Assembly (NCBI GenBank): GCA_903827955.1
Contig: CAIKKJ010000168.1
Location: 1-58,852 of the forward strand
From: an uncultured Verrucomicrobia subdivision 3 bacterium
GTDB lineage: Bacteria; Verrucomicrobiota; Verrucomicrobiia; Limisphaerales; UBA11358
Reading direction: 5' to 3'
DNA length: 58,852 nucleotides
Part shown: positions 1 to 58,852 of the stretch, piece after piece
How positions within the stretch are numbered: the stretch's first letter is position 1
How the letters are laid out: each line of letters starts with the position of its first letter
Notes under the pieces: generated by a model
Database searches by the model: none
The model's input: only the letters and a program-made list of their open reading frames with translations
Told to the model about the DNA's origin: nothing
Position numbers and translations under genes: made by a program

Positions 1-867
1 CATTCCGTCTTCAAGGGCCAGGGCATGAACTTCGACGAGGTGCGCGAATACCAGCCCGGCGACGACGTGCGCGCGATTGACTGGAACGTCACCGCGCGGA
101 TGAATCATCCCTTCATCAAGAAGTTCGTCGAGGAACGCGAACTCACGCTCATGCTCGTGGTGGACGTGAGCGGCTCGGGCCTGTTCGGCTCGCGCGACCA
201 GTCCAAGCGCGAACTCGCCGCCGAGATCGCCTCGGTGCTCGCCTTCTCCGCCATCCGCAACAACGACAAGGTCGGCCTCATCCTCTTCAGCGACGAGGTG
301 GAAAAATTTATTCCGCCGCGCAAAGGTCGCAGTCACGTCCTGCGCGTCATCCGCGAAGTTTTATTTTTTGAACCGAAACGGCGCGGGACGGATTTGAATC
401 AGGCGCTGGAATTTCTTTTGCGCGTGCAATCGCACAAGGCGATTGCCGTGGTCATCTCTGATTTCATCGGTTCGCCCGCTGCGCCGGGTCGCGGCGAGCG
501 ACGTTCGCGTTCGCAGATGATGTTGCTGGAGTCGCTAGCACAATCTGCTTCCACGATGTTGAAGCAAGCGAATCGCAAGCATGACCTCGTAGCGGTGCAA
601 ATCACCGACCCGCGTGAGTTGGAATTGCCGGACTTGGGACGGTTGGTATTTCAAGATGCGGAGACCGGCGAGATCGTGGAAGTTAACACCGGTGATGCAC
701 GGAAGCGTGCAGCCTTCGCCGACCGGCAGGCCAAATCGCAGGAGCAACTGGCGCGGCTGTTCCGCAAATCAGGCATTGATGCGATTCAATTGCGGACGGA
801 TCAGCCGTATGGCGTGACGCTGGGAAGATTTTTTGAGTCGCGAGAGAAACGGAGACTTCGCGGATGA
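1..867 (+). CDS. DUF58 protein of a Bat operon (5' end cut)
   Basis: Partial gene: the reading frame is open from base 1 (HSVFKGQG precedes the first ATG at 25), so the true start lies upstream. Of the 288 residues visible, the stretch FDEVREYQPGDDVRAIDW is the hallmark of the DUF58 family, followed by a VWA-like fold (VVDVSGSG, then a conserved SDEV segment). DUF58 proteins usually sit next to a MoxR ATPase and VWA proteins and are thought to help assemble or chaperone envelope or metal-dependent complexes; the exact role is unknown. It overlaps the next gene by four bases (ATGA), so translation is probably coupled. Confidence 0.9.
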   Translation, partial: HSVFKGQGMNFDEVREYQPGDDVRAIDWNVTARMNHPFIKKFVEERELTLMLVVDVSGSGLFGSRDQSKRELAAEIASVLAFSAIRNNDKVGLILFSDEVEKFIPPRKGRSHVLRVIREVLFFEPKRRGTDLNQALEFLLRVQSHKAIAVVISDFIGSPAAPGRGERRSRSQMMLLESLAQSASTMLKQANRKHDLVAVQITDPRELELPDLGRLVFQDAETGEIVEVNTGDARKRAAFADRQAKSQEQLARLFRKSGIDAIQLRTDQPYGVTLGRFFESREKRRLRG

Positions 868-1427
868 GCACGAACGCTACGACACAAAATATTGCCGACG
901 CCACCGACATCCGCGACATCAAGCCGCCGATTGAGATATCGGACGGAATGGCTTGGCTTTGGTGGGGACTGATTGTCATCGCGCTGGCAGTCGCGGCGTT
1001 TTTGTGGTGGCGCTGGCGGAAGAATCGCAAGCTGAACATCGTGCTGCCGCCGCCGATTCCTCCGCACATCCGGGCAAAACAGAAATTGGATGAAGCGCTC
1101 GCGCTCATCGGGCAGCCGAAGCCGTTTGTGGTCGCGGTTTCGGATACGGCGCGGGGGTATCTCGAGGAGCGATTTGATTTTCACGCGCCGGAGCGGACAA
1201 CGGAAGAATTTCTGCGCGAGCTGGGTGGAACAAAATTATTGTTTCCTGAGCAGAAGGAAAGCCTCGGCAATTTTCTCGCGAGCTGCGACTTGGTGAAGTT
1301 TGCAAAATATGAGCCGGGCGAAAATGAGCTGCGCGGGCTGCACAGCTCGGCGTGGCGGTTGATTGAAGAAACGGCACCGCGCGCGGCGAATTCCGAAATA
1401 AATCCCGAAGGTTCTGATCCGAAATGA
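864..1427 (+). CDS. DUF4381-type membrane protein of the Bat operon
   Basis: 187-residue protein with one clear membrane segment at about residues 28-48 (tryptophan and alanine rich, ending WWRWRKNRK) and a soluble helical C-terminal half. The position between a DUF58 gene and a VWA gene, and the layout of one N-terminal helix plus a region with DTARGYLEERF and ERTTEEFL, fit the DUF4381 family common in Bat operons. Its function is not known; it probably anchors or positions the VWA partners at the inner membrane. It overlaps both neighbours by four bases, which supports a tight operon. Confidence 0.75.
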   Translation: MSTNATTQNIADATDIRDIKPPIEISDGMAWLWWGLIVIALAVAAFLWWRWRKNRKLNIVLPPPIPPHIRAKQKLDEALALIGQPKPFVVAVSDTARGYLEERFDFHAPERTTEEFLRELGGTKLLFPEQKESLGNFLASCDLVKFAKYEPGENELRGLHSSAWRLIEETAPRAANSEINPEGSDPK

Positions 1428-2422
1428 CATTTGCGCATCCATGGCTGTTGCTGTTGCTGCTGCTCCTGCCGGTGCTGGCGTGGCTGAAGGGACGTCGCGG
1501 TGCGCCGCCGGCGTTTGTGTATTCCTCGGTGCAACTGGTGCGTTCGATGCAGAATATCAGCCGTTCGCGCTTCGGCGGTTTTCTTGGCTCGCTGCGCTGG
1601 CTGACATTGGCGCTGGGCATTGTGGCGCTGGCGCAGCCGCGGCTGGTGAAGAACACGACGGAAGTAAAAGCGAGCGGCGTGGACATCGTTGTGGCGCTGG
1701 ATATGTCCGGCAGCATGATTTCGGAAGACTTTGAAGTGAAGGGCGAGCGCGTGAACCGCTTCAACATGGCGCGCACAGTGCTGAAGGGTTTCATTGACAA
1801 GCGTCCGAATGACCGCATTGGTTTGGTTTTATTTGCGTCGCAGGCGTTCATCGCCACGCCGCTGACGTTGGATCACGATTTCCTGCACGAGAATTTGGAT
1901 CGTCTGGAGATTGGCGCAATCGAACAAAATTCTACGGCCATCGGCGACGGGCTGGGAACGGCGGTGAACCGGTTGCGTGATTTGAAGGCGAAAAGCAAAA
2001 TCGTGATTCTAATGACCGACGGACAAAACAACGCCGGAAAATTGCAACCGTTGCTCGCCGCGGAAGCGGCGAAATCACTCGGCGTGAAAGTTTATACGGT
2101 CGGCATCGGCATGCGCGGCCAGGCACCGATGCCGGTGCGCGATATGTTTGGCCGCAAGGTTTATCAGATGATGGCGGTGGACGTGGACGAGGAAACGTTG
2201 CAAAAAATTGCCGATGGGACTGGCGGAAAATATTACCGCGCCGACAACGCGGAAAAATTTCTGCAAATCTACGCGGAGATTGACAAGTTGGAAAAAACGG
2301 AGGCGAGTGTGAAAAAATACACGCAGTTCAAAGAATTGTTTCCGTGGATTGCGGCCGCCGGACTGGCGCTGCTGCTGATTGAACAGGTGCTGGGACAAAC
2401 CGCCTTCCGGAGGTTGCCATGA
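1424..2422 (+). CDS. batA: BatA-like VWA-domain membrane protein
   Basis: 332 residues. Two N-terminal membrane segments (about 6-20 and 57-71), a periplasmic von Willebrand A domain from about 85 to 285, and a C-terminal membrane helix (about 308-326). The metal-ion-dependent adhesion site is intact: DMSGSM at 93-98, a threonine in TPLTLDHD and MTDGQNN. BatA proteins are linked to aerotolerance and stress survival in Bacteroides and Leptospira, though the mechanism is unsettled. The start overlaps the preceding stop (ATGA), as does its own end with the next gene. Confidence 0.85.
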   Translation: MTFAHPWLLLLLLLLPVLAWLKGRRGAPPAFVYSSVQLVRSMQNISRSRFGGFLGSLRWLTLALGIVALAQPRLVKNTTEVKASGVDIVVALDMSGSMISEDFEVKGERVNRFNMARTVLKGFIDKRPNDRIGLVLFASQAFIATPLTLDHDFLHENLDRLEIGAIEQNSTAIGDGLGTAVNRLRDLKAKSKIVILMTDGQNNAGKLQPLLAAEAAKSLGVKVYTVGIGMRGQAPMPVRDMFGRKVYQMMAVDVDEETLQKIADGTGGKYYRADNAEKFLQIYAEIDKLEKTEASVKKYTQFKELFPWIAAAGLALLLIEQVLGQTAFRRLP

Positions 2423-4107
2423 GATTTGAACATCCAAAAATCTTGTGGCTGCTGGTGGTGATTCCGCCGTTGCTGGCGCTGTTTTTTGTTTGGAGCGAGG
2501 ACATTAAGCGACGTTTGCTCACGCAATTCATCGAGCCGCGTTTGCAGTCGCAACTCACGGTCGGCATTTCCATGGCCCGGCGGAAATGGAAATATGCGCT
2601 GGTGATTCTGGCGGTGGCGCTGCTCATCATCGCCATCGCCCAGCCGCAGCGCGGGTATGATCTTGAAGAAGTGCAGCAAAATGGTTTGGACATCGTCGTG
2701 GCGGTGGACACGTCAAAATCCATGCTCGCGACGGACATCTCACCGAACCGCCTCACGCGGGCGAAATTGGCCGCGCTGGAATTGATGCAGACGGCGAAAG
2801 CCGACCGGCTTGGTCTCGTGGCGTTTGCGGGTGATGCATTTCTTTCGTGCCCGCTGACGATTGATGACACCGCGTTCCAGCAAAGTGTGCAGGCGCTGGA
2901 TGTGAACTCCATTTCCCAAGGCGGCACGGCGCTCGCGGCGGCGATCAATACCAGCCTGGAAGCATTCAAGGAAAAAGGCAATCACCGCGCGCTCGTGCTC
3001 TTCACCGACGGCGAGGACAACGACGAGGGCGCGCTGGAAGCCGCGCAAAACGCGGCCAAGGAAGGCATGAAAATTTTCACCATCGGCATCGGCTCGGCGG
3101 AAGGAACACTCATCACCATCGCAGATGCGAACGGCAATTCGGATTATGTCCGCGATGACAAAGGCCAGGTTGTGAAGTCGCACTTGAACGAAAAATTGTT
3201 GCATGATATCGCCACGGCGACGGGCGGATTTTACCTGCCGTTGCGTGGTGCCGACACCATCAACACGCTTTACGAACGCGGTCTCGCGCCACTCCCGAAA
3301 TCAGAAGGGAAAGAAAAATTGGTGCGGCGGTATCACGAGCAGTTTTACTGGCCGCTGACGGCGGCAATGCTTTTGTTGCTGGCGGAATTTTTTCTGCCGG
3401 AACGTCGGAATTCAGCCCGGCGTGGTTCCAGAAAGCAAGCGCACCGTGCGGATGCGGAAGATGGCGTTTCCAAAACCGTCGTGATCATGTTTCTGGTATT
3501 TGGTCTGTCTGCGAGCGCCGCCCTGGCGTCTCCGGCGACCGCGTTGCGCGATTACCGCGCCGGCAATTTCACCAATGCGCTTACGGAATTAACCAGGCTG
3601 GCAGCGGTGCAGACAAACGACCTGCGACTGGTTTTCAACGCCGGTGACGCGGCGTATCGCGCGACGAATTTTGATCTGGCGCAGAATTTTTTCCAACAGG
3701 TCACGCTGTCGCCGGATTTGAAATTGCAGGCACGGGCATTTTACAACCTTGGCAACGTGCAGTTCCAAAAGGCGAAATCGGCGAAGGATTTGGACGGTCT
3801 GGAACAGGGCTTTGACGCGGCGGCAAAAATTTACGAGCGCGCCGTGATGTTGAACACGAACGATGCGGACGCAATATTCAATTATCGCTTCGCGCAGGGT
3901 GCGGCGGAACAGGTGCGCGCGATCAAGGCGGCTTTGCAGTCAGCCAAGGCGAGCGCGGACACGGCAGTGCAACGTGCGGAATTCCATCGCGCTCATGAAA
4001 TCATGCAGGCGATGACGCAGAAATATAAAATCGCCGAGAAACAGTTTGAAGAATACACCAAGAAATTGAAGGACATTGATGATATCGCGACTCCTCATCT
4101 GCCTTAG
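2419..4107 (+). CDS. batB: BatB-like VWA protein fused to a TPR domain
   Basis: 562 residues, much longer than a plain BatB (about 330). Residues 1-75 hold two membrane segments; the VWA domain follows with an intact metal site (DTSKSM at 97-102, FTDGEDND); a helix near 305-322 closes the BatB part. After a basic linker comes another hydrophobic segment at about 351-367, then a region of TPR-like helices (ALRDYRAGNFTNAL, FYNLGNVQFQKA) to the end. This is therefore a BatB-TPR fusion in a single reading frame. It overlaps the next gene by 29 bases. Confidence 0.85.
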   Translation: MRFEHPKILWLLVVIPPLLALFFVWSEDIKRRLLTQFIEPRLQSQLTVGISMARRKWKYALVILAVALLIIAIAQPQRGYDLEEVQQNGLDIVVAVDTSKSMLATDISPNRLTRAKLAALELMQTAKADRLGLVAFAGDAFLSCPLTIDDTAFQQSVQALDVNSISQGGTALAAAINTSLEAFKEKGNHRALVLFTDGEDNDEGALEAAQNAAKEGMKIFTIGIGSAEGTLITIADANGNSDYVRDDKGQVVKSHLNEKLLHDIATATGGFYLPLRGADTINTLYERGLAPLPKSEGKEKLVRRYHEQFYWPLTAAMLLLLAEFFLPERRNSARRGSRKQAHRADAEDGVSKTVVIMFLVFGLSASAALASPATALRDYRAGNFTNALTELTRLAAVQTNDLRLVFNAGDAAYRATNFDLAQNFFQQVTLSPDLKLQARAFYNLGNVQFQKAKSAKDLDGLEQGFDAAAKIYERAVMLNTNDADAIFNYRFAQGAAEQVRAIKAALQSAKASADTAVQRAEFHRAHEIMQAMTQKYKIAEKQFEEYTKKLKDIDDIATPHLP

Positions 4108-4636
4108 CCTGCTGCTTATCGCCGCGCAAAAAATTTGCGCGCAGCTTGCGCCAGCCGAAGATTTTTTCAACGGCGGTGCGCAGCTTTATATTTCCAATAA
4201 CGTGCCGGCGGCGCTGGAGCGTGTGGAGTTGGGATTGAAGACGTATCCCGACGACGAGAAGTTGAAAAAGCTGGAACAGTTGCTCAAGCAACAGCAGCAG
4301 AATCAACAACAAAACCAGCAGCAGGACCAAAAGAACCAGCAATCACAAAACGGCCAGCAGAAAAAATCAGAGGAACAGAAGAAGCAGGACGATCAAAAAC
4401 AATCCGACCAAAAAAAAGACAAGGAACAAAAACCACCGGAACAAAAGAAAGATTCGGGCGACAAACCGAAGGACGAAAAGTCAGACCCGCAGCCGGCCCA
4501 GCCGGTCAAGCCGGGCGAGATGACGCCCGATGAAGCGAAGCGTCTGCTCGACGCGCAAAAGGGACACGAGCAGTTGCTGCAATTGAAGCCGCAGGAAAAG
4601 CCGCGCAACAATTCCCGACCAGTCAAAGATTGGTGA
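4079..4636 (+). CDS. BatC-like secreted Q/K-rich protein
   Basis: 185 residues from the ATG at 4079 (a TTG lies one codon earlier). The N-terminus is a typical signal peptide (MISRLLICLSLLLIAAQ), followed by a short TPR-like part (about 25-65), then roughly 80 residues made almost only of Q, K, N, D, E and P. The tail (MTPDEAKRLLDA ... VKDW) has the look of BatC C-termini in this phylum. The charged, disordered middle may bind the partners or the peptidoglycan. It is the last gene of the Bat operon here: no BatD gene follows, unlike in many such operons. Confidence 0.7.
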   Translation: MISRLLICLSLLLIAAQKICAQLAPAEDFFNGGAQLYISNNVPAALERVELGLKTYPDDEKLKKLEQLLKQQQQNQQQNQQQDQKNQQSQNGQQKKSEEQKKQDDQKQSDQKKDKEQKPPEQKKDSGDKPKDEKSDPQPAQPVKPGEMTPDEAKRLLDAQKGHEQLLQLKPQEKPRNNSRPVKDW

Positions 4637-4657
4637 AGGTAAAAGTTGATTGGGCGG

Positions 4658-4687
4658 TTGAATGTTTACCCGCTGCTCTGTTATAGT
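4658..4687 (+). promoter_or_regulatory. Candidate sigma70-type promoter for the YebC-like gene
   Basis: TTGAAT (4658-4663), an 18-base spacer, and TATAGT (4682-4687). A start site about seven bases after the -10 box would fall at about 4694, three bases before the ATG at 4697, so the message would be nearly leaderless. Consensus match only; not tested. Confidence 0.45.
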
Positions 4688-4696
4688 TTTCCAACT

Positions 4697-5428
4697 ATGG
4701 GACGCCAATGGCTTCATGCTAAACGATTGGTCGCCGGCCTCAAAAAAGGCCGCACGACCGGCAAACTGGTCCGCGAAATTTCCGTGGCCGCCAAAATGGG
4801 CGGCGCGGATATTTCCTCCAACGCGCGGCTTTTCACCGCCGTGGAAAAAGCGAAGAAGGACAGCGTCACCAAGGATGCCATCCAGCGCGCCATCAACAAA
4901 GGTGCGGGCATCGGCGATGAAAAACTCATCATGGAGCACGTCGTGTTCGAGGGCTACGCCCCGCACAAAGTTCCGCTCATCGTCGAAGTTTACACCGACA
5001 ACGTGAATCGCACCGCGCCGGAAGTTCGCGTGCTTTTCAAAAAGGGACAACTCGGCACGGCGGGCAGTAATAAATTTTTGTTCGACCACGTCGGCCTTGT
5101 CGAGGCGCATCATCCGGACGCAAACATTGACCGCGAAGGTGCAGCGATTGAAGCGGGTGCCAATGAAGTTGAGATACTTACGCATCAGCAAAATGACGAT
5201 GTGCCAGAAGGCGCGACTGGTGCAAAATTTGTTTGCGAACGCACAGCCGTAGCCACCGTTTCCAAATGGCTCGCGGCGAATGGCTGGACGGTAGTGACGA
5301 GCGAAATCGGCTACGTTCCAAAGCAATTTCCTGAACTCACCGAGGCGCAGCACGAGGAGGTCGGCGATTTTCTGCACTCGCTCGACGAACACGATGATGT
5401 GCATCGCGTCTGGGCAGCGGTGAAGTAA
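4697..5428 (+). CDS. YebC/PmpR/TACO1-family protein
   Basis: 243 residues from the ATG at 4697; in-frame codons further upstream would add a tail not seen in the family. Family signatures are clear: RLVREI-type helix, GGADISSNARLFTAVEKAK, KDAIQRAINKGAG, the EGYAP motif, and a final domain ending LDEHDDVHRVWA (usually LEDHDDVQ.V). The family acts as transcription regulators or as translation factors that ease ribosome stalling at proline runs. The N-terminus reads MGRQWLHAKRLV instead of the usual AGHSKWANIKHRK, so it is closer to the YeeN-like subgroup. It faces the cytochrome gene across a strong terminator. Confidence 0.88.
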   Translation: MGRQWLHAKRLVAGLKKGRTTGKLVREISVAAKMGGADISSNARLFTAVEKAKKDSVTKDAIQRAINKGAGIGDEKLIMEHVVFEGYAPHKVPLIVEVYTDNVNRTAPEVRVLFKKGQLGTAGSNKFLFDHVGLVEAHHPDANIDREGAAIEAGANEVEILTHQQNDDVPEGATGAKFVCERTAVATVSKWLAANGWTVVTSEIGYVPKQFPELTEAQHEEVGDFLHSLDEHDDVHRVWAAVK

Positions 5429-5442
5429 AACCTCTGGGCAAA

Positions 5443-5480
5443 AAACCGCCGCGTTGAAAAAAGCTTCAACGCGGCGGTTT
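5443..5480. terminator. Bidirectional intrinsic terminator
   Basis: A perfect 16-bp inverted repeat (5443-5458 with 5465-5480, arms AAACCGCCGCGTTGAA) and a six-base loop, with A-runs before and T-rich sequence after. It lies between the convergent YebC-like and cytochrome genes and can serve both. Confidence 0.9.
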
Positions 5481-5497
5481 GCTTTTCAGAATCAAAG

Positions 5498-6079
5498 TTA
5501 TTTTGCGCCCTGGTCGATCCACGCGCGCACCAGCCCGACCTGTTCGGGGGTCAGCGGTTTCGCGGGCGGGCCGAAATTGCGCGGGCGTTGTCCCGGTGCG
5601 TTGGTGCCCTGTGGACCATCAGGGCCGCGTTCACGCATGGTGATGGTGTTTGTGCCATGAAGCTCGCCGTCGCGATGGACAATAGATTCGAGCCGTTGGC
5701 CCGCCGCCGGCGCATTCGTTCCCTGCGGCCCACGCGGACCTCGTGATCCGCGCGGCTTCGGAGGCATCGCGGTTTTAGGATCGAGCTGCGAAACGGATTT
5801 TACGAGCAGGCTGTTTGCGCTGTCACCGGCCTTCAACACCGCGCCATTTTCCGTCCCAGCCATCACGCCGGTCAACGAATCCAGGCGCAGTCCGGCGCGC
5901 GGACGTTGCGCACCGTGGCAGCGCACGCACGACGCTTTAAGGATTGGGGCGATATCCTTGGCGAACGTCACCTCCGCATTGGTGGAAGCGGGCGGCAGCT
6001 TGCTCCAGTCCACCGGTGCGGCCAGCGCAGAAAAACCGGTGGCCACTCCGGCCAGTAAAATCACAGACAATGTTTTCAT
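5498..6079 (-). CDS. Secreted c-type cytochrome (Planctomycete cytochrome C type)
   Basis: 193 residues. A signal peptide (MKTLSVILLAGVATGFSALA) is followed by FAKDIAPILKASCVRCHG, a single heme-binding CxxCH motif, and by GLRLDSLTGV and the closing LVRAWIDQGA, all typical of the domain called PSCyt1 in Planctomycetes and Verrucomicrobia. Such domains often accompany large periplasmic enzymes and are thought to carry electrons. The middle is unusual: a glycine-proline-arginine stretch in which GPQGTNAP occurs twice. It lies downstream of the DUF2264 gene on the same strand. Confidence 0.85.
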   Translation of the reverse strand: MKTLSVILLAGVATGFSALAAPVDWSKLPPASTNAEVTFAKDIAPILKASCVRCHGAQRPRAGLRLDSLTGVMAGTENGAVLKAGDSANSLLVKSVSQLDPKTAMPPKPRGSRGPRGPQGTNAPAAGQRLESIVHRDGELHGTNTITMRERGPDGPQGTNAPGQRPRNFGPPAKPLTPEQVGLVRAWIDQGAK

Positions 6080-6114
6080 AGTTTGAATTCAGATTTAGTC
6101 GGTCGCGGCACAGG

Positions 6115-6139
6115 GTGACGAAACGCATTTTTTCGTCAC
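6115..6139. other. Intergenic hairpin between DUF2264 and cytochrome genes
   Basis: A 9-bp perfect inverted repeat (GTGACGAAA at 6115-6123, TTTCGTCAC at 6131-6139). On the minus strand it lies after the DUF2264 gene and before the cytochrome start. There is no clear T-run on the correct side, so a terminator is possible but unproven; it could also be an operator. Confidence 0.4.
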
Positions 6140-6177
6140 GAAAAATCGTCCGGCAGACCAGCTTCGTGCTGCGAAAA

Positions 6178-7470
6178 TTATGCGCCGGAGTGCTTCAGCG
6201 CCGGCACCTCAACCGTCTTCACATCGGTCACGGCGTGGTCAGCAGGGAGATTTTCGCCCGTCCAAATCATTTGCTGCGTCCACTTCGCAGCGGGGGCGCT
6301 CCAGAATTCATCCGTTGGCGGCAGGCCGAGCGGCAGCAATCCAGCGCTGCACAAATACAAGCTGCCGGTGGAAATATAATTTTCACCCAGCGCGGGTTGA
6401 TGGCCGCAAAAGCCGATTTGCAACCAGCCGTTCGCATCAAACGTTCCCGGTGCCTCGGCCATTCTCCGGATGACCGCCGTGAGCGCGCACCGGACTTGTG
6501 CTGGCTTGATTTTTTCGGGCAGCGCTCCGAGCAGAGAAATTTGCGCCAGTGTCTGAAACGCGCCGAAACGATAGGTCGTCGAGCGGCCCAGCGACGGAAA
6601 CGTGCCGTCCGGCGCGACCAGCCGTTCTTGGATTTCCGCAAACCGGCGCGCGCGCTTCAGTTCAGTGACGTGTGCCGCCGTGAATTGCGCAGCGTGTTTT
6701 TTCAAGGCAGCCAGGACGTCGAGCAGCATCGGATGAATGACAAAACTGTTGTAGTAATCGAAGTGAAAAAATTCACCGTCGCCGTAAGCACCATCGCCCA
6801 CATACCAGCCGAGCATTTTGTGGATGCAGCCTTCAAGGCGTGGTTCTAGCGTAGGTTCACCAAACTCCAAGAGCGCAGCTTCGATCATCGCGGCGAACAT
6901 CACCCAGTTGTTGTTCGTGGGCGTGGCGATTTTGCGTGAAGATTTTAGTGCAGTGATGATTTGGTTTCTGACCCCCAATTCCAACGGCTCCCACAAAACT
7001 TTCGGCGCGCGTAAAATTCCCTCCGCCAGAAAAGCCGAATCCACCAGTGATTGTCCACCGCCGGAAAAATTCATGAAGTCGGGCGACTGCGGATCGCTGG
7101 CTGCATCCAGCGACAACTGCACAAGCTTGATCAACTCCGACTGCAATTTTTGTTCGTCGGCCGAAAGTTTTTCCAGTGCCAGCCACGGCGCGATGCCGCA
7201 GAGCAGCCGGCCAAATGCTTCAAGGTGGGTGAACGGTGCGCGCTTGGCGCCCGGCTGTTCCTCCACCGGCATATTTCTTTTCAATTCGCGCCGCGAAAGA
7301 TTTTCCAAAACTGGTCGCGAAATTTTTTCAAGAACTGAAATCCAGTAGCGCCGGTCATCGCTGCCAGTCGGAATGGCGGCAGGAGTTTCCGCTGCGCTCA
7401 ATGGCAGTCCCGCTGCGCCCAGCATGCCGAGCGTGGCGGCGGATTTGGAAAATTCACGGCGGGTTTTCAT
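6178..7470 (-). CDS. DUF2264-domain protein with Tat signal
   Basis: 430 residues. The start MKTRREFSKSAATLGMLGAAGLPLS.. is a twin-arginine signal (RREFSK), so the protein is probably exported folded. The body (RYWISVLEKISRPVLENL, FGRLLCGIAPWLALE, FHFDYYNSFVIHPMLLDVL) matches the DUF2264 family, thought to have an alpha/alpha-barrel fold and found with polysaccharide-degradation genes; the activity is not known. It begins three bases after the dnaE stop, probably in the same transcript, though a functional link with dnaE is unlikely. Confidence 0.82.
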   Translation of the reverse strand: MKTRREFSKSAATLGMLGAAGLPLSAAETPAAIPTGSDDRRYWISVLEKISRPVLENLSRRELKRNMPVEEQPGAKRAPFTHLEAFGRLLCGIAPWLALEKLSADEQKLQSELIKLVQLSLDAASDPQSPDFMNFSGGGQSLVDSAFLAEGILRAPKVLWEPLELGVRNQIITALKSSRKIATPTNNNWVMFAAMIEAALLEFGEPTLEPRLEGCIHKMLGWYVGDGAYGDGEFFHFDYYNSFVIHPMLLDVLAALKKHAAQFTAAHVTELKRARRFAEIQERLVAPDGTFPSLGRSTTYRFGAFQTLAQISLLGALPEKIKPAQVRCALTAVIRRMAEAPGTFDANGWLQIGFCGHQPALGENYISTGSLYLCSAGLLPLGLPPTDEFWSAPAAKWTQQMIWTGENLPADHAVTDVKTVEVPALKHSGA

Positions 7471-7473
7471 AAG

Positions 7474-10400
7474 CTATTCATCGCCGCCACCACCGCCGTT
7501 GTTTTTCTTTTCCCAACTGCGCTTGGCCTTCTCCGGCAGGCTGGCGTCCACGCGGGCGTAGTAGGTTTTTTCGCCGAACATCTTGTTCACCGCGTGCTCC
7601 AACTCGATGGACGGTGTGACGCCGAAACGTTCATGTGTCTGGAGAAAAATCATCGTGCCTTCGGGGCGCAGGAAGCACAGGAACAGCGGACATTTGCCGG
7701 CATGCCCGGCGGTGAGCTGCTGCACGCGCGCCATGTCCTCCGGCTGCAAGTGCGCGGTGTTCAGACGCAGGTGAACTGCCTTGGTATATTTCTTCGCCGC
7801 ATCTTCCAGCGGCATGATTTCCTGCGGAAAAATCTTGGGCCGATCTTCACCCGTGCTGACTTCGCCGATGACGAGGATGGCTTTGTTCACCTCCAACAGC
7901 GGACGGAACTTGTCGTAATCGTTCATCACGAGCAACTGCACCGAACCGTCCAAATCCTCCAGCGTCACCATCGAATACGGCTTGCCGGATTTTTTGGAGA
8001 CCCCATGAGTGACCGCTGAAATCATCCCGCCGATGCGCGTCATGCTACGGTTCGTCGCCTCAGCCAGCTTGGCGGTGTTGTGCAGCGAAAATTTTTCGAG
8101 CAGCGGCACGAGCGGCGTCAGCGGGTGGCCGGTGACGTAGAAACCGAGCAATTCTTTTTCATGCGCGAGCAGTTCATGCTGCGGCCATTCGGGCAGATTC
8201 GAAATCGTCTCCGGCATGGCGGGTGATTTTTCTTCGAGTGCGCCGAACAGTGAACTTTGCCCCTTCTGCTTGTCGGACAAAATGCTCGCCGCGCGCGACA
8301 GGGTGCGCTCGATTTGCGCGGCGAGCGTGGCGCGCGTCTGCCCGAACGTGTCACACGCACCGGTTTTGATCAATGCCTCCAATGGTTTTCGCGTGAGCGT
8401 GCGGCCATCCACGCGCTCGCATAAATCCGAAAGCGACTTGAATTTTCCGCCTTCGTTGCGCGCCTTCAAAATCACTTCCACCGCGCCTTCACCCACGCCC
8501 TTGATCGCGGCGAGACCGAAGCGGATGGTTTTGCCTTCTCGCGCGGGAGCGAAATAAACACTGCTCTCGTTGACATCTGGCCCAAGGACTTCAATGCCGG
8601 CGTCGCGGGCTTCGGCGATGTATTCAGAAAGTTTTTCCGTCGCGGCCATGTCGTTCGTCATCATGGCGCAGTAATATTCCACCGGATAGTTCGCCTTCAG
8701 ATACGCGGTCTGATACGCGACGATGGCATACGCGGCGGCGTGCGATTTATTGAATCCGTAGCCGGCAAATTTTTCGAGCAAATCAAAAATCTGGTTCGCC
8801 TTGGTCTTGGGAATATTATTTTTCTCGTGGCAGCCCTTCACGAACGTCTCGCGCTGTTGCTGCATTTCCTCGACCTTTTTCTTGCCCATCGCACGCCGCA
8901 GCAAATCCGCGCCGCCGAGCGTGTAGCCGGCGAGCAACTGCGTGGCCTGCATCACCTGCTCCTGATAAATCAGAATGCCGTAGGTCTCCTTGGAAATTTG
9001 TTCAAGCAACGGATGCTCATATTCCACTTTAATCTCGCCGTGCCGTCGCTTGATGAAATCGGGAATCAAATCCATCGGACCGGGACGATACAGCGCCACG
9101 AGCGCGGTGATGTGCTCGACGGAACTGATCTGAAATTTTTTGCACAGGTCGCGCATCCCGCTAGATTCCAGCTGAAATACGCCGAGCGTTTCCGCCCGGT
9201 TCAACAGGTCGTAGGTTTTTTTATCGTCGAGCGGCAGGCTGTCAATCGGCACGTCGATGCCCTGCGTGCGCTTGACCATTTCGCAGGTGTTGCGGATGAC
9301 GGTCAGCGTCTTCAGCCCGAGAAAATCCATCTTTAGCAAACCGAGTTCGCCGACGGGATTCATCGCGTATTGCGTGACGAGCGTGCCGCTGTCGTCCAAT
9401 TTCAGCGGCAACAAATTCACGAGCGGCTCCGGCCCGATGACCACGCCCGCCGCGTGAACACTGGCGTTACGCGTGAGGTCTTCGAGGATGAACGCCGTGT
9501 CCATCAGCTCGCGCGTCACGTCTTCAGTCTCGTAAGCTTCCTTGAGTTCCGGCACCTGCTTGAGCGCTTTGGCGAGCGACATTTTCAATTCGGCGGGAAT
9601 CAATTTCGCCAGCCGGTCGCCGTCGCCATACGGCAAACCCATCACGCGACCGACATCGCGCACGACGGATTTCGCGCCCATCGTGCCGAACGTGATGATC
9701 TGCGCCACGGCATCGCGGCCGTATTTTTCACGGACGTATTCGATGACGTCCGCGCGACGGTCGTCCGCGAAATCAATGTCGATATCCGGCGGGCTGACAC
9801 GCTCGGGATTCAGAAAGCGCTCAAACAGCAATGCGTAACGAATCGGATCCACGTTCGCGATCTCCAGCAGATAGGTTACCACGGAACCGGCGGCGCTTCC
9901 GCGTGCCACGCAGGAAATGCCCTTGCTGCGGCCGTATTGAACGAAATCGGCGACGATGAGGAAATACGAGATGTAGCCCTGCATCTCGATGATCTTGAGT
10001 TCGGTCTGCAGGCGGTCGATGACCGTTTTGATGGCTTGTTCCTGATTGGGTTGATTAGCATCGAATGTCGGTAACCTTTTCGGATCATCAATGCCGGTGA
10101 CGATGAATTCCTTGCCCTCCGCTTTCGCATGGATGGTGTAGCGGCGGAACAAACCTTCCGCCAGCAGGTGTCGTAGATAGCCGTCGCGCGTGAAATGTTC
10201 TGGCGGATTGAACACCGGATAAAACCGCGTGTCGCCCGCCTTGGGAAAGGGAATCTCCAAGTTGCACATCTCGGCCACCGCGCGCGTGTTCAACACCGCC
10301 TCCGGCACTTCGGCGAAGCGCGCCTTCATCTCCTCGGCGCTGCGCAGAAAAAATTGCTCCGGCAAATAGCCCGCGCTCATGCGCTTGGGATTGCTCAACA

Positions 10401-11091
10401 AATCCTGCGTGCCGATGCACACAAGACAATCGTGCGCGTGCGAATGGCCCTTCTCGACGTAGTGCACGTCATTCGTCGCCACGCATTTAAGGCCGAATTC
10501 CTTGGCGAAGATGAGCAATTGCTTATTTACTTTCGCCTGCTCGGGAATGCCGTGGTTTTGCAGTTCGAGAAAAAAGCTTTCCGCGCCGAGCGTCTGTTTG
10601 AAAAAATCCACCGCGTCGCGCGCTTTGAGAATTTGATCTTTCATGATCAAATCGGGAATCTCGCTCGCGAGGCAGCCGGACATCGCAATCAAGCCCGCGC
10701 TGTGCTTGGCGAGAATTTCTTTATCAATGCGCGGCTTGTAGTAGTAGCCGTCCAAGTGTGCCGCAGTCGTTAGCTTGATGAGGTTTTTGTAGCCGGCTTC
10801 ATCCTTCGCGAGCAGGCCGAGGTGATGGTATTTGTCGCCCTCGACTTTTTTCTTCTCCAAGCGCGAGCCGGGTGCGACATAAACCTCGCAACCGATGATG
10901 GGCTTGATGCCCTTGGCGCGGGCTGCTTGGTAAAATTCGATGACCCCGTGCATTGCGCCGTGATCCGTGATGGCCAGCGCGGGAAATTTTAATTCATGCG
11001 CCCGTTCCATCAACGTGTCCAAACGGCAAGCGCCATCGAGCAACGAATACTCGGTGTGCAGATGCAAGTGGACAAAATCGGCGTGCGACAT
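7474..11091 (-). CDS. dnaE: DNA polymerase III alpha subunit
   Basis: 1205 residues, the normal length for DnaE. Order of domains: PHP domain at the N-terminus (HLHTEYSLLDGA, ITDHGAMHG), polymerase palm with the metal-binding PDIDIDFADDRR, fingers (YRPGPMDLIPDFI, GILIYQEQVM), helix-hairpin-helix region (GLAAIKGVGEGA), and an OB-fold near the end (ITRIGG-type MTRIGGMISAVTH). It is the replicative polymerase catalytic subunit. The C-terminus carries a short run of glycines. It is transcribed away from the sulfotransferase gene, with about 116 bases between the starts. Confidence 0.98.
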   Translation of the reverse strand: MSHADFVHLHLHTEYSLLDGACRLDTLMERAHELKFPALAITDHGAMHGVIEFYQAARAKGIKPIIGCEVYVAPGSRLEKKKVEGDKYHHLGLLAKDEAGYKNLIKLTTAAHLDGYYYKPRIDKEILAKHSAGLIAMSGCLASEIPDLIMKDQILKARDAVDFFKQTLGAESFFLELQNHGIPEQAKVNKQLLIFAKEFGLKCVATNDVHYVEKGHSHAHDCLVCIGTQDLLSNPKRMSAGYLPEQFFLRSAEEMKARFAEVPEAVLNTRAVAEMCNLEIPFPKAGDTRFYPVFNPPEHFTRDGYLRHLLAEGLFRRYTIHAKAEGKEFIVTGIDDPKRLPTFDANQPNQEQAIKTVIDRLQTELKIIEMQGYISYFLIVADFVQYGRSKGISCVARGSAAGSVVTYLLEIANVDPIRYALLFERFLNPERVSPPDIDIDFADDRRADVIEYVREKYGRDAVAQIITFGTMGAKSVVRDVGRVMGLPYGDGDRLAKLIPAELKMSLAKALKQVPELKEAYETEDVTRELMDTAFILEDLTRNASVHAAGVVIGPEPLVNLLPLKLDDSGTLVTQYAMNPVGELGLLKMDFLGLKTLTVIRNTCEMVKRTQGIDVPIDSLPLDDKKTYDLLNRAETLGVFQLESSGMRDLCKKFQISSVEHITALVALYRPGPMDLIPDFIKRRHGEIKVEYEHPLLEQISKETYGILIYQEQVMQATQLLAGYTLGGADLLRRAMGKKKVEEMQQQRETFVKGCHEKNNIPKTKANQIFDLLEKFAGYGFNKSHAAAYAIVAYQTAYLKANYPVEYYCAMMTNDMAATEKLSEYIAEARDAGIEVLGPDVNESSVYFAPAREGKTIRFGLAAIKGVGEGAVEVILKARNEGGKFKSLSDLCERVDGRTLTRKPLEALIKTGACDTFGQTRATLAAQIERTLSRAASILSDKQKGQSSLFGALEEKSPAMPETISNLPEWPQHELLAHEKELLGFYVTGHPLTPLVPLLEKFSLHNTAKLAEATNRSMTRIGGMISAVTHGVSKKSGKPYSMVTLEDLDGSVQLLVMNDYDKFRPLLEVNKAILVIGEVSTGEDRPKIFPQEIMPLEDAAKKYTKAVHLRLNTAHLQPEDMARVQQLTAGHAGKCPLFLCFLRPEGTMIFLQTHERFGVTPSIELEHAVNKMFGEKTYYARVDASLPEKAKRSWEKKNNGGGGGDE

Positions 11092-11207
11092 CAGAAAAGA
11101 ATTTTACCCGCGCAGCGCGACGCGAAGCAAGCAACGGATATTCACAGCGGCAAATTTAAAAATTTGCTGGTTGAAATCCGGCGGCACAATGTATTCATTG
11201 AAAACCC

Positions 11208-12100
11208 ATGAGTGATGCGGCCAACCGCCCCGGCCTGTGCGGGGAAAACATTGTGTTTATCGTCGGCAGCCCGCGTAGCGGCACGACCTGGCTGCAACGA
11301 CTGCTCGCCACGCATCCGCAAATCAAGACCGGTCAGGAATCGCGTATCTTTGAATATGTCGGTGCGCTGGCCGGTTATGGCGGCAGGACGCGGCCTCGGC
11401 CAAAACCGGCAGCCGCAGCGGCACCGGCCTGGCCAGTTATCTCACCGCCGCGGAATTTTTGGCCGCCGAGAAACATCTGCTTGATTCTCTGTTGGCCCAT
11501 CTGCTCCACGATTTACGGGCGGGCGACGTTTTTTTAGAAAAAACCCCGGCGCACGCACAGTTCATTCCAGACATCCACCAATTTTTACCGTCGGCAAAAA
11601 TCATTCATCTCCTCCGCGACCCGCGCGATGTCGTGGCTTCCCTGCTGGCGGCGAGCAAAGGTTGGGGCCGGTCGTGGGCGCCGCGTAAAGCGAGTGATGC
11701 TGCGCGTATTTGGGACGAACATGTCAGCCGGGCGCAGGCCGCCGGCGTCGACTTGCCACCGGAACAATTTCTGGAAATCAGTTACGAAAAACTTTTTGAA
11801 AATCCAGTGGCGATGCTGAAGACGATGATGAACTTTTTGAACCTGCCCTGGCCGGAGGTGGAAATTGAAAAAGCCGTGGCGGCCAATGCCGCCGGGGAAT
11901 TGCGGCAGGGCAAAGGCACCCCGATTCCTCAGCGCGGCGAACACGAAAAGCTTTCCGGCGGCCGGGTTCAAGATCCGGCCGGTTTTATCCGCAAGGCGCG
12001 GCCAGGTTCATGGCGCGAAGATTTGACTTGGCTGGAATGCTGGCAACTGCGGCAGGCTTTGCGTGGGTGTCCGGCAGCGGAACAATTTCTAAAAAAATAA
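11208..12100 (+). pseudogene. Sulfotransferase gene with one frameshift
   Basis: Two frames together make one sulfotransferase of about 297 residues. The first (from ATG 11208) gives IVFIVGSPRSGTTWLQRLL, the 5'-phosphosulfate loop for PAPS, and runs to about 11375. The second frame, already readable from about 11372 (LWRQDAASAKTG), continues to 12100 with HLLRDPRDVVASLL, the 3'-phosphate-binding motif. One missing base near 11370-11385 explains the switch. Either the gene is newly broken or the assembly lost a base. Enzymes of this family move sulfate from PAPS to sugars or lipids; the location fits modification of surface glycans. Confidence 0.85.
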
Positions 12101-12107
12101 TTTCGGT

Positions 12108-13925
12108 TCAAGAGGCAAACTGCAGCTCGTAAAGTTTTTGATAGACGCCGCCGCGCTGGATGAGTTCTCCGTGCCGGCCAGTTTCGACAATCCGTCCCTG
12201 ATCCAGAACGACAATCATGTCCGCGTGCAAAATCGTGGAGAGCCGGTGCGCGATGCAAATGGTGGTGCGACCCTGCATCAATTCATCCAGCGCCGCCTGC
12301 ACGGCGCGTTCGGACTCGGTGTCGAGCGCGCTGGTTGCTTCGTCCAAAATCAAGATCGGCGCGTTCTTTAAAACGGCGCGGGCGATGGCGAGCCGCTGGC
12401 GCTGGCCGCCAGAAAGCGCGACCCCTTTTTCGCCGATGATGGTGTCGAAGCCTTCCGGCTTTTGTGCAATGAAATCAATGGCGTGCGCGTGTTTGGCGGC
12501 GGCGACAATATCGTCATTCGCCGCGCCGAGCCGGCCAAGTTCGATGTTCCGGCGGATGGTATCATTGAACAAAACATTTTCCTGGGCGACGACGGCGATC
12601 TGGTTGCGCAAATCAAAGGTGCGGAGGTCGCGCAAGTCCACGCCGCCGATTTTGATGGTGCCGCGGGCGGGGTCGTAAAAGCGCAGCAGCAGGTTCGCCA
12701 TGGTGGTTTTGCCGGAACCGCTCGCGCCGACTAGGGCGACGAGCTGGCCGGCTTTGACGGTGAGGTGGATGCCTTGCAGCACAGGCTTTTCGCCGTAGTT
12801 GAAATCCACGTTTTCAAAAACGATGTCCGCCTGGTCGGCGTGGAGCATTTTTGGCGCGGCGGGTTCGGGCACGGAATTTTCCGTGGCGAGCAGCTGGAAG
12901 ACGCGTTCGCTGGCGGCGCGAGCCTGGTTGAGCTGGACGTGCAAGCGGGTCAGATTTTTCAGCGGACGATACATCGTAAAGATGGACAGGATGTAGATGA
13001 GCAGACGGCCGAAATCGCGCGTGACGTGGCCGCTGGCGAGCAGGTAAAAGAAAATGCCGGCAACGCCGAGCGCGCCGAAAAATTCCTGCAACGGGCCGGG
13101 CAGTTCCAGCGCGCGGATGATCCGCATGTAGTGGCCAACGAAGGAACGGGAATTTTTCTGGAACTGGCCGGCCACGGTGGCTTCGAGGTTATAGGCTTTG
13201 ATGACGCGATGACCGGTGAACGCCTCGGTCATCACCTTCATCAGGTCGGCGGACTCACCTTGGATGGCGCGGCTGGACTTGCGGACCTTACGGCTGAAGA
13301 TGGCCAGGGGCAGGATGCCGATGGGCAGAGCGATCATCGCCATCAACGTGAGTTTCCAGTCAAACCAGAACAGCATCGCAATGGTCCAGACGACGGTGAC
13401 GGGGTCTTTGACGATGACGGCGACGTTGTTGCTTAAAATGTTCTGGAGCGAGGAGGTATCGCTGGTGATGCGGGAAATGAGTTCGCCGGTGGGATTTTTG
13501 GCAAAAAATCCGGCGGAGAGTTTCAGCAGGTGGCCAAAAAGTTTGGTGCGCAAATCCATGACCACGCGCACCGCTGTCCACTGGAGGAAATAGGTGTTCA
13601 GGTAACCGAATAGGCTGCGGAGAAACACGACCGTTGGGATGAGCGCGACCATTGCGATTTTTGCCGACTGGTGTTGCGCGCCGCCGTTATTCATCGCGTC
13701 ATGCACTTGCTGGATCCAGTCGCGGGCAAACGCCGGCAGGTTGTCGGTGAACTTGCCGAGCGTGGCCGGGCTGGCCTCGGGAAAAATCACGGCAAAAACG
13801 AAAATGACCGTCACGACCAACAACGGCTCGATGGCGCCGCTGATGACGCCCGTGACCAAGCCGAGGAAAAAACGCGACCGGTAGGGCCGGACAAATTCCC
13901 AGAGCTGGCGGAAAAAATAAATCAT
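12108..13925 (-). CDS. MsbA-like ABC exporter (permease-ATPase)
   Basis: 605 residues from the ATG at 13925 (MIYFFRQLWEFVRPYRSRF); a longer frame to 14084 would overlap the divergent neighbour and add a tail with no similarity to the family. An N-terminal six-helix permease domain is followed by an ATPase with Walker A GASGSGKTT, signature LSGGQRQRLAIARA, Walker B ILILDEATSALD and the H-loop in CIAHRLSTI. MsbA-type half transporters flip lipid A-core or other lipid-linked substrates across the inner membrane, which fits the glycan genes around it. Confidence 0.92.
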   Translation of the reverse strand: MIYFFRQLWEFVRPYRSRFFLGLVTGVISGAIEPLLVVTVIFVFAVIFPEASPATLGKFTDNLPAFARDWIQQVHDAMNNGGAQHQSAKIAMVALIPTVVFLRSLFGYLNTYFLQWTAVRVVMDLRTKLFGHLLKLSAGFFAKNPTGELISRITSDTSSLQNILSNNVAVIVKDPVTVVWTIAMLFWFDWKLTLMAMIALPIGILPLAIFSRKVRKSSRAIQGESADLMKVMTEAFTGHRVIKAYNLEATVAGQFQKNSRSFVGHYMRIIRALELPGPLQEFFGALGVAGIFFYLLASGHVTRDFGRLLIYILSIFTMYRPLKNLTRLHVQLNQARAASERVFQLLATENSVPEPAAPKMLHADQADIVFENVDFNYGEKPVLQGIHLTVKAGQLVALVGASGSGKTTMANLLLRFYDPARGTIKIGGVDLRDLRTFDLRNQIAVVAQENVLFNDTIRRNIELGRLGAANDDIVAAAKHAHAIDFIAQKPEGFDTIIGEKGVALSGGQRQRLAIARAVLKNAPILILDEATSALDTESERAVQAALDELMQGRTTICIAHRLSTILHADMIVVLDQGRIVETGRHGELIQRGGVYQKLYELQFAS

Positions 13926-13953
13926 CGTCCCGTATTCTTGGCCGGGGCTGCGC

Positions 13954-13972
13954 AAAACAAAAGTTTTGTTTT
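13954..13972. promoter_or_regulatory. Perfect 19-base palindrome in a divergent promoter region
   Basis: AAAACAAAA-G-TTTTGTTTT lies between the divergent starts of the ABC exporter (13925) and the sulfotransferase (14026). It could be an operator controlling both, or a small hairpin. Only the symmetry is seen. Confidence 0.4.
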
Positions 13973-14025
13973 CAGGGAAAATGGCTTGAACGCATGGGGG
14001 TTGCTTCGCAAACTTTGAAAGCCGC

Positions 14026-14667
14026 ATGCTGCTTTCAAAAAATTTTCTGTTCATCCATGTGGACAAAGCCGCTGGCACCAGCATTCAACGCGCGCTGCGA
14101 CCGCACGCTTTCCCTCGCGCCGACAGCCGGTTGCGCCGTCGCCTGACGTGGCTGGGCAAACTGAACCGCCTGGGCCTGCATCGCGTGCTGGAATTTCCCG
14201 AGCACGTCACCGCCGCCGTCGTCCAAAACTGCCTGCCGCCGGAAATCTACGGCAGGCTGTTCAAATTCGCCTTCGTCCGCAACCCGTGGGACCGGCTCGT
14301 CTCACGCTACCATTTTTTGCTCCGCAGCACCGACCGCACGGATCATGCCCGCATCAAGGCGATGAAAAATTTCGATGAATATCTGCGCTGGGAAATTGCG
14401 CGCGACAAATTTTACCAGCACACCTACGTCTGCGGCGCGGACGGCAATTTGATTGTGGATTTCGTCGGCTACTACGAACGGCTGGAGGAAGATTTCGCAA
14501 AAGTTTGTGCCCGGCTCGGCGTAAAAGAATCTTTGCCGAAAGCCAACACCTCGAAACACGACGACTATCGGAGTTATTACACGCCGGACTTGCGCGTCCT
14601 TGTCGCCGACCATTACCGCCGCGACATTGAGCTTTTTCAATACGAATTCGACGGCCTTAAAAAATAA
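14026..14667 (+). CDS. Sulfotransferase family 2 protein
   Basis: 213 residues. FLFIHVDKAAGTSIQRAL near the N-terminus is the PAPS 5'-phosphosulfate loop as found in the heparan-sulfate-2-O-sulfotransferase-like family (usually HIPKTAGTS), and FAFVRNPWDRLVSRYHFL holds the 3'-phosphate-binding arginine and serine. It likely sulfates a carbohydrate. It is intact, unlike the related gene at 11208, and starts a run of plus-strand glycan genes; the next gene begins two bases after its stop. Confidence 0.85.
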   Translation: MLLSKNFLFIHVDKAAGTSIQRALRPHAFPRADSRLRRRLTWLGKLNRLGLHRVLEFPEHVTAAVVQNCLPPEIYGRLFKFAFVRNPWDRLVSRYHFLLRSTDRTDHARIKAMKNFDEYLRWEIARDKFYQHTYVCGADGNLIVDFVGYYERLEEDFAKVCARLGVKESLPKANTSKHDDYRSYYTPDLRVLVADHYRRDIELFQYEFDGLKK

Positions 14668-14668
14668 A

Positions 14669-15547
14669 ATGAAAATCAGCGGGTTCACCTTCATCCGCAA
14701 CGGCCATGCGAACGGCTACCCGTTCATCGCCTCCATCCGCTCGCTGCTGCCGCTGTGCGACGAAGTCATCGTGAACGTCCCGCGCTCCACCGACGGCACG
14801 CTCGAATCCGTCCGCGCCATCGGCGACCCCAAAATCCACATCATCGAATCCGAGTGGGACGAAAACGAACGCTCCGGCGACCCCATGTTCAAGCGCAACA
14901 CCGATCTCGCGCTCGAACAATGCACCGGCGACTGGTGCGTTTACATCCAGGGCGACGAAGTTTTTCACGAGGCGAATCTCCCCGCCATGCGCGCCGCGAT
15001 GGAACGCGAGCTGGCGCATCCCGAGGTCCAGGGCTTGCTCGTGGATTACACGCATTTTTACGGCAGCTTCTGGACGGAAGTTTATTCCTTCGGCTGGTAT
15101 TACAAGGAAGTCCGCATCATCCGCCGCGACCCGAACATCCGCGCCTTCGGCGGCGCGCAGGGTTTTCGCACGGTGGATCGGCAGAAGCTCCATGTGAAAA
15201 ATTCCGGCGGCCGCTGTTTTCATTACGGCTTTGCGCTCGACCCCGTTCAGATGCGCATCAAGCGCGAAAATTTTCTCAAGATTACCCGCACCGACGCCGA
15301 GATGGCCGAGGAACTCGCCCGCTGCTCCAAAAATTATTACGACGACGACCAGAAGGTGAAACGCTTCACCGGCACGCATCCCGCCGTGATGCGCGATACC
15401 GTGGCCGCCGCCACCTGGACCTACACCTCGCGCAACCCGCTCATCCGCTTTCGCAAAAATTATTTCTGGGAGGACGTCGCGCTCATCGTCAAACGCTGCA
15501 CCGGCCTCACGCTCGGCGTGCACAAAAACTACCGGCTGCTCAAGTGA
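14669..15547 (+). CDS. Glycosyltransferase family 2 protein
   Basis: 292 residues from the ATG at 14669, directly after the sulfotransferase stop; an earlier in-frame start would overlap that gene. It has a GT-A type beginning (SGFTFIRNG, then DEVIVNVPRSTDGTLE) and YIQGDEVFHE in place of a DXD metal motif. It probably transfers a sugar to a lipid-linked or surface glycan in the cytoplasm. Its stop overlaps the GTG start of the next gene. Confidence 0.82.
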   Translation: MKISGFTFIRNGHANGYPFIASIRSLLPLCDEVIVNVPRSTDGTLESVRAIGDPKIHIIESEWDENERSGDPMFKRNTDLALEQCTGDWCVYIQGDEVFHEANLPAMRAAMERELAHPEVQGLLVDYTHFYGSFWTEVYSFGWYYKEVRIIRRDPNIRAFGGAQGFRTVDRQKLHVKNSGGRCFHYGFALDPVQMRIKRENFLKITRTDAEMAEELARCSKNYYDDDQKVKRFTGTHPAVMRDTVAAATWTYTSRNPLIRFRKNYFWEDVALIVKRCTGLTLGVHKNYRLLK

Positions 15548-16665
15548 ACTCCGCCCCGCTCCGCATCCTGCAGGTCAATTCCATCTTCAACGGCGGCGGC
15601 GTGGACAACCAGACGCTCAACCTCGCCGCCGGCCTGCACGCGCTCGGCGACGATGTGACTATCGCCGCGCCCGCCGGCAGCCGTTACGAAATTCTCGCGC
15701 GCAACGCCGGGCTGAAAACGGAAAACGTCCCCAACCGCAGCGCGTTGAAACTCGGCCTCATCCGCCGTTGCATCCAGATCATCCGCGCAAAAAAAATTCA
15801 AATCATCCACGTCCACCAAGGCCGCGACTATTGGCCGTGCATTATTGCCGCGCGCCTGACGGGCATCGGCACCCGCGTCGTTGCCACGCGGCATTTGATG
15901 ATGAAGCCGCGCGGTTTGAGCCGGAAACTGCTGTTGCGCTTTGCCGATGTCATCGCCGTGTCGCGCGCCGTGGAGGACGTTGTTCGCGCGCATCTGCAAG
16001 GCCCGGCGGAACGCATTCACCTGATTTATTGCGGCACGGATTTTTCCAAAATCCTGCCGACGCGGACGCCCGCCGTGGAAAAATTTCGTGAACGCATGAG
16101 CTGGCCGGCAGATTCGATTGTGCTGGCAGTCATCGGCACATTTCATCCGCCGCTCGGCAAAGGGCAGATGGAATTTCTCGCAGCCGCCGCGTCTCTGAAA
16201 AATGAATTTCCACACGCACGCTTCGCCATCATCGGCTACGGCGAGATGGAAGCGGAATTAAAAACGCGCATCGGCGCGCTCGGTCTGGGAAATGTCGCCG
16301 CTGTGCATCCGTTTCAAGATGAGATTTCGTTGTGCATGTCCGCGATTGACGTGCTGGTGCATCCCACGCGCAAAGGCGAAGCGTTCGGCCTCGTGACGGT
16401 CGAGGCGCTGGCGTCCGGTCGTCCGGTCATCGCCTCGCGCAAGGACGGCCTCGCGGAATGTTTCGTTGACGGCGAACACGGTTTTCTGCTGCCGCCCGGC
16501 GACGTGCCGGCACTGACGAATGCGATGCGCACGCTGTTGCAAGACCCGGAACTGCGCCAACGCTTCGCCCAGGCTGGCAGCGCGCACGTCCGCGCAAAAT
16601 TCAGCCGCGAGGAGCTCGCACGACAAACGCGCGAATTGTATTTGCAGTTGCTCCGGCGCGCGTGA
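15544..16665 (+). CDS. Glycosyltransferase family 4 protein
   Basis: 373 residues from the GTG at 15544, which overlaps the previous stop (GTGA). The frame stays open far upstream, but that part is the shadow of the GT2 gene. GT-B fold: N-terminal NSIFNGGGVDNQTLNLA, and C-terminal GEAFGLVTVEALASGRPV with the E-x7-E motif that binds the nucleotide sugar. It is a retaining glycosyltransferase, probably of surface polysaccharide or LPS core assembly. Its own stop overlaps the next start. Confidence 0.88.
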   Translation: MNSAPLRILQVNSIFNGGGVDNQTLNLAAGLHALGDDVTIAAPAGSRYEILARNAGLKTENVPNRSALKLGLIRRCIQIIRAKKIQIIHVHQGRDYWPCIIAARLTGIGTRVVATRHLMMKPRGLSRKLLLRFADVIAVSRAVEDVVRAHLQGPAERIHLIYCGTDFSKILPTRTPAVEKFRERMSWPADSIVLAVIGTFHPPLGKGQMEFLAAAASLKNEFPHARFAIIGYGEMEAELKTRIGALGLGNVAAVHPFQDEISLCMSAIDVLVHPTRKGEAFGLVTVEALASGRPVIASRKDGLAECFVDGEHGFLLPPGDVPALTNAMRTLLQDPELRQRFAQAGSAHVRAKFSREELARQTRELYLQLLRRA

Positions 16666-17426
16666 AAAATCCCCGCATGGCCACACCGGCTTATTACACC
16701 ACGCTGCCACCGTTCTGGGAAATTTTCCGCACGGGCACGCCGATGCTGATGTATCACAAGCTCGGCCCGCTGCCGCGCGGCGTCCGCATCAAGGGACTTT
16801 ACGTCCGCGAAAAACTGTTTGACCGGCAGATGACGGAATTGCACGCCGCCGGTTTTGCGAGCGTGATGCCGGATGAACTTTTTTCGGAAAATAACAACCA
16901 GCCGCGTGTCGTGCTGACGTTTGACGACGGTTTTACAAGCGTGCTGCAATACGGCTTGGAGCCGCTGGCACGCTGCAAATTTCGCGCAATCCAGTTTCTC
17001 GTGGCCGACCGGCTCGGCAAAGTGAACGACTGGGACGCGCCGAAGGGCGAGGTGATGTCGCCGCTGATGGACGCCGCGCAAGTCCGCGAATGGCTGGCCG
17101 CCGGCCACGAAATCGGCGCGCACACCTTGACGCATCCCCGGCTGGCGCAAATTCCACCGGCAGCGGCGCGCGAGGAAGTTTTTTCATCGAAGAAAAAGTT
17201 GGAAGATTTGTTCGGCGTGCCAATCACGCACTTTTGTTTTCCCTACGGCGACTGCAACGAGGTGGTGCGCGATCTGGTGGCAGAGGCCGGCTATCGCACC
17301 GCTTGCACAACCGTTTCCGGCGTGAACACGCCCGCCGAACATCCGCTGGCGTTGAAGCGGCTCATGGCGCGACACCAATCGCTCTCGCTGAAAACGCTGT
17401 GGTCGCAGCTGACCGGCTGCGCGTGA
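16662..17426 (+). CDS. Polysaccharide deacetylase (NodB domain)
   Basis: 254 residues if the GTG at 16662 is used (overlapping the previous stop); an ATG at 16677 is also possible. The NodB domain motifs are present: TFDDGFTS with the metal-binding aspartates, HEIGAHTLTHPRLAQ with the H-x3-H pair, and FCFPYGDCNE. The early MYHKLGPLP segment is common in this family. It removes acetyl groups from N-acetylated sugars. No signal peptide is seen, so it may act in the cytoplasm on lipid-linked intermediates. Confidence 0.88.
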   Translation: MKNPRMATPAYYTTLPPFWEIFRTGTPMLMYHKLGPLPRGVRIKGLYVREKLFDRQMTELHAAGFASVMPDELFSENNNQPRVVLTFDDGFTSVLQYGLEPLARCKFRAIQFLVADRLGKVNDWDAPKGEVMSPLMDAAQVREWLAAGHEIGAHTLTHPRLAQIPPAAAREEVFSSKKKLEDLFGVPITHFCFPYGDCNEVVRDLVAEAGYRTACTTVSGVNTPAEHPLALKRLMARHQSLSLKTLWSQLTGCA

Positions 17427-17432
17427 ATAAAT

Positions 17433-18386
17433 TTACGCGCCGAAAATTTTGCGGCCGAGCCATGCGCGGATTTTGGTGAACGGCTGTTTGATTTTATAGC
17501 CGCACCAGTAAAACGCATACCAACCCGCGCCCAGTTCTTGCCGCATTTTTTTTACTTCACCCGAGGCTTCGCCGCGTTGGCGGTAGATTTGCACGAATAA
17601 AAATTCCCGTCGCCCGGAATTAAACCACCAGCTTGCCAGCGCATTGCCCGTGAGCCACACCGGGCCGGTCGTGGTGAAAATTTGCCCACCGTGCAGCGCC
17701 TGCTGATATTTCTTTACAAGCTGCCAACGGCTTTGAAAGAAGGAATCATCATATTTCCCAAGGCTTTTGTGCAGCAGATGAATATTCACCGCGTAGGCCG
17801 TGCGGCCGAGAATCTTGGCGATACGGCACAAATCTGTGCCGTAAAAATGGAAGCCGGACAGGTCGTGCGACAGCGCAAGATTGGCCGCGCGTTTGACGAC
17901 GATGAAATTTTCATCGAGCGAATCCACGCGCGTCGGAAATGTGCCGATGGTTTCTGTGCCGGACGGATGCGAGATCTTGATGGCGGTGACGGGCAGGCCA
18001 AAGCGTTGCGCGCAGCCGGCGTTGCCGAGCAAGGCCCACGCGGGATCAAGCGCGTCGAGTTCGCGGATGCGTTGCTCCAAAATTTCGCGGCGGTCGTAAT
18101 CCAGCAAAATGTCTTGATGACACAGCACGATGAATTCGCCGCGCGCGGCTTGCAAAAAAAGATTGTAGCCACGGTAGGCATCAAGTTGGTTGCCGCCGGT
18201 GTTGTCGCTGAAAAGATATTCGGTGTCGTCCGGGGAAAATCCAGCACGCACAAAACTGGCGGCCATTTCCGCGTATTCATCGGGCTGGGTGACGAGCGTG
18301 CAGACGGAAAATTTGAACGGCGCGGACACTGGTAAATTCACCGGCCGAGCGAAACTGGGAAAAGGAGATTGATCCGGGGCGGCCAT
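17433..18386 (-). CDS. Glycosyltransferase-like protein (GT2-related)
   Basis: 317 residues. KFSVCTLVTQPDEYAEMAASF opens a GT-A-like fold and VLCHQDILLDYDRRE contains the CHQD motif typical of a GT2-related group that handles short glycans; GFHFYGTDLCR follows. The C-terminal 60 residues are basic and hydrophobic and may lie on the membrane. It converges with the deacetylase gene six bases away and is preceded on its strand by another GT2 gene with three bases between. Sugar donor and acceptor unknown. Confidence 0.75.
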   Translation of the reverse strand: MAAPDQSPFPSFARPVNLPVSAPFKFSVCTLVTQPDEYAEMAASFVRAGFSPDDTEYLFSDNTGGNQLDAYRGYNLFLQAARGEFIVLCHQDILLDYDRREILEQRIRELDALDPAWALLGNAGCAQRFGLPVTAIKISHPSGTETIGTFPTRVDSLDENFIVVKRAANLALSHDLSGFHFYGTDLCRIAKILGRTAYAVNIHLLHKSLGKYDDSFFQSRWQLVKKYQQALHGGQIFTTTGPVWLTGNALASWWFNSGRREFLFVQIYRQRGEASGEVKKMRQELGAGWYAFYWCGYKIKQPFTKIRAWLGRKIFGA

Positions 18387-18389
18387 ACG

Positions 18390-19397
18390 TCAGTCGGCGT
18401 TTTTTTCATTTTTATTAACAATGACCGGCAGCGGCAGCAGCGGGTGCAGCCAGGCGTAAAGCGCGACAATCCGCCGACGCAGGCTGCGGCTTAATTTTTC
18501 GCCGAGCAGCCGCTGGACAAATCGCGTTGCGTGGCCGGGCGGCTGGTGCGGAAAAACATTTTGCCCGGTGGCGAGCGCGAGCTCGTGGCGCGGCATGCCG
18601 AACAGCCGTTCGCCTTCCGCCAGCGGTGCGAGGTTGAAAAACTTTTTTGAAAAATAAACTGCCAGTTCGCGTTGAAACTGGCGGCTGGTTTGATTCATTG
18701 AACCGGTGTGGACGCGATAATCGCTCAGCACTTGTGGAATCATTTTTCCCGTCAGGCCGGCTTGCGCGAGCTTCAGGCACAGGTCGTAGTCTTGCCAGCC
18801 AGGCAGTTCCGGCGAGTAGCCGCCGACGCGCAGAAGTGTGTCTTTGCGGAACATCGCCATCGCGTCAATGTAAGGTTGCGCGGCCAGCGCCGGCACGTTC
18901 CACTCGCGGTCGGACATCGTGCCGAGGCTGCGGCGCGTGGCGTGGTCGAAGCGGTTGATGTGGCTGTAAACCATCGCGCTGTCGGAAATTTCCAGCACAT
19001 GGCGATGTGACGCGAGACAGTCGGGGCGGATGGTGTTGTCGGCGTCCAGAATGAAAACCAACGGCGCACGGGCAAGCTGCAAGCCGAGGTTGCGCGTGTT
19101 GGCCACGCCGGTGTTGGATTTTTTTTTGACGAGGCAGACGGGCAACGTTGTCGACGCTAAAAATTTATCCGCCAACTGCGCCGAGTTGTCGGTGGAGGCG
19201 TCGTCCACGATGATGATTTCAAAGCCGCCGGGTAAATTTTCCGTTTTCGTTGCCGCCACGCTGGCCAGACATTCCTCGATGTAGGCGGCGTAATTGAACA
19301 GCGAAACCACCACGCACACGGTTGGCGCGGCGCACGCCGACCACGCCGCGTTGGCGGCCAGTTCAAAATCACCGGCAATTGGCGGCGGACGGTTCAT
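18390..19397 (-). CDS. Glycosyltransferase family 2 protein
   Basis: 335 residues. Classic GT2 domain: CVVVSLFNYAAYIEECLASV, IIVDDASTDNSAQLADKF, NTRNLGLQLARAPLVFILDAD with a DxD motif, then GGYSPELPGWQDYDLCLKL with the ED-like catalytic segment. The C-terminal part is basic. It is probably co-transcribed with the downstream glycosyltransferase (17433) and the small zinc-ribbon protein upstream (19408), ten bases away. Confidence 0.9.
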   Translation of the reverse strand: MNRPPPIAGDFELAANAAWSACAAPTVCVVVSLFNYAAYIEECLASVAATKTENLPGGFEIIIVDDASTDNSAQLADKFLASTTLPVCLVKKKSNTGVANTRNLGLQLARAPLVFILDADNTIRPDCLASHRHVLEISDSAMVYSHINRFDHATRRSLGTMSDREWNVPALAAQPYIDAMAMFRKDTLLRVGGYSPELPGWQDYDLCLKLAQAGLTGKMIPQVLSDYRVHTGSMNQTSRQFQRELAVYFSKKFFNLAPLAEGERLFGMPRHELALATGQNVFPHQPPGHATRFVQRLLGEKLSRSLRRRIVALYAWLHPLLPLPVIVNKNEKNAD

Positions 19398-19407
19398 CAG
19401 GTTTCAG

Positions 19408-19704
19408 CTAGTCGCCGAATAATTTTTTCAAGTTCGCCCGCGCGGCTTCTTCGCGGGAAAGTTTTACTTCTTTCGGCTCCCATTTACGGCGGATGAATTC
19501 AAAATATTCGCAGAAATTTCCCGCCGCCTTGTCGTGCACCAGCTCGGCGCGGCGTTCGCGGCATTGCTCGGCCACGCGCGGATCGTAGCTCTGGCAGTTC
19601 AGGCACGTGCGCAAATCGGCGCGGCATTTCATGCAGACCTCGCCGCGACCGGGATTGCCGGCAATCGTCCAGAGTTCGCCGCAGTGATGGCAATGACGCG
19701 TCAT
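19408..19704 (-). CDS. Small cysteine-rich protein (zinc-ribbon-like)
   Basis: 98 residues from the ATG at 19704 (MTRHCHHCGELW). Three CxxC pairs (CHHC at 5-8, CMKC at 24-27, CLNC at 34-37) and two more cysteines at about 48 and 65 suggest that it binds zinc or iron. The ending EEAARANLKKLFGD is charged and helical. Similar short proteins of unknown role exist in this phylum. It is the first gene of the minus-strand glycosyltransferase run. No function can be assigned. Confidence 0.7.
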   Translation of the reverse strand: MTRHCHHCGELWTIAGNPGRGEVCMKCRADLRTCLNCQSYDPRVAEQCRERRAELVHDKAAGNFCEYFEFIRRKWEPKEVKLSREEAARANLKKLFGD

Positions 19705-19765
19705 GACGATTGCGATTTTGCACAAAGCGGTAGTTATTCAAAAGCAGATTCATTAAAGTGCGCGC

Positions 19766-20506
19766 ATGAATCCGTTCAGGAATGGCGACATTGGCGCGGT
19801 CTACATCGTCCACGCCCGGCGGTTCACCGACCGCGCGGCGCAAATGAAGCAGCAGTTGGACAGGCTGGAGATTCCATTTGAATTCATCGAGCCGTTTGAC
19901 GCCGAGGTGCTAGATGCGGACGCCTTGAAATTGTTCACCGATGAACGGATGAAAATGTCGCGCGGCCAAAAATCCTGCACGCTCAAACATCTGGAGGCGC
20001 TACGCAAAATCGCCGCCGCCGGCCACCGGCTCGCGCTGGTGTTCGAGGACGACGCTCTTTTGGATCCGCGCTTCATGGCGGAGATGGAAAAAATCGTGGC
20101 CGAGGCAAAAGCGTTTTCGCAGCTCCACGCCATTTACGTCGGCACCGGCGGAAATATGTATGTGCCGTGGCGGCAGCTCCGGCGTGATCGCCGGCTTTAC
20201 GAGGCAAACCAATCGCGCTGCACGGAAGCCTACTTGATTGGCGCACCGGCGGCGCGCGCGCGGCTGGCGTGGCTGGAACACAATCTCATTGACCGGCCGG
20301 TGGATCATCTGTTCATCGTGATTGACCAGCAGGCTGGTGTGCAAATGTATTGGAGTAATCCCGGCGTGGTGGAACAGGGCAGCATGAACGGCTTTTATTT
20401 CAGCACGCAGGACGGCGGCAATCGGTTCAAGTATTTGTGGCAGGTGAAATTAAGTTTTTACCTGCAGCGCTTCCGCCGGAAATACCTCTACCGGTTCTTC
20501 CAGTGA
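19766..20506 (+). CDS. Glycosyltransferase family 25 (LPS biosynthesis)
   Basis: 246 residues. GAVYIVHARRFTDRAAQMKQQL, KSCTLKHLEALRKIAAAG and LALVFEDDALLD are the standard motifs of glycosyltransferase family 25, which includes LPS galactosyltransferases. The C-terminus is basic. It is the last intact gene of the surface-glycan island. The 3' end overlaps an antisense open frame belonging to the MobA-like remnant. Confidence 0.88.
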   Translation: MNPFRNGDIGAVYIVHARRFTDRAAQMKQQLDRLEIPFEFIEPFDAEVLDADALKLFTDERMKMSRGQKSCTLKHLEALRKIAAAGHRLALVFEDDALLDPRFMAEMEKIVAEAKAFSQLHAIYVGTGGNMYVPWRQLRRDRRLYEANQSRCTEAYLIGAPAARARLAWLEHNLIDRPVDHLFIVIDQQAGVQMYWSNPGVVEQGSMNGFYFSTQDGGNRFKYLWQVKLSFYLQRFRRKYLYRFFQ

Positions 20507-20525
20507 GCAAAGCGCGCGAGCAAAA

Positions 20526-20791
20526 TTATTTCCACTCCCCAGCCAGCCGCCCGTAATCCGCCGCGTGTCCAAATCCAGCAACAGCCCTGCATCCGCTATG
20601 GAATATCGGGTGCGTGGAGCTTCCGCCCGTGACGATTTCAGCCCTGCAAATACGCGGCGCGGCAAGATCACCGGATGCTTTTCGCGCCCACTAAACTCCG
20701 GTTGGCAGATGGCGGCGGGCTGTTGCCCGGAAAAATCTAGCAGCGCGCGGAGCGTCGCCGGTTGCCAACCCGTCCATTCCGCCGCCGGCGT
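20526..20791 (-). pseudogene. C-terminal remnant of a MobA-like nucleotidyltransferase
   Basis: Reading the minus strand from 20791 gives PATLRALLDFSGQQPAAICQP, then GREKHPVILPRRVF and LLLDLDT, matching the C-terminal half of MobA/MocA-like nucleotidyltransferases. The expected DTPADY follows only after adding one base near 20559-20567; the shifted frame then reads DYGRLAGEWK and stops at 20526. A stop codon lies in front (20792-20794), and the N-terminal half with the GTP-binding loop is absent; cstA occupies that space. So this is a truncated and frameshifted relic. It fills the otherwise gene-free stretch between 20507 and 20851. Confidence 0.65.
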
Positions 20792-20851
20792 CTAGGCGCG
20801 AATTGAATTGCGAATTGTGCGGCGCGGCGTTTTCATTTGCGCCAGCATCGG

Positions 20852-23251
20852 ATGAAAAAAATCTTCGCCCCGCTTTTCTGGTTTGCGCTCGCGCTGCTTG
20901 GCGCCTTTGCCTACGCCACACTCGCCTTCAAGCGCGGCGAGCCGGTGAATTCCGCCTACCTGCTCATCGCCGCCGTCTGCACCTACGCCATCGGCTACCG
21001 GTTTTATTCGAAGTGGATTGCGCTCAAAGTGCTGATGCTCGACAACCGCCGCGCCACGCCCTGCGAAGTCCACGACGACGGCAAGGATTTTGTCCGCACG
21101 AATAAATTCATTTTGTTCGGCCATCACTTCGCGGCGATTGCTGGCCCCGGCCCGCTCGTCGGCCCCGTGCTCGCGGCGCAATTCGGCTATCTGCCCGGCG
21201 CGTTGTGGATTTTGATCGGGGTCGTGCTCGGCGGCGCCGTGCAGGATTTCGTGATTCTCTTCGCGTCCATGCGGCGCAACGGCAAATCGCTCGGCGAAAT
21301 GGTGAAGGAAGAATTGAATTCAACCGCCGGCGCCATTTCCGTTTTGGCGATTCTCGCCATCCTCACCATTCTCCTCGCCGTCCTCGCGCTCGTCGTTGTT
21401 CGCGCGCTGGCGGAAAGTCCGTGGGGCGTCTTCACGGTGGGCGCGACCATTCCCATCGCGCTGTTCATGGGCGGCTACATGCGGTTTCTGCGCACGGGAA
21501 AAGTGTTGGAGGCGACCGCGCTCGGCGTCACGCTGCTGTTGCTCGCCGTGTGGGGCGGCAAACTCGTCTATGAAAGTCCGCATTGGTCGCAGGTATTCGG
21601 GCTGAAGGATATTTCGCTCGCGTGGATCATCATCGGCTACGGCGTTATTTCCAGCAGCCTGCCCGTGTGGCTCATGCTCGCCCCGCGTGACTACTTGAGC
21701 ACGTTCATGAAGCTCGGCACGATCCTGCTGCTTGCGCTCGGAATTCTGTTCACGCTGCCGCACCTGCAAATGCCCGCGATCACGCAGTTCATTGACGGCT
21801 CCGGCCTCGTCGTCGCGGGGAAATTATTTCCCTTCTGCTTCATCACCATCGCGTGCGGCGCGATCTCCGGGTTTCACTCGCTCATCGCCAGCGGCACCAC
21901 GCCCAAGCTCATCACGCGGGAAAATTACGCGCGGCCCATCGGCTACGGCGCGATGTGCTTTGAATCCTTCGTCGCCATCATGGCGCTCATCGCCGCCTGC
22001 ACGCTGGATCCGGGCGTCTATTTTTCCATGAACGTCAAAGGCGATCCCGCCGCGACCGTGGCTAAAATCAATGCGCTCAATTTTCCTGTCACGGTGGACC
22101 AGATGACTTCCCTCGCGCACGACCTCGGCGAAAAAACATTGTTTGGCCGCACCGGCGGCGCCGCGACGCTGGCCGTCGGCATGGCGCACATTTTTTCCAA
22201 GGTCGTCAACGGCCGCTGGCTCGACCTCTGGTATCACTTCGCCGTGATGTTCGAGGCGCTGTTCATTTTGACGACGCTCGACGCCGGCACGCGCGTCGGC
22301 CGCTATCTGTTGCAGGGCGTGTTGGGCAAAGTGTGGAAGCCGCTCGGCGACTCAAAAAATATCCCCGCCACCGTCGTCGCCGCCGCGCTGATGGTCGGCA
22401 GCTGGGGCTATTTTCTGATTCAAGGTGTGCGCGATCCGCTTGGCGGTATCAATTCGCTCTGGCCGCTGTTTGGCATCGCCAACCAGATGCTTGCCGCGAT
22501 GGCTCTGTGTTTGGGAACGACGATTATTTTGAAGATGGCGATTGGAACGCCGGCCTCGAGCGTTCCGCGTCGCTCGCCGTGGCTGGCGCTGGTGACGCTC
22601 GTTCCGCTTATCTGGCTGCTCGCGGTGACATTCACGGCGGGCTTGGAGAAAATTTTTCATCCCGACCCGCGTATCGGATTCTTAGCGCAGGTGAAGGTTC
22701 TTGGGGAAAAATCTCTGGGGCTGGAAAATGATTTGAAGGATGCCTGCGCAGTCCAATTAAAAGCTTACGGAGCCTTGGGCGCTTACAAATTAAATGCCGG
22801 ACCAGCACCCGACAAGATTGCCGACCTTGAAGCCCAACATAAAACAGCACAACAAAATGTTGAGGTCGCAGGCAAAGCCCTTGCCGCCAACCGCACGCTC
22901 CGTTTCAACAATCTCCTCGATGCCGCTGTCGCCGGGACGTTTCTCGCGCTCGTCTCGGTGATTATCCTCTTGAGCGTCCGCGAATGGCTGCTGCTTTTAT
23001 CGCGACGCAAGCCAGCGGTGTTGCACGAGACGGCGCCAGTCTATCTGCCCGATTACGCGCTGAAAGAATCCGGCCCGAACTTGCGCAGCGCAGCAGGCGC
23101 GGCGGCTATCGCGTTCGGCCTTGCCAAGGAGTTGTCCGGCGAAACTCAGTTCGAGCGGGCGAAAGAAAACGCCTGCGAAACGCGCCACGACCAAAAAGTT
23201 TTCACGCAGGTCACGGAAGAAAAATTCAACGGCGTGCGGCGCTGCTGCTGA
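20852..23251 (+). CDS. cstA: CstA-family carbon starvation/peptide transporter
   Basis: 799 residues from the ATG at 20852 (MKKIFAPLFWFALALLG); a TTG five codons earlier is less likely. Many membrane helices and the family motifs FGHHFAAIAGPGPLVGPVLAAQFGYLP and GGAVQDF identify CstA, which imports peptides or pyruvate in other bacteria. A soluble insertion at about residues 615-680 (rich in A, K, E and Q, ending LAANRTLRFNN) lies between helices near the C-terminus, and a charged cytoplasmic tail ends in RRCC. It stands alone on its strand; an AT-rich hairpin follows. Confidence 0.92.
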   Translation: MKKIFAPLFWFALALLGAFAYATLAFKRGEPVNSAYLLIAAVCTYAIGYRFYSKWIALKVLMLDNRRATPCEVHDDGKDFVRTNKFILFGHHFAAIAGPGPLVGPVLAAQFGYLPGALWILIGVVLGGAVQDFVILFASMRRNGKSLGEMVKEELNSTAGAISVLAILAILTILLAVLALVVVRALAESPWGVFTVGATIPIALFMGGYMRFLRTGKVLEATALGVTLLLLAVWGGKLVYESPHWSQVFGLKDISLAWIIIGYGVISSSLPVWLMLAPRDYLSTFMKLGTILLLALGILFTLPHLQMPAITQFIDGSGLVVAGKLFPFCFITIACGAISGFHSLIASGTTPKLITRENYARPIGYGAMCFESFVAIMALIAACTLDPGVYFSMNVKGDPAATVAKINALNFPVTVDQMTSLAHDLGEKTLFGRTGGAATLAVGMAHIFSKVVNGRWLDLWYHFAVMFEALFILTTLDAGTRVGRYLLQGVLGKVWKPLGDSKNIPATVVAAALMVGSWGYFLIQGVRDPLGGINSLWPLFGIANQMLAAMALCLGTTIILKMAIGTPASSVPRRSPWLALVTLVPLIWLLAVTFTAGLEKIFHPDPRIGFLAQVKVLGEKSLGLENDLKDACAVQLKAYGALGAYKLNAGPAPDKIADLEAQHKTAQQNVEVAGKALAANRTLRFNNLLDAAVAGTFLALVSVIILLSVREWLLLLSRRKPAVLHETAPVYLPDYALKESGPNLRSAAGAAAIAFGLAKELSGETQFERAKENACETRHDQKVFTQVTEEKFNGVRRCC

Positions 23252-23265
23252 GGGGTTTTCATTTA

Positions 23266-23321
23266 TTAATTTTGAGTTTTTAGTTGGATTTTGGCTCCGA
23301 CAACTTAAAACTGAAAATTAA
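23266..23321. repeat. AT-rich hairpin, stutter-type repeat before nadD
   Basis: Arms 23266-23286 and 23301-23321 pair at 19 of 21 positions, with a 14-base loop. The right arm runs on into AGAATTAAAAACTG directly before the nadD ATG (23335). Its AACTT/GAAAA words resemble the repeats at 28444, 35061 and 40292. It might end cstA transcription or shape the nadD leader. Confidence 0.6.
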
Positions 23322-23334
23322 GAATTAAAAACTG

Positions 23335-23919
23335 ATGAAACTCGGCATCTATGGCGGTTCGTTCGATCCAGTGCATCTGGGCCATCTGCTCGTGGCACAG
23401 GCGGCGGTGGAAGAACTGGGCTTGGAAAAATTGTTTTTCATTCCCACTGCACAATCGCCGTTCAAGCCGGATGCCAAACCCGCGCCGGACGCCGTGCGGC
23501 TGCAACTGCTCCGTCTCGCGCTCGCGGGAAAATCGAATTGCGAAATTGACGACCAGGAAATTCGGCGCGGCGGCACGTCCTACACGATTGACACGTTGCG
23601 CGATTACGCAAAACGCTTTCCCGGCGCAGAACTGTTTTACCTCATCGGTGCGGATAACGCGGCGAAGCTGAATGAATGGCGCAAGGCTAATGAACTGGCG
23701 GCGCTGGCGGAATTCGTGGTCGTGCCGCGGCCGGGCGCCACCGGAAATTCTTCGGCACTAAATTTTCCCGCGCCCTTTCGCGGCCGGGCTTTGAAGGGAT
23801 TTCCCTTTGGTGTTTCCTCTTCACAAATCCGCGCGCGGGTGGAAAAAAAATTGCCGGTAGAAAATCTGGTTCCGCCGGCTGTGGCCGAGGCCATTTGCGC
23901 GGCGAAGCTTTACATTTAA
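23335..23919 (+). CDS. nadD: Nicotinate-nucleotide adenylyltransferase
   Basis: 194 residues. The nucleotidyltransferase loop GGSFDPVHLGHLLVA, the SYTIDTLRDY motif, LIGADNAAKLNEW and SSSQIRARV (matching the ISSTxIR motif) are those of NadD, which makes deamido-NAD from nicotinate mononucleotide and ATP. Gene order nadD-rsfS is conserved widely in bacteria and holds here, with rsfS starting 52 bases later. No Shine-Dalgarno sequence is seen; the start is preceded by the AT-rich repeat. Confidence 0.95.
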   Translation: MKLGIYGGSFDPVHLGHLLVAQAAVEELGLEKLFFIPTAQSPFKPDAKPAPDAVRLQLLRLALAGKSNCEIDDQEIRRGGTSYTIDTLRDYAKRFPGAELFYLIGADNAAKLNEWRKANELAALAEFVVVPRPGATGNSSALNFPAPFRGRALKGFPFGVSSSQIRARVEKKLPVENLVPPAVAEAICAAKLYI

Positions 23920-23971
23920 AATTTATCCATGTCCAACTGTGCCTGTTTGTGGTTAAATCCTCGGCGTCATT

Positions 23972-24349
23972 ATGGATTCTAAAAAACTGGCGCTGCTGTG
24001 CCGCGAATTTGCGGACAATAAAAAGGCGGAAAACCTGGCGGTGCTTGATGTGCGCAAGCTGTCGAGCGTGACGGATTATTTCGTCATCGCCTCCGGCACA
24101 AGCCAGCCGCATCTGCGCGCCATCGTGGGCGAAATTGTTGACCGGCTGCGCGACGAACATGACTTGCAGCCGGCGCGCAAGGACGGCATGGGCTCGACGT
24201 CGTGGGTGGTGCTGGATTATTTTGATGTGATCATCCATGTCATGCACGCCGAGGCGCGGAAGCATTACGATCTCGAAGGGCTTTGGAATGATGCGAAGTC
24301 GGTCAATCCGCCGAAGCCGCGCAAGAAAAAAACTCCGGCGGAAAAATAA
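23972..24349 (+). CDS. rsfS: Ribosome silencing factor RsfS
   Basis: 125 residues. The family core is complete: LDVRKLSSVTDYFVIASGTSQ, HLRAIVGEI and SSWVVLDYFDVIIHVM-like STSWVVLDYFDVIIHVM, with YDLEGLWNDA near the end. RsfS binds ribosomal protein L14 and blocks subunit joining when nutrients run low. The tail is lysine and proline rich (PKPRKKKTPAEK). Its stop codon lies within a terminator hairpin. Confidence 0.95.
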   Translation: MDSKKLALLCREFADNKKAENLAVLDVRKLSSVTDYFVIASGTSQPHLRAIVGEIVDRLRDEHDLQPARKDGMGSTSWVVLDYFDVIIHVMHAEARKHYDLEGLWNDAKSVNPPKPRKKKTPAEK

Positions 24350-24362
24350 TTCCACCGGAGTT
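24331..24362. terminator. Bidirectional hairpin terminator
   Basis: Arms AACTCCGGCGGAA (24331-24343) and TTCCACCGGAGTT (24350-24362) pair at 12 of 13 positions around the rsfS stop, between convergent rsfS and the Pur-family gene. An A-rich stretch before and a TTT after suit termination in both directions. Confidence 0.75.
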
Positions 24363-24376
24363 TGCAGATTGAATTT

Positions 24377-24706
24377 TCAGGCTTCCGGGTTCGGATGCTT
24401 TTCGGGAATCTCGTCCGATGCGCGGACCATTTCATCAATCACCCTCTTAAAATCGCTTAGGCCGGTTGAGGGAATAATGATGGTATCGCGGCGTCCGCCG
24501 ACATCTTCAGTGATGCGGAGAAATCGGCCGCGCGGATTTTCCTTGAGGGCGAAGACAAAGTTTTTCCGTTCCACTTGCAGCTCCGCGCTCTTGAGCGTGT
24601 CTTCCTGAATAGGTGGTCGAGGCTGCTGGGAATACTTGGATGCGCCGTAACCCTGACTCTGGTAGGGACGGCGACCGTATGGCGATGGACGTTCGTTTGA
24701 TATCAT
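24377..24706 (-). CDS. Pur-domain (DUF3276) nucleic-acid-binding protein
   Basis: 109 residues. After a disordered start rich in Y, R, P and Q comes ERKNFVFALKENPRGRFLRI and a GGRRDTIIIPSTGLSDF segment, the single PUR repeat of the DUF3276 family found in Bacteroidetes and spirochaetes (for example BpuR). Such proteins bind single-stranded DNA or RNA and can regulate transcription or translation. It lies about 100 bases downstream of the PhoH-PIN gene on the same strand, so the two RNA-related genes may be co-expressed. Confidence 0.85.
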   Translation of the reverse strand: MISNERPSPYGRRPYQSQGYGASKYSQQPRPPIQEDTLKSAELQVERKNFVFALKENPRGRFLRITEDVGGRRDTIIIPSTGLSDFKRVIDEMVRASDEIPEKHPNPEA

Positions 24707-24810
24707 AACCCTTCGGTTTCCTTATTCGGCTAACAATTCAGCGACTTGAATAAATTGTCAACCTACAAATCGCCGACCGAACGGACTATGACATATTCGT
24801 GCGGTGTCGT

Positions 24811-26115
24811 TCAAAGAATGTTTGCCGCTAGCTCGGCCAGTTCGGAGCGTTCGCCTTTTTGCAGTTCTATGTGCGCCGCAATGGGTTGGTCGCGGAAGCG
24901 GCTGATGATGTAGTTGAATCCGTTGGAGGACGAGTCAACATAGGGGTTGTCAATCTGGTAGGGATCGCCGGTGAAAATAATTTTCGTCCCGTGGCCGACG
25001 CGCGTGATAATCGTCTTGGCTTCGAGCGGCGTAAGGTTCTGCGCCTCGTCAATGATCATGAACTGGTTGGCGATACTGCGTCCGCGAATGTAGCTCAAGG
25101 CTTCGACAACAATCGTGCCGCTGCGCATCAAATCCGTGCTGCGTCGGTGATCCTGGCCCATGTTCAAATCGCTCAACATTTCGAGCGCGTCATGGATCGG
25201 TTGCATCCAGGGCGCGAGTTTTTCGTCGAGCGAACCGGGGAGAAAGCCGAGTTCCTTGCCCATTGAAATTGTCGGCCGGGCGACGACAAGCCGGCGAAAT
25301 TCGCGGTCGAGCACGGTGCGTTTCAAACCGGCGGCCATCGCCAAAAGTGTTTTTCCCGTGCCGGCCTTGCCCATGAGTGTGACGAGCTTGATGCGGTCGT
25401 CGAGCAGGGCGTCAAACGCATAGTGCTGCTCGCGGTTGCGCGGCTTGATGCCCCAGATGCTTTCGCGTGAATCCATGATGGGAATCAGTTTTTTCCCCGT
25501 GGCATCCACTTTGGTCAGCGCGGCCTTCTTGGGGTTCGCTTCATCGGCGAGCGTGCAATATTCGTTCGGAAAATAAGTTTTGCCGCCATTCAATTCCAGT
25601 TCGCCGTCCGCGCGGAACTTCGCAAGCTTTTCCGGGCTGGCGGGCATTTCCATCATGCCGGTGTAAAGGTCGGTGATAAATACCCGATCCGTCTCGTAAT
25701 CTTCCGCCGCCAGACCGAGCGCGTCAGCCTTGATGCGCAGGTTGATGTCCTTGCTGACCAGGATGGTTGAGTTCTTCGGCTGCGACTTTTGCGTGCTGGC
25801 GGCAAAGGACAGGATGCGGTTGTCCACCGAATCCTGGGTGAAGACGGTTTCGCCGTTGCCATTTTTATGAAAGCCGATTTTCAGCTTGCCGCCGTTCGGC
25901 AGCTTTACGCCTTCGCTCAAACTACCGTCGCCGCGAAAGCCATCGAGCATCCGCGAGACGGTGCGGGCGTTGCGACCCAGTTCGGTGGACTCGCGCTTGA
26001 AGCGGTCAATCTCTTCGATGACCTCGATGGGCACATAGACGTGGTTGTCCTCAAAATTGAGGAGCGAGTTGGGATCGTGGAGGAGGACGTTGGTATCAAG
26101 AATGTAGTTTTTCAC
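24811..26115 (-). CDS. PhoH family ATPase with N-terminal PIN domain
   Basis: 434 residues, matching the YlaK/PhoH2 type. Residues 1-140 form a PIN ribonuclease domain (YILDTNVLLHD, with VPIEVIEEIDRFK); the C-terminal half is a PhoH ATPase with Walker A MGKAGTGKTLLA, Walker B FMIIDEAQNLTPLE and sensor region FTGDPYQID. PIN-PhoH proteins act as ATP-driven RNA helicase-nucleases. It is divergent from rpmE, with about 255 bases between the starts. Confidence 0.92.
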   Translation of the reverse strand: MKNYILDTNVLLHDPNSLLNFEDNHVYVPIEVIEEIDRFKRESTELGRNARTVSRMLDGFRGDGSLSEGVKLPNGGKLKIGFHKNGNGETVFTQDSVDNRILSFAASTQKSQPKNSTILVSKDINLRIKADALGLAAEDYETDRVFITDLYTGMMEMPASPEKLAKFRADGELELNGGKTYFPNEYCTLADEANPKKAALTKVDATGKKLIPIMDSRESIWGIKPRNREQHYAFDALLDDRIKLVTLMGKAGTGKTLLAMAAGLKRTVLDREFRRLVVARPTISMGKELGFLPGSLDEKLAPWMQPIHDALEMLSDLNMGQDHRRSTDLMRSGTIVVEALSYIRGRSIANQFMIIDEAQNLTPLEAKTIITRVGHGTKIIFTGDPYQIDNPYVDSSSNGFNYIISRFRDQPIAAHIELQKGERSELAELAANIL

Positions 26116-26325
26116 GGGTAAAAATTAGGGGCAGGAGATCTAACCGCAGAAGCGGCGGCAACTTCACATGGCAGTTGTGAAACATCGAAAATACTTCGGG
26201 CAACCGAAGGCATGGTTTTCCCGCGCGCCGCCAGAGTCAATGAAATTTATCGTGCCGCAGAAAATGTTTCCGGTTTGGCACAAAGCCCGTTTCGCCGGAT
26301 CAATTCGCTCGAGCCAAATTCCCGC

Positions 26326-26353
26326 TTGTCATCCGCCCCGTAAATGTTATTGT
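26326..26353 (+). promoter_or_regulatory. Candidate promoter of rpmE
   Basis: TTGTCA (26326-26331), 16-base spacer, TATTGT (26348-26353). A start near 26360 would leave a leader of about ten bases before the ATG at 26371, with no Shine-Dalgarno sequence. The rest of the 255-base region between phoH and rpmE holds nothing else I can name. Confidence 0.3.
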
Positions 26354-26370
26354 TCACGCCCTTTGATTTT

Positions 26371-26616
26371 ATGAAAGCTGACATTCATCCGAAATATGTG
26401 GACGCCGAAATCCGCTGCGCCTGTGGCAATGTGATTAAAACCCGTTCCACCAAGCAGACCGTCATCGTCGGCATCTGCAACATCTGCCATCCGTTCTATA
26501 CCGGCCAGCAGAAGTTCGTGGACACCGCCGGCCGCGTGGACAAGTTCCAGCAGCGCGCAGCCAAGACCGCCGCCGCCGCCGAGGCGTTCGCCGCGAAGAA
26601 GAAAAAGAAGGCCTAG
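26371..26616 (+). CDS. rpmE: 50S ribosomal protein L31
   Basis: 81 residues from the ATG at 26371 ([16 protein letters not shown]); an upstream in-frame ATG would add nine residues unlike any L31. The zinc-binding cysteines are present (CACG near the start, [10 protein letters not shown] later), so it is the zinc-containing (C+) form that serves as a zinc store in many bacteria. The tail is alanine and lysine rich. It precedes prfA, a conserved neighbourhood, but a strong terminator separates them. Confidence 0.95.
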
Positions 26617-26626
26617 TTTTTTTACC

Positions 26627-26676
26627 AACGCCGCCCGCAGCACCGGAAAAACCGGGGTTGCGGGCGGTTGTTTTTT
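26627..26676 (+). terminator. Intrinsic terminator between rpmE and prfA
   Basis: A GC-rich hairpin (about 26627-26646 with 26652-26669, including CCGCCCGCA pairing with TGCGGGCGG) is followed by six T bases (26671-26676). It lies only 12 bases before the prfA start, so prfA needs read-through or expression is attenuated. Confidence 0.85.
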
Positions 26677-26688
26677 GCCCGCATCCCG

Positions 26689-27768
26689 ATGGATCTGCGC
26701 CCACACATCGAAAAATTCCGCCAGCGCTTTGCCGAGGTCGAATCCTTGTTGAGTGACGCCAAGATTTTTGACAACCCGCAGAACGCGCAGGAATTGTCGC
26801 GCGAATATTCCCGCCTCAAAGACCTCGTCGCTGCGGGCGGAGAGTATTTGCAAGCCCTCGCGCAGCTCGCAGAAAATCGCGTGCTTCTCAAATCCGAAGT
26901 CGCCGAATCCGAACTCGCGCTGATGGCCAAGGAGGAAATTGCGCGGCTTGAAGCCGAAGAGAAAAAACTTGGCCAGCAAATCCATTTCGGTCTCGTGCCG
27001 CCCAGTCCCACGGATTCGCGCAACACCATCATCGAAATCCGCGCCGGCGCCGGCGGCAACGAATCGGCGCTCTTCGCCGCCGATTTGTATCGGATGTATT
27101 CGCGCTATTGCGAGGCGCGCGGCTGGCAGGCGGAGACGCTGGATTCCAATTCCTCCGACCTCGGCGGTTTCAAAGAAATTGTTTTTCAAGTCAACGGCAC
27201 GGATGTTTTTAAGCGTCTGAAATACGAAAGTGGCGTCCACCGCGTCCAGCGTGTGCCCGCGACCGAAGCGCAAGGCCGCATCCACACTAGCACCTGCACC
27301 GTGGCTGTGATGCCCGAGGCCCAGGAAGTGGATGTCGAAATCAAGCCCGACGAAATCGAAGTGAACGTCTGTCGCGCGTCCGGCAAAGGCGGCCAGGGCG
27401 TGAACACCACGGATTCTGCCGTTCAGATCATTCACAAGCCGACCGGTATGATTGTGCGTTGCGCCGACCAGCGTTCGCAGCAGAAAAATAAAATCCAGGC
27501 GATGACCGTGCTGCGCTCGCGTTTGCTGAAAATAAAAGTCGCCGAGGAAGATGCAAAATACGCCGCCTTCCGCAAAGACCAGGTCGGCACCGGCGAACGC
27601 AGCGAAAAAATCCGCACCTACAATTTTCCGCAGAATCGCGTGACCGATCACCGCGTCGAAGTCACGCTCTACAACCTTTCCAACTTCATTGACGGCGACC
27701 TTGATGGGCTGATTGATCCGCTGATGACGCATGATATGGAGGAAAAACTGGCGGCTTTGCAAATTTGA
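26689..27768 (+). CDS. prfA: Peptide chain release factor 1
   Basis: 359 residues from the ATG at 26689. It contains the catalytic GGQ loop (SGKGGQGVNTTDSAV), whose glutamine is methylated in other bacteria, and the RVPATEAQGRIHTS segment carrying the PxT-type stop-recognition signature (PAT) of RF1, which reads UAA and UAG. Length and order of domains are normal. No prmC methylase gene follows in the window; the next gene is a HAD phosphatase. Confidence 0.97.
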   Translation: MDLRPHIEKFRQRFAEVESLLSDAKIFDNPQNAQELSREYSRLKDLVAAGGEYLQALAQLAENRVLLKSEVAESELALMAKEEIARLEAEEKKLGQQIHFGLVPPSPTDSRNTIIEIRAGAGGNESALFAADLYRMYSRYCEARGWQAETLDSNSSDLGGFKEIVFQVNGTDVFKRLKYESGVHRVQRVPATEAQGRIHTSTCTVAVMPEAQEVDVEIKPDEIEVNVCRASGKGGQGVNTTDSAVQIIHKPTGMIVRCADQRSQQKNKIQAMTVLRSRLLKIKVAEEDAKYAAFRKDQVGTGERSEKIRTYNFPQNRVTDHRVEVTLYNLSNFIDGDLDGLIDPLMTHDMEEKLAALQI

Positions 27769-27769
27769 A

Positions 27770-27827
27770 TGAGGCGTGAGGCGTGAGGCGTGAATTAGTT
27801 ATCACGCATCACTCGTCACACATCACG
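27770..27827. repeat. TGAGGCG triple repeat with imperfect inverted arm
   Basis: Three tandem units of TGAGGCG (27770-27790) are followed, after ATTAGTTA, by TCACGCATCACTCGTCACACATCACG, whose complement matches the repeat arm at about 14 of 17 positions. It fills the gap between the prfA stop and the HAD gene ATG (27834) and replaces any ribosome binding site. Confidence 0.6.
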
Positions 27828-27833
27828 AACTAC

Positions 27834-28418
27834 ATGACCAACACAAACAACTTTGAACCCAAGGGCCTCGTCTTTGATTGCGATGGCACGCTTGCCGATA
27901 CCATGCCGTTGCACTGGCGCGCGTGGCAAGCCATCACGCTGCGGCACGATTTGCACTTTCCCGAAGACCGTTTTTATTCGCTCGGCGGCGTGCCGTCGCG
28001 CGACATTTTGAAAATGCTCGCCGAGGAACAAGGCCGTCCGCTCGACCACATCGCCGTGGCGCACGAAAAAGAAAACGCCTACCTGCCGCTGATGGCAACC
28101 GTGGAACCAATCCACGCCGTCGTGGAAATTGCGCGGGCCAACTACGGAAAAATCCCGATGGCCGTTGCCTCCGGCGGCACACAGCCGATCATCATCGGCG
28201 TGCTGGAGCATTTGAACATACGCCACTTTTTTGACGCCGTCGTCACGAGCGAAATGGTGGTGAACCAAAAACCCGCGCCGGACATTTTTCTCGAAGCCGC
28301 GCGCCGCCTCGGCGTGGACCCGAAATTTTGTCGCGGCTACGAAGATACGGATTTGGGGATGCAAGCCATCCGCGCTGCCGGCATGGATGCGGTGGATGTG
28401 CGGCATTTGCGCGGGTAA
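27834..28418 (+). CDS. HAD-superfamily phosphatase (beta-phosphoglucomutase-like)
   Basis: 194 residues from the ATG at 27834; the frame is open further upstream, but that would translate the repeat. HAD motif I is VFDCDGTLADTM (two aspartates), motif II VASGGTQ, motif III lysine in NQKPAPDIFLEAA, motif IV GYEDTDLGMQA. The layout matches the beta-phosphoglucomutase/GPP/sugar-phosphatase branch. The likely substrate is a small sugar phosphate. Its 3' end runs into the next intergenic repeat. Confidence 0.85.
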   Translation: MTNTNNFEPKGLVFDCDGTLADTMPLHWRAWQAITLRHDLHFPEDRFYSLGGVPSRDILKMLAEEQGRPLDHIAVAHEKENAYLPLMATVEPIHAVVEIARANYGKIPMAVASGGTQPIIIGVLEHLNIRHFFDAVVTSEMVVNQKPAPDIFLEAARRLGVDPKFCRGYEDTDLGMQAIRAAGMDAVDVRHLRG

Positions 28419-28443
28419 ATTTTATTTCCTAAAACCGGGCGGC

Positions 28444-28483
28444 AACTCGAAACTTGAAACTTGGAACATGAAGCTTGAAACTG
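28444..28483. repeat. GAAACTT stutter repeat
   Basis: Near-tandem words (CGAAACTTGAAACTTGGAAC, then ATGAAGCTTGAAACTG) cover 28444-28483, spanning the start codon of the following glycosyltransferase (28468). The same words occur at 35061-35094 before pyrE. Confidence 0.6.
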
Positions 28484-29322
28484 CCCGAGTGCCCGACCCA
28501 AGCCTGCTGCTCCTCATCCCGGCTTACAACGAAGAAGCGCGCATCGAACCGGTGCTGCGTGAATACGCGGTATTTTTCGGGCGAAATTTCGCTGGCAAGT
28601 TTCAACTGGTCGTCGTCCTCAACGGCTGCCGCGACAACACGCTTGGCGTGGTGCAGCGCGTCGCGAAAGATTTTTCATCCGTGAGCTGGCTGGATTTTCC
28701 CGCGCCCATCGGCAAGGGTGGCGCGCTCATTGAGGGCCTCAAGCTCGCGGGCAACGCGGACATCATTGGCTATGTTGATGCCGACGGCGCGACCGGCCCG
28801 GCGGCGGTGCTGCAATTGCTGCCGCACTTGAAAGCGGCGGATTGCGTTATCGGCTCGCGCTGGTTGCCCGGCAGCGTGCTGCACCGGGCGCAGCCAAAAT
28901 TTCGCCAATTCGTCAGCCGCTGTTTTCACAGCGTAGTGGAACTGCTTTTCTGGATGCATATCAAGGACACGCAATGCCCGTGCAAGCTGATGCGCCGCGC
29001 GGTGGTGGAAAAAATTCATCCACACCTGCGCATCGCGGACTTGGCGTTTGATGTGAACCTGCTCGTGGCGATTCATCGCGCCGGTTTTCGCATCGAGGAA
29101 GTGGCGATTGAATGGACGGATGCGGTGGGATCGAAAGTCACGGCGTCGCTCTTCCGCAATTCGCTGGCGATGTTTTTATCCGTGGTGCGCGTGCGGCTGA
29201 TTTATTCGCCGCTCAACCGGTTGCTGCGCCCGCTGCGTCCGCTCGAAGGCTGGATTTACAAAACCTTGCGCGCACCCGCGCCGTTGACGCAGCCGCGCAA
29301 AACCGGCAAAGATGGAAAATAA
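28468..29322 (+). CDS. Glycosyltransferase family 2 (DPM1/GtrB-like)
   Basis: 284 residues from the ATG at 28468, which lies inside the stutter repeat so that MKLET is repeat-encoded. A later start is possible. LLIPAYNEEARIEPVLREY, VVVLNGCRDNT and GYVDADGATGPAAVLQL are GT2 motifs; KDTQCPCKLMRRAV matches the polyprenyl-phosphate glycosyltransferase group (dolichol-phosphate mannosyl/glucosyl type). The C-terminus is basic, with a possible membrane contact. The convergent neighbour is a flippase-like protein, so both may serve glycan assembly. Confidence 0.82.
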   Translation: MKLETARVPDPSLLLLIPAYNEEARIEPVLREYAVFFGRNFAGKFQLVVVLNGCRDNTLGVVQRVAKDFSSVSWLDFPAPIGKGGALIEGLKLAGNADIIGYVDADGATGPAAVLQLLPHLKAADCVIGSRWLPGSVLHRAQPKFRQFVSRCFHSVVELLFWMHIKDTQCPCKLMRRAVVEKIHPHLRIADLAFDVNLLVAIHRAGFRIEEVAIEWTDAVGSKVTASLFRNSLAMFLSVVRVRLIYSPLNRLLRPLRPLEGWIYKTLRAPAPLTQPRKTGKDGK

Positions 29323-29323
29323 C

Positions 29324-29376
29324 GGATGGAGGATAGTGGCTGTCCGTTCTCCAATTTTCTATTTTCTATTCTCCAC
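29324..29376. repeat. Stutter repeat between convergent genes
   Basis: CGGATGGAGGATAGTGG is followed by CTCCAATTTTCTATTTTCTATTCTCC-type words, low-complexity repeats of TTTTCTATT. It covers the gap between the GT2 stop and the flippase-like gene and includes the last codons of the latter. It may form a hairpin, but the pairing is weaker than for the other repeats. Confidence 0.45.
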
Positions 29377-30651
29377 CTTCGCCGCCTTCCCGCCCCAGGT
29401 AAAAAACGCGCAGATGGTAAAGAGCAACAAGTTGAACGCGCCGAGCGTTTGTAGCACGACTTCGATTTTTCCCGGATAATGGTTGAGCATCAAGGGCAGC
29501 GTGATGATGTAGGCTACCGCGAGCAGCACCATCCACGGAACCACGCCGTAGCGTTCGCGCGCGAGCAGGTCGTTCACCATCACGTTCGCCAGCGCCAACG
29601 GAATCATCGCGCCGGCATACCACGGAATCAATTTCACCGCCTCGGCGACGTAGGCAGCCTTCGACATAAATTTTACCAGTAACGGCCCGACCAGCCAAAG
29701 TCCCAGCGCGCCGCCCGCCGCCAAAATAGCCGTGCCCAAGACCACGATGGCGAAGAGATTTGTTTTTTCCGCCTTCGCGCTCGCGTGAACCAGTTTCGGA
29801 AACATCACCGACGCCAGCGGCAGCACTAGCCACAGCAACGCGCGCGACAGCGTGCCGACCGCGATGTATGGCGCCATCTGGTCATCGCTGAAATACGCCT
29901 TGGCGAACATTGTGTCCGAAGTGAACATGATCTGGCACGCGCCAAAGCCGAACAACAGCGGCACGATTTGCCCCGAAAGATTTTTCCAATCTGTATCGCC
30001 GTCCGGCAGCGACCAGATGTCGCGCGAACGCCAAATCATAATGATCACCGCCGCCGTCACGCCCATGAGCGTGCCGCCCATCATGCCCATCGCGCCCAGC
30101 GACAGTGCCAGCACCAACAGCGCCGCGCCCGCCACGCGGCCGAAGCCGCCCAAGATGGACGCCCAACCCATCCAGAAAAAATCCTGACGCCCTTGCAGCA
30201 CGCCGTTGAACATCGGCGTGAGCAGCGAGAGCAAAATTAACGGCAGCGTGATTAGCAACCCGCCCACACCGGGCAGATGCCAGCCGGCGGCGATTTGCTT
30301 TTGAAAAATAAAAACCAGCACCGCGCCCACCAGCCAGAGCAGAAAAAGTCCCGTGCACACCTGCCGGATCATTTTTCCAACCTGCCGTTCGCGTCCCGTC
30401 GCCAGCGCCTTGGCGGTCTGCTGCGCGAAGATCATCTGCAACGGCATCGTCGGCAGGCAGGCCACCACCATCAGCAGCAGGCCGAACGCCGCGTATTCTT
30501 TTTCATCCACCGATTTCGACAGGAAATGCACGCCGTAGGTCAGCAATCCGCCCACGATGGCTGCAATCATCAGCCAGCCGCTCTGGCGAAAAAATGCCGC
30601 GTGCGGCTTGTGGTCAACGGTCGGGACAGAATCGGTTTTGTTTGTGCTCAT
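29359..30651 (-). CDS. Flippase-like polytopic membrane protein
   Basis: 430 residues with about twelve membrane segments. The start (AAFFRQSGWLMIAAIVGGLLTYGVHFLS) and a PLQMIFAQQTAKAL segment in the second or third helix resemble Wzx/MATE-like polysaccharide flippases of the MOP superfamily, though no motif is diagnostic. It may translocate lipid-linked sugars. It is followed upstream by an M20 peptidase on the same strand (six bases apart) and converges with a GT2 gene. Confidence 0.7.
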   Translation of the reverse strand: MSTNKTDSVPTVDHKPHAAFFRQSGWLMIAAIVGGLLTYGVHFLSKSVDEKEYAAFGLLLMVVACLPTMPLQMIFAQQTAKALATGRERQVGKMIRQVCTGLFLLWLVGAVLVFIFQKQIAAGWHLPGVGGLLITLPLILLSLLTPMFNGVLQGRQDFFWMGWASILGGFGRVAGAALLVLALSLGAMGMMGGTLMGVTAAVIIMIWRSRDIWSLPDGDTDWKNLSGQIVPLLFGFGACQIMFTSDTMFAKAYFSDDQMAPYIAVGTLSRALLWLVLPLASVMFPKLVHASAKAEKTNLFAIVVLGTAILAAGGALGLWLVGPLLVKFMSKAAYVAEAVKLIPWYAGAMIPLALANVMVNDLLARERYGVVPWMVLLAVAYIITLPLMLNHYPGKIEVVLQTLGAFNLLLFTICAFFTWGGKAAKVENRK

Positions 30652-30657
30652 GAAAAA

Positions 30658-31785
30658 TTAAGGCAACGACTGGAAAAATCTGACCAGCAAATCCTTCGCG
30701 CGTTCAAGTTGCGCCAGCGAAATCCATTCGTCCGCCGTGTGCGCCTGCGCGATGTCGCCCGGCCCGAACACCACGCTCGGAACGCCCGCCGCCGACAAAA
30801 TCGCCGCGTCGCAAAAATAATCCACGCCTGTCGGCCGCGTCTGCCCCGCGTTGCGCAGAAATTTCTGCACCAACGGTAGCTTAAAATCCGTCTCCATCGG
30901 CAAGGCTGGCGCGAGCTTGGCGCTGGAAAAATTTGCGGACAATTTTTTCGCTGCCAGCAACGCGCGCATTTCTGCCAGAACAAATTTTTCCGTTTCGCCC
31001 GGTAGCGTGCGCCGGTCAATTTCAATCACACACGCATCCGGCACGATGTTCGGCTGCGTGCCGCCGGAAATTTTCCCGACGTTCACCGTGCCGACGCCGA
31101 GCAGCTTATGTTTCCGCCGCCGCAACTGCGCCGCGTAATCCGTCTCCAGCACATCCACGATGCACGCCATCTCATGCACGGCGTTTTTACCGAGATGCGG
31201 CGTTGCACCGTGGGCGGCGAGGCCGCGCGTTTCGAGATTCAGCCACAAGCTGCCTTTGTGCGCCGTGACCACGGAGCAATTCGTCGGCTCGCCGACGATG
31301 GCCAGATCAGCCTTCAATCCGCTCGCGGCCAGCGCGCGGGAACCGGCTTGCGCGTGTTCCTCGTCAATCAATCCGGCGAAAATAATTTCCGTGGTCTGCG
31401 GACGCGATTTGGATTTGGCGATTTCGCGCACCGCCGCCAGCATCGCGGCGACGGAACCCTTCGTGTCACACGCGCCGCGTCCGTAGAGCCGTCCGTTTTT
31501 ACGGCGGGGAATAAATTTGGTTTCATCCGCGCCCACTGTATCCAGGTGCGGTGCGAGCAGGATGGTCTGCGTGATTTTATTTTTTGGCCGCAGCCGAGCG
31601 ATGAGATTGCGGCGACCGGGGAGAACATTTTGAAATTCAATTTCCAAACCCGCTTGCGCCGCCGTGGCCGCGAGAAAATCCGCCACGCGGTGTTCGCCGG
31701 CAAACGGATGACGCGGCGGCAGGAACGCGCCATTCACGCTGGGCAGCGCGATGAGTTCCGCGAGAAGTTTTTCCGTGCGCGACAT
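30658..31785 (-). CDS. M20 peptidase (ArgE/DapE-like deacylase)
   Basis: 375 residues. The zinc ligands of the M20 family are in place: APHLDTVGADE, GRGACDTKGSVAAM (bridging aspartate), and IDEEHAQAGSRAL (catalytic glutamate pair), then VGEPTNCSVVTAHKG and GPGDIAQAHTADEWI with the last histidine. Candidates are acetylornithine deacetylase or succinyl-diaminopimelate desuccinylase; sequence alone does not decide. It lies before the flippase-like gene and after a large intergenic repeat. Confidence 0.88.
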   Translation of the reverse strand: MSRTEKLLAELIALPSVNGAFLPPRHPFAGEHRVADFLAATAAQAGLEIEFQNVLPGRRNLIARLRPKNKITQTILLAPHLDTVGADETKFIPRRKNGRLYGRGACDTKGSVAAMLAAVREIAKSKSRPQTTEIIFAGLIDEEHAQAGSRALAASGLKADLAIVGEPTNCSVVTAHKGSLWLNLETRGLAAHGATPHLGKNAVHEMACIVDVLETDYAAQLRRRKHKLLGVGTVNVGKISGGTQPNIVPDACVIEIDRRTLPGETEKFVLAEMRALLAAKKLSANFSSAKLAPALPMETDFKLPLVQKFLRNAGQTRPTGVDYFCDAAILSAAGVPSVVFGPGDIAQAHTADEWISLAQLERAKDLLVRFFQSLP

Positions 31786-31829
31786 GGGCGCACAGGTTGC
31801 CAGAAGCCGACACCGCTTGCGAGATTTTT

Positions 31830-31973
31830 GGTAGGGATGGCGCGCTGCGCCGTCCCCGTCGCCGAGCGCAGCGTCAGGCGACGGAATCGCGCGGACGAGG
31901 CGTAGGTCTTACCACGCTCGTTCGGCCCTGCGCTTCGCTTCGGGCGGGGACGGCGCAGCGCGCCGTCCCTACC
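31830..31973. repeat. GC-rich twin-hairpin repeat (BIME-like)
   Basis: Two arms, 31830-31857 and 31946-31973, are inverted copies that pair at 27 of 28 positions. Each arm (core GGCGCGCTGCGCCGTC, other strand GACGGCGCAGCGCGCC) is itself close to a palindrome, so it can fold alone or with its partner. Between them is a third small hairpin (GTCGCCGAGCGCAGCGTCAGGCGAC, 31858 onwards). It is bounded by the M20 gene start and the argS stop. It resembles bacterial interspersed mosaic elements. Confidence 0.85.
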
Positions 31974-31983
31974 GTTCATCCGT

Positions 31984-33744
31984 TCACATCTGCTCCACGG
32001 TTTCGATGCCGAGCGTTTCCAAGCCTCGCTTCAAAACGCGCGCGGTCAGATCACACAAGGCGAGGCGGGAATTTTTCGTGGCTTGATCCTCGGCTTTCAG
32101 CACGGGACAATTTTCGTAGAACGAAGAAAATTTCTCGGCCAGTTCAAACAGGTAGTTGCAGAGATAATTCGGACGATATTCCTCCGCCACGGCCTCCAGC
32201 GTGATGCCGAAGTTCAGCAGATGTTTGGCGAGCGTGAGTTCTTCGGCGGCGGCAAGTTTTATTTCAGGTTTCAGGTTTCCTCCTTCAGATTTCCGAAAGA
32301 TGCTCTTGATCCGCGCATACGCATAAACGAGATACGGCGCGGTGTTGCCTTGCAGCGCGAGCATTTTGTCCCAGCTGAAAATGTAATCGCTCTGGCGATT
32401 CGGCAACAGGTCGGCGTATTTCACCGCGCCGAGGCCGATGACACGGGCGATTTCTCTGCGCTGCGCTTCGGGCAAATCTGCGCTCTTCTCGCAGACGGTT
32501 TGGTAGGCGCGTTCCACGGCTTCATCGAGCAACTCGCCGAGCTTCACGGTGTCGCCGGAGCGTGTTTTGAACGGCTTGCCGTCGTCGCCCATAATTTTGC
32601 CGAAGCCGACGTGGATGAGCTTGGTTTTCTTGGCCTCGTCTTTTTTCCAGCGGCCAAAAATCAGGAACAATTTTTTGAAATGCCCGGACTGCCGGTCGTC
32701 CACGACGTAAACAATTTCATCCGGCAACCACGTTTTCAAACGATAATCAATCGTCGCGAGATCCGTCGTCGTGTAATTGAAGCCGCCGTCGCTCTTGCGC
32801 ACGAGCGCGGGATCGGCAATCCATTCGCCGTCGCGATTGACGAGAAACGCGTCTTCTTTCGGCGGCACGGAGCCGTCGCTGAACACGCCAACGGCGCCTT
32901 CGCTTTCGCGTGCGATATTTTTGGCGAGCAGATCGTTCACGACTTCGCCGAGCCACGGATTGTAAAAACTTTCGCCGAGCGCATGGTCGAACTTCACGCC
33001 GAGGCGCGAGTAAATCGTGTCGAACTGGACTTGCGACAAGCGAATCATCTCTTTCCAGATGGAAATATTTTCCGCGTCGCCTGCCTGAAGTTTTACCAAC
33101 TCGGATTTGGCTTCTTCAAGGCGCGCCGGATTTGCGTCGCACTCGGCATTGATGATTTTGTAAAGCCGTTCGAGTTCGGCGATGGCATCGCGTTCGAGTT
33201 CGGCGCGATTCAAAATCTGTTTCCAGCCGAGCAATAATTTTCCGAACTGTGTTCCCCAATCGCCAATGTGATTGTCGCTGATGATGCGGTGGCCGAGCAG
33301 CCGCAGCGTGCGTTGCAGCGCGTCGCCAATGCCGGTGCTGCGGATGTGCCCGACGTGCATCGGCTTCGCGACGTTGGGCGAGCTGAAATCTACGACGATG
33401 GTTTTGGGCGTCGCGGCTTTGGAGAAAAACAAGTGTTCACCACGCGCCGCTGCTTCGAGCGTTTGCACGAGTAGAGAATTTTTCAGCCGGAAATTCAGGA
33501 AGCCCGCACCGGCGATTTCTACTTTCTCGCAGATGTTGGCGAGGTCGAGCTTGGCGAGAACGTCCGTGGCGAGTTGGCGTGGATTGAGTTTGCGCGCCTT
33601 GGCGAGCGACATGAGGGCGTTGCTCTGGTAGTCGCCGAATTTGGGATCGCAGGGACGGACTAAAATTGCGGAGACATCGGCGTCCGGAATAATTTCGCGG
33701 ACGGCGGCTTGCAGCTTTGACTCAATTTGTTTGTGCGGTAACAC
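31984..33744 (-). CDS. argS: Arginyl-tRNA synthetase
   Basis: 586 residues, the usual length. PNVAKPMHVGHIRSTGIGDAL holds the HIGH-type motif; the KMSKS loop is replaced by DGKPFKTRSGDTVKL, as in most ArgS of this class; the DALR-domain C-terminus (NYLCNYLFELAEKFSSFYENC, ending LGIETVEQM) is intact. It charges tRNA-Arg. A loop after YAYARIKSIFRK (about residues 480-495) is coded by a stutter repeat (GAAACCTGAAACCTGAAAT on the minus strand, 32262-32290). Confidence 0.97.
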   Translation of the reverse strand: MLPHKQIESKLQAAVREIIPDADVSAILVRPCDPKFGDYQSNALMSLAKARKLNPRQLATDVLAKLDLANICEKVEIAGAGFLNFRLKNSLLVQTLEAAARGEHLFFSKAATPKTIVVDFSSPNVAKPMHVGHIRSTGIGDALQRTLRLLGHRIISDNHIGDWGTQFGKLLLGWKQILNRAELERDAIAELERLYKIINAECDANPARLEEAKSELVKLQAGDAENISIWKEMIRLSQVQFDTIYSRLGVKFDHALGESFYNPWLGEVVNDLLAKNIARESEGAVGVFSDGSVPPKEDAFLVNRDGEWIADPALVRKSDGGFNYTTTDLATIDYRLKTWLPDEIVYVVDDRQSGHFKKLFLIFGRWKKDEAKKTKLIHVGFGKIMGDDGKPFKTRSGDTVKLGELLDEAVERAYQTVCEKSADLPEAQRREIARVIGLGAVKYADLLPNRQSDYIFSWDKMLALQGNTAPYLVYAYARIKSIFRKSEGGNLKPEIKLAAAEELTLAKHLLNFGITLEAVAEEYRPNYLCNYLFELAEKFSSFYENCPVLKAEDQATKNSRLALCDLTARVLKRGLETLGIETVEQM

Positions 33745-33755
33745 AGGGAAAATTT

Positions 33756-33837
33756 AACCGCGAAATACGCGAAATACACGAAAGAAAACGGAACGACGTC
33801 GCCGGAAATTTTTCGCTGGTTCGCGTATTTCGCGGTT
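33756..33837. repeat. CGCGAAATACGCGAA palindromic repeat, copy 1
   Basis: A perfect 18-bp inverted repeat (AACCGCGAAATACGCGAA at 33756-33773, complement at 33820-33837) with a 46-base loop. The first 27 bases of this arm are identical to those at 39854, so this is a dispersed element. It sits between argS and the PTS gene. Confidence 0.85.
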
Positions 33838-33848
33838 TGAAAATGGAA

Positions 33849-34313
33849 TTACTTCTTCCCGTGTTCTTTGATGACGGCGAGCATGGCGTTCGCGTCGGGA
33901 GATTTTTCGAGGGCTTCGCGGAAATCGGCTTTGTGCAGGAGTTTTGCTATGTTGGCGAGCGTGTGAAGATGTTTCTGAAACTGGCCTTGCGGGACGAGAA
34001 ACAGCATGACGAGCTTCACGGGCTGGTTGTCGAGCGCGTCGAAATTCACGCCGGTGCGGGAACGGCCGAGCGCGCCGACCACTTCAAAAATCAGATCCGT
34101 CGAGGCGTGCGGAATGCCGATGCCGAAGCCGATGCCGGTAGACATGGAGGTCTCGCGTTTCTTGACGGCGGCGGTCACGGCGTCGCGGTCGCCGGGCTGA
34201 ATCTTGCCGGTGGCCACGAGGTTGCCGATGAGTTCGTCAATCGCTTCCCAGCGGTTCGTTGCTTTGAGTTCAGGGACGATTTGCTCGCGTCCCAAGATGT
34301 CTGCCAAATCCAT
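33849..34313 (-). CDS. PTS EIIA domain protein (fructose/PtsN type)
   Basis: 154 residues from the ATG at 34313 (MDLADILGREQ); another in-frame start lies six codons earlier. The phosphorylated histidine is in GIGIPHASTDLI, the family signature; LFLVPQGQFQKHLHTLANIAKLL is also typical. EIIA proteins of this type receive phosphate from HPr or regulate metabolism when no EIIB/C partner exists, as appears to be the case here. No other PTS gene is in the window. Confidence 0.88.
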   Translation of the reverse strand: MDLADILGREQIVPELKATNRWEAIDELIGNLVATGKIQPGDRDAVTAAVKKRETSMSTGIGFGIGIPHASTDLIFEVVGALGRSRTGVNFDALDNQPVKLVMLFLVPQGQFQKHLHTLANIAKLLHKADFREALEKSPDANAMLAVIKEHGKK

Positions 34314-34388
34314 GCCGGAAGTTGAAGGCAAAGCGGGACGGATTTCAAGGCTGAATTGCTGACAAAAAATTGTCGCCCGTCACCCGGC

Positions 34389-35099
34389 TCAAAACAAGTG
34401 ATGCAGCCAATTGAAAACTTTGCCCGTTTCCGTGCACCACAGGCCGAAGATTTTAAAGATTTCCGGATGGCGCGTGAGTAGCGGGATGCCAAACAACAAG
34501 GTCACTGCGTTGCCGAGAAAAATTACCACGCCAGAAAACAAATAACCCTGCGACGTGATGTCCGTCTGCCGCGTCTGCAAAACATGAACCGTCAGGGTGA
34601 TGTGAAATGCATACGCCGCACCGAGCAGCAGGTGAAACCACACGAGGTAGCCGTGCCAACCGAAGATCAGATTGCCCAGCGCAAACACCGCGATGATGAT
34701 GACGGCGTAGAGCGGGAAAAAATACGGCGCCAGCGCGATGAGAAAATTCGTCTTGGAGATAATGACGTGGCCGCCCTTCGACGTGACCTTCATTTTTTTT
34801 ACTTCGCCGCCGCAGAGCCATGTCCAGATGGCGTGCGTCAGTTCGTGGCCAAAGACGTAAATCCACATCGGCTTGGGCATGAGCAAAAAAATAATCACCC
34901 AGCACGCCGCGCCGCCGAGGATGGGAACCCACACCGTGTCCGCGCCGGAACCGGCGCATAGCACCGGCCACAACGCCCGCGCCGCGCCCGCGCAAACGGG
35001 TAGCAGCAGGACGGCGAGGATGAACTTGATCCATTTCGGCACGCGCGTAGTTTGCAAAAAAGTTTGAAACTTGAAACCTGAAACTTGAAACTCTGGCAT
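34389..35099 (-). CDS. M50-like membrane metalloprotease family protein
   Basis: 236 residues if the ATG at 35099 is used; a GTG at 35042 would give 217 and avoid translating the stutter repeat (FQVSGFKFQTF). Several membrane segments flank FGHELTHAIWTWLCGG, a zinc-type HExxH motif (HELTH) within a membrane helix. The second metal ligand is not obvious. It may cleave membrane proteins or be a related non-peptidase. The start overlaps that of pyrE on the other strand (CATG), so the two genes diverge from shared bases. Confidence 0.68.
   Translation of the reverse strand: MPEFQVSGFKFQTFLQTTRVPKWIKFILAVLLLPVCAGAARALWPVLCAGSGADTVWVPILGGAACWVIIFLLMPKPMWIYVFGHELTHAIWTWLCGGEVKKMKVTSKGGHVIISKTNFLIALAPYFFPLYAVIIIAVFALGNLIFGWHGYLVWFHLLLGAAYAFHITLTVHVLQTRQTDITSQGYLFSGVVIFLGNAVTLLFGIPLLTRHPEIFKIFGLWCTETGKVFNWLHHLF
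35061..35094. repeat. GAAACTT stutter repeat before pyrE
   Basis: GTTTGAAACTTGAAACCTGAAAC and TTGAAACTCTGG cover 35061-35094, next to the pyrE ATG (35098). It is closely related to the repeat at 28444. Confidence 0.65.
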
Positions 35100-35664
35100 G
35101 ACAAAAGAAGAAGCGTTGCAAATTTTTCGTGATTCCGGCGCGTTGCTGGAAGGCCATTTCGTTTTGCGCAGTGGATTGCACAGCCGGCAATTTTTCCAAT
35201 GCGCGCTCGCGCTCCAGCAAATGCCCGCCGTGGAAAAACTCGGCGCGGCGCTCGCAGCGAAATTAAAACCGCTCGGCGCAATCACCGTCGTCGCGCCGGC
35301 GATGGGCGGGCTGGTCATCGGCCAGGAAGTGGCGCGGCAGTTAGGATTGCGTTTTATTTTTGTGGAGAAAGAAGACGGCAAATTAGTTTTGCGACGCGGC
35401 TTCAAAATTTCTGCAGGTGAAAAAATTCTCGTTGTCGAAGATGTCGTCACGAAAGGTGGTCGCGTTCAGGAAACTTTGGACATCGTCCGCGCGCACGGCG
35501 GCAACGTCGTCGGCGTGGCGATGGTGGTGGATCGCTCGAATGGCGCGGTGAATTTCGGGATGCCGTTCGTCAGTTTGATTTCGTTGCAAGTGGAGACGTT
35601 TGATCCGAACAATCTTCCCGCCGACCTCCAAAAAATTCCCGCCGTGAAGCCGGGCAGCAAGTGA
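35098..35664 (+). CDS. pyrE: Orotate phosphoribosyltransferase
   Basis: 188 residues. The PRPP-binding motif ILVVEDVVTKGGRVQETL, the FVLRSGLHSRQFFQC segment and the VAPAMGGLVIGQEVARQ loop identify PyrE, which converts orotate and PRPP to OMP in pyrimidine synthesis. No Shine-Dalgarno sequence precedes the ATG; the stutter repeat occupies that place. Other pyr genes are not nearby. Confidence 0.95.
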   Translation: MTKEEALQIFRDSGALLEGHFVLRSGLHSRQFFQCALALQQMPAVEKLGAALAAKLKPLGAITVVAPAMGGLVIGQEVARQLGLRFIFVEKEDGKLVLRRGFKISAGEKILVVEDVVTKGGRVQETLDIVRAHGGNVVGVAMVVDRSNGAVNFGMPFVSLISLQVETFDPNNLPADLQKIPAVKPGSK

Positions 35665-35683
35665 CCCGGCAGAAAATCTGACC

Positions 35684-36535
35684 ATGGATTTTCCGCTCCA
35701 TCCCATGTCGCCGGCCGAATACGCCGCCGTGGAGCGCGGGCTGGGCGCGAAAGTTTTGGAGCGCCACGGCATTTTTTGGCGGCAGGTGCGGCCGTTTTTC
35801 TTCCGCCCGGTTTTGCCGACGCCGGAATTTTCCGCGCCGGAAGTTGCCACTCCATTTGGCTGGCCGAACGGTTTTCAACACGCGCTGGCGGATGGCGCAA
35901 CGGCCAACTCACAGATGAATTTCCTGATGCTCGATGGCTTGCGCGACTATTCCAGCGAGCAACTTGGGCGACGACGGAAACAACTCGTGCGCTCGGCGTC
36001 GCAACTTTTTCAGGTGCGTCCGCTGCGCGATTTGCGCGAGTTTCAGGGGCAGGGCTTCAAAGCGTATCGCTCGTTTTACAACCGCACCGGCTACACGCAT
36101 CGCGCTGATCGGAAGGACGAAAAAACCTTTCATGCGTGGGCGGAAAAAGTTTTCAGCCATCCGAATGTGATTCTGCTCGGCGGCTACGGCGCGGACGGCC
36201 TGGTCGGCGTATCGCGTTCGTATCTCGTGGATGGAACACTGGTCTATGCCACGCTGTTTTGCGAGACGGAAGCGCTGAAGAAAAATCTCGGCGAGCTGAT
36301 GTTCCACGAATTGCGGGCGCTTGCGGCCGGCGATCCGCGCATTGCAGAAATTTTTGTGCGCAACTATCAGAACGGGAATTCGCTCGACCAATTTTATCTG
36401 CTGCGGGGCTGCAAGCTGGTTTCCAAACCCGCGCGGCTGGTGCTGCCGGCAGTGATTCGGGCGGGCATAAAAATTTTCCTGCCGCGCCAGCACGCGTTGC
36501 TCACCGGCAAAATCACCGCCCCCGCGCCAGTGTGA
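35684..36535 (+). CDS. Hypothetical protein, possibly acetyltransferase-like
   Basis: 283 residues, 19 bases after pyrE. I do not recognise the family. It has an N-terminal part with FGWPNGFQHALADGA and a second half (NRTGYTHRADRKDEKTF, LLGGYGADGLVGVSRSYLVDG) that may be a GNAT-like fold, as in FemAB relatives. Its 3' end overlaps the convergent FemAB-like gene by 23 bases. The two may serve a common envelope or polysaccharide task. No membrane segment is clear. Confidence 0.6.
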   Translation: MDFPLHPMSPAEYAAVERGLGAKVLERHGIFWRQVRPFFFRPVLPTPEFSAPEVATPFGWPNGFQHALADGATANSQMNFLMLDGLRDYSSEQLGRRRKQLVRSASQLFQVRPLRDLREFQGQGFKAYRSFYNRTGYTHRADRKDEKTFHAWAEKVFSHPNVILLGGYGADGLVGVSRSYLVDGTLVYATLFCETEALKKNLGELMFHELRALAAGDPRIAEIFVRNYQNGNSLDQFYLLRGCKLVSKPARLVLPAVIRAGIKIFLPRQHALLTGKITAPAPV

Positions 36536-37571
36536 CGCCCAACTCGGAGTCGAGCAGTTTCGCACCGCCAGCGCGCATGGCGGAACGCACCAACGGATTC
36601 GTAAAATGGCAGAACACGCCGGGCAACATTTTCACGTCGCCGCCGAAACCGAGCTTGAACTCCGTTGGCCCGCCGACTTCGCCCGGCTCGACGTTCACGA
36701 AATCAAAGTAGCGGCAGCCCTGGGCTTTGGCGGCGCAGATTAATTTCCAGTAGAGCAACTGGTTTGGCCGCAGCCCGGCCTGCGTGCCGTCCCAGCCGAT
36801 TTTCCAGACGCGAAACCAGTCGCCAAACCGGAACGCCACTTGGGCGGCGATGGTTTTCTTTTCGTGCCTGACCACATAAATCTGCATCCAGCCGCGCGGC
36901 GCGAAATGTTTCCAAAGTTCGTGGAAAAATTCCGGTGTGGCCGGGTTCGGCGTGATGTTGCGCCGCGCACACAACGCACACATCAATTTCCAAAACTCAT
37001 CCAAGTCCGCCGCGCCACCCGGTTCCACGGTGAGGCCACGTTTCAAGCCCTGCCGGATTTGGTGCCGCATCGTGACGCGCATTTCGGCGAGCAGTTGCGC
37101 CTCGGATTTTTTCAGGTCGAGCAGCAGCGTCGCCTTCATGTTCGACGGCGCGAGTGCCAGCGGCGCTTTGATGAAACCGTCCGCCAGCAGCCGTTCGCCA
37201 AAAGTTTTCGCGTCGTAAGGCAGTTGGGCGAGCAGGTAAAGCGCGCGTTCCCGCCGCAGGAAAATTTTCAGCTCCGCGAGCAAAGTTTTTTCCGCGAGCG
37301 AATCATTGTCCGCCACCACCGGGCCAAACGTGATGTAAGCCCATTTGCCCAGCCGCCGGACGGTGCGCAACTGCACTTGCGCCCCGCCAATAATTTTACC
37401 GTCTTCCGTCAGCACCACGCGCACGACCGTCCAGCCGAGCGTGGTGCGGACGTGGCCCCAGAGCGACGTTTGCTCGTGATGTCCATCCGGTTGCACGAAA
37501 ATGAAATCATCCCATGCGCGGTCTTCGGTAAAATTATTCCAGTTGATCTCGAAAGTCCGGCTACCGAGCAC
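36513..37571 (-). CDS. FemAB-like GNAT protein
   Basis: 352 residues with the GTG at 37571; a TTG at 37709 is the longest frame, and the true start is uncertain. TSLWGHVRTTLGWTVVRVVL, GGAQVQLRTVRRLGKWAYI, and LLYWKLICAAKAQGCRYFDFVNVEPG are typical of the FemAB family of peptidoglycan or polysaccharide aminoacyl/acyltransferases. It probably uses aminoacyl-tRNA or acyl-CoA to modify envelope precursors. The C-terminal end overlaps the plus-strand neighbour. Confidence 0.75.
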   Translation of the reverse strand: MLGSRTFEINWNNFTEDRAWDDFIFVQPDGHHEQTSLWGHVRTTLGWTVVRVVLTEDGKIIGGAQVQLRTVRRLGKWAYITFGPVVADNDSLAEKTLLAELKIFLRRERALYLLAQLPYDAKTFGERLLADGFIKAPLALAPSNMKATLLLDLKKSEAQLLAEMRVTMRHQIRQGLKRGLTVEPGGAADLDEFWKLMCALCARRNITPNPATPEFFHELWKHFAPRGWMQIYVVRHEKKTIAAQVAFRFGDWFRVWKIGWDGTQAGLRPNQLLYWKLICAAKAQGCRYFDFVNVEPGEVGGPTEFKLGFGGDVKMLPGVFCHFTNPLVRSAMRAGGAKLLDSELGVTLARGR

Positions 37572-37733
37572 AACGGTTTTTGCCTCGGGAATTTTTTGTG
37601 AGGTTGGCCGCACACCGGGATTATGCCGTCCAACCGGTTGGAAATTGAAGAAAAATTCCGGCCGCCGCGGCTTGGAAAAAATGTGTCGCGCGGCTCCCGT
37701 TTGTGCCAATTCCGTTGCGCCACGCGCCTTTCG

Positions 37734-37762
37734 ACTGTGCCACGCCGCGCTTTTGGCACAGT
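37734..37762. promoter_or_regulatory. Inverted repeat upstream of dnaK
   Basis: ACTGTGCCA (37734-37742) and TGGCACAGT (37754-37762) form a perfect 9-bp inverted repeat, interleaved with another (ACGCCGCG with CGCGGCGT). Related words (TTTGTGCCA at 37700, TTTGGCACA at 37838) occur on either side. This may be an operator for dnaK; no CIRCE element is present. The rest of the 340 bases before dnaK has no gene I can support. Confidence 0.45.
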
Positions 37763-37911
37763 TGCTACGCGGCGTTGGTTGAGGTTTAATCTGCTATTTC
37801 CATCTGTTTTCAATAGTTCCGTAAGTTTCTCGCCATTTGGCACAATCCGGCACTGTTATTGCGTTGAAGCTGTCAGCAGTTAAACCAGAAACCAATTTCA
37901 TACACAATTTT

Positions 37912-39846
37912 ATGGCAAAAGTATTAGGCATTGATTTAGGCACAACGAACTCCTGCATGGCCGTCATGGACTCCGGCGAACCGCTCGTCTTGGAAAACTC
38001 CGAGGGCAAACGCACGACGCCGTCCGTCGTGGCGTTCACGAAATCCGGCGAGCGCGTGGTCGGTGACGCGGCGAAACGTCAGGCCGTGACCAACTCCCGC
38101 AACACGATTTACTCTGTGAAGCGTTTCATGGGTCGCAAGTTCGATGAAGTCGCGGAAGAAATTAAGCGCATGCCTTACAAAGTTGTGCGCGCGAGCAATG
38201 GCGATTGCGCCGTCGAGGTCGAAGTGGACGGCAAGGCCAAGCAATTCTCGCCACAGGAAATTTCTGCGATGATTCTTTCCAAGCTCAAGGCCGATGCGGA
38301 AGCGCGTCTCGGCGAGAAGATTGGCCAAGCGGTTATCACGGTGCCGGCTTATTTCAACGACTCGCAACGTCAGGCCACCAAAGACGCTGGCCGCATTGCG
38401 GGTCTCGAAGTGCTCCGCATCATCAATGAGCCGACGGCGGCCTCACTCGCTTATGGTCTCGACAAGAAGAAGGACGAGAAGATCGCCGTTTATGATTTGG
38501 GCGGCGGCACGTTTGATATTTCCGTTCTCGAAATCGGCGACGGCGTGTTTGAAGTGAAGGCCACGAACGGCGACACGCATCTCGGCGGTGATGACTGGGA
38601 CAACACGCTCATGGATTGGATTCTCGATGAATTCAAACGCGAGTATAACATGGACCTCCGCAAGCAGCCCGACGCGCTCCAGCGCATCAAGGAAGAAGCC
38701 GAGAAAGCCAAGATCGCGCTTTCCAGCTCGCAGACCTACGACATCAATCTGCCGTTCATCACGGCGGACGCCACCGGGCCGAAGCACATCCAGAAGTCGC
38801 TCACCCGCGCGAAGCTCGAACAACTCACGGACAAACTTTTTGAACGCACCATCGGGCCGGTGAAAGCCTGCTTGAAGGACGCGGGCATTGACGCCGCCAA
38901 GATTGACGAACTCGTGCTCGTCGGTGGTATGACCCGTATGCCGCGCGTTGTCGAAGTCGCTCGCTCGCTCGTCAACAAAGCGCCGCATCAAGGTGTGAAT
39001 CCTGACGAAGTCGTTGCCATCGGTGCCGGCATTCAGGGCGGCGTGCTCAAGGGCGAAGTGAAAGACGTGCTCCTGCTCGACGTGACGCCGCTCTCGCTCG
39101 GCATTGAGACGCTCGGCGGCGTGTTCACGAAATTGATCGAACGCAACACCACGATTCCCGCGCGCAAATCGGAAATTTTCTCCACCGCGAGCGACAATCA
39201 GCCCGGCGTTGAGATCCACGTTCTCCAGGGCGAACGCCAGTTCTCCAAGGACAACAAGACCATCGGCCGGTTCAATCTCGCGGACATTCCGCCCGCACCG
39301 CGCGGCGTGCCGCAGATCGAAGTGACCTTCGACATTGACGCTAACGGCATCTTGCACGTCGGCGCGAAAGACCTGGGCACGGGCAAGGAGCAGAAGATTT
39401 CCATCACGGCCAGCAGCGGGCTCTCGAAGGACGAAGTCGAGAAGATGCGCAAGGACGCCGAAGCTCATGCGGACGAGGACAAGAGCCGCCTGGAAGAAAT
39501 CCAGACGCGCAACGAAGCGGACAACTCCGTTTATCGCACTGAGAAATTGCTCAAGGACAACGCGGATAAATTGTCTGCCGACGACAAGGGTAAGCTCGAA
39601 ACCGCCGCGAACGCGGTGAAGGAAGCGCTCAAGGGCACGGACGCCGTCGCCATCAAATCCACCAGCGAGAAGCTGAACGAAGCGTGGCAGGCCGTCTCGA
39701 CCGAGCTTTATAAGGCTGCCGCCGCGAAGGCGCAGGCCGAAAAAGGTGCGGCCGGCGCGCAGCCCGAAGGTGGCGAACCGAAGTCCGAAGAAAAGAAAAA
39801 GGACGACGGCGTGATCGACGCGGAAGTCGTGGACGAGAAGAAGTAA
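37912..39846 (+). CDS. dnaK: Molecular chaperone DnaK (Hsp70)
   Basis: 644 residues from the ATG at 37912 ([18 protein letters not shown]). Hsp70 signatures: nucleotide-binding [37 protein letters not shown]; the linker [16 protein letters not shown]; and a C-terminal lid that ends in an acidic, lysine-rich tail (DAEVVDEKK). It folds proteins in the cytoplasm. The DnaJ and GrpE partners are not in the window. It is not preceded by a Shine-Dalgarno sequence, and groES follows about 150 bases later across a palindromic repeat. Confidence 0.98.
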
Positions 39847-39853
39847 ATTGAAA

Positions 39854-39916
39854 AACCGCGAAATACGCGAAATACACGAACGAAATTTTTTCGCGTGATT
39901 TGCGTGGTTCGCGGTT
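39854..39916. repeat. CGCGAAATACGCGAA palindromic repeat, copy 2
   Basis: 27 bases from 39854 are identical to copy 1 at 33756. The right arm (39890-39916) pairs with the left at about 21 of 27 positions, so this copy has drifted. It sits between dnaK and groES, where it may fold in the transcript or serve as a terminator. Confidence 0.8.
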
Positions 39917-39995
39917 GAAATGATTTTCCCGCCGCGAGTGCGGATCGGGAGTTAATTAAGTCGAAACAAACAACAACCAAAACAAAAAACAAAGT

Positions 39996-40289
39996 ATGGC
40001 ACTCAACATCAAACCGCTGGGCGACCGCATCCTGGTCGAACCCTCCGAAGAAAAAGAAGTCAAAAAGGGCGGCATTATCATTCCCGATACCGCCAAGGAA
40101 AAATCCCAAGAGGGCGTGGTTCGCGTGCTCGGCACCGGCAAGACCGACGACGAAGGCAAGAAGATTGCTTTCGAAGTCAAAGTCGGCGACCGCGTGCTCG
40201 TCTCCCAATACGGCGGTTCCCCCATCAAGATTGATGGCAAGGAATACAAGATCTACACCTCGGATGACCTCATCGCAGTCATCAACTAA
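39996..40289 (+). CDS. groES: Co-chaperonin GroES
   Basis: 97 residues. MALNIKPLGDRILVEPSE, KGGIIIPDTAKEKSQEGVV, the mobile loop and GDRVLVSQYGGSPIKIDGK are GroES. It caps GroEL. The leader (39961-39995) is nearly without G, ACAAACAACAACC, with no Shine-Dalgarno sequence. groL starts 42 bases after its stop. Order groES-groL is standard. Confidence 0.97.
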   Translation: MALNIKPLGDRILVEPSEEKEVKKGGIIIPDTAKEKSQEGVVRVLGTGKTDDEGKKIAFEVKVGDRVLVSQYGGSPIKIDGKEYKIYTSDDLIAVIN

Positions 40290-40291
40290 TT

Positions 40292-41987
<1,696 letters not shown>

Positions 41988-42020
41988 GCAAATCAAATTC
42001 GAGGAACCGAGAAATTCAGA

Positions 42021-42053
42021 ACGCGGCTGGGAGAAATCCCAGCCGCGTTTTTT
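42021..42053 (+). terminator. Intrinsic terminator of groESL
   Basis: ACGCGGCTGGGA (42021-42032), GAAA loop, TCCCAGCCGCGT (42037-42048), then a run of six T bases: a textbook hairpin, 12 perfect pairs with a stable tetraloop. Confidence 0.95.
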
Positions 42054-42195
42054 CTTTGGCACCGTCTCACCCGCTGGAATCTGACCGAGCTTTGAGACAA
42101 TTCTGCGGCCAAGCGCGTCTTTCCTTCCCGGAAAGGCCATGGCCATCGACTGCAATTTGCTTCCGCCCCGCGATTTTCCTGCTAGCTTTCCCGGC

Positions 42196-43440
42196 ATGAG
42201 TTTTTCCGCACTCGGCCTTTCTGAGAAAATTCTCGAAGGCGTCAAGGCCATGGGTTACAGCGACCCCACGCCCATCCAGCTCCGCGCCATCCCGCTCGTG
42301 CTCTCCGGGCGCGACGTCATCGGCAGCGCGCAGACCGGCACCGGCAAGACCGCCGCATTCGCGCTCCCGATCCTCTCGAAACTCGGCCACCACGCGCCGG
42401 GCCAAAGTCCGCGCGTGCTCATCCTTGAACCGACACGCGAACTCGCCGCGCAAGTCGAGACCGCCGTCCGCGATTACGCGCGCTTCACCGATCTGAAAGT
42501 CTGCGTCATCTTCGGCGGCGTCGGCTACGGCAAACAAAATGACGAATTGAAAGCCGGCGCGGACATCATCGTCGCCACGCCGGGACGTTTGCTGGATCAT
42601 CTCGAACAAGGCAACGTGCGCCTCGACAAAGTGGAATTTCTCGTCCTCGACGAAGCTGACCGCATGCTCGACATGGGCTTCCTCCCTGACGTGCGCCGCC
42701 TCGTGGAAAAATGCCCGCGCAAACGCCACAGCGCGTTGTTCTCCGCCACGATTCCGCCGCAGATTGAAACGCTCATCCAATGGGCGATGCACAATCCCGA
42801 GACGATTGAAATCGGCGCGCGCCGTTCGCCGGCGGAATCCGTCAAGCACGTCATCTATCCCGTTTCCGATTCGCAGAAAACCGACCTGCTGCTCGAACTG
42901 CTGAACCGCGTGAACTACGATTCCGTCATCGTTTTTTGCCGCACCAAGCACGGCGCGGACCGCGTGGCCTCCACGCTCAAGCGCTCGAATCACGCCGTGG
43001 CCGTGTTGCACAGCAACCGCACGCAGAAGGAACGCGAACAGGCGCTGCAAGGTTTTCGCGATGGCAAATTTGAAGTCCTCGTCGCCACGGACATCGCCGC
43101 GCGCGGGTTGGACATCGCGGACGTGAGCCACGTTGTGAACTACGATGTGCCGCAGCATCCTGAAGATTACATACACCGCATCGGCCGCACGGGCCGCGCG
43201 GCGGCGACGGGCGACGCGTTTACCATCATGGTGGCCGAGGATGCGCCGCACGTTTATTCCATCGAACGTTTCATCAGCCAGAAAATTCCGCGCGTGAAGC
43301 TGGAGAATTTTGATTACCGCTACACGGCGTTGTTTGAAGAAGCCAAGCCCGGCGCGGCGACGGGCGGTTTCCCCGGCAAAGTGCGCGGCGGCCGTGTGCA
43401 CGGCGGCTACTCCTTCTCGCCCGGCGGACGGCGACGGTAA
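42196..43440 (+). CDS. DEAD-box RNA helicase
   Basis: 414 residues from the ATG at 42196 (MSFSALGLSEKILEGV); earlier in-frame starts are weaker. All motifs are present: Q motif ending PTPIQLRAIPL, Walker A AQTGTGKT, PTRELAAQ, DEAD box VLDEADRMLDMGF, SATIPP, and the C-terminal ATDIAARGLDI and HRIGRTGR. It unwinds RNA in ribosome assembly or decay (RhlE-like). The C-terminal tail is short and glycine and arginine rich (GGFPGKVRGGRVHGGY). Confidence 0.93.
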   Translation: MSFSALGLSEKILEGVKAMGYSDPTPIQLRAIPLVLSGRDVIGSAQTGTGKTAAFALPILSKLGHHAPGQSPRVLILEPTRELAAQVETAVRDYARFTDLKVCVIFGGVGYGKQNDELKAGADIIVATPGRLLDHLEQGNVRLDKVEFLVLDEADRMLDMGFLPDVRRLVEKCPRKRHSALFSATIPPQIETLIQWAMHNPETIEIGARRSPAESVKHVIYPVSDSQKTDLLLELLNRVNYDSVIVFCRTKHGADRVASTLKRSNHAVAVLHSNRTQKEREQALQGFRDGKFEVLVATDIAARGLDIADVSHVVNYDVPQHPEDYIHRIGRTGRAAATGDAFTIMVAEDAPHVYSIERFISQKIPRVKLENFDYRYTALFEEAKPGAATGGFPGKVRGGRVHGGYSFSPGGRRR

Positions 43441-43519
43441 TTTTTTGCAACAAACTGTCGGGCGCGGTTTTGGAGTTTTTGAAAAAACGAACAATATCAG
43501 AAATTGTTCGGCAGAGATT

Positions 43520-44443
43520 ATGAACTCACACGATTGGTCAATTGCATTAAATGATTTCGCCCGTGAATACTCCGTCATAGATTCTACTTCGTGGTGCTAC
43601 CTGATTGGCGGATTGTCACTTTTCATTTCGTTTCTTCTTTCTTTTCAAAAGGGCCGTTGCACCTTGTTCTCTTCTGCTACCTTGTGGGTGGTTGGAACGA
43701 TTGTTTATTGTAGCATGAGGGGTAATTTCTACCGCCTCGATGCTGGTTTATCAGATGCAAAAATGTTCTGGTTGAAATGGTTGATGGAAACGGTCTTTGT
43801 GCTGATGCTAATGGAAAGTGCTTTGCTGTTTCCTTGGATTTCCAAGAAACAAGCCATGTATCTGGGAAAAATTTTGCTCCTCATCATCACGCCAACGCTC
43901 TTGCTGTTCATTTCCGTGCTCGCCATCTATCCGTCTTCTCCGATGGTTTGGTTTTTTCCTTTGGGGGCAAGTTACATCGGACACGCCATGCTGTGGTTTC
44001 GCATCCGGGAAAAATTCGACGGTGAAAAAACAATGGTAGACCCGGCAGTTCCAGTAAAAAGTAAATTCAGAATGGCACAAGTCGCCGGATGGTCAGCTTA
44101 TTGCGTGATCGTTGCATTTCTGTTGTTGTTAGCTGCCCCCGATAGAATCTCTCGGCCAATTTTCGCATTCATGTTTCCCCAGCGCCCCACAAGCAGTGGA
44201 AACCCCTGCATGAACAATCTTCGCAATCTGGACGCCGCAGCAAATCAATTTGCGGCGGAGCACAATTTGACGAACGGAGCCCCCATCCATTTCCCAGATG
44301 ACCTGACGCCTTACATCAGACTTAATTGGAAAGGAAAAATTCCGCCGTGTCCCGCTGGTGGCATTTATCACATCAGCAAAGTTGGCGAACCGCCTACTTG
44401 CTCGCTCGGCTCCAGCGTTACGCCCTCGCACGCTTTGCCTTGA
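43520..44443 (+). CDS. Six-helix membrane protein with pilin-like C-terminal domain
   Basis: 307 residues from the ATG at 43520. Six membrane helices (about 26-42, 52-66, 92-106, 115-137, 142-160, 190-206) are followed by about 80 soluble residues. These (CMNNLRNLDAAANQFAAEHN, DLTPYIRLNW, PPCPAGGIYHI, PTCSL) match the C-terminal half of type II/IV pseudopilins in this phylum, with cysteines 230, 277 and 294 and without the pilin helix itself. Base composition is visibly more AT-rich than the neighbours, hinting at later arrival. Function unknown. Confidence 0.65.
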   Translation: MNSHDWSIALNDFAREYSVIDSTSWCYLIGGLSLFISFLLSFQKGRCTLFSSATLWVVGTIVYCSMRGNFYRLDAGLSDAKMFWLKWLMETVFVLMLMESALLFPWISKKQAMYLGKILLLIITPTLLLFISVLAIYPSSPMVWFFPLGASYIGHAMLWFRIREKFDGEKTMVDPAVPVKSKFRMAQVAGWSAYCVIVAFLLLLAAPDRISRPIFAFMFPQRPTSSGNPCMNNLRNLDAAANQFAAEHNLTNGAPIHFPDDLTPYIRLNWKGKIPPCPAGGIYHISKVGEPPTCSLGSSVTPSHALP

Positions 44444-44730
44444 GTAAAAACTTTTCAACGCCGGATGCCATCGCCTTGGTCTGGTTCGGTGGCTTCAACC
44501 TCGCGGCGCTGCTGGCGTTCGCTTTCGACAAATGGCTGGCCGGTCGCGCGGCGCGGCGCGTGGCGGAATCCACATTGGTCTGGCTCGGCGCGCTCGGCGG
44601 CTGGCCGGGCGGCTGGCTGGGCATGAAATTATTCCGGCACAAAACGGTGAAGCGGTCGTTCCAATTCAAATACGCGCTGGCGCTGCTGCCCTTCGCCGCA
44701 GAAATTTGGGTGTGGTGGCATTGGCGCTGA
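44440..44730 (+). CDS. DUF1294 membrane protein
   Basis: 96 residues from a TTG at 44440, which overlaps the previous stop (TTGA). The open frame extends upstream but overlaps the pilin-like gene. FAFDKWLAGRAARRVAESTL and GALGGWPGGWLGMKLFRHKT are the DUF1294 signature, with three membrane segments. Function unknown; a cold-shock domain is fused to it in some bacteria, but not here. The start is not certain. Confidence 0.8.
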   Translation: MSKNFSTPDAIALVWFGGFNLAALLAFAFDKWLAGRAARRVAESTLVWLGALGGWPGGWLGMKLFRHKTVKRSFQFKYALALLPFAAEIWVWWHWR

Positions 44731-44808
44731 TTTAGACCGGGTTTTAAACGCAAATCACTTGCTCCCGTCGGTGCAATCAATTAGAAACAGTTGAACGGAG
44801 AAAAAATT

Positions 44809-45861
44809 ATGGCCAACTATTTCATCATCGGCGGCGACCAAAAAGAATACGGTCCCGTCACGGCGGAAGACATCCAGCTGTGGATCGCCGAAGGCCGGCT
44901 CAACGCGCACTCCTCCGCGCGCAGCGAAATGGAAACGGACTGGCGTCCGCTCGGCTCGTTCGCGGAGTTCGCCGACGCGTTCCGCACCGCGCCGCCGACC
45001 ATCGCGCCGCTGACGGCGTCCTCCTCAACTTCGGCCAGCGAACCGGCCAGCGTGGATTTCCTGGAACGCGATTACGAACTCGACATCGGCGGCTGCGTGA
45101 CGCGCAGCTGGGAAGTTCTGAAAAAAGATTTTGGCAATCTGTTCGGCGGATTTCTGGTGGCGATGGGCGTGGTAGTTATCGCGTCATTCGCCATCGGCGG
45201 CCTTGGCACGCTGATCCTGCCGGAGAGCCTGTTTCATTCGGAAATTTTTCGGCAGATTTTCAACCTATTTTATTCCGCCGTGCTGGCGCTGGTGGCCGGG
45301 CCGATGATGGCCGGGCTGTATTATCTTTTCATCCGCGCGAATCGCAGCCAGAGCGTCAGCATCAGCGACGTGTTCATCGGCTTCCAAAAAAATTTCAAGG
45401 AGCTGTATCTCGGCTACCTCACCGTGGCGTTGCTGGTCGGTCTGTGCATGATTCCCTACACGGTCGTCAACGACGCCAAGCTGCTGCCCATCACCGAGCA
45501 GATGCGCCACGCATCGCCCGCCGATGTGCAGGCACTGATGCCGCAGTTCTGGACGGCGCTGTTCAGCACCTTGCCGGTGTTGTTCATCTGCTTGATTCCG
45601 GTGACATATCTCTCGCTCAACTGGCAGTTCACTTTGCCGCTCATCATGGACAAACAGATGCCGTTCCTGACCGCGATGAAAACAAGCTGGAAGATGGTGC
45701 ATAAACATTGGTGGCAGGTGTTCGGCCTGACGATTGTCGTGGGACTGGTCAGCGCGGCGGGGGTTCTCGGTTGCTGTGTCGGCGTGTTGGTGACCATTCC
45801 CATCGGCATGGGCGCGATGATGATTGGCTATGAAACAATCTTCGGTGAACGCAAAAACTAG
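44809..45861 (+). CDS. Membrane protein with N-terminal GYF_2 domain
   Basis: 350 residues from the ATG at 44809, preceded by GGAG (a clear Shine-Dalgarno sequence). The first 55 residues (YFIIGGDQKEYGPVTAEDIQ) are a GYF_2 domain, a cytoplasmic peptide-binding module. The rest has about six membrane helices resembling the DUF975/stomatin-independent group of polytopic proteins. It overlaps the following pterin dehydratase gene by 32 bases. Function unknown; GYF_2 may recruit proline-rich partners to the membrane. Confidence 0.78.
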   Translation: MANYFIIGGDQKEYGPVTAEDIQLWIAEGRLNAHSSARSEMETDWRPLGSFAEFADAFRTAPPTIAPLTASSSTSASEPASVDFLERDYELDIGGCVTRSWEVLKKDFGNLFGGFLVAMGVVVIASFAIGGLGTLILPESLFHSEIFRQIFNLFYSAVLALVAGPMMAGLYYLFIRANRSQSVSISDVFIGFQKNFKELYLGYLTVALLVGLCMIPYTVVNDAKLLPITEQMRHASPADVQALMPQFWTALFSTLPVLFICLIPVTYLSLNWQFTLPLIMDKQMPFLTAMKTSWKMVHKHWWQVFGLTIVVGLVSAAGVLGCCVGVLVTIPIGMGAMMIGYETIFGERKN

Positions 45862-46489
45862 CCGCACCAAGGCGCGCAACGCCGCGCTAATGAATTTGCT
45901 CGGCACACCCGGCCTCGGTTCACTCATGGCCGGACGCATCGTAGCTGGCGTCGGGCAACTGCTGGTTGCACTCACAGGCTTCGTGCTGGTCACTATCTGG
46001 TTTGTGCAGGTGATGAAAAATTACTACGGCCAGATGTTCAATAGCGACAGCACGGAACATCGTCCAGTTGTCCTGACCGGATTGATACTCGGGGCCGGAT
46101 TATTTGCCGTCGGTTGGATTTGGTCGCTCGTCACGAGCTTGAGCTTGCTGCGCGCTGCCAAAAGTTCGGAGGCCGATGAACTGAAAATGTTTTTTGCTAC
46201 GGCAAGCGCGCTCGACGAAACTAAAATCATTGCCGCGCTCGGTGACTTGCCGCAGTGGACACGCCGTGGCGTTATCATTGCGCGCACGTTCGAGTTTGCG
46301 GATTTGGTGGCGGCGATGAAGTTCGTCAATGCCGTCGCGGAGATTGCCGAGGCTGCGCAGCATCATCCTGATGTGGACATCCGTTCGAACAAGGTCACGC
46401 TCGCGCTCACCACGCATGACACCGGCGGATTGACGGAAAAAGATTTCGCCCTTGCGCAACGGTGCGACGCGCTGGCCGCGCGTGGCTAA
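45830..46489 (+). CDS. Membrane-anchored pterin-4a-carbinolamine dehydratase
   Basis: 219 residues from the ATG at 45830. Residues 20-62 and 80-106 include two membrane helices (LVALTGFVLVTIWFV, LTGLILGAGLFAVGWIW); from about 115 to the end is a dehydratase domain. Its active-site pattern is intact: HHPD (178-181), NKVTLALTTHD with H196, and GLTEKDFALAQ. Ordinary enzymes of this family are about 100 soluble residues and recycle tetrahydrobiopterin. The membrane anchor is unusual. An in-frame ATG at 45890 is possible but would cut the first helix's approach. It overlaps the gene before it and, by four bases, the convergent gene after it. Confidence 0.82.
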   Translation: MKQSSVNAKTSRTKARNAALMNLLGTPGLGSLMAGRIVAGVGQLLVALTGFVLVTIWFVQVMKNYYGQMFNSDSTEHRPVVLTGLILGAGLFAVGWIWSLVTSLSLLRAAKSSEADELKMFFATASALDETKIIAALGDLPQWTRRGVIIARTFEFADLVAAMKFVNAVAEIAEAAQHHPDVDIRSNKVTLALTTHDTGGLTEKDFALAQRCDALAARG

Positions 46490-47415
46490 AAAACTTTCGG
46501 CATTCCTTCTTCGAGAATTTTCAGATGCTTCGTCAGCCGCTGCTGTGCGGTGAGTTCCCGCAACCAGCGCAGCGGTTCGTCCATGGCCTCAAATGACAAT
46601 TTGAACGTGCCGTAGTGCATCGGCACAAAAAATTTCGCGCGCAGATCGCGGAACGCCTGCACCGCCTCGTCCGGCCCCATGTGAACTTGGCGGAAACTTT
46701 CCGGATGATACGCGCCGATAGGCAGCAGCGCGATTTCCGGGCGGAGCTTCTCCCCAATTTCCGCGAAGCCTTCGAAATAGGCGCTGTCGCCGCAGTGATA
46801 AATTTTCCGGCCCTGATGCTCCAGCACGAAGCCGCCGTAGCCGCGATGATGATCATGCAAGGTCCGCGCGCCCCAGTGCTTGCTCGGCGTGAACGTCACC
46901 TTCCAGTCGCGCTGCGAAAAACTTTCCCACCAGTCCAGTTCCACGACGCGCGCGAAGCCGAGATTTTTTGCGAGGTCGCCCACGCCCCACGGCATCACGC
47001 CGATTTTCGTGGCCGGTAATTTTCGTAGCGTGGGCTTGTGGAAATGGTCGAAGTGCGCGTGCGTCAGCAAAACCAAATCAATCGGCGGTAAATCATTCAA
47101 GCGCAAACCGGAGCGCTTGATGCGCTTCAACAGAAAAAGCCAGTTCGCGAAATTCGGATCCACCAGCACGTTCAAATCCGAAAACTGAATGAGGAATGAC
47201 GCATGACCAATCCACGTCACCGCGACCTGACCGTGTTTCAGTTTGGGAAAAACCGGCCGCCGATGTTCGCCGTGGCGCGGCGTGAGCCAGCCTTTCCAGA
47301 CGAGCTCCTGAAAAAAAGTGCGCGGGTTGAAATGTTTCGCGGGCGTGAGGTCCTTGAACGAGCGCGGGATTTTCCGGCGCGGAACTTCGGGTCGGTTGGA
47401 CGCTGCCTTCGTCAT
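46486..47415 (-). CDS. MBL-fold metal-dependent hydrolase (UlaG/NAPE-PLD-like)
   Basis: 309 residues. Metallo-beta-lactamase motifs: TWIGHASFLIQF, LLTHAHFDHFHKP (HxHxDH), a GDSAYFEGF segment and a final MHYGTF. Sequence around it (GVGDLAKNLGF, GRKIYHCGDSAYF) is like the L-ascorbate-6-phosphate lactonase and NAPE-phospholipase D group. It binds two metals; substrate unknown. It is convergent with the dehydratase gene. Confidence 0.88.
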   Translation of the reverse strand: MTKAASNRPEVPRRKIPRSFKDLTPAKHFNPRTFFQELVWKGWLTPRHGEHRRPVFPKLKHGQVAVTWIGHASFLIQFSDLNVLVDPNFANWLFLLKRIKRSGLRLNDLPPIDLVLLTHAHFDHFHKPTLRKLPATKIGVMPWGVGDLAKNLGFARVVELDWWESFSQRDWKVTFTPSKHWGARTLHDHHRGYGGFVLEHQGRKIYHCGDSAYFEGFAEIGEKLRPEIALLPIGAYHPESFRQVHMGPDEAVQAFRDLRAKFFVPMHYGTFKLSFEAMDEPLRWLRELTAQQRLTKHLKILEEGMPKVF

Positions 47416-47457
47416 GTGGTGATTTGACTCTAACAGCAGCGCGGTGGCGAACCAATT

Positions 47458-47556
47458 TCAAATCGCACGCCGGCCGTCGAACTTCCGGTTCACTTTGTCC
47501 TCGTCAATCACCACGCTCATCACGCGGCCATTGCCCGGTCTAGCGGCGGGCGCAGT
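47458..47556 (-). other. Coding-like tail in frame after DUF2721 stop
   Basis: After the TAA of the DUF2721 gene the same frame stays open for 32 codons and reads like protein: RPGNGRVMSVVIDEDKVNRK, then FDGRRAI and TGA. An ATG at 47520 could start a 20-residue peptide. It may be a remnant of a separate gene, a stop read-through extension or chance. I recognise no family. Confidence 0.35.
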
Positions 47557-48030
47557 TTAATTTTTCTTTGCACTGGCCGCCGCGCGGGAATCGGCCAGAT
47601 CCAGTTCCAGCGCGTGCAGCGAAAGATTGATGTCGCCCATGAACGCCACGAGCGACGCCGCCAGCGACGCGAGGCACGCGATGAAGATGACCACCGCCGG
47701 CCACGCGGCTTCGCAGCGGAACCACGCGGTCAGAAACAGCGTCACCACCAGCAGCGCGGCGAGAAACGCGCTCGTCACGGAAAACAAAATCGCCAGCCGG
47801 ATGATTTTGGCGCGGCGATAAATGATGTCCACCTGCGCCTGGGTGGCGGCGCGCTCGGTGCCGGCTTGCGTGGCGAGTTCATTCGTCAACTGCCGCGCGC
47901 GGTCAATGCAGCGGCCCAGGCGGTTGGTCATCGTGAGCAGCAGCAGCCCGACGCCGGAAATCAGAATGACCGGCCCGACGGCGTCGCGCAGTTCGGGGAT
48001 GATTTGTTCGAGTGAGGTCGGCGGCAGCAT
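47557..48030 (-). CDS. DUF2721 membrane protein
   Basis: 157 residues. GPVILISGVGLLLLTMTNRLGRCIDRARQL, then three hydrophobic segments (IIRLAILFSVTSAFLAALLVV and further) are the DUF2721 pattern: a small integral membrane protein of unknown role found in many phyla. A signature NRLGR-type motif is present. It lies upstream of the MBL-fold gene on the minus strand. Confidence 0.82.
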   Translation of the reverse strand: MLPPTSLEQIIPELRDAVGPVILISGVGLLLLTMTNRLGRCIDRARQLTNELATQAGTERAATQAQVDIIYRRAKIIRLAILFSVTSAFLAALLVVTLFLTAWFRCEAAWPAVVIFIACLASLAASLVAFMGDINLSLHALELDLADSRAAASAKKN

Positions 48031-48110
48031 AAATGTTCAACGGCAGTTTAACCGCGCGCGGCGAAGAATCAACAGCCACAAACTGGCAACGACACACCCA
48101 AACTTGTTGT

Positions 48111-49253
48111 TCAAATTTTGACCCACCTGCCTGACGCCGAAGATTTTTCCACCGCCGTCAGCACGCGCTGGGTTTTCAAGCCGTCCTCGAACGTCGGATG
48201 CACGGACGTGCCGGCGGCGCAGGCGTTCACAAAATCCGCGAACGTGTGGACGAACGTGTGCTCGTAGCCGATGCCATGGCCGGGCGGCCACCAATTTGAA
48301 ACGTAAGGCTGGATGTTGTCGCGCTGCGTGACGAGGATATCGCGGAAACCCTGCCGGTCTTTCGGATCGTCGCCGTTGTAAAATTTCAAACGGTTCATGT
48401 CCTCGAAATCGAAAAAGATGGAACCCTTGCTGCCGTTGATTTCGATTTCAAAATGATTCCGCCGGCCCGGGGCGTAACGCGTCGCTTCAAGATTCGCCAT
48501 CACGCCGTCGGCCATCCAGCCGAGAAACGCGGAGGAATCCGGCGCGGTGACTTTGCCGAGCTTGCGCGTGCCTTGCGCGAGCAGATCCGCGCGCGGACGC
48601 TCCGGCACGAACGTGTGAACCAGCCCGCAAACACTGGTGAATTCGCCGACGAGATAACGTCCCAAATCCACGATGTGCGAACCGATGTCGCTGTGGACAC
48701 CGCTGCCGCTGGTCTCTTTTTGCAACCGCCAGTCCACGGGAAATTCTGGGTCGGCGAGGCGATCCTGCGCATAGCGGGCGCGGAAGTGATGGATTTTTCC
48801 AAGCGCGCCTTCGTCGAGCATCCGCTTGGCGAGCGCGATGGCGGGAATGCGCCGGTAATTGTGGCAGACCATGTGGACGCGCTTGGATTTTTTCGCGGCG
48901 GCGAACATCGCCTCACATTCCTTCAAATCGCGGCCCAGCGGTTTTTCGCAGAGAACGTGCTTGCCGTTTTTGAGCGCGGCGATCGCCATCTCCGCGTGCG
49001 TGAACGTCGGCGTGCCGATGTCCACGATGTCAATGAGCGGCGATTCCACGACCTCGCGCCAGTCCGTCGTCGCGAACTGCCAGCCGAGTTTTGCGCGCGC
49101 GGCCTGCACGCCGGCGGCATCGCGTCCGCAGATCGTGTGCAGCTCGATATTCGCCTTCAGGTCAAAAAATTTCGGCGCCTGCCGCCACGCGTTTGAGTGC
49201 GCGCGGCCCATGAATTTGTAGCCGATGAGTCCGACGCGAAAAGTTTTGGGCAT
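48111..49253 (-). CDS. Gfo/Idh/MocA family oxidoreductase
   Basis: 380 residues from the ATG at 49253; a longer frame starts in the spacer. N-terminal Rossmann domain (VGLIGYKFMGRAHSNAW), catalytic-site EKPLGRDLKECEAMF and a long C-terminal domain with GSHIVDLGRYLVGEF identify the family, which oxidises or epimerises sugars or inositols with NAD(P). It is typical of Verrucomicrobia to have many paralogs; the substrate cannot be told. It diverges from lpxD (60 bases apart). Confidence 0.92.
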   Translation of the reverse strand: MPKTFRVGLIGYKFMGRAHSNAWRQAPKFFDLKANIELHTICGRDAAGVQAARAKLGWQFATTDWREVVESPLIDIVDIGTPTFTHAEMAIAALKNGKHVLCEKPLGRDLKECEAMFAAAKKSKRVHMVCHNYRRIPAIALAKRMLDEGALGKIHHFRARYAQDRLADPEFPVDWRLQKETSGSGVHSDIGSHIVDLGRYLVGEFTSVCGLVHTFVPERPRADLLAQGTRKLGKVTAPDSSAFLGWMADGVMANLEATRYAPGRRNHFEIEINGSKGSIFFDFEDMNRLKFYNGDDPKDRQGFRDILVTQRDNIQPYVSNWWPPGHGIGYEHTFVHTFADFVNACAAGTSVHPTFEDGLKTQRVLTAVEKSSASGRWVKI

Positions 49254-49312
49254 AAAGTTGGCAGTTGAACTGGATTTGTCCGGCTTTATAGTGAGCCGAA
49301 CAAATTTAGTCA

Positions 49313-50326
49313 ATGAATCTCACCAGCGCAGAAATCGCGAAACAACTCGGCGGCGAAGTCCTCGGCGACGCCACGATTACACTCACCGGCTTTGCCAGCG
49401 CCGACAGCGCTAAGGCGGGCGACCTCACGTTCGCGGAGAAGGCGGAATATTTTGCCATCGCCGAGCAGAGTGCGGCTACGGCGATCATCGTGGGCAAAGA
49501 TTTTTCCTCCGCCAAAAAGACTCTCATCCGCGTGGCGAATCCGCGCGTGGCCTACGCCAAGGCGGTCGCCATTTTTTTTCCGGAGCAGAAAATGCCGGCG
49601 GGAACCCATCCGAGCGCAGTCATTGCCACCTCGGCGCAGATTGACCCAACGGCGCACATCGGCCCGCATTGCACGGTCGGCGAGCGCGCGAAAATCGGCG
49701 CCAACGTCGTTTTACAGGCCGGTAATTTCATCGGCGACGACGCGGTCATCGGCGACGATGCAAACTTGTTCCCGAACGTCACCATTTATTCGAAGACGCA
49801 AATCGGCAAGCGCGTGCGCATCCACAGCGGCACGGTCATCGGCGCGGATGGTTTCAGTTACGTCTTCGATGCGGGCGCCCACCGCAAAGTGCCGCAGGTC
49901 GGCAACGTCATCATCGGCGACGACGTGGAGATCGGCTCAAATGTCTCCATTGACCGCGCCGCACTCGGTTCCACGAGCATTGGTCGCGGCACGAAGATTG
50001 ATAACCTCGTCCACATCGCGCACAACGTTGAAATTGGCGAGCATTGCATCCTCTGTGGACAGGTCGGCTTCGCGGGCAGCACGAAGTTGGGAAATTACGT
50101 CGTGCTCGCCGGCCAGGTCGGCATTGGCGGGCATCTGAAAATCGGCGATCGCGTCACCATCGGTTCCAAGGCGGGCGTGATGCACAACATTCCTGACGGC
50201 GAATCCTGGCTCGGCCTGCCCGCGCAGCCGGATAAGCAGGCGAAGCGCGTGATGATCGCCGTCCAGCGCCTGCCCGAACTTTTGAAGAAAGTCGCCGCTT
50301 GGGAAAAAAAACTGGGCGCCGAATAA
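49313..50326 (+). CDS. lpxD: UDP-3-O-acylglucosamine N-acyltransferase
   Basis: 337 residues. A left-handed beta-helix of hexapeptide repeats (ADSAKAGDLTFAEK in the N-terminal domain, IGADGFSYVFD, and DNLVHIAHNVEIGEHC with the catalytic histidine). LpxD adds the second acyl chain in lipid A synthesis, so the organism makes an outer membrane with LPS-type lipid. No other lpx gene is in the window. Confidence 0.95.
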   Translation: MNLTSAEIAKQLGGEVLGDATITLTGFASADSAKAGDLTFAEKAEYFAIAEQSAATAIIVGKDFSSAKKTLIRVANPRVAYAKAVAIFFPEQKMPAGTHPSAVIATSAQIDPTAHIGPHCTVGERAKIGANVVLQAGNFIGDDAVIGDDANLFPNVTIYSKTQIGKRVRIHSGTVIGADGFSYVFDAGAHRKVPQVGNVIIGDDVEIGSNVSIDRAALGSTSIGRGTKIDNLVHIAHNVEIGEHCILCGQVGFAGSTKLGNYVVLAGQVGIGGHLKIGDRVTIGSKAGVMHNIPDGESWLGLPAQPDKQAKRVMIAVQRLPELLKKVAAWEKKLGAE

Positions 50327-50344
50327 TCTTTCCACCGCCGTCCA

Positions 50345-51310
50345 TTGAACCCCGGCCCTTCCAAGCAACCTGTTCTTCAGCGCCCGCCGCCCTTCACCGA
50401 GGCCGGCGCGTGGCGCGACGTGGGCAAGGGCTGGCAGCCGCTCTTCGGCAGCTTTCACGGCGCGGGCTACAGCATCGAATGGCATGACTTTTTTGCGAAG
50501 CGCGAATTCGACTGGGGCGCGAGCTTTCATCCCGGCTGCGTGGAACTGTGCCTGAACCTCGATGGCCACGGTTTTGTGGCAGGCAAAAAAGAACGCGCAG
50601 AATTTTCGCCCGGCACCGCGGGCTTTTATCATCGCGGTGATGAACCGCTGACCGCCCAACGCGCGGCGGACGAACAGCATCGGTTTCTGACCGTGGAATT
50701 TTCCGGCGCATTTCTCGCCCGACATCTGGCCGGCATGGAACCGGTGCTGCATCCCGTGGCGCGCGCCGCCATTGAAAATGTTTCCGGCAAAAACACCGCC
50801 AGCGTCCCGGTGCGCCTCGGGGCGGCGCAGCAGCAGCTCATCGCCACGCTGCGGCAGCCGCCGGTTTATGCGACGGCACAACCGCTCTGGTATCAATGCA
50901 AGGCGCTGGAACTTGCGGTGACCTTTCTACTCGCCCCGCCGCCGGAGCAGGAAATGTTCTGCACGCGGCAGCAGCGCGTGGCGCAGGAACGCGTGGAACA
51001 GGTAATTTTTTTATTGAAGCAAAATCTAGCCGCGCCGCCGGCGCTGGAGGAGCTCGGCAAGAAAATCGGCTGCAGCCATTTTTATTTGAGCCGGATTTTT
51101 TCCGCGCAGACCGGCCACACCATCACGCAGCATCTCCGTCAGCTGCGCATGGAGCGCGCGGCGGAATTACTCAAGGCCGGCGACCACAATGTCACTGAGG
51201 CCGCGCTCGAAGTAGGCTACAACAGCCTAAGCCATTTTAGCGCGGCGTTCCACGAGACGTTCGGTTGCTGCCCTGGTTTGTATCCGCTGAAAACTCCCGC
51301 GCAGAAATAA
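50345..51310 (+). CDS. AraC-family transcription regulator
   Basis: 321 residues with the TTG at 50345 as start (not certain; no ATG lies nearby). The N-terminal part (residues 1-200) is a cupin-like sensor of unknown ligand; the C-terminal 110 residues have two helix-turn-helices (LEELGKKIGCSHFYLSRIFSAQTG, then VTEAALEVGYNSLSHFSAAF). It probably regulates a sugar or stress response. It is 18 bases after lpxD but may have its own promoter. Confidence 0.88.
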   Translation: MNPGPSKQPVLQRPPPFTEAGAWRDVGKGWQPLFGSFHGAGYSIEWHDFFAKREFDWGASFHPGCVELCLNLDGHGFVAGKKERAEFSPGTAGFYHRGDEPLTAQRAADEQHRFLTVEFSGAFLARHLAGMEPVLHPVARAAIENVSGKNTASVPVRLGAAQQQLIATLRQPPVYATAQPLWYQCKALELAVTFLLAPPPEQEMFCTRQQRVAQERVEQVIFLLKQNLAAPPALEELGKKIGCSHFYLSRIFSAQTGHTITQHLRQLRMERAAELLKAGDHNVTEAALEVGYNSLSHFSAAFHETFGCCPGLYPLKTPAQK

Positions 51311-51444
51311 TTTCAACGCGGCTGGCGGCCGGTTGCATATTGTTGTCGGTAGTTTGCAAAAACCCACGTATCGGACAAAACCACGATAGCTATTGGCAAA
51401 TGAGCGGCAGCAACGGGCAGGCGCAGTGACTAGCTTTGGTGTGC

Positions 51445-52248
51445 ATGAAAAAAACATTGTTGCTGGGAATTTTATTTACCGCCGGTTCTTTGCTGGCCGA
51501 CAACCGCCTCTTCACCTACACCTACGAGCCGGAGACCGAGCCGAAAGGCGACTGGGAAATCGAGCAGTCCATCACCTCGCGCCTCGGCCGCAACGCCGCC
51601 GTCGGGCAGAAAGATTTTCAAAGCTGGGAATTTCGCACCGAGGTCGAGCACGGTTTCACCGACCGCTACACCGCCTCGCTTTACCTCAATGAGACCTACG
51701 ATCATTTTCGCGACCCAGCGAATGGCGCGGTCATTTCAAACGATCATTGGGCGGGCGTTTCCGTCGAGAACCGTTACCTCGTGCTCGACCCGGCGAACAA
51801 TCCCGTCGGCCTCACGCTGTATCTCGAACCCACTTACGACGGCCATAACGCCGAGCTGGAGCAGAAAATAATTCTCGGCCAGCGCCACGGCGACTGGAAA
51901 TGGGCGCTGAACCTGACGCACGCGGTGGAGTGGCGAAATAATTTTCGCGAGACGGAAGGCGAGCTGGAACTGTCCGCCGGCCTCGCGTATCAGCTCACGC
52001 ACCGCTGGTCCGTCGGTGTGGAATTGCGCGACCACAACGAGCTGCCGGAATACAGCCGGTGGGAAAACACCGCCGTTTTTCTCGGCCCCGTCATCAGCTA
52101 TCACCGCCAGCAATGGTGGATCACACTATCGGCGATGCCGCAGATTTACGGCGCGAATTTTCTCAACAACGCCGATGGCGTCCACCGCCTCGACCTCGAA
52201 GGCCACGAACGGCTGAACGTGCGACTGCTGTTCGGCTTCAGTTTTTGA
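51445..52248 (+). CDS. Outer-membrane-like beta-barrel protein
   Basis: 267 residues from the ATG at 51445 (MKKTLLLGILFTAGSLLADN, a signal peptide). The mature part shows alternating aromatic strands (WEIEQSITSRL, FRTEVEHGFTDRYTASLYL, YLEPTYDGHNAELEQKII) and ends with FGFSF, a C-terminal phenylalanine typical of outer-membrane barrels. It looks like a porin-sized barrel of about 12-14 strands; I cannot name the family with certainty. Confidence 0.75.
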   Translation: MKKTLLLGILFTAGSLLADNRLFTYTYEPETEPKGDWEIEQSITSRLGRNAAVGQKDFQSWEFRTEVEHGFTDRYTASLYLNETYDHFRDPANGAVISNDHWAGVSVENRYLVLDPANNPVGLTLYLEPTYDGHNAELEQKIILGQRHGDWKWALNLTHAVEWRNNFRETEGELELSAGLAYQLTHRWSVGVELRDHNELPEYSRWENTAVFLGPVISYHRQQWWITLSAMPQIYGANFLNNADGVHRLDLEGHERLNVRLLFGFSF

Positions 52249-52296
52249 GCGCAAAAACTTGCTTGCCGCACTGCGGGCGAGCCGTTATCAAACCGC

Positions 52297-53406
52297 ATGG
52301 ATTCCCGCGAAGCATTCATCGCGTTGAACATGATCGAAGGTGTCGGGCCGGTGCGTGCCCGCTCGTTGCTGGAACATTTTGGCGATGCGCCCGCCATTCT
52401 CGCCGCGTCCAAACACGAACTTAGCCGCGTCCGCAACATCGGCGAGGACACGGCGGAAAAAATTTCAGCGTGGGAAAAGTCCGTGGACCTCGCGGGTGAG
52501 TTGAAGCGCATCGCCGATTACGGCTGCCACGTTTTAATCCAGTCGGATGAAAATTATCCGGCGATGCTGCGTGAGATTTACGATCCGCCGCTTGTGCTCT
52601 ACGTCAAAGGGGCATTAACCGCGAAGGACAAAAACGCCGTGGCGATGGTCGGTTCGCGCATGACCACGCACTACGGCCTCGAGACCGCGCGTAAGCTTGG
52701 TTACCAGCTCGCCTACACCGGCGTGACGGTGGTGAGCGGCGGCGCGCGGGGCATTGACACGGCGGCGCATCAGGGCGCGCTTTCGGGAAAAGGCCGCACC
52801 ATCGCGGTTTTTGGAACGGGCATCAATTTAATTTTCCCGACCGAGAACGCGGAACTCTTCGAGCGAATCGCCAGCAACGGCGCGGTGATTACGCAGTTTC
52901 CATTCAACCGCCCGGCGGACAAGCAATCATTTCCCATTCGTAACCGCATCGTCGCGGGCATGACGCTTGGCACAGTCGTCGTCGAAGCAAACCTCACGAG
53001 CGGCTCGCTCATCACGGCGAATTTTGCGACGGAATATGGCCGGCAGATTTTCGCCGTGCCAGGGCGGATTGATTCGCCGCGCAGCAAAGGCTGTCACGAC
53101 CTCATCAAAAAAGGCGCGAAGCTCTGCGAAGGCGTGGAAGATATTTTGAGCGAGTTTGAATATTTGTTTCCCGCGAGCAACAAGCCTGCGTCCGCCAGCG
53201 AAACCGGCGTGCTGCCCGCGCTAGAATTGAGCGAGAGCGAACAAAAAGTTTTCAACGCCGTGAGCGCCGATGACGAGAGTGCGATTGATGAAATCATCCG
53301 CGCCAGCGGTCTGCCGAGTTCGGCGGTGAACGTGGCGTTGTTCAGTTTGGAGATGAAACGACTGATCCGCCAGTTGCCGGGGAAATTATTTGTGCGGAAC
53401 AAATAA
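52297..53406 (+). CDS. dprA: DNA-processing protein DprA
   Basis: 369 residues. An N-terminal helix-hairpin-helix part (GVGPVRARSLLEHF), the Rossmann-like DprA domain with VGSRMTTHYGLETARKL, VVSGGARGIDTAAHQGAL and a C-terminal winged-helix domain (ESAIDEIIRASGL). DprA loads RecA on incoming single strands in natural transformation. No other competence gene is in the window. It converges with the HDOD operon end, six bases apart. Confidence 0.95.
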   Translation: MDSREAFIALNMIEGVGPVRARSLLEHFGDAPAILAASKHELSRVRNIGEDTAEKISAWEKSVDLAGELKRIADYGCHVLIQSDENYPAMLREIYDPPLVLYVKGALTAKDKNAVAMVGSRMTTHYGLETARKLGYQLAYTGVTVVSGGARGIDTAAHQGALSGKGRTIAVFGTGINLIFPTENAELFERIASNGAVITQFPFNRPADKQSFPIRNRIVAGMTLGTVVVEANLTSGSLITANFATEYGRQIFAVPGRIDSPRSKGCHDLIKKGAKLCEGVEDILSEFEYLFPASNKPASASETGVLPALELSESEQKVFNAVSADDESAIDEIIRASGLPSSAVNVALFSLEMKRLIRQLPGKLFVRNK

Positions 53407-53412
53407 TACTCA

Positions 53413-54153
53413 TCACTTCACCGGCTTCAAAAACTTGCTCTCGCAATCCGGACAGATGCCGTGGGTGATCTTCGTGTTGGAATTCGCCGTGATGTATTTC
53501 TCGATTTGATACCAGTAGCCGCTGTCGTTGCGGACTTTTTTGCACCACGCGCAGACGGGCAGCAAACTTTGCAGCGCTTCAATCTGGCTCGTGAGTTGCC
53601 GCGTGCGGCGCAAGGTGGCCAGCGCATCCGCGCTCGTGCCGAGCAAGGTGGAAAGCAAACTGAACGCGACTTCCTGCGCGGGCGCAACGTCGCGGCGCAG
53701 CAGCCCGCAAAACATCCCGACGACGTGGCTGGAAATCGCGAGTGAATGTAAAACGCCGCGCTCGCGTTCCGCTTCAGTTTCCAAGCCGAGCGCAAAAAAA
53801 ACCGGCGCGCCCTGTCGCAGCGCGAAGGCGAAGCGCCCGGCTTTCACCTGGCCGTCCACGAGATTTTGCAGCACCACGCCGGCCGCCTCGTCGCCGGCGA
53901 GCGCAAGGTCGAAGCTAAAATCCTTTGTGTTCACGGTCCAAAAACCGGTTTTGGAAAACAGGTTCAGCCCGCCGATGTAGCTTTGGCTGACGCGGAGAAT
54001 TCCTTTGGCGCTGTCTTGCGAGTGGAGGTCGCGGCGGAAATGTTCGAGCGCGGAGAAGAGCGCGGGCAGTTCGTGCTGTGCGTCGAGACGGCTCAACTTC
54101 TCCAAGCCGCTGCGGAGAAAATCGGGATAGACGGAATCAAATGGCTCGTTCAT
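53413..54153 (-). CDS. GAF-like signalling protein with zinc-ribbon tail
   Basis: 246 residues. Residues 1-180 look like a GAF-type sensor (QSYIGGLNLFSKTGFW, DEAAGVVLQNLVDGQ). The tail LLPVCAWCKKVRNDSGYW plus HGICPDCESKF gives two CxxC pairs, an element common at the C-termini of bacterial PAS/response-regulator proteins. No kinase or output domain is seen. It lies six bases downstream of the HDOD gene and is probably co-transcribed with it. Confidence 0.7.
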   Translation of the reverse strand: MNEPFDSVYPDFLRSGLEKLSRLDAQHELPALFSALEHFRRDLHSQDSAKGILRVSQSYIGGLNLFSKTGFWTVNTKDFSFDLALAGDEAAGVVLQNLVDGQVKAGRFAFALRQGAPVFFALGLETEAERERGVLHSLAISSHVVGMFCGLLRRDVAPAQEVAFSLLSTLLGTSADALATLRRTRQLTSQIEALQSLLPVCAWCKKVRNDSGYWYQIEKYITANSNTKITHGICPDCESKFLKPVK

Positions 54154-54159
54154 CGCGCC

Positions 54160-55011
54160 TCACTTTTTCAGGAACGCTTCTTCGACGGCGAGGATTTGTT
54201 CGTCTACAGCCTCAATCAGTCGTGCAAGAATTTCTGAACTCAAGCCGAGCGTGGCCCACGCCTTGTCGTCGAGCGGCGAGATAAATTGCTCGCCAGAACT
54301 GCCGATGCCCATGGCGTTCACCAGATGGTCGGCGATGTGGACGACGGAGGCTTCCATCTTCGCCACGCTGCTGTCCGGCGCGTGATGAAACGCCACGGCC
54401 TGCACGAGCGCGGCGGGATAGCTCCAGCTTTGCAACAGCTCGGCGGCAATTTGCTGGTGGTCGAAGCCAAGAATTTTTTTCTCCGCGTCACGCAGGAGAA
54501 TCCTTTCGCGCTGATACAATTCAAAAACCATTTTTGCCGATTCCGGCGCTTGCAACATCAGCACGAGCCGGCCGACATCGTGCAGGAGTCCGGCGACGAA
54601 AAATTTATCCGGCTTGGGCAAACGCCGTTCCATCGCCAGCAGCCGCGCGGTGATGCCGACGGCGAGACTGTGGCGCCAAAAGGAATCTTTGTTCACCAAA
54701 TTGTCTGGCACGCCTTTGAATTGTTCGAGCACGCTCGACGCGACGATCATGTCTTGGATTTGCTGGATGCCGAGCAAGCTCACCGCCTCGGCCACGGTGC
54801 TCAGGCGATTGGCAAAACCAAAAAACGGACTGTTCGCGAGCCGCAACAGGCGCGCGGTGAGGTCGGGGTCTTTTTGAATCGCGTCGCCGATGGTGTTCAA
54901 GTTGCACTGCGGCGATTGCAGCGCGGCTTCAATTTCCTGTAACACCGGGCCGTAGGAACCAAGGCTGCGCGGCACGGCGGCGACCATGCTTTTGATGGAG
55001 GGAGAGTTCAT
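54160..55011 (-). CDS. HDOD-domain signalling protein
   Basis: 283 residues. HDOD core: LTARLLRLANSPFFGF, AVSLLGIQQIQDMIVAS and LLHDVGRLVLMLQ with the HD pair retained, then AVAFHHAPDSS. HDOD proteins, mostly without hydrolase activity, mediate signal transduction with second messengers or phosphorelays. The start overlaps the stop of the upstream gene by four bases. Confidence 0.9.
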   Translation of the reverse strand: MNSPSIKSMVAAVPRSLGSYGPVLQEIEAALQSPQCNLNTIGDAIQKDPDLTARLLRLANSPFFGFANRLSTVAEAVSLLGIQQIQDMIVASSVLEQFKGVPDNLVNKDSFWRHSLAVGITARLLAMERRLPKPDKFFVAGLLHDVGRLVLMLQAPESAKMVFELYQRERILLRDAEKKILGFDHQQIAAELLQSWSYPAALVQAVAFHHAPDSSVAKMEASVVHIADHLVNAMGIGSSGEQFISPLDDKAWATLGLSSEILARLIEAVDEQILAVEEAFLKK

Positions 55012-55355
55012 GACTTGGCCGGATTCAGGTTGCGCCGCGCCTGCCGCAGCAGCATAAGTTTGAAAATTTCCGCCGGCACGGGGCCGAAGTCATCCGGCTT
55101 CCAAAAACGCGCGCGGAGTTCCGCCGTGATTTTGACCAGCGTTTCCGGCGGCAACTGCGCGAGCGGGTCATGCGCCTTGGCCTGTTCTTCACTGGCTTCC
55201 ACGTCCACCTCGACGATGCCCCAAGTTTGCAGGATGCCGATCTGGCGCTCACTCAATTCGCAGCCGCTGGGTGCGAGCAGCATCCCGTCAATGTTCTTCA
55301 CATCGCGGGCGACGACCATGCCGGGCTGCAATTCTTCTGATTTGACACGAATCAC
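55008..55355 (-). CDS. Small protein with DUF3391-like N-terminus
   Basis: 115 residues. SEELQPGMVVARDVKNIDGMLLAPSG resembles the N-terminal segment (DUF3391-like) that precedes HD-GYP domains, but the HD-GYP part is missing; the remaining residues are charged and helical (VDVEASEEQAKA). It is the first gene of the three-gene operon with HDOD and the GAF-like protein. It may feed a signal to HDOD. Confidence 0.65.
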   Translation of the reverse strand: MIRVKSEELQPGMVVARDVKNIDGMLLAPSGCELSERQIGILQTWGIVEVDVEASEEQAKAHDPLAQLPPETLVKITAELRARFWKPDDFGPVPAEIFKLMLLRQARRNLNPAKS

Positions 55356-55394
55356 GTTTATCCATCGGCGGAAAACGTCCTTTACTTGAGGTAA

Positions 55395-55532
55395 ATCACG
55401 GCTGTGGCGCTCCAGTCAAATTATGAGGTAAACGGGGTCGCGAGCCGCGGCCAGCAGACGACAAATCTTGTCGGCGCGATGAACAATACCAATCCGCCGT
55501 CGCCGTCGTTCTACCGCACGGTCACGCCGTAA
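55395..55532 (+). pseudogene. Small C-terminal gene remnant
   Basis: Reading from 55395 (after a TAA) gives a 45-residue stretch, NYEVNGVASRGQQTTNLVGA and MNNTNPPSPSFYRTVTP, ending with TAA at 55532. It is coding-like, with an ending like the C-terminus of a secreted protein, but has no start and no upstream body. This is the only content I see in the 250 bases between the HDOD operon and the flavoenzyme gene. Confidence 0.3.
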
Positions 55533-55606
55533 TCGAAGCGGAAAAAATGCAATAGCGTGGCATCTTCAAAATGCCGCGCCGGTTTTTGTGGAGAAGAAAA
55601 TTTCCA

Positions 55607-56845
55607 CTACATTTTCGATGCCTGTCCGCCAAGAATTTTTGCGAGCAGCCCCAGCGCGCGTTCGGCCTGCGTGACGTAGGGATTGGATTTGTCCCAGACA
55701 TAACCCGCGAGCACCGAGCACACTTGCCGCATGATGTCGGGATTTTTGTTCGCCGCGAAAAAAATCTGCGGCAGCTTGCCGTCATACCAGCCAGCAACGT
55801 AGGCGCGGAACGTGTTGATGCCTTGCATGACATGGTCGGCGTATTCCACCTGCCAGTCCACCGCCTCGCCGCGCAACTGCCGCGTCAGAACTTTTGCTGC
55901 GCGATTAGCCGACGCGAACGCCAGCGACACGCCGGAACTGAACACCGGGTCGAGAAATTCCGTCGCATTGCCCACCAGCGCGAACCGCTCGCCGTAAAGC
56001 TGTTTCACTGCGCACGAGTAGCCGCTGATGCGTTGCGCCGGCATGACGAATTCCATTTTCGCGAGCCGCTTCGCCGCGTTCGGATCGCCCATCAGAATCG
56101 CACGGAGCTGCGCGTCCGGCTCGCCGGGAAATTGTTTGAAAAACTCCGGCGTCGCCACCACGCCGACGCTCGTCTTGCCGTTGGAAAACGGGATGATCCA
56201 GATCCACGCGTCCTGTGGGTGCATGCAAATCCAGATTTTTCCCTCCTCGCGTTCCGCCGGGCGCGCGTCGCCGGTGACGTGCGTGAACAGCGACTCGCGC
56301 ACCGGAAAATTCGACGGCAATTCTAAATCCAGCAAGCGCGGCAGCACGCGACCGTAGCCGCTGCAATCTAAAATGAATTTTGCCCGCACCTGAAATTTTT
56401 CGCCGTCGGGCGCTTCAATCGTCGCTGACGCGTGCGTTGGCTCGAAGTTCACCGCCGTGACGCCGTGCCGATACAAAATTTCCACGCCGCGCGCCGCGAC
56501 CGCGTCCGCCAGCGCCTTGTCGAAATCCCCGCGCGGCACTTGGTAGGTGTATTTGAATCCGTCGGTGAACTGGTTGGCGAAATCGAAGTTGCAGGTCTCG
56601 TCGCCGCGCAAAAATACCGCGCCGTTCTTGCGCATGAAACTTTTTTGTTCGATGGCGTCCAGCAGCCCTGCCTCTTGCAGGAGCGTCATGCTGCTCGGCA
56701 ACATGGATTCGCCGATGACGAAGCGCGGGAAAGTCTGCTTCTCGACGACGAGCAGCTTGAAGCCTTCGCGCTGCAACAGCGCCGCCGCGCTTGAACCCGC
56801 CGGGCCAGCGCCAATGATTAAAACATCCGTCTCAACTGTTTTCAT
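55607..56845 (-). CDS. FAD-dependent halogenase/geranylgeranyl-reductase-like enzyme
   Basis: 412 residues. FAD-binding GAGPAGSSAAALLQREG, a VIGESMLPSS motif of the flavin halogenase group, and GNATEFLDPVFSSGVSLAFAS. Flavin-dependent enzymes of this kind occur in flexirubin and aryl-polyene pigment clusters. The WxWxIP-like segment here reads WIWIIP, so halogenation or another oxidation is possible. It is downstream of an ammonia-lyase gene on the minus strand, two bases apart, which supports a pigment role. Confidence 0.8.
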   Translation of the reverse strand: MKTVETDVLIIGAGPAGSSAAALLQREGFKLLVVEKQTFPRFVIGESMLPSSMTLLQEAGLLDAIEQKSFMRKNGAVFLRGDETCNFDFANQFTDGFKYTYQVPRGDFDKALADAVAARGVEILYRHGVTAVNFEPTHASATIEAPDGEKFQVRAKFILDCSGYGRVLPRLLDLELPSNFPVRESLFTHVTGDARPAEREEGKIWICMHPQDAWIWIIPFSNGKTSVGVVATPEFFKQFPGEPDAQLRAILMGDPNAAKRLAKMEFVMPAQRISGYSCAVKQLYGERFALVGNATEFLDPVFSSGVSLAFASANRAAKVLTRQLRGEAVDWQVEYADHVMQGINTFRAYVAGWYDGKLPQIFFAANKNPDIMRQVCSVLAGYVWDKSNPYVTQAERALGLLAKILGGQASKM

Positions 56846-56847
56846 GG

Positions 56848-58407
56848 TTATTTATCGAGACCAAAAATTTTCTGCACTTCATCCGACCGCAACAGCGCGG
56901 TCACATCTTCAATATCTTCAAACAGCGGTCGGTCGTTTTTCAGTTGCGGCGAAAGCTCGCGCACGAGGGCGTGGAGTTTTTTGTAGTCGCCGCCCATCAC
57001 TTTTTTCGGCGCGCGCAAATCCGCCGCCTGTATCAGCGCGAGCGTTTCGATGGCGAGAATTTTCCAACACAGCGGCAGCACCGTGCGTGTCATCTTCGCC
57101 GCGTGCGTGCCCATGCTGACGACGTCCTGGTTGTTTGCGTTCGTAGAAATCGTTTGGATGGACGCGGGCATTCCGAGCAGCCGCGCTTCCGCCGCGAGGG
57201 ACGTGGCGAGCAATTGCGCGCCGCCGAAGCCGGTGTTCAAACCCGGCGCGCCGCCCGCGAGCAACGGCGGCAGGCCGCGGCTGTAACGCCAGTTCACGAG
57301 CCGCTCAATCTGCCGCTCGGCAAGCAAGGCGACTTTGATCAACCCCATTCGCAAATAGTCGCTGACCATCGCGATTTGCTGGCCGTAAAAATTTCCGCCG
57401 TGGATGACCATTTGCGTGTCGGGAAAAATCAGTGGGTTGTCCGTGCTGGCGTTAAGTTCACGCGTGACGACTTCCGCGACGTGCCAGTGCGCCTCCTGAA
57501 ATGCGCCCAGAATCTGCGGCGCGCAGCGGAGCGAATACGGATCTTGAATTTCCGTGCCGGGGTCAACAGCCTTCGCGGTCGTGCCCCATTGGTGGTCGTC
57601 AATGCGCTTCGCAAAATCGGGATGCGTGCGGAGCGAAGTGCTGATGCGTTGCGCGACGAGCGACTGGCCGCGAAAGCCGCGCGCCTTGTGGATTTGCTGG
57701 CAGAGCGCCTCCGGTTCGCCATCGAGCACTTGGAAGAGGCACGCGGTCAGCAGTTCCGACCAGCGCAAAATCTTCTCCGCCTCGTGCGTGGCGAGCGCGG
57801 CGAGGCCGGTCATCACGGACGTGCCGTTTACGAGCGCGAGACCTTCTTTGCAGCGCAGTTGGAGTGGCTTGAGTTTGAATTTTTTCAGCGCGACCGTTGC
57901 CGAAAGGCGTTTTCCGCCAACATTCGCGTGTCCAAAACCGACGAGCAGCCGCGCCATGTGGGCGAGCGGAACGAGGTCGCCGCTCGCGCCGACGGAACCT
58001 TCGCTGGGGATTTCTGGCAAAATATTTTTGTTCAGTGCGGCGACGAGCAGTTCCAAAAGTTCCTCGCGCACGCCGGAAAAGCCGCGCGCCAACGTGTTCG
58101 CGCGGGCGAGCATGATGGCGCGGGTTTCGACTTCGGAAAAAAGCCTTCCCTGCCCGACGGACAAATGATGCAGCAGGTTGATCTGGTGTTGCGCGAGGTC
58201 GGCGTCACTCACGCGGAAGCCGCTCAACGGGCCAAAGCCGGTGTTGATGCCGTAGATCGCGCGCGGCTGCGCGGCGAGTTTTTCCACGAGCTGGCGGCTG
58301 CGGCGGATTTGCGGGCGCGCACCGGCGGCGAGCGTGCAGGAAATTTTCTGCGTAGAAATTTGCCAAGTCTCGGCGAGGGTGAGTTTATGTCCGTTCAGTG
58401 CGATCAT
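56848..58407 (-). CDS. Aromatic amino acid ammonia-lyase, probably tyrosine type
   Basis: 519 residues from the ATG at 58407; the longer frame adds a non-homologous start that overlaps the divergent gene. MIO prosthetic group from A141-S142-G143 (SVGASGDLVPLAHM). The selectivity region reads NLLHHLSVG (H81-L82), like the His-Leu pair of Rhodobacter tyrosine ammonia-lyase and unlike the Ser-His of histidine ammonia-lyases. Y52 (IYGINTGFGP) is catalytic. Likely product: 4-coumarate, the starter for flexirubin/aryl-polyene pigments. Confidence 0.85.
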   Translation of the reverse strand: MIALNGHKLTLAETWQISTQKISCTLAAGARPQIRRSRQLVEKLAAQPRAIYGINTGFGPLSGFRVSDADLAQHQINLLHHLSVGQGRLFSEVETRAIMLARANTLARGFSGVREELLELLVAALNKNILPEIPSEGSVGASGDLVPLAHMARLLVGFGHANVGGKRLSATVALKKFKLKPLQLRCKEGLALVNGTSVMTGLAALATHEAEKILRWSELLTACLFQVLDGEPEALCQQIHKARGFRGQSLVAQRISTSLRTHPDFAKRIDDHQWGTTAKAVDPGTEIQDPYSLRCAPQILGAFQEAHWHVAEVVTRELNASTDNPLIFPDTQMVIHGGNFYGQQIAMVSDYLRMGLIKVALLAERQIERLVNWRYSRGLPPLLAGGAPGLNTGFGGAQLLATSLAAEARLLGMPASIQTISTNANNQDVVSMGTHAAKMTRTVLPLCWKILAIETLALIQAADLRAPKKVMGGDYKKLHALVRELSPQLKNDRPLFEDIEDVTALLRSDEVQKIFGLDK

Positions 58408-58486
58408 CACAGAAAACTTGAAGGCAGATTCAACAACAAATGGCTTGAACACGCAAGCGCCGCAGTGTTTGCTGGCGCGAATTTTC

Positions 58487-58852
58487 ATGGCAGAAAAATC
58501 CGTCATCATCATCGGCGCGGGTCTCGCGGGTCTCGCGACGGGTTGCTACGCGCGGATGAACGGCTATCGCACGCTCATCGTCGAGCATTACAGCGAGCCG
58601 GGCGGAGTGGCGAAAGCGTGGCGGCGCGACGGTTACCTGATCGACGGCGGCGTGCATTATCTGATGGGCCACCGCCCCGGTCTCGCGTGCCACAAACTTT
58701 ACCGCGAGCTGGGCGTGTTCAAGGGACGGAAATTTCCCGACCTCGACGACTACGTTTATTTCATTGATGAGCCAACTGGCAACCGCGTCAGCTTCACGCC
58801 GGACCTGGATAAGTTGACGCGCGACCTCATCGCCATCGCCCCCGAGGACGCG
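58487..58852 (+). CDS. Phytoene-desaturase-like FAD oxidoreductase (3' end cut)
   Basis: 122 residues are visible from the ATG at 58487 with no stop before the window ends. MAEKSVIIIGAGLAGLATGC is an FAD-binding Rossmann start, followed by EPGGVAKAWRRDGYLIDGG, as in carotenoid desaturases and related oxidases. It is transcribed away from the ammonia-lyase with 79 bases between, and probably belongs to the same pigment cluster. Confidence 0.85.
   Translation, partial: MAEKSVIIIGAGLAGLATGCYARMNGYRTLIVEHYSEPGGVAKAWRRDGYLIDGGVHYLMGHRPGLACHKLYRELGVFKGRKFPDLDDYVYFIDEPTGNRVSFTPDLDKLTRDLIAIAPEDA

Follow-up and report, generated by a model that had tools for sequence, protein, structure and literature searches.

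We found that the right edge of the window (the whole stretch of DNA analyzed, 58,852 nucleotides) is very probably the starter-unit and tailoring end of a Verrucomicrobiota aryl-polyene (APE) pigment cluster, judging from its sequence. The initial annotation had also placed the edge of a probable aryl-polyene pigment cluster here, and gene content, gene order, motifs, and co-occurrence all agree with this. The edge holds three genes, as that annotation claimed, encoding a halogenase-like flavoenzyme, an ammonia-lyase, and the start of a CrtI-like flavoenzyme. Their open reading frames (ORFs) lie where it had put them, and the Pfam families agree. The features are as follows.

55607 to 56845, minus strand: Hal1, a halogenase-like flavoenzyme of 412 aa (Pfam PF04820/PF01494)
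56848 to 58407, minus strand: aromatic amino-acid ammonia-lyase, a probable tyrosine ammonia-lyase, of 519 aa (Pfam Lyase_aromatic)
58408 to 58486, no strand: intergenic stretch of 79 bases separating the lyase gene from the divergent desaturase-like gene
58487 to 58852, plus strand: the first 122 residues of a CrtI-like flavin oxidoreductase (Pfam NAD_binding_8/Amino_oxidase), running off the right edge
58712 to 58852, no strand: exact 141-base overlap with one end of contig C125, through which the assembly continues into the remaining cluster

A consensus scan of positions 58300 to 58600 found no sigma-70-like promoter between the divergent genes.

The window is an entire contig (C168), and its right edge at 58852 is the contig end. 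Exact 141-base overlaps join C168 to C125 and C125 to C74, all from the same genome, which is about 95% complete. When the contigs of this genome were searched, each overlap was present only on the two contigs that it joins. The remainder of the CrtI-like gene is at C125:4035-5312 on the minus strand, where it matches residues 76 to 501 of the homologue in a relative, L003; the CrtI-like family assignment was taken from that full-length homologue. The L003 lyase is 86% identical to the window lyase. A single L003 contig carries the lyase, Hal1, desaturase, acyltransferase, hotdog protein, ketosynthase (KS), partial KS, acyl carrier protein (ACP), KS-chain-length-factor (KS-CLF) fusion, and deacetylase, and their order is that of the joined C168-C125-C74.

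Ketosynthases, acyl carrier proteins, and CoA ligases had been expected beyond the right edge, and KSs, one ACP, and a FlxY-like ligase were indeed encoded on C125 and C74. C125 has a KS, and C74 has a 730-aa KS-CLF fusion, which combines a KS domain with a PF13723 match in the C-terminal half. The KS Cys/His motifs are present. C74 also encodes an 85-aa ACP (NF006617, 75.7 bits; cut-off 70) and an ApeI-like dehydratase (PF22818, 33.8 bits; cut-off 28.5). C125 has another hotdog-like ORF, with a weak match to FabZ and no Pfam family. The best NCBIfam match of the acyl-CoA ligase (C74:8574-9989) is FlxY (NF053551, 411.6 bits; cut-off 520). The two contigs further encode LpxL- and PlsC-type acyltransferases, a deacetylase, a LolA-like protein, a GT2 glycosyltransferase, an MMPL-acyltransferase-methyltransferase fusion, and a second halogenase-like protein, Hal2. 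The aryl-polyene markers acyltransferase, LolA-like carrier, and MMPL/RND exporter are therefore all present. None of the ORFs annotated on C125 and C74 was recognized as a ketoreductase. Two short-chain dehydrogenases/reductases (SDRs) are on contig C186 of the same genome, and SDRs of one family lie near the cluster in the relatives L011 (the one that was typed) and L014.

The lyase ORF is open back to 58512, but translation from there would run into the divergent plus-strand gene (ATG at 58487), so the Met at 58407 is the more likely start. The ORF from 56848 to 58512 matched the whole Pfam Lyase_aromatic profile (positions 1 to 466; 529.9 bits). The ASG of the MIO cofactor and both active-site tyrosine positions are present. 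Counting from the Met at 58407 confirmed the selectivity pair proposed originally, H81-L82, which aligns with the His-Leu of PDB 2o6y. The name of that PDB record is "Putative histidine ammonia-lyase," but we take it to be the Rhodobacter sphaeroides tyrosine ammonia-lyase (RsTAL). Selectivity position 2 is Q427, giving HL + Q. Alignment revealed HL + Q in the window lyase and in all near relatives covering both sites (17 of 17), whereas the same columns are SH + E in each of three hut-annotated plasmid references. The position 2 column is the Q of NQDVVS, opposite the E of TSANQED in the hut-annotated references. From our reading of the RsTAL numbering, we take this Q to be the position 2 described in the literature. 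The Q of ALIQAADLR was rejected for this position because it is also Q in hut-annotated lyases.

The initial annotation predicted that this protein would usually be annotated as a histidine ammonia-lyase. This was correct in that its two top-scoring NCBIfam models are of that family, which would fit an ordinary HutH of histidine catabolism that lies at the cluster edge by chance. However, both scores are below the curated cut-offs (489 against 524, and 477.6 against 539.15 for TIGR01225), whereas the three SH + E homologues from the phylum that were scanned, of 14, reach 646 to 716 bits on TIGR01225, above its cut-off. The selectivity residues are HL + Q rather than SH + E, and in a midpoint-rooted FastTree phylogeny the lyase is outside the group with three HutH references. 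Hut genes had been named beforehand as evidence that would count against a tyrosine lyase. No urocanase was found in the approximately 95%-complete genome, although the control search found one in 5 of 14 named genomes, and a profile search showed the lyase to be the only PF00221 match in its genome. Therefore, a HutH here is extremely unlikely.

It is also very unlikely, though slightly less so, that the lyase is a tyrosine 2,3-aminomutase supplying beta-tyrosine to another natural product. These enzymes share a fold, and their scores are close behind (408.2 bits on the aminomutase model TIGR03832, cut-off 501; 321 bits for tyrosine aminomutase chains in the PDB against 331 for 2o6y). The lyase is 41% identical to the plasmid-borne cmdF protein, and C186 encodes a condensation-domain protein. 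However, the lyase groups with RsTAL and L064 (node support of 1.0; same tree) and not with the cmdF protein, whose selectivity residues are SH + Q. No NRPS was seen in the ORFs annotated on C125 and C74, and a FlxY-like ligase and KS-CLF co-occur with the lyase. Its identity to RsTAL is 41.5% over the aligned stretch. According to excerpts of PMC3992019, the first selectivity position of tyrosine lyases is His and the second is Gln, but FlxA, a proven tyrosine lyase, carries histidine-type residues at position 1. Position 1 alone is therefore indecisive for tyrosine. Considered together, the two selectivity positions, phylogeny, and context suggest that the window lyase prefers tyrosine.

Coumarate had been suggested as the starter, and this fits the tyrosine-type lyase residues and the FlxY-like ligase. 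A 4-hydroxybenzoate starter made by UbiC was rejected, because UbiC was not found in the approximately 95%-complete genome; the control search detected this family in 1 of 14 genomes (E. coli). In the pathway that we propose, the lyase would deaminate L-tyrosine to 4-coumarate, which the FlxY-like ligase would activate. The KS, KS-CLF fusion, ACP, and hotdog dehydratases would extend this starter with malonyl units into an aryl polyene, with a ketoreductase supplied from elsewhere. The halogenase-like enzymes and the methyltransferase domain would act on the aromatic ring. Attachment of the polyene to a lipid and its transport to the outer membrane would fall to the acyltransferases, glycosyltransferase, MMPL exporter, and LolA-like carrier.

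The ring of this aryl polyene is possibly halogenated. All of the flavin-dependent halogenase motifs (GxGxxG, WxWxIP, and the conserved lysine) are present in Hal1, as GAGPAG at 12, WIWIIP at 214, and lysine 73 in KNGA, and these positions align with halogenases in the PDB. We take the lysine and WxWxIP to be the functional halogenase motifs. Hal2 has KPGA and WSWRIP but no exact GxGxxG match. The best PDB match of Hal1 was 3nix (E value of 2e-137), presumably from Cytophaga hutchinsonii, followed by 7fco (ChlB4), 5buk, 3e1t, and 8zop; further matches include 5dbj (PltA) and 3i3l (CmlS). Other than 3nix, these best matches are named halogenases. However, Hal1 was below the cut-off of every NCBIfam model among the 25 best, and its scores extend to monooxygenase and geranylgeranyl-reductase families. 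Furthermore, an O-methyltransferase family (PF00891, typed in L009) adjoins Hal1 in L005 and L009 to L013. Hal1 and Hal2 might instead be ring hydroxylases or reductases, with the nearby O-methyltransferases of the relatives acting on a new hydroxyl, so that the pigment would carry hydroxy or methoxy groups and not halogen. This is a serious possibility, although the halogenase motifs make us doubt it.

The initial annotation also described the cluster as flexirubin-type, which is only partly upheld. The initiation enzymes agree with it, but the FlxA and FlxY cut-offs were not reached (423 bits for the lyase on the FlxA model NF053541; cut-off 700), and no clear candidate for a dialkylresorcinol ketosynthase was found. 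DarB is a KAS III-type enzyme. A profile search of the genome found one PF08541 (KAS III) protein only, which directly follows a PlsX-like ORF and resembles a housekeeping FabH (both named by eye). We did not class the cluster as flexirubin because the lyase scores below the FlxA cut-off and the sole KAS III found is FabH-like, although in a genome about 95% complete a missing candidate is no proof of absence. A true flexirubin cluster, with an aryl polyene esterified with dialkylresorcinol as in Bacteroidota, is very improbable even with a FlxY-like ligase, a probable tyrosine lyase, and 3nix as the closest solved relative of Hal1.

We compared related genomes and 18 relative loci, the latter found by six short peptide patterns and so not a census. 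Five of 40 related genomes, counting the source genome, have the lyase, a close ligase, and a close KS-CLF, and none of these three was found in any of the remaining 35. In two of the five (G018 and G021), the lyase is on a different contig from the ligase and KS-CLF. No KS at 40% identity or more was in the stretch examined in 13 of the 18 loci, some of which are short, so the lyase module is often apart from polyene genes. In L018, the run from the acyltransferase to AAT has the joined-contig order. Its ligase, GT2, and exporter are also there, as a block on the opposite side of the lyase compared with the joined contigs. In L018 and L017, neither a close Hal1 nor a close desaturase adjoins the lyase. 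A halogenase, lyase, and desaturase had been called the typical combination for such pigments, but this was too strong. Among the 16 relative loci that have 1.5 kb or more upstream, 8 have a desaturase-like gene next to the lyase (counted by hand). One of three SH + Q loci examined (L097, in the same phylum; not L098 or L099) has the lyase, with the FlxA combination, beside a FlxY-like ligase and KS. Therefore, two lyase lineages (HL + Q and SH + Q) may serve the same step in the phylum.

There is also a broader model, for and against which we see about equal weight. A Verrucomicrobiota lineage would have an aryl-polyene route of its own, in which a Rhodobacter-type (HL) tyrosine lyase, separate from the FlxA of Bacteroidota, feeds a FlxY-like ligase and KS-CLF. 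The starter and tailoring module (lyase and halogenase-like enzyme) could be unlinked from the polyene machinery, and the pathway would yield a coumaroyl polyene that is halogenated or methoxylated and lacks the resorcinol half. Among the matches listed from the open-licence literature, none was seen to describe a verrucomicrobial pigment cluster with a tyrosine ammonia-lyase, and the opening of the PMC9865893 abstract names no starter unit. Because the cluster predicts one, coumarate from tyrosine, the product becomes testable. Lyases of this phylum with histidine ammonia-lyase as their best model can be pigment enzymes, and the lyase clade is a set of candidate tyrosine ammonia-lyases.

The cluster resembles known pigment clusters and appears to be a variation on them. 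With Rhodobacter sphaeroides TAL (PDB 2o6y), its lyase has HL + Q in common, at 41.5% identity. As described in excerpts of PMC3992019, Chitinophaga pinensis flxA-flxY has the same starter pair of tyrosine lyase and 4-coumarate ligase, and also ketosynthases, dehydratases, a polysaccharide deacetylase, acyltransferase, LolA, glycosyltransferase, and exporter. However, FlxA has histidine-type residues where the window lyase has HL, and our cluster is below the FlxA and FlxY cut-offs and without a clear dialkylresorcinol ketosynthase. Here, halogenase-like and CrtI-like enzymes adjoin the lyase, which may be a further difference. The xanthomonadin-type arcuflavin cluster of Azoarcus sp. BH72, from the parts of PMC3949708 that cover it, also has a halogenase, polysaccharide deacetylase, LolA, exporter, acyltransferase, AMP ligase, ACP, dehydratase, and glycosyltransferase, but its starter comes from a XanB2-type chorismatase and ours presumably from an ammonia-lyase. 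In the sections of PMC8253772 on E. coli apeA-apeR, the common elements are an ApeI-like dehydratase, KS, chain-length factor, ACP, acyltransferases, LolA-like protein, RND/MMPL-type exporter, and methyltransferase. The E. coli starter is 4-hydroxybenzoate, whereas UbiC was not found in our genome. The ketoreductase ApeQ is inside the E. coli cluster, whereas none was seen on C125 and C74, and ApeO and ApeC are separate proteins, whereas here KS and CLF are fused.

At its right edge, the window, which is an entire contig (C168; 58,852 bases) of a 3.86-Mb genome in 213 contigs with a completeness rating of 95.09%, carries three genes that the initial annotation read as the edge of a pigment cluster. 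We judge this finding to be real and its interpretation to be supported.

55607-56845, minus strand: Hal1, a halogenase-like flavoenzyme
56848-58512 (ORF), minus strand: aromatic amino-acid ammonia-lyase
58487 onward, plus strand: CrtI-like flavin oxidoreductase, beginning only, divergent from the lyase

The lyase most likely starts at the Met at 58407, giving 519 residues, and counting from there bears out the H81-L82 selectivity pair noted earlier. Its nearest named relatives are from metagenome assemblies titled Verrucomicrobia or groups inside that phylum. The leftward genes that we scanned (an LpxD-like hexapeptide protein, an AraC-type regulator, DprA, an HDOD protein, and others) showed no tie to the cluster.

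Two other contigs of the genome, C125 and C74, continue the cluster. A full-length oxidoreductase homologue from the related locus L003 matches the window edge with residues 1-122 and C125 with residues 76-501. The right ends of C168 and C125 (reverse complement) have exactly 141 bases in common; an equally exact overlap of that length joins the left end of C125 to the right end of C74, and a search across the genome found each overlap confined to its own two contigs. We infer that these are traces of a graph assembler with a word length of 141 at a break. C125 has 5,312 bases (stretch L027) and C74 has 22,777 (stretch L028 begins at its base 5000). In reading order outward from the window, their genes are as follows.

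C125: oxidoreductase C-terminus
C125, opposite strand: HEAT-repeat protein
C125: LpxL-type acyltransferase
C125: hotdog-like protein, weak FabZ match
C125: ketosynthase, Cys170, His300, and His334 motifs
C125 (L027:79-663): partial ketosynthase-like protein, 194 aa
C74: ACP
C74: ketosynthase/chain-length-factor-like (KS-CLF) fusion, 730 aa
C74: polysaccharide deacetylase
C74: LolA-like protein
C74: protein of 167 aa, no match
C74: ApeI-like dehydratase
C74: AAT-family protein
C74: PlsC-type acyltransferase
C74:11612-15439 (L028:6613-10440): MMPL-acyltransferase-methyltransferase fusion, 1,275 aa
C74: GT2
C74: FlxY-like ligase
C74: Hal2, a second halogenase-like protein
C74: FAD oxidoreductase
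C74: ORF of 417 aa, weak acyltransferase match only

Beyond these come a further AMP-binding ligase, an Na/H exchanger, and a repeat protein. In the KS-CLF fusion, the N-terminal half has the Cys156 and His290 motifs and no match to the second-His pattern; a motif search found no Cys motif in the C-terminal half. Resemblance of the 194-aa protein to a ketosynthase is limited to the central part (FabF positions 63-206); the protein recurs between ketosynthase and ACP at L003, L013, L014, L017, and L018. The 1,275-aa ORF combines an MMPL exporter, a PlsC-type acyltransferase, and a methyltransferase; at L017, the fusion partner of an MMPL ORF is an LpxL-type acyltransferase instead. No ketoreductase was seen among the annotated ORFs of C125 and C74. 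A second type II fatty-acid/polyketide-like cluster in this genome (L029, C186:8132-16168) might be the source of ketoreduction. It has a ketosynthase pair, an ACP, a FabA-like protein, two SDRs, a condensation-domain protein, and an LpxL-type acyltransferase fused to a phosphopantetheinyl-transferase-like domain.

We compared 18 lyase loci, counting linkage by hand. On a single contig, L003 has desaturase, acyltransferase, hotdog, ketosynthase, partial ketosynthase, ACP, KS-CLF, and deacetylase genes arranged as on the joined contigs. In L018, acyltransferase, ketosynthase, partial ketosynthase, ACP, KS-CLF, deacetylase, LolA, and AAT genes follow the lyase in that order, with ligase, GT2, and exporter on its opposite side and no close Hal1 or desaturase adjoining it. 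The query ketosynthase (KS1) had a homologue of at least 40% identity at five loci (L003, L013, L014, L017, and L018). None was in the fetched stretch of the other 13, several of which are short, although L005, L008, L010, L012, and L019 extend about 10 kb either side. Among the 15 loci that extend 1.3 kb or more downstream, 13 had Hal1 (at least 60% identity) within 3 kb after the lyase (exceptions, L017 and L018), and a desaturase-like gene was divergently upstream at 8 of the 16 with at least 1.5 kb there.

We also examined 40 genomes (our own, 24 of the same genus, and 15 of the same order). Five had the lyase (G000, G004, G017, G018, and G021). The ligase query had some match in 36, but strong ones (506.6-1068.6 bits, 61-100% identity) solely in these five; the best elsewhere was 119.5 bits at 28% identity, with short pieces up to 39%. 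KS-CLF, being a ketosynthase, matched in all 40, with strong matches (at least 445.8 bits) in the same five and none above 250.6 bits or 48% identity in the other 35. The strong matches had at least 55% identity in the N-terminal half; the C-terminal half had 45% in G017, and the G004 match was divided between two contigs. The chance of such exact agreement is 1.5e-6 (1.2e-5 with our own genome omitted), a figure that ignores relatedness and is weakened by it. The lyase contig differs from the ligase/KS-CLF contig in G018 (C75 versus C56) and G021 (C150 versus C4). Therefore, the tie between lyase, ligase, and KS-CLF exceeds mere neighbourhood. In G004, the matched stretches of lyase and ligase each appear to contain one TGA; the L004 copy of this lyase is an open frame of 539 aa.

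Tyrosine/phenylalanine lyases are recognised by a His at the first selectivity position and, at the second, a Gln in place of Glu, and FlxA is a proven tyrosine lyase despite histidine-type residues at position 1 (excerpt of PMC3992019). Position 1 alone is therefore only suggestive. We aligned 50 sequences after removing five duplicate loci and the truncated L020; the window lyase and 17/17 near relatives had HL and Q, as did Rhodobacter sphaeroides TAL (RsTAL, PDB 2o6y), whereas three hut-annotated plasmid references had SH and E. PF00221 occurred in 28 of 387 genomes of the phylum, our own included. The 27 other proteins, less L058, a duplicate of L015 (HL clade), comprised SH+E (14), SH+Q (5), FH+Q (2), MH+Q (2), SH+K (1), AH+E (1), and HL+Q (1; L064, distant). 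The 50 aligned sequences, six of them reference proteins (FlxA not among them), gave a midpoint-rooted FastTree in which the window clade held 18 sequences (support, 0.964); RsTAL and L064 joined it at a node of 20 (support, 1.0), with HutH references apart. The public titles of L007 (Akkermansia muciniphila) and L019 (Methylacidimicrobium fagopyrum) look misassigned because both lyases fall within this clade, and the L019 lyase is identical to that of G018, which is listed in the window's genus. On TIGR01225, three SH+E proteins scored above the cut-off (646-716 bits), whereas the window lyase, L003, L015, and L018 (460-490 bits) and the SH+Q protein L053 (489.7 bits) fell under it. A urocanase search that was positive in 5 of 14 control genomes found none in this genome. 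A distant SH+Q lyase at L097 (G409:C52, 8161-9663; 38% identical), scanned as L053, reached 488 of the 700 bits set as cut-off for the FlxA model. It adjoins a FlxY-like ligase (37%) and a partial KS1 homologue (45%), and may represent another lyase lineage with this role; no further cluster gene was seen at the other SH+Q loci, L098 and L099.

Halogenases are expected to have a lysine, GxGxxG, and WxWxIP, all of which are present in Hal1. Hal2 has the lysine and WSWRIP, and a motif search found no exact GxGxxG. Among solved structures, Hal1 is closest to 3nix ('Flavoprotein/dehydrogenase', E 2e-137); next come chains named halogenases (e.g., ChlB4, PltA, and CmlS). Judging from sequence, Hal1 may be a halogenating or hydroxylating enzyme. 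The L003 homologue of the CrtI-like protein weakly matches carotenoid desaturases (4rep, E 4e-17); that the protein would act on the polyene chain is conjecture.

The genes listed for a xanthomonadin-type cluster of Azoarcus include a halogenase (excerpt of PMC3949708), and chlorination is mentioned among flexirubins (excerpt of PMC3992019). UbiC was not found in a search of the genome. The sole KAS III protein found in this 95%-complete genome looks FabH-like by eye and adjoins a PlsX-like ORF, so the resorcinol half of a flexirubin has no visible maker. In the literature searched, we met no description, for such clusters, of a tyrosine starter, an HL lyase lineage, a KS-CLF fusion, or an often unlinked lyase-halogenase module. 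Arylpolyene clusters as such have been reported for Verrucomicrobiota (excerpt of PMC8692599), and the cluster class is therefore already known in the phylum.
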